Shown here: one piece after another, positions 1 to 8,740 of the stretch
Position numbering within the stretch: the stretch's first letter is position 1
Layout of the letters: the number at the start of each line of letters is the position of its first letter
From: a bacterium
GTDB lineage: Bacteria > CSSED10-310 > JAJRTK01
NCBI GenBank assembly: GCA_024278345.1
Contig: JAJRTK010000339.1
Span: 1-8,740 of the forward strand
Direction: 5' to 3'
DNA length: 8,740 nt
The notes under the pieces: model-generated
Database searches by the model: none
What the model saw: only the letters and a program-made list of their open reading frames with translations
What the model was told of the DNA's origin: nothing
Translations under genes and position numbers: made by a program

Positions 1-58
1 AAACGACCCCTGTCCCTGCGGAAGCGGCAAAAAATACAAGAAGTGCCATGGCCGATGA
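1..58 (+). CDS. secA: C-terminal end of a SEC-C motif protein, probably preprotein translocase ATPase SecA (partial)
   Basis: Only the last 18 codons and the TGA stop (56-58) are inside the window; the frame begins at base 2. They encode NDPCPCGSGKKYKKCHGR. This is the SEC-C zinc-binding motif (CxC, eight residues, then CH) that forms the extreme C-terminus of many SecA proteins. In SecA the tail binds Zn2+ and contacts SecB and the ribosome, while the missing bulk of the protein is the ATPase that drives export through SecYEG. The motif lies right at the stop codon, as in SecA. Some unrelated proteins, including YecA/UPF0149-like and other small SEC-C proteins, also carry this motif, so naming it SecA is an inference from the exact tail sequence. 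The SEC-C motif itself is certain. Confidence 0.78.
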   Translation, partial: NDPCPCGSGKKYKKCHGR

Positions 59-60
59 AT

Positions 61-95
61 AGGCTTCTCCAGGAAGCCTCAACAGAGCCCCTCTG
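61..95 (+). terminator. Tandem hairpins just after the secA-like stop, candidate terminator
   Basis: A perfect 7-bp stem (61-67 AGGCTTC with 73-79 GAAGCCT, 5-nt loop) begins two bases after the stop. It is followed by a 5-bp stem (83-87 CAGAG with 91-95 CTCTG, 3-nt loop). Position and structure suit a transcript end. There is no run of T after either stem, so this is not a classical Rho-independent terminator. It could instead be a 3'-end stabilising structure. Confidence 0.35.
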
Positions 96-570
96 CCTCC
101 GGAATGGATCTTCTTTCGAAGCCATGGAAAGGCGTGCCCCTCATCTTTTCCTTGGGTTGGAGTCCGCTCCCATCGGCGGCAGTCCGTCCGCCGCTAGTCG
201 CCCGGTGGAGCCGCGGACCCGGTTTTTGGGGGGGACGGTCTGATTGCCCCGATTCGACTGGGCATGCTGGTACGCGCGGGGACCCCAGTCGGGATTCCAA
301 GGCAGGCAACCCCATTCGGGATTCGGGCCCCAGGAGGGTGAGCAGCGCGAGCGGATGCGAGTGATGGGAACGGAGTACAACCTGAAGAGAGAAGAGCGGT
401 TGCTTGAAAATCGTTTGGCAATTTTCTTTACGGTTTTGTCGCCTTGAAGAACAGGGGGGAGCCGATTGCTACGGCGAAAGATGGAATTGGACGGGCTTTG
501 GGCGAGCGTCACCAATGGCGGAGTGTGGGGGGCTTCCTGTATGGTTTAGGAATGGTGGTCCGGTTTCCTT

Positions 571-574
571 GGAG
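571..574 (+). promoter_or_regulatory. Ribosome binding site deciding the GTG start of the kinase gene
   Basis: GGAG at 571-574 lies 5 nt before GTG at 580. The encoded N-terminus (MSKQRPKKIGSYRV) leads directly into the kinase glycine-rich loop with only a short lead-in, as is normal for this kinase class. No ATG near this position is in frame. Confidence 0.65.
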
Positions 575-579
575 AAGGT

Positions 580-3500
580 GTGTCGAAGCAGCGACCGAAA
601 AAGATTGGCTCTTACCGGGTTCTGGGAGTTCTGGGCCAGGGCGGGATGGGGGTCGTTTACCGTGCGGAAGATGTGGAGACCGGTGAATCCGTGGCCCTCA
701 AGACGGTGCGCCTGCCTCATGCGGGGCTGCTCCAGGGGTTTCGGCGGGAGATTCACACTCTTGCGCGGATTCGGCACCAGTGTATCGTTCGCATCGTGAA
801 TCATGGCGTTTTCAGGGGGCTTCCCTGGTATGCCATGGAGCTTGTTGAGGGGGTGAGCCTGGCTCAATATGCGCCGGGACGGCGACGGGATGCTCCCACG
901 GTGGAGGTGGAGCGAGTGCCTGAAGCGGATCTCAGGGCGCGAGCCGCCAAGAAACGGCGGGAGAAAGGGGCGGCGCGAGAGAGTAACGTGGCTGACGAGC
1001 CCACCGACCCTCTTTTTCGAGACCCTGACGCGGTGCGGGCCGGGCCTGTCCGGAAAGAGGAAACGACGCGGATGGAGGAGGCGCTGTCGGAGCCGGCTTC
1101 AGGGAACCGAACCGATACGATGAGTGGCTCGTCGGGGGGCGTGTCGCCGACGGATACGGTGACGGGGAAGATCTTGAGCTGGCGGTCTTCCGATTCGGAA
1201 TCTCCATCGAAGGTGCCGGATGGGGCTAGCAGGAGTTGGACGTCGTTCGAGGAGCTTCGGCCTATCTTGACCCTTGTTCGGCGGTTGTGCGATCCGCTTT
1301 CCTACCTGCATGGCGAGGGCATCGTGCATGGCGACCTCAAGCCGGCGAACGTCTTGATCCGTCCTGGCGGCGTGCCCGTACTTGTCGATTTCGGGGTGAC
1401 GTCGCAGTTTCATGGGCCTCTCAGTCTGGCGAAGTCGCGGATCGAGCGGGGCGTGGTGGGGACGGTGAACTACATGGCTCCGGAGCAGGCCCGCGGGGTT
1501 ACGGTGGATGCTCGGGCGGATCTCTATTCCCTGGGTTGTATTCTTTATGAGCTTTTGACCGGCGCACCGCCCTTCGTCAGCGAATCTGCTTACGAAGTGG
1601 TTCGGAGTCATATCCACACGAAGCCGCTTCAGCCTTCGAAACTTGTGCGAGGTGTGCCGCCGGAGCTGGAGCGTCTGATCCTTCGGTTGCTCCAGAAGAA
1701 GCCCCAGGATCGCATGGGCTACGCTGATGACGTTGCGGCCGCGCTAGAGCGGATCGGCGCGGAGAACCCGCCGCCTGTCAGGGCCAGGAGGCCGAGGGTC
1801 TACCTCTACCAACCGCGCCTTTGTGGCAGGAACGATCAGCTCAAGATCTTGCACCGGCATCTTGGCGCTCTGGGGGAAGGCCGAGGCCGGGTCGTGGTTT
1901 TGGGTGGCGAGAGTGGTGTTGGCAAGACGCGCCTCATCATGGAGTTCAGCCGGGAGGCTGTACGGGGCAAGGTGCGCGTGCTCACCGGGGAGTGTTCCAA
2001 TGCCCGGGTCCGCCCCTTACAGGGGTTGCTCAGGCCGTTGCAGGCCATTGCGGATCAGTGTCGGGAGAAGGGGGCTGAGGAGGCGGAGCGGATCTTGGGG
2101 CGCCGGGGTCCGCTTTTGTCGCTCTACGAACCGCTTCTGGAAGAGATACCCGGAATGAGTGACCACCCGCCTCCGGTGGAGCTGGCCCCCGCCGCCGCTC
2201 GGCGGCGGCTGTTCCGGTATCTGTCAGAGGTGCTCTCAGAGCTGGCCTCCCGGGGGCCCGTGCTTCTGGTCATCGAGGATTTGCAGTGGGCGGATCAGCT
2301 CACAATCGGCTTCCTTGAGGCCTTGGCCCAAGGGCGCACGCTAGAGACGTCGCGGTTGCTGGTCGTGGGCACCTACCGGAACGATGCGCCGGCTCCCGGG
2401 CTTCATGGCCTCTTTTCTTGTCCGGGCGTGACGAACCTGGTCCTCGACCGCCTGGACAGCGAAGCGGTCACCAGTATCGTGGGGGACATGCTGGCTTACC
2501 AGCCGCCGCCGGAAGTTTTTTCCAAGTTCGTCGTGGAGCAGTCGGAGGGAAATCCTTTCTTCATCGCGGAGTATTTGCAGGCGGCCGTGGCGGAGGGGTT
2601 GCTCTTCCGGGACGAGCATGGCCTGTGGCAAGTCCGAGGCGAGAGGGACGAATCGGAGATCCTGAAAGTTTACCGCGAGCTGCCGTTGCCCCGCTCTCTC
2701 CGGCATCTTGTGGAGCGCCGTTTGATTCGCCTCCCGTCTGTGGCTAGAAAGCTCATCGAGCTGGCGGCCGTGGTGGGGCGCAATGTCTCCACAAGCCTGC
2801 TCTATCGGGCTTCGAGGCTGCGTCAGGACCAATTCTACGAGGCCTTGGCCGACCTTCTTCGCCACCAGATCCTGGAAGAGGTGGAAGCCACTGGCGACCT
2901 GCGATTCGTTCATGACAAGCTCCGGGAAGTCGCCTACCAGAGGTTGACCGTCCGCCGGCGCCCGCAACTTCACCGGACTATCGCCAGGAGCATGGAGCGC
3001 CTTTTCTTGCAGGATCGAGAGCTTCGCTTCGCGGAGCTGGCTTGGCATTGGCGGCAAGCTGGAAATCAAGAAAAGGCACGAGAGTTCTACCTGGCCGCGG
3101 CGCGGAGGGCCCGGGATCGGTACGCCCAGGAGGAGGCGGAGCATTTGTACGGCTCGTTTTTGGAGCTTTCGGAGCAGCCGTCGCCGGAACGCGTCGCCGC
3201 GGCCAACGAGCTTGGCCGGCGGGTACTGGGCATCCAAGGCCGATACGAGGAAGCCGTCGTCCAGCACCAGCAGGCTCTGGCCGATGCCAGGCAATTGGCC
3301 GACAGCCGGCTGGAGGCCAGTAGCCTCGAATGCCTGGGCTGGGTCTACTTCGTTCAGGGCGCCATGATCCGGGCACGGAGCTTCTACGAAGAGGCGCTGC
3401 GGATCGCCAACCAGACAGGTGACCAGAAGAACGAGGCCCGGATCCTTGTGGATCTTGCCACGCTGAATGCGCGGCAGGGGCGGACACAAGATAGCTGTTT

Positions 3501-4419
3501 TCTTTACGAGCAGGCTTTGGCCACGGCCATGGAGGTGGGGGATCGCCATACCGAGCGCTTGGCTTTGGGCTACCTGGCGGATCTGCATCGGGATCTGGGC
3601 AATCTTGCGGGCGCCCGGCCTGTCTATGGGGCGGTCTTGGCTCTTGCCGTGGAGTTGGGCGATCGCGAGGGCGAGGGCCAAGTTTTGAACCATCTGTCGA
3701 TCCTGGAGCGGGCGGATGGCAATTACGAGGAAGCGTGGCGCCTTTGCGAGCGCGCCTTGGCGATTTTTCAGGAAATCGGGGATTTGCCGGGGGAAGCCCG
3801 AGTTTTGACAAGCCTTGGCGGGATGCACGTGGGTAAGGGGTGGCTTCCCGGGGCAAGAAAGCTGTACGCGCGGGCGCTGACCATTGAACGGGAGAGCGGT
3901 CGCGTCATCGGGCAGGGGATTGTTTTGACGCATCTGGCGAATCTCCGGCGCGTGGAGGGTCTCTTGGACGATGCGTTGGAGCTCGTGGAACAGGCGCTTC
4001 TCGTCTTTCGGGATTTGGAAGACGGGATGGAGACCCTTCGGGCGCTTTGCTGCAAGGGGCATATCCTCTTGGCGCTGGGGAAATCTGCCCGCCACTGGCT
4101 CCAGCAGGCGCGGAAACTGGATGCGCAGTTGGGGGTCGTGGGGCAAGCGGGAGCATCGAGCCAGGCCGTGGAGCGCCTGCAGAGGGCGCAGGACGCCTTT
4201 GAAAGTCATACGCCAGCCCGCTTGTTCCGGGGGAAGTTCATCGCGGATATTCCGCCGGGTCTCCGTGGCTGGATGGTGGAGACCGGGCAGCTTGCGAAGG
4301 AGCGCGGGAACGCGATGATGGAGAAGCCGTCGGCTCCGGGGAAAGGAAAGAGCGTCACAGCCGAAACTTTAGCGCGGCGGCGGTCGGTACCCAGTCATGT
4401 GTCGAAAATGCGGCGTTAG
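580..4419 (+). CDS. Ser/Thr protein kinase fused to a signalling AAA ATPase and TPR array (PknK-like architecture)
   Basis: The 1279-residue protein probably acts in cytosolic signal transduction; I see no signal peptide or membrane span. Residues 12-390 are a Hanks-type Ser/Thr kinase: glycine loop GQGGMG 19-24, ATP lysine K41 in VALK, helix-C glutamate probably E57, catalytic loop HGDLKPAN 250-257 with D252, DFG 270-272, APE 300-302 and DARADLYSLG 310-319. About 120 extra residues (98-220) split the two lobes after the hinge MELVEG. Residues about 410-640 are an AAA/STAND-type ATPase following an LCGR linker motif, with Walker A GESGVGKT 443-450 and Walker B LLVIED 562-567 running into the family motif LQWAD. 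A GNPFF motif (657-661) and FVHDKLREVAY (776-786) mark the helical/winged region usual after this ATPase. Residues 873-1152 are seven TPR units. The tail from about 1230 is basic and low in complexity. Family knowledge says kinase-AAA-TPR proteins couple ligand or partner sensing by TPRs to kinase output. The substrate and signal are unknown. Confidence 0.93.
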   Translation: MSKQRPKKIGSYRVLGVLGQGGMGVVYRAEDVETGESVALKTVRLPHAGLLQGFRREIHTLARIRHQCIVRIVNHGVFRGLPWYAMELVEGVSLAQYAPGRRRDAPTVEVERVPEADLRARAAKKRREKGAARESNVADEPTDPLFRDPDAVRAGPVRKEETTRMEEALSEPASGNRTDTMSGSSGGVSPTDTVTGKILSWRSSDSESPSKVPDGASRSWTSFEELRPILTLVRRLCDPLSYLHGEGIVHGDLKPANVLIRPGGVPVLVDFGVTSQFHGPLSLAKSRIERGVVGTVNYMAPEQARGVTVDARADLYSLGCILYELLTGAPPFVSESAYEVVRSHIHTKPLQPSKLVRGVPPELERLILRLLQKKPQDRMGYADDVAAALERIGAENPPPVRARRPRVYLYQPRLCGRNDQLKILHRHLGALGEGRGRVVVLGGESGVGKTRLIMEFSREAVRGKVRVLTGECSNARVRPLQGLLRPLQAIADQCREKGAEEAERILGRRGPLLSLYEPLLEEIPGMSDHPPPVELAPAAARRRLFRYLSEVLSELASRGPVLLVIEDLQWADQLTIGFLEALAQGRTLETSRLLVVGTYRNDAPAPGLHGLFSCPGVTNLVLDRLDSEAVTSIVGDMLAYQPPPEVFSKFVVEQSEGNPFFIAEYLQAAVAEGLLFRDEHGLWQVRGERDESEILKVYRELPLPRSLRHLVERRLIRLPSVARKLIELAAVVGRNVSTSLLYRASRLRQDQFYEALADLLRHQILEEVEATGDLRFVHDKLREVAYQRLTVRRRPQLHRTIARSMERLFLQDRELRFAELAWHWRQAGNQEKAREFYLAAARRARDRYAQEEAEHLYGSFLELSEQPSPERVAAANELGRRVLGIQGRYEEAVVQHQQALADARQLADSRLEASSLECLGWVYFVQGAMIRARSFYEEALRIANQTGDQKNEARILVDLATLNARQGRTQDSCFLYEQALATAMEVGDRHTERLALGYLADLHRDLGNLAGARPVYGAVLALAVELGDREGEGQVLNHLSILERADGNYEEAWRLCERALAIFQEIGDLPGEARVLTSLGGMHVGKGWLPGARKLYARALTIERESGRVIGQGIVLTHLANLRRVEGLLDDALELVEQALLVFRDLEDGMETLRALCCKGHILLALGKSARHWLQQARKLDAQLGVVGQAGASSQAVERLQRAQDAFESHTPARLFRGKFIADIPPGLRGWMVETGQLAKERGNAMMEKPSAPGKGKSVTAETLARRRSVPSHVSKMRR
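3196..4035 (+). repeat. Seven tandem tetratricopeptide-type units, 40 residues (120 nt) each
   Basis: Residues 873-1152 of the kinase fusion repeat with an exact 40-residue period. The marks are a G at the helix A-B turn followed by a small or charged residue, an A three to five positions later, an EEAL/EQAL/ERAL-like core in helix B, and a GD-type turn. Asp codons fall at 3301, 3421, 3541, 3661, 3781 and 4021, exactly 120 nt or a multiple apart; the unit at 3901 has Arg instead. The DNA copies have diverged, so this is a protein repeat and not a recent tandem duplication. A period of 40, not 34, is typical of the kinesin-light-chain/GPSM-like TPR subclass found in signalling ATPases. It forms a protein- or peptide-binding superhelix. 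Confidence 0.85.
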
Positions 4420-4464
4420 CTCCGCCGTGCATGAAATCGCTGGTGAGCTCTGCTCCCTGGCTAG

Positions 4465-4476
4465 AGGGAAGGAAGG
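4465..4476 (+). promoter_or_regulatory. Purine-rich ribosome binding site selecting ATG 4482
   Basis: AGGGAAGGAAGG at 4465-4476 lies 5 nt before ATG at 4482. The in-frame upstream ATG at 4431 is preceded by TAGCTCCGCCGTGC, which has no Shine-Dalgarno match, so 4482 is the better start. Confidence 0.65.
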
Positions 4477-4481
4477 TGGCC

Positions 4482-7400
4482 ATGATCCGTTATTTCATAA
4501 AACCATTCGGTCTGATGGCTGGAAGCGGCGCAAGGGTGGAGCGTTGTTTTTCCCGGGAGTTTAGCATTGCGAGGCTGAGCCGCGCCACGCTCATCTGGGT
4601 CGCTCTGGTTTTCGTCTTTTCGGGCGTTGAGCTATTAGAGCCCATGGCCGGCCCTCGTGCCACCCCGGAGGATCTGGTCATTTTGTGGTCCGGGGTCGCC
4701 AGCAGCTTGGACATCGAAGGAGGAGAGCTCTTTTGGGTCGCTGGCGTCGGAGGCGAATTCTGCCCTCCGTACGCCATGGTCCGCAAGCTAAACCTGGCCA
4801 CCGGCAACACATCCATTTTTCGCCGATCCTGCGCGGTTTCCCCCAAGGGCGTCTCCGCCGACTCGTTCCACGTCTATTACGGCAACTTTACAAGCCTGTC
4901 CATCGAGAGGCAGAGGCTCGATGGGAGCCTTCTGGAATCCGTGGCGGCGACCGTAGGCAGTATTTCAGATATTTTGGGAGACACGAGCGCCATTTACTTT
5001 TCCGATACCGAGGGCGTCAAGAAATACGACAAGTCAACCGGCAGCGTCACCACTTTGTCTGCCGGAGCCTCCGCTAATCGTCTGGCGTTGAGCTCCAATT
5101 ACGTCTATTGGACGGACAAGGCGGCGGGGACGGTGTGGAGAGTCTCCGTTTCCGGCGGCGGCGCGGAGCTCGTGACATTTTTCCGGACTGCGTTGGATCA
5201 GATCGCCTTCGGGCACGTGGAGGGCGACGGAACCGAGAACGTCTACATTGTCGATGACGCTGGCATTCACCGGATACGCGTGGAGCCATTCACCACGGCG
5301 AAGCTCGTCTCCACCGCTGCGGGCGAGGTTATCGGCGACATTGCGGCAAACTCCGGGTATCTCTATTGGACCAGCTACCAGACGGCGGCGCCGTCGAGTA
5401 CGGGGCAACTACGTCGCATCCCCCTCTCCGGGGGGGGCGCGGAGACCATGGCCTCGGGCTTGAACAAGCCCACGACGCTCATCCTCTCCGATACTCACGC
5501 CTATTGGAGTTCGCCTGTCAGACTCTGGCGCTTGCCCCTGTCGTCGGCGCCACAGACGGTGGATTTGAGCCTGGAAGCGATAGGAGCGACCCAGGGGATC
5601 CAGAACTGGGCCAACGACGTGCCCCTCGTGGCCGACAAGGTGACTTACGTGCGCGTTTATCCCACCGTCACATCCGTCGATACCTCGGCGACCGCTCTGC
5701 TCTACGGTTTCCGGGACGGCGTCGCCCTGCCCGGGTCGCCCTTGTCCGGCAGGTTCAATTCCATCGTGGTGAAGGCCATCGATCCGGATCGCGGGTCCAC
5801 CCGGGATAATTTCTCTTTCTGGTTGCCCCCTGACTGGAGGACCGGGACCGTGACCCTCCGGGCGGAGATCAATCCCGACCGGGCCGTGAGTGAATCGGAT
5901 TACGACAACAACGGCATCTCGATCACGCGGACCTTCCGGACCAAGTCTCCCGTTTGCGTGGCCGCCTTGCCTCTGGCCATGTCGGACGGGCGGCGCTTCC
6001 AGAAGGATGCTCCCGGCTTCCAGGAGATCGTGGACCGCTTCCTGAGCCTCTGGCCGGTCCCCGAAGTCTACGTCCTTCCCGAAACCGCCACCATCACCAA
6101 GCCTTTCGGCGGAGAGTTCAATCTTCCCGGGGACGGTGGCAAGGTCATCTACCACCTTTGGGATTACGACAATTGGCATGGAGACCCCGACTATTGTTCC
6201 AGTCGGTCCGCCGGGATCCACTACATGGGGATGGTGCATCCCGACACGAACACCGGCAATCAGCTTGGTTACGCAAGCCTTTGGACTTACCAATCCTACG
6301 TCAAGATGCAGTGGCACCATCGCAGAGGATGGCCCGAGTTTGCGCGAGCCCGTGGCGGAGCCACCATGGCCCAGGAACTGGCCCACAACCTCAACGGGGA
6401 TCCCACCTTCAACGGAAATCGCCTCGGCCATGTCGATTGTCGCGACCCATCGGGCGTGGACACCAACTATCCCTACGACCCGAATACCATCGCCAATGCC
6501 GGCGTGGGGACCTTTTGGGGTTTTGACTCCTTGTCAAGGACGCCCATCGAGCCAGCCAGCGCAAGGGACTTCATGTCCTACTGCGAACCGGCTTGGGTCT
6601 CCGACTACAATTGGAAAGGGGTCATGGACCGCGTCAACAACGGGCGGTCCGTCTCCAAACCCCGCCGATCACCCACCGTTCCGCAGATCATCCTGGCCGG
6701 CCTGGTGGAGCACGACGGAGAACCGGCTTCCTTCCCGGTCCTCTACAAGCTCGATCCGGAGATCATCGATCTGGGCAACTGGAACGACCTCATCGACAAT
6801 CGAAATGCTCATCTAGGCATTCCCACGGACTACGCCGTGGATTTCCTGGGCGCCGGTGACGCGGTTCTGGCCTCTTATCCCGCTTACCCCACCTCCACCC
6901 ATGGCCGCGGTGTCCGCAGCGAGCCGTTGCAGCCGGGCTTCCTCCTGGCCATCGACGAGATCAGCGGCCTCGAAGCTCTTCGAATCACCATGAACGGCGT
7001 CGAACAGGTTCGCCAGAAACTCAGCGCGAATCCCCCCACCGTCCAGCTTATGGAGCCCACGGGAGGCACCGTCGCGGGAGCTCTCACCATCCGCTGGCAA
7101 GCCTCGGATCCCGACGGAGATCCACTGCTCTCCGTCGTGCAGTACAGCGCCGACGGCGGCGCCAACTGGACGGTCCTGGGCTTCAACCTCGAAGGTCAGA
7201 GCCTGATCGTCCAGGATACGAGCGCGCTCCCCGGTAGCGCCAGCGCCCTGGTGCGAGTCGTTGTGCGGGACGGCTATTACACCGCCTTCGATACGTCCAC
7301 CCCTTTTGAGATGCCCAATCACGGCCCGGCAGTCACCATCCGGACTCCGCGACAGCGAGAGCTGGTTCCTCCCGACGCCCAGGTGATCTTCGCCGGAGTC

Positions 7401-7697
7401 GCCTTGGATCCCGAAGAGGGGCCACTGTCAGGAACCGCACTGGAATGGCTCGTCGATGGAGCGCTCGTTGCCACCGGATCGGAAGGCACCACCCGTGGCC
7501 TTGTCCTGGGCGAGCACACCATCACCCTTCAGGCTCGAGACTCCCTGGGAAACAGCGGGAGCGCCAGTGTGACGATCTTCGTCGGCGACGCGCTTCCCGT
7601 GCCCATCTCGGGAACGGCACTCCTTCTGGTACTGCTGCTTCTTGCCGTAGGAGGCGCCGTCCTCTTCCGATCCAGGCCCGGAACCAACGAAGCCTGA
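4482..7697 (+). CDS. Exported multi-domain protein: beta-propeller, CARDB-like, degenerate metallopeptidase-like, Ig-like domains and C-terminal membrane tail
   Basis: The 1071-residue protein is probably cell-surface or secreted. Numbering is from ATG 4482; starting at ATG 4431 adds 17 residues. A hydrophobic segment at 35-49 after a basic N-region is a signal peptide or anchor, with an unusually long n-region. Residues about 64-355 are a beta-propeller with repeated aromatic strand motifs (LFWV 83-86, IYFSD 171-175, VYWTD 208-212, LYWTS 294-298, AYWSS 340-344), like YWTD/DUF5050-type repeats. Residues 362-486 are CARDB-like, with ATQGIQ and a SESDYDNN turn. Residues 487-725 resemble a metzincin-like peptidase: QELAHN 631-636, a downstream GH (H650), and a Met-turn DFMSYC 696-701 followed by WVSDY. 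The first zinc His is replaced by Gln, so activity is doubtful. Two Ig-like domains follow at 851-946 (YSADGGANW, DG turns) and 947-1036. The tail VPISG 1040-1044, a hydrophobic stretch and FRSR resemble PEP/IPTL-type sorting signals. Substrate is unknown. The gene may share a transcript with the kinase gene 62 nt upstream. Confidence 0.88.
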   Translation: MIRYFIKPFGLMAGSGARVERCFSREFSIARLSRATLIWVALVFVFSGVELLEPMAGPRATPEDLVILWSGVASSLDIEGGELFWVAGVGGEFCPPYAMVRKLNLATGNTSIFRRSCAVSPKGVSADSFHVYYGNFTSLSIERQRLDGSLLESVAATVGSISDILGDTSAIYFSDTEGVKKYDKSTGSVTTLSAGASANRLALSSNYVYWTDKAAGTVWRVSVSGGGAELVTFFRTALDQIAFGHVEGDGTENVYIVDDAGIHRIRVEPFTTAKLVSTAAGEVIGDIAANSGYLYWTSYQTAAPSSTGQLRRIPLSGGGAETMASGLNKPTTLILSDTHAYWSSPVRLWRLPLSSAPQTVDLSLEAIGATQGIQNWANDVPLVADKVTYVRVYPTVTSVDTSATALLYGFRDGVALPGSPLSGRFNSIVVKAIDPDRGSTRDNFSFWLPPDWRTGTVTLRAEINPDRAVSESDYDNNGISITRTFRTKSPVCVAALPLAMSDGRRFQKDAPGFQEIVDRFLSLWPVPEVYVLPETATITKPFGGEFNLPGDGGKVIYHLWDYDNWHGDPDYCSSRSAGIHYMGMVHPDTNTGNQLGYASLWTYQSYVKMQWHHRRGWPEFARARGGATMAQELAHNLNGDPTFNGNRLGHVDCRDPSGVDTNYPYDPNTIANAGVGTFWGFDSLSRTPIEPASARDFMSYCEPAWVSDYNWKGVMDRVNNGRSVSKPRRSPTVPQIILAGLVEHDGEPASFPVLYKLDPEIIDLGNWNDLIDNRNAHLGIPTDYAVDFLGAGDAVLASYPAYPTSTHGRGVRSEPLQPGFLLAIDEISGLEALRITMNGVEQVRQKLSANPPTVQLMEPTGGTVAGALTIRWQASDPDGDPLLSVVQYSADGGANWTVLGFNLEGQSLIVQDTSALPGSASALVRVVVRDGYYTAFDTSTPFEMPNHGPAVTIRTPRQRELVPPDAQVIFAGVALDPEEGPLSGTALEWLVDGALVATGSEGTTRGLVLGEHTITLQARDSLGNSGSASVTIFVGDALPVPISGTALLLVLLLLAVGGAVLFRSRPGTNEA

Positions 7698-7714
7698 CAA
7701 GGTAGCCGGACATA

Positions 7715-7745
7715 CGTCTTGCCACTGCTTCCTGGTGGCGAGACG
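7715..7745 (+). terminator. 11-bp hairpin after the exported-protein gene, probable transcript end
   Basis: CGTCTTGCCAC at 7715-7725 pairs with GTGGCGAGACG at 7735-7745 (one G-T wobble) around a 9-nt loop. It begins 17 nt after the TGA. The stem is strong but no T-tract follows, so it may be a Rho-assisted or structural 3' end and not a textbook intrinsic terminator. Confidence 0.5.
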
Positions 7746-7776
7746 CGTTGGTCAAGAATCGGCAACAAACAGGTTG

Positions 7777-7797
7777 AGGCCCGGTTTTAGCGGGCCT
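7777..7797. terminator. Hairpin between convergent genes, candidate bidirectional terminator
   Basis: AGGCCCG at 7777-7783 pairs perfectly with CGGGCCT at 7791-7797 around a 7-nt loop, GTTTTAG. On the minus strand the stem begins 4 nt after the TAG stop (7802-7804) of the membrane-protein gene and is followed by a modestly T-rich stretch (CAACCTGTTTGTTG). The two flanking genes converge here, which is where a shared terminator is expected. Neither side has a clean run of T. Confidence 0.5.
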
Positions 7798-7801
7798 TAG
7801 C

Positions 7802-8458
7802 CTAGATCCACCCCAGCCAGTAGCCAAACAGGGTCGCCAAAACTCCCAGGAAGGCGAACAGACCTCCCACGATCCAGGCTTTTTGCCGAACCGTGGGAAG
7901 GTCGTGGACCCAGAAACAGACCAGGAAGAACTGCAAGTAACCAAAAAGGAAGATCAGGTACGGAGCCCGAGCATTCCAGAAGCTCCAGTCCCATGTCAAG
8001 GCGCCGATGGAGTTGAGGCAGACGATCTCCACCAGGACGCAGAAGACCGAGCCCGCCACCGCGATGAAAAGCCGGTTCGGTAGCCCGAGAATCCTCAGCT
8101 TCCGGTCTTTCGGAAGGACCTTGGAAAAGGCAATCCCCGCAATGGCGAACATGAAGCAAATCTCGATGTTCAACCCCACAAGAATCAAATAGGCCGTCTT
8201 CCCGGGCGCGCCCCAGAGCGGCGCATAGCCCGAAAAATGCAGAACCAGCGAGTTCATAATCTCGTTCAGCCAGTCCATCCCCCAAAAGGCCAGCCCCGCA
8301 AAAACCTGGTTCCAATTCCGTTTCTCGATTTCCACGGCATAAACGTAGACGACAAAGGCAAAAAGTGGGATCACGGTCCACTGAAACAGGCTGGGATCCC
8401 GAAGGATCGCAAGGGCTTGCCGAGCGGATTCCGTGGGCATGGTCAAGATCGATTCCAA
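7802..8458 (-). CDS. Six-span integral membrane protein of unknown function
   Basis: I do not recognise this protein. From a TTG start at 8458 it has 218 residues, beginning MESILTMPTESARQALAI. TTG is preferred because AAGGAG sits 7 nt upstream. ATG at 8440 would begin seven codons in, and ATG at 8539 would add an Arg/Ala-rich leader lying almost on the proposed -10 box. About six hydrophobic spans are visible, near residues 27-45, 52-73, 88-111, 130-150, 166-184 and 195-216. Polar residues sit inside or at the edges of spans: N65, E66 and N69 (WLNEIMNS), N97 and E99 (LNIEI), E144 and N149 (VEIVCLN). Other marks are the loop motifs LPKDRKLRILGLPNR (115-129) and WVHDLP (183-188), and many Trp. 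These buried acidic and amide residues suggest an enzyme or transporter, but no motif identifies which. The gene stands alone, convergent with the exported-protein gene. Confidence 0.85.
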   Translation of the reverse strand: MESILTMPTESARQALAILRDPSLFQWTVIPLFAFVVYVYAVEIEKRNWNQVFAGLAFWGMDWLNEIMNSLVLHFSGYAPLWGAPGKTAYLILVGLNIEICFMFAIAGIAFSKVLPKDRKLRILGLPNRLFIAVAGSVFCVLVEIVCLNSIGALTWDWSFWNARAPYLIFLFGYLQFFLVCFWVHDLPTVRQKAWIVGGLFAFLGVLATLFGYWLGWI

Positions 8459-8465
8459 AGCCAGT

Positions 8466-8471
8466 CTCCTT
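8466..8471 (-). promoter_or_regulatory. Strong Shine-Dalgarno (AAGGAG) pointing to a TTG start
   Basis: On the minus strand AAGGAG lies 7 nt before TTG at 8458-8456. It is 25 nt from the next in-frame ATG (8440), too far to serve it. This fixes TTG as the most likely start of the membrane-protein gene. Confidence 0.65.
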
Positions 8472-8541
8472 TTTTGCCTTGCGTTCCGCTCCCATCGCAC
8501 GCCGTCCGGCGCAGCGCTGCTCGCCCGTTTCGCCGCCACTA

Positions 8542-8570
8542 AGTGTAGAATGGAAGAGATGGACTTTCAA
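8542..8570 (-). promoter_or_regulatory. Candidate sigma70-type promoter of the membrane-protein gene
   Basis: Read on the minus strand, TTGAAA (8570-8565, 5 of 6 to the -35 consensus) is followed after exactly 17 nt by TACACT (8547-8542, 4 of 6 to the -10 consensus). The start of transcription would be near 8535, giving a leader of about 75 nt before the TTG start. The box match is modest but spacing and position are right. Confidence 0.45.
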
Positions 8571-8649
8571 CTTTTCGGGTATGCACCTAAGCCGGGACAC
8601 ACGACAAAACCAGAAAAAGACGCGCAGCGTACAAAAATGTGGGCTGGGA

Positions 8650-8675
8650 TCCCGTTGCCCTTCGTTGCAACGGGA
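8650..8675. other. 9-bp inverted repeat
   Basis: TCCCGTTGC at 8650-8658 pairs with GCAACGGGA at 8667-8675 around an 8-nt loop. It lies upstream of the membrane-protein promoter and has no T-tract directly beside it. It could be a terminator-like end of a gene beyond the right edge, or part of the adjacent palindromic cluster. Confidence 0.5.
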
Positions 8676-8679
8676 AGAT

Positions 8680-8740
8680 GAGCTAGCTCCCTGGTGGGTG
8701 CGGGGCAAAGCCCTGCCAGGGGACTGGGGACGGAGTCCCC
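8680..8740. repeat. GC-rich palindrome cluster, probable dispersed intergenic repeat cut by the window edge
   Basis: The last 61 nt are nearly all self-complementary. GAGCTAGCTC at 8680-8689 is a perfect 10-nt palindrome. CCCTGG 8689-8694 pairs with CCAGGG 8716-8721 and encloses GGGC-AAA-GCCC (8703-8713). GGGGACT 8719-8725 pairs with AGTCCCC 8734-8740 and competes with a smaller GGGGA/TCCCC stem (8726-8730 with 8736-8740). Such overlapping GC-rich hairpins are typical of dispersed intergenic palindromic repeats in bacterial genomes. That it is present in many copies is inference, as only one copy is in the window. Confidence 0.55.

Follow-up and report, generated by a model that had tools for sequence, protein, structure and literature searches.

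The 8,740-nucleotide stretch of bacterial DNA analysed here (the window) encodes a 1088-residue multidomain protein, in which a domain of predicted metzincin fold carries glutamine in place of the first zinc-binding histidine, followed by a lengthened spacer ahead of the third. Three His ligands are the defining feature of metzincins. From the sequence comparisons and the structural model, the most likely reading is that this domain belongs to a secreted metallopeptidase, predicted to be active, whose metal site is Gln/His/His, a reading that we hold with moderate confidence. The features of the window are collected in Table 1, and residues are numbered from the ATG at 4431.

Table 1. Features of the window, with positions on the 8,740-nucleotide stretch
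Feature	Position	Strand	Basis or remark
Ser/Thr kinase fused to AAA ATPase and TPR repeats	580-4419	+	Upstream neighbour, 11 bases from the metzincin gene
Gene for 1088-aa multidomain protein	4431-7697	+	Stop codon included
Metzincin catalytic-type domain, residues 504-750	5940-6680	+	AlphaFold2 model, VIA-align, profile recruiting HExxHxxGxxH relatives
QELAH motif, residues 648-652	6372-6386	+	Q648 replaces first zinc His; E649, predicted general base; H652, predicted second ligand
About nine extra spacer residues, 656-664, from helix end to third His	6396-6422	+	Alignment of the motif region; placement approximate
H667, aligned with third zinc His of HExxHxxGxxH relatives	6429-6431	+	Alignment
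C670 of the H-x-x-C motif	6438-6440	+	Invariant in 98/98 alignment rows
Met-turn DFMSYC (M715, Y717)	6567-6584	+	Conservation of 90% or more in the Met and Tyr columns
C-terminal hydrophobic segment, then Arg-containing tail	7587-7694	+	Read from the translation

The reading frame is open across all 1088 codons, as anticipated in the original prediction of an intact frame of more than 1000 codons. The domains of the protein are arranged in the order N-terminal hydrophobic segment, beta-propeller-like region (with a weak NCBIfam SinM match at residues 316-373), CARDB-like match (weak, residues 456-495), metzincin domain, C-terminal Ig-like repeats and C-terminal transmembrane segment. The last of these is likely a surface-sorting or membrane anchor, and the protein probably acts at the cell surface, as judged from this anchor together with the N-terminal hydrophobic segment, the propeller-like region and the Ig-like repeats. 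The upstream kinase/AAA/TPR gene is possibly cotranscribed with the metzincin gene. On the minus strand, 7802-8539 encodes a 245-aa protein that probably spans the membrane several times and has no convincing Pfam match. When the flanking genes were compared across relatives, no neighbour was found in common, so that the gene context gives no hint of a substrate.

The motif region of the translation reads GGATMAQELAHNLNGDPTFNGNRLGHVDC. In the window domain the HExxHxxGxxH zinc motif is replaced by QExxH, with the third His 15 residues on rather than 6. The codon CAG at 6372-6374 specifies Q648, followed by E649, L650, A651 and H652 (codon at 6384-6386), and the next His is H667, 15 residues past H652. 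Both deviations, QELAH for HExxH and the displaced third His, agree with the original prediction, except that its label H650, counted from an in-frame ATG at 4482, corresponds to H667 in the present numbering. The Met-turn DFMSYC followed by WVSDY was also found as described there. In the alignment, the relatives bridge the canonical HExxHxxGxxH and the window motif step by step, and H667 is aligned with the third His. The residues E649, H652, H667 and C670 are invariant in the 98 aligned domains, and Y717 is invariant in the 53 full-length domains.

The AlphaFold2 model of the window domain, built on the 98-sequence alignment of relatives, gave pLDDT 91.3 and pTM 0.89, superseding an earlier run on 26 sequences whose C-terminal half came out badly (pLDDT 63). 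By VIA-align, the model matched adamalysin II (1iag) and ADAM8 (4dd8) with Z 13.3, and its top 50 structural matches were all metzincins (Z 11.8-13.3), the best showing rmsd 3 to 3.5 Å across about 170 residues; models without a clear match typically reach a best Z of 7-8. Since the TM scores obtained with Foldseek were modest (0.34-0.47 for the best rows), the Z values of VIA-align were used instead. No peptidase was matched when the window domain was searched against Pfam, NCBIfam and PDB sequences, and a profile of 26 relatives reached snake venom metalloproteinases weakly (best E 0.013). By its predicted fold, the window domain is a metzincin, in agreement with the family layout originally proposed.

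Relatives were collected in two ways. The first scan of genome contigs used MAQELAHN among its seeds and yielded 22 loci, all 22 with Gln and most reading MAQELAHNxGRKHVNC or near, a fraction that is biased because the seed itself contained Gln. Later profile searches of about 1,500 genomes were not seeded with Gln, but 22 of the 26 profile rows were those of the first scan plus the window. These searches gave 121 distinct domains, most of them HExxHxxGxxH or near. Among the 53 full-length domains, Gln is present in 28 (window included) and His in 25, counts that, given the origin of the profile rows, provide no estimate of the frequency of Gln. The Gln rows span Chloroflexota, one Acidobacteriota MAG, Planctomycetota and the window's own phylum (eight genomes in the set searched), and the window is 35-42% identical to most other Gln members. 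The genome of the window itself (G000) contains a paralogue, L002 (contig C263, about 4193-4591), with a similar multidomain layout, the canonical HELAHNHGRKH and the Met-turn DLMTYF; its motif region reads HELAHNHGRKHINC. One planctomycete locus, L025 (about 5457), has Gln and normal spacing; its motif Gly is replaced by Asn (QELAHNQNRQH), and its Met-turn contains Leu (DFLSYC).

Gln and His codons are one base apart and the paralogue in the same genome has His, as might be expected if the codon at 6372-6374 reflected a sequencing error or gene decay. This explanation is very unlikely, close to negligible, because Gln occurs at the aligned position in independent genomes, in 27 other distinct domains with open frames. 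Their codon is CAG in most rows and CAA in L010, L021, L026, L027, L133 and L135, indicating that synonymous change took place while Gln stayed. For the close Gln pairs that could be estimated, dN was 0.08-0.22 against dS of about 0.9-1.7 (mostly by simple NG86, the larger dS values being near saturation), and the Gln-bearing domains are, on this comparison, under purifying selection. With open frames in the relatives as well, the earlier view that gene decay is unlikely is borne out. As the swap has been kept in 27 other distinct bacterial domains, Gln on sequence grounds represents a durable variation of the metal site rather than an error.

Gln and the long spacer can occur apart from each other. 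Twenty of the 53 rows combine Gln with normal spacing, in seven Gln is found where 11 residues separate the two His, and in the window where 14 do, so that 6 or 9 spacer residues are added in the seven Gln relatives and the window. A single row among the 53, L103, has the first-ligand His together with a long spacer (10 residues between His); its motif, located near the locus centre, reads HEMAHNYNGLGDRWKHVDC, and it is 79% identical to the Gln-bearing L007. From the 20 Gln relatives with normal spacing and from L103, the alignment indicates that Gln and the long spacer are distinct traits, neither being unique to the window gene. When the trait columns were left out of the tree, the nine rows with a long spacer (the window, seven Gln relatives and L103) clustered with support of 90/61, which is not strong, and the spacer changed once. 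A clade of the Gln rows plus L103 was not rejected (AU p 0.39), compatible with one His-to-Gln origin and one reversal in L103. A single clade of all Gln rows minus L103 was rejected (p 1e-96), owing to the nested position of L103 within the Gln rows; its inclusion removes the conflict. Outside this set, the distant relative L080 (HELGHILSAQGLRH) retains His and has 8 residues between His, one more spacer length in the wider family.

Several other residues appear to vary with the ligand. Gln goes with A615 and usually also with M599, Y614, S622, M646, A651 and F714, and the His-bearing L103 has V599, G615 and L646, the usual states of His members. This co-variation is suggestive only, since the two or three independent changes are too few for significance; the sign tests involved 2 pairs and lacked power.

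If another His completed a standard zinc site, Gln would be irrelevant. The original prediction had named a nearby His of this kind as evidence against a variant site, and replacement His residues were sought in the alignment columns. H597 is present in 27 of the 28 Gln rows, and further His residues exist in the domain, but H597 is also found in 20 of the 25 relatives with the normal first His, and none of the His columns is restricted to the Gln rows. We give this explanation a small probability.

Two readings had been offered originally, a variant metal site and a non-catalytic domain that kept the fold. Under the latter, Q648 would put an end to catalysis and the domain would persist as a module for binding or as a decoy, like ADAM22, which is non-catalytic and also appears among the structural matches of the window model. 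Consistent with such a module, the domain lacks one canonical zinc ligand out of three, and the protein bears propeller-like and Ig-like regions. Among zincin-like families, substitutions in HExxH are common, and Gln is the commonest replacement for His in proteins generally (PMC3650047), which weighs against a Gln/His/His site. On the other hand, none of the 28 Gln rows has lost the catalytic Glu, either of the other two His, the Cys or the Tyr of the Met-turn, the substitution is Gln in 28 of 28 and never another residue, and L103 carries His within the Gln clade. In inactive metzincins, it is usually Glu or several of the ligands that have gone. Loss of catalysis is thus a serious but distinctly less probable alternative. 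The variant metal site is favoured because Gln is fixed in a subfamily in which Glu649, His652, His667, Cys670 and Tyr717 are invariant, under purifying selection and with two Gln codons in use.

A working metzincin needs Glu, two His, the Met-turn and Tyr, those retained here, and the side-chain oxygen of Gln can coordinate metal. In the favoured model, the protein would be an extracellular, surface-anchored metzincin, with Gln648, His652 and His667 binding the catalytic metal, Glu649 acting as general base and Tyr717, which follows the Met-turn, playing its usual stabilising part. The ancestor would have been a normal HExxHxxGxxHxxC metzincin; His was replaced by Gln, probably once, with several residues around the site changing alongside, and a sub-branch may later have lengthened the loop ahead of the third His. 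The longer loop most likely bulges outward, leaving the third His unmoved. Metal coordination by Gln648 and activity of the enzyme are suggested by the conserved residues.

Taken singly, each deviation has a precedent among metzincins, the Volvox protease VMP3, the nearest tested example, for Gln and leishmanolysin for the spacer. With VMP3 and gametolysin (M11), the window shares QEXXH for HEXXH in an extracellular metzincin-type protease, but VMP3, from a green alga, has normal spacing to the third His, whereas the bacterial window domain has the longer spacer. The Pfam M11 profile gave no match to the window domain and one weak match among the 26 relatives (E 0.023). The QEXXHXXGXXH site of VMP3 is described as copper-preferring in PMC7717551, with reference to Heitzer and Hallmann 2002. 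With leishmanolysin/GP63 (M8), the window shares extra residues between Gly and the third zinc His, without demonstrated sequence relation; leishmanolysin keeps the first His and has a far larger insertion, of 62 residues at that place (PMC11957388), compared with 9 extra residues and Gln in the window. Adamalysin/reprolysin (M12B) and ADAM proteins have in common with the window the predicted fold (Z about 13, about 170 residues), the xExxH helix, the third His and the Met-turn; the window differs in Gln for the first His, the longer spacer, the HxxC motif and an identity of about 11-16%. The Pfam Reprolysin (M12B) profile gave no match to the window domain and weak matches in 2-3 of the 26 relatives (best E about 0.001). 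The bacterial HExxHxxGxxHxxC ... D-[LF]-M-S-Y domains (L002, L063, L102 and others) belong to the same profile family and share the Cys, the Met-turn and the W-x-S-D-Y block, but have the first-ligand His and six-residue spacing. In the open-access literature, most subscription journals lying outside the search, no description was found of the present bacterial family or of the combination of Gln with the spacer.

By analogy with one distant algal enzyme, VMP3, Gln possibly tunes the choice of metal, perhaps to a non-zinc metal. A bacterial metzincin subfamily that hydrolyses peptides with a Gln/His/His site on a non-zinc metal such as copper, one branch having an expanded ligand loop, is proposed tentatively and may well prove otherwise. 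Searches for the HExxH motif overlook true members of the metzincin fold. Since the Gln clade keeps every other catalytic residue and both states occur among close relatives, the relationship between ligand choice and metal preference is directly testable; if the non-zinc reading is true, the His-bearing L103 would be a natural experiment on the ligand switch.
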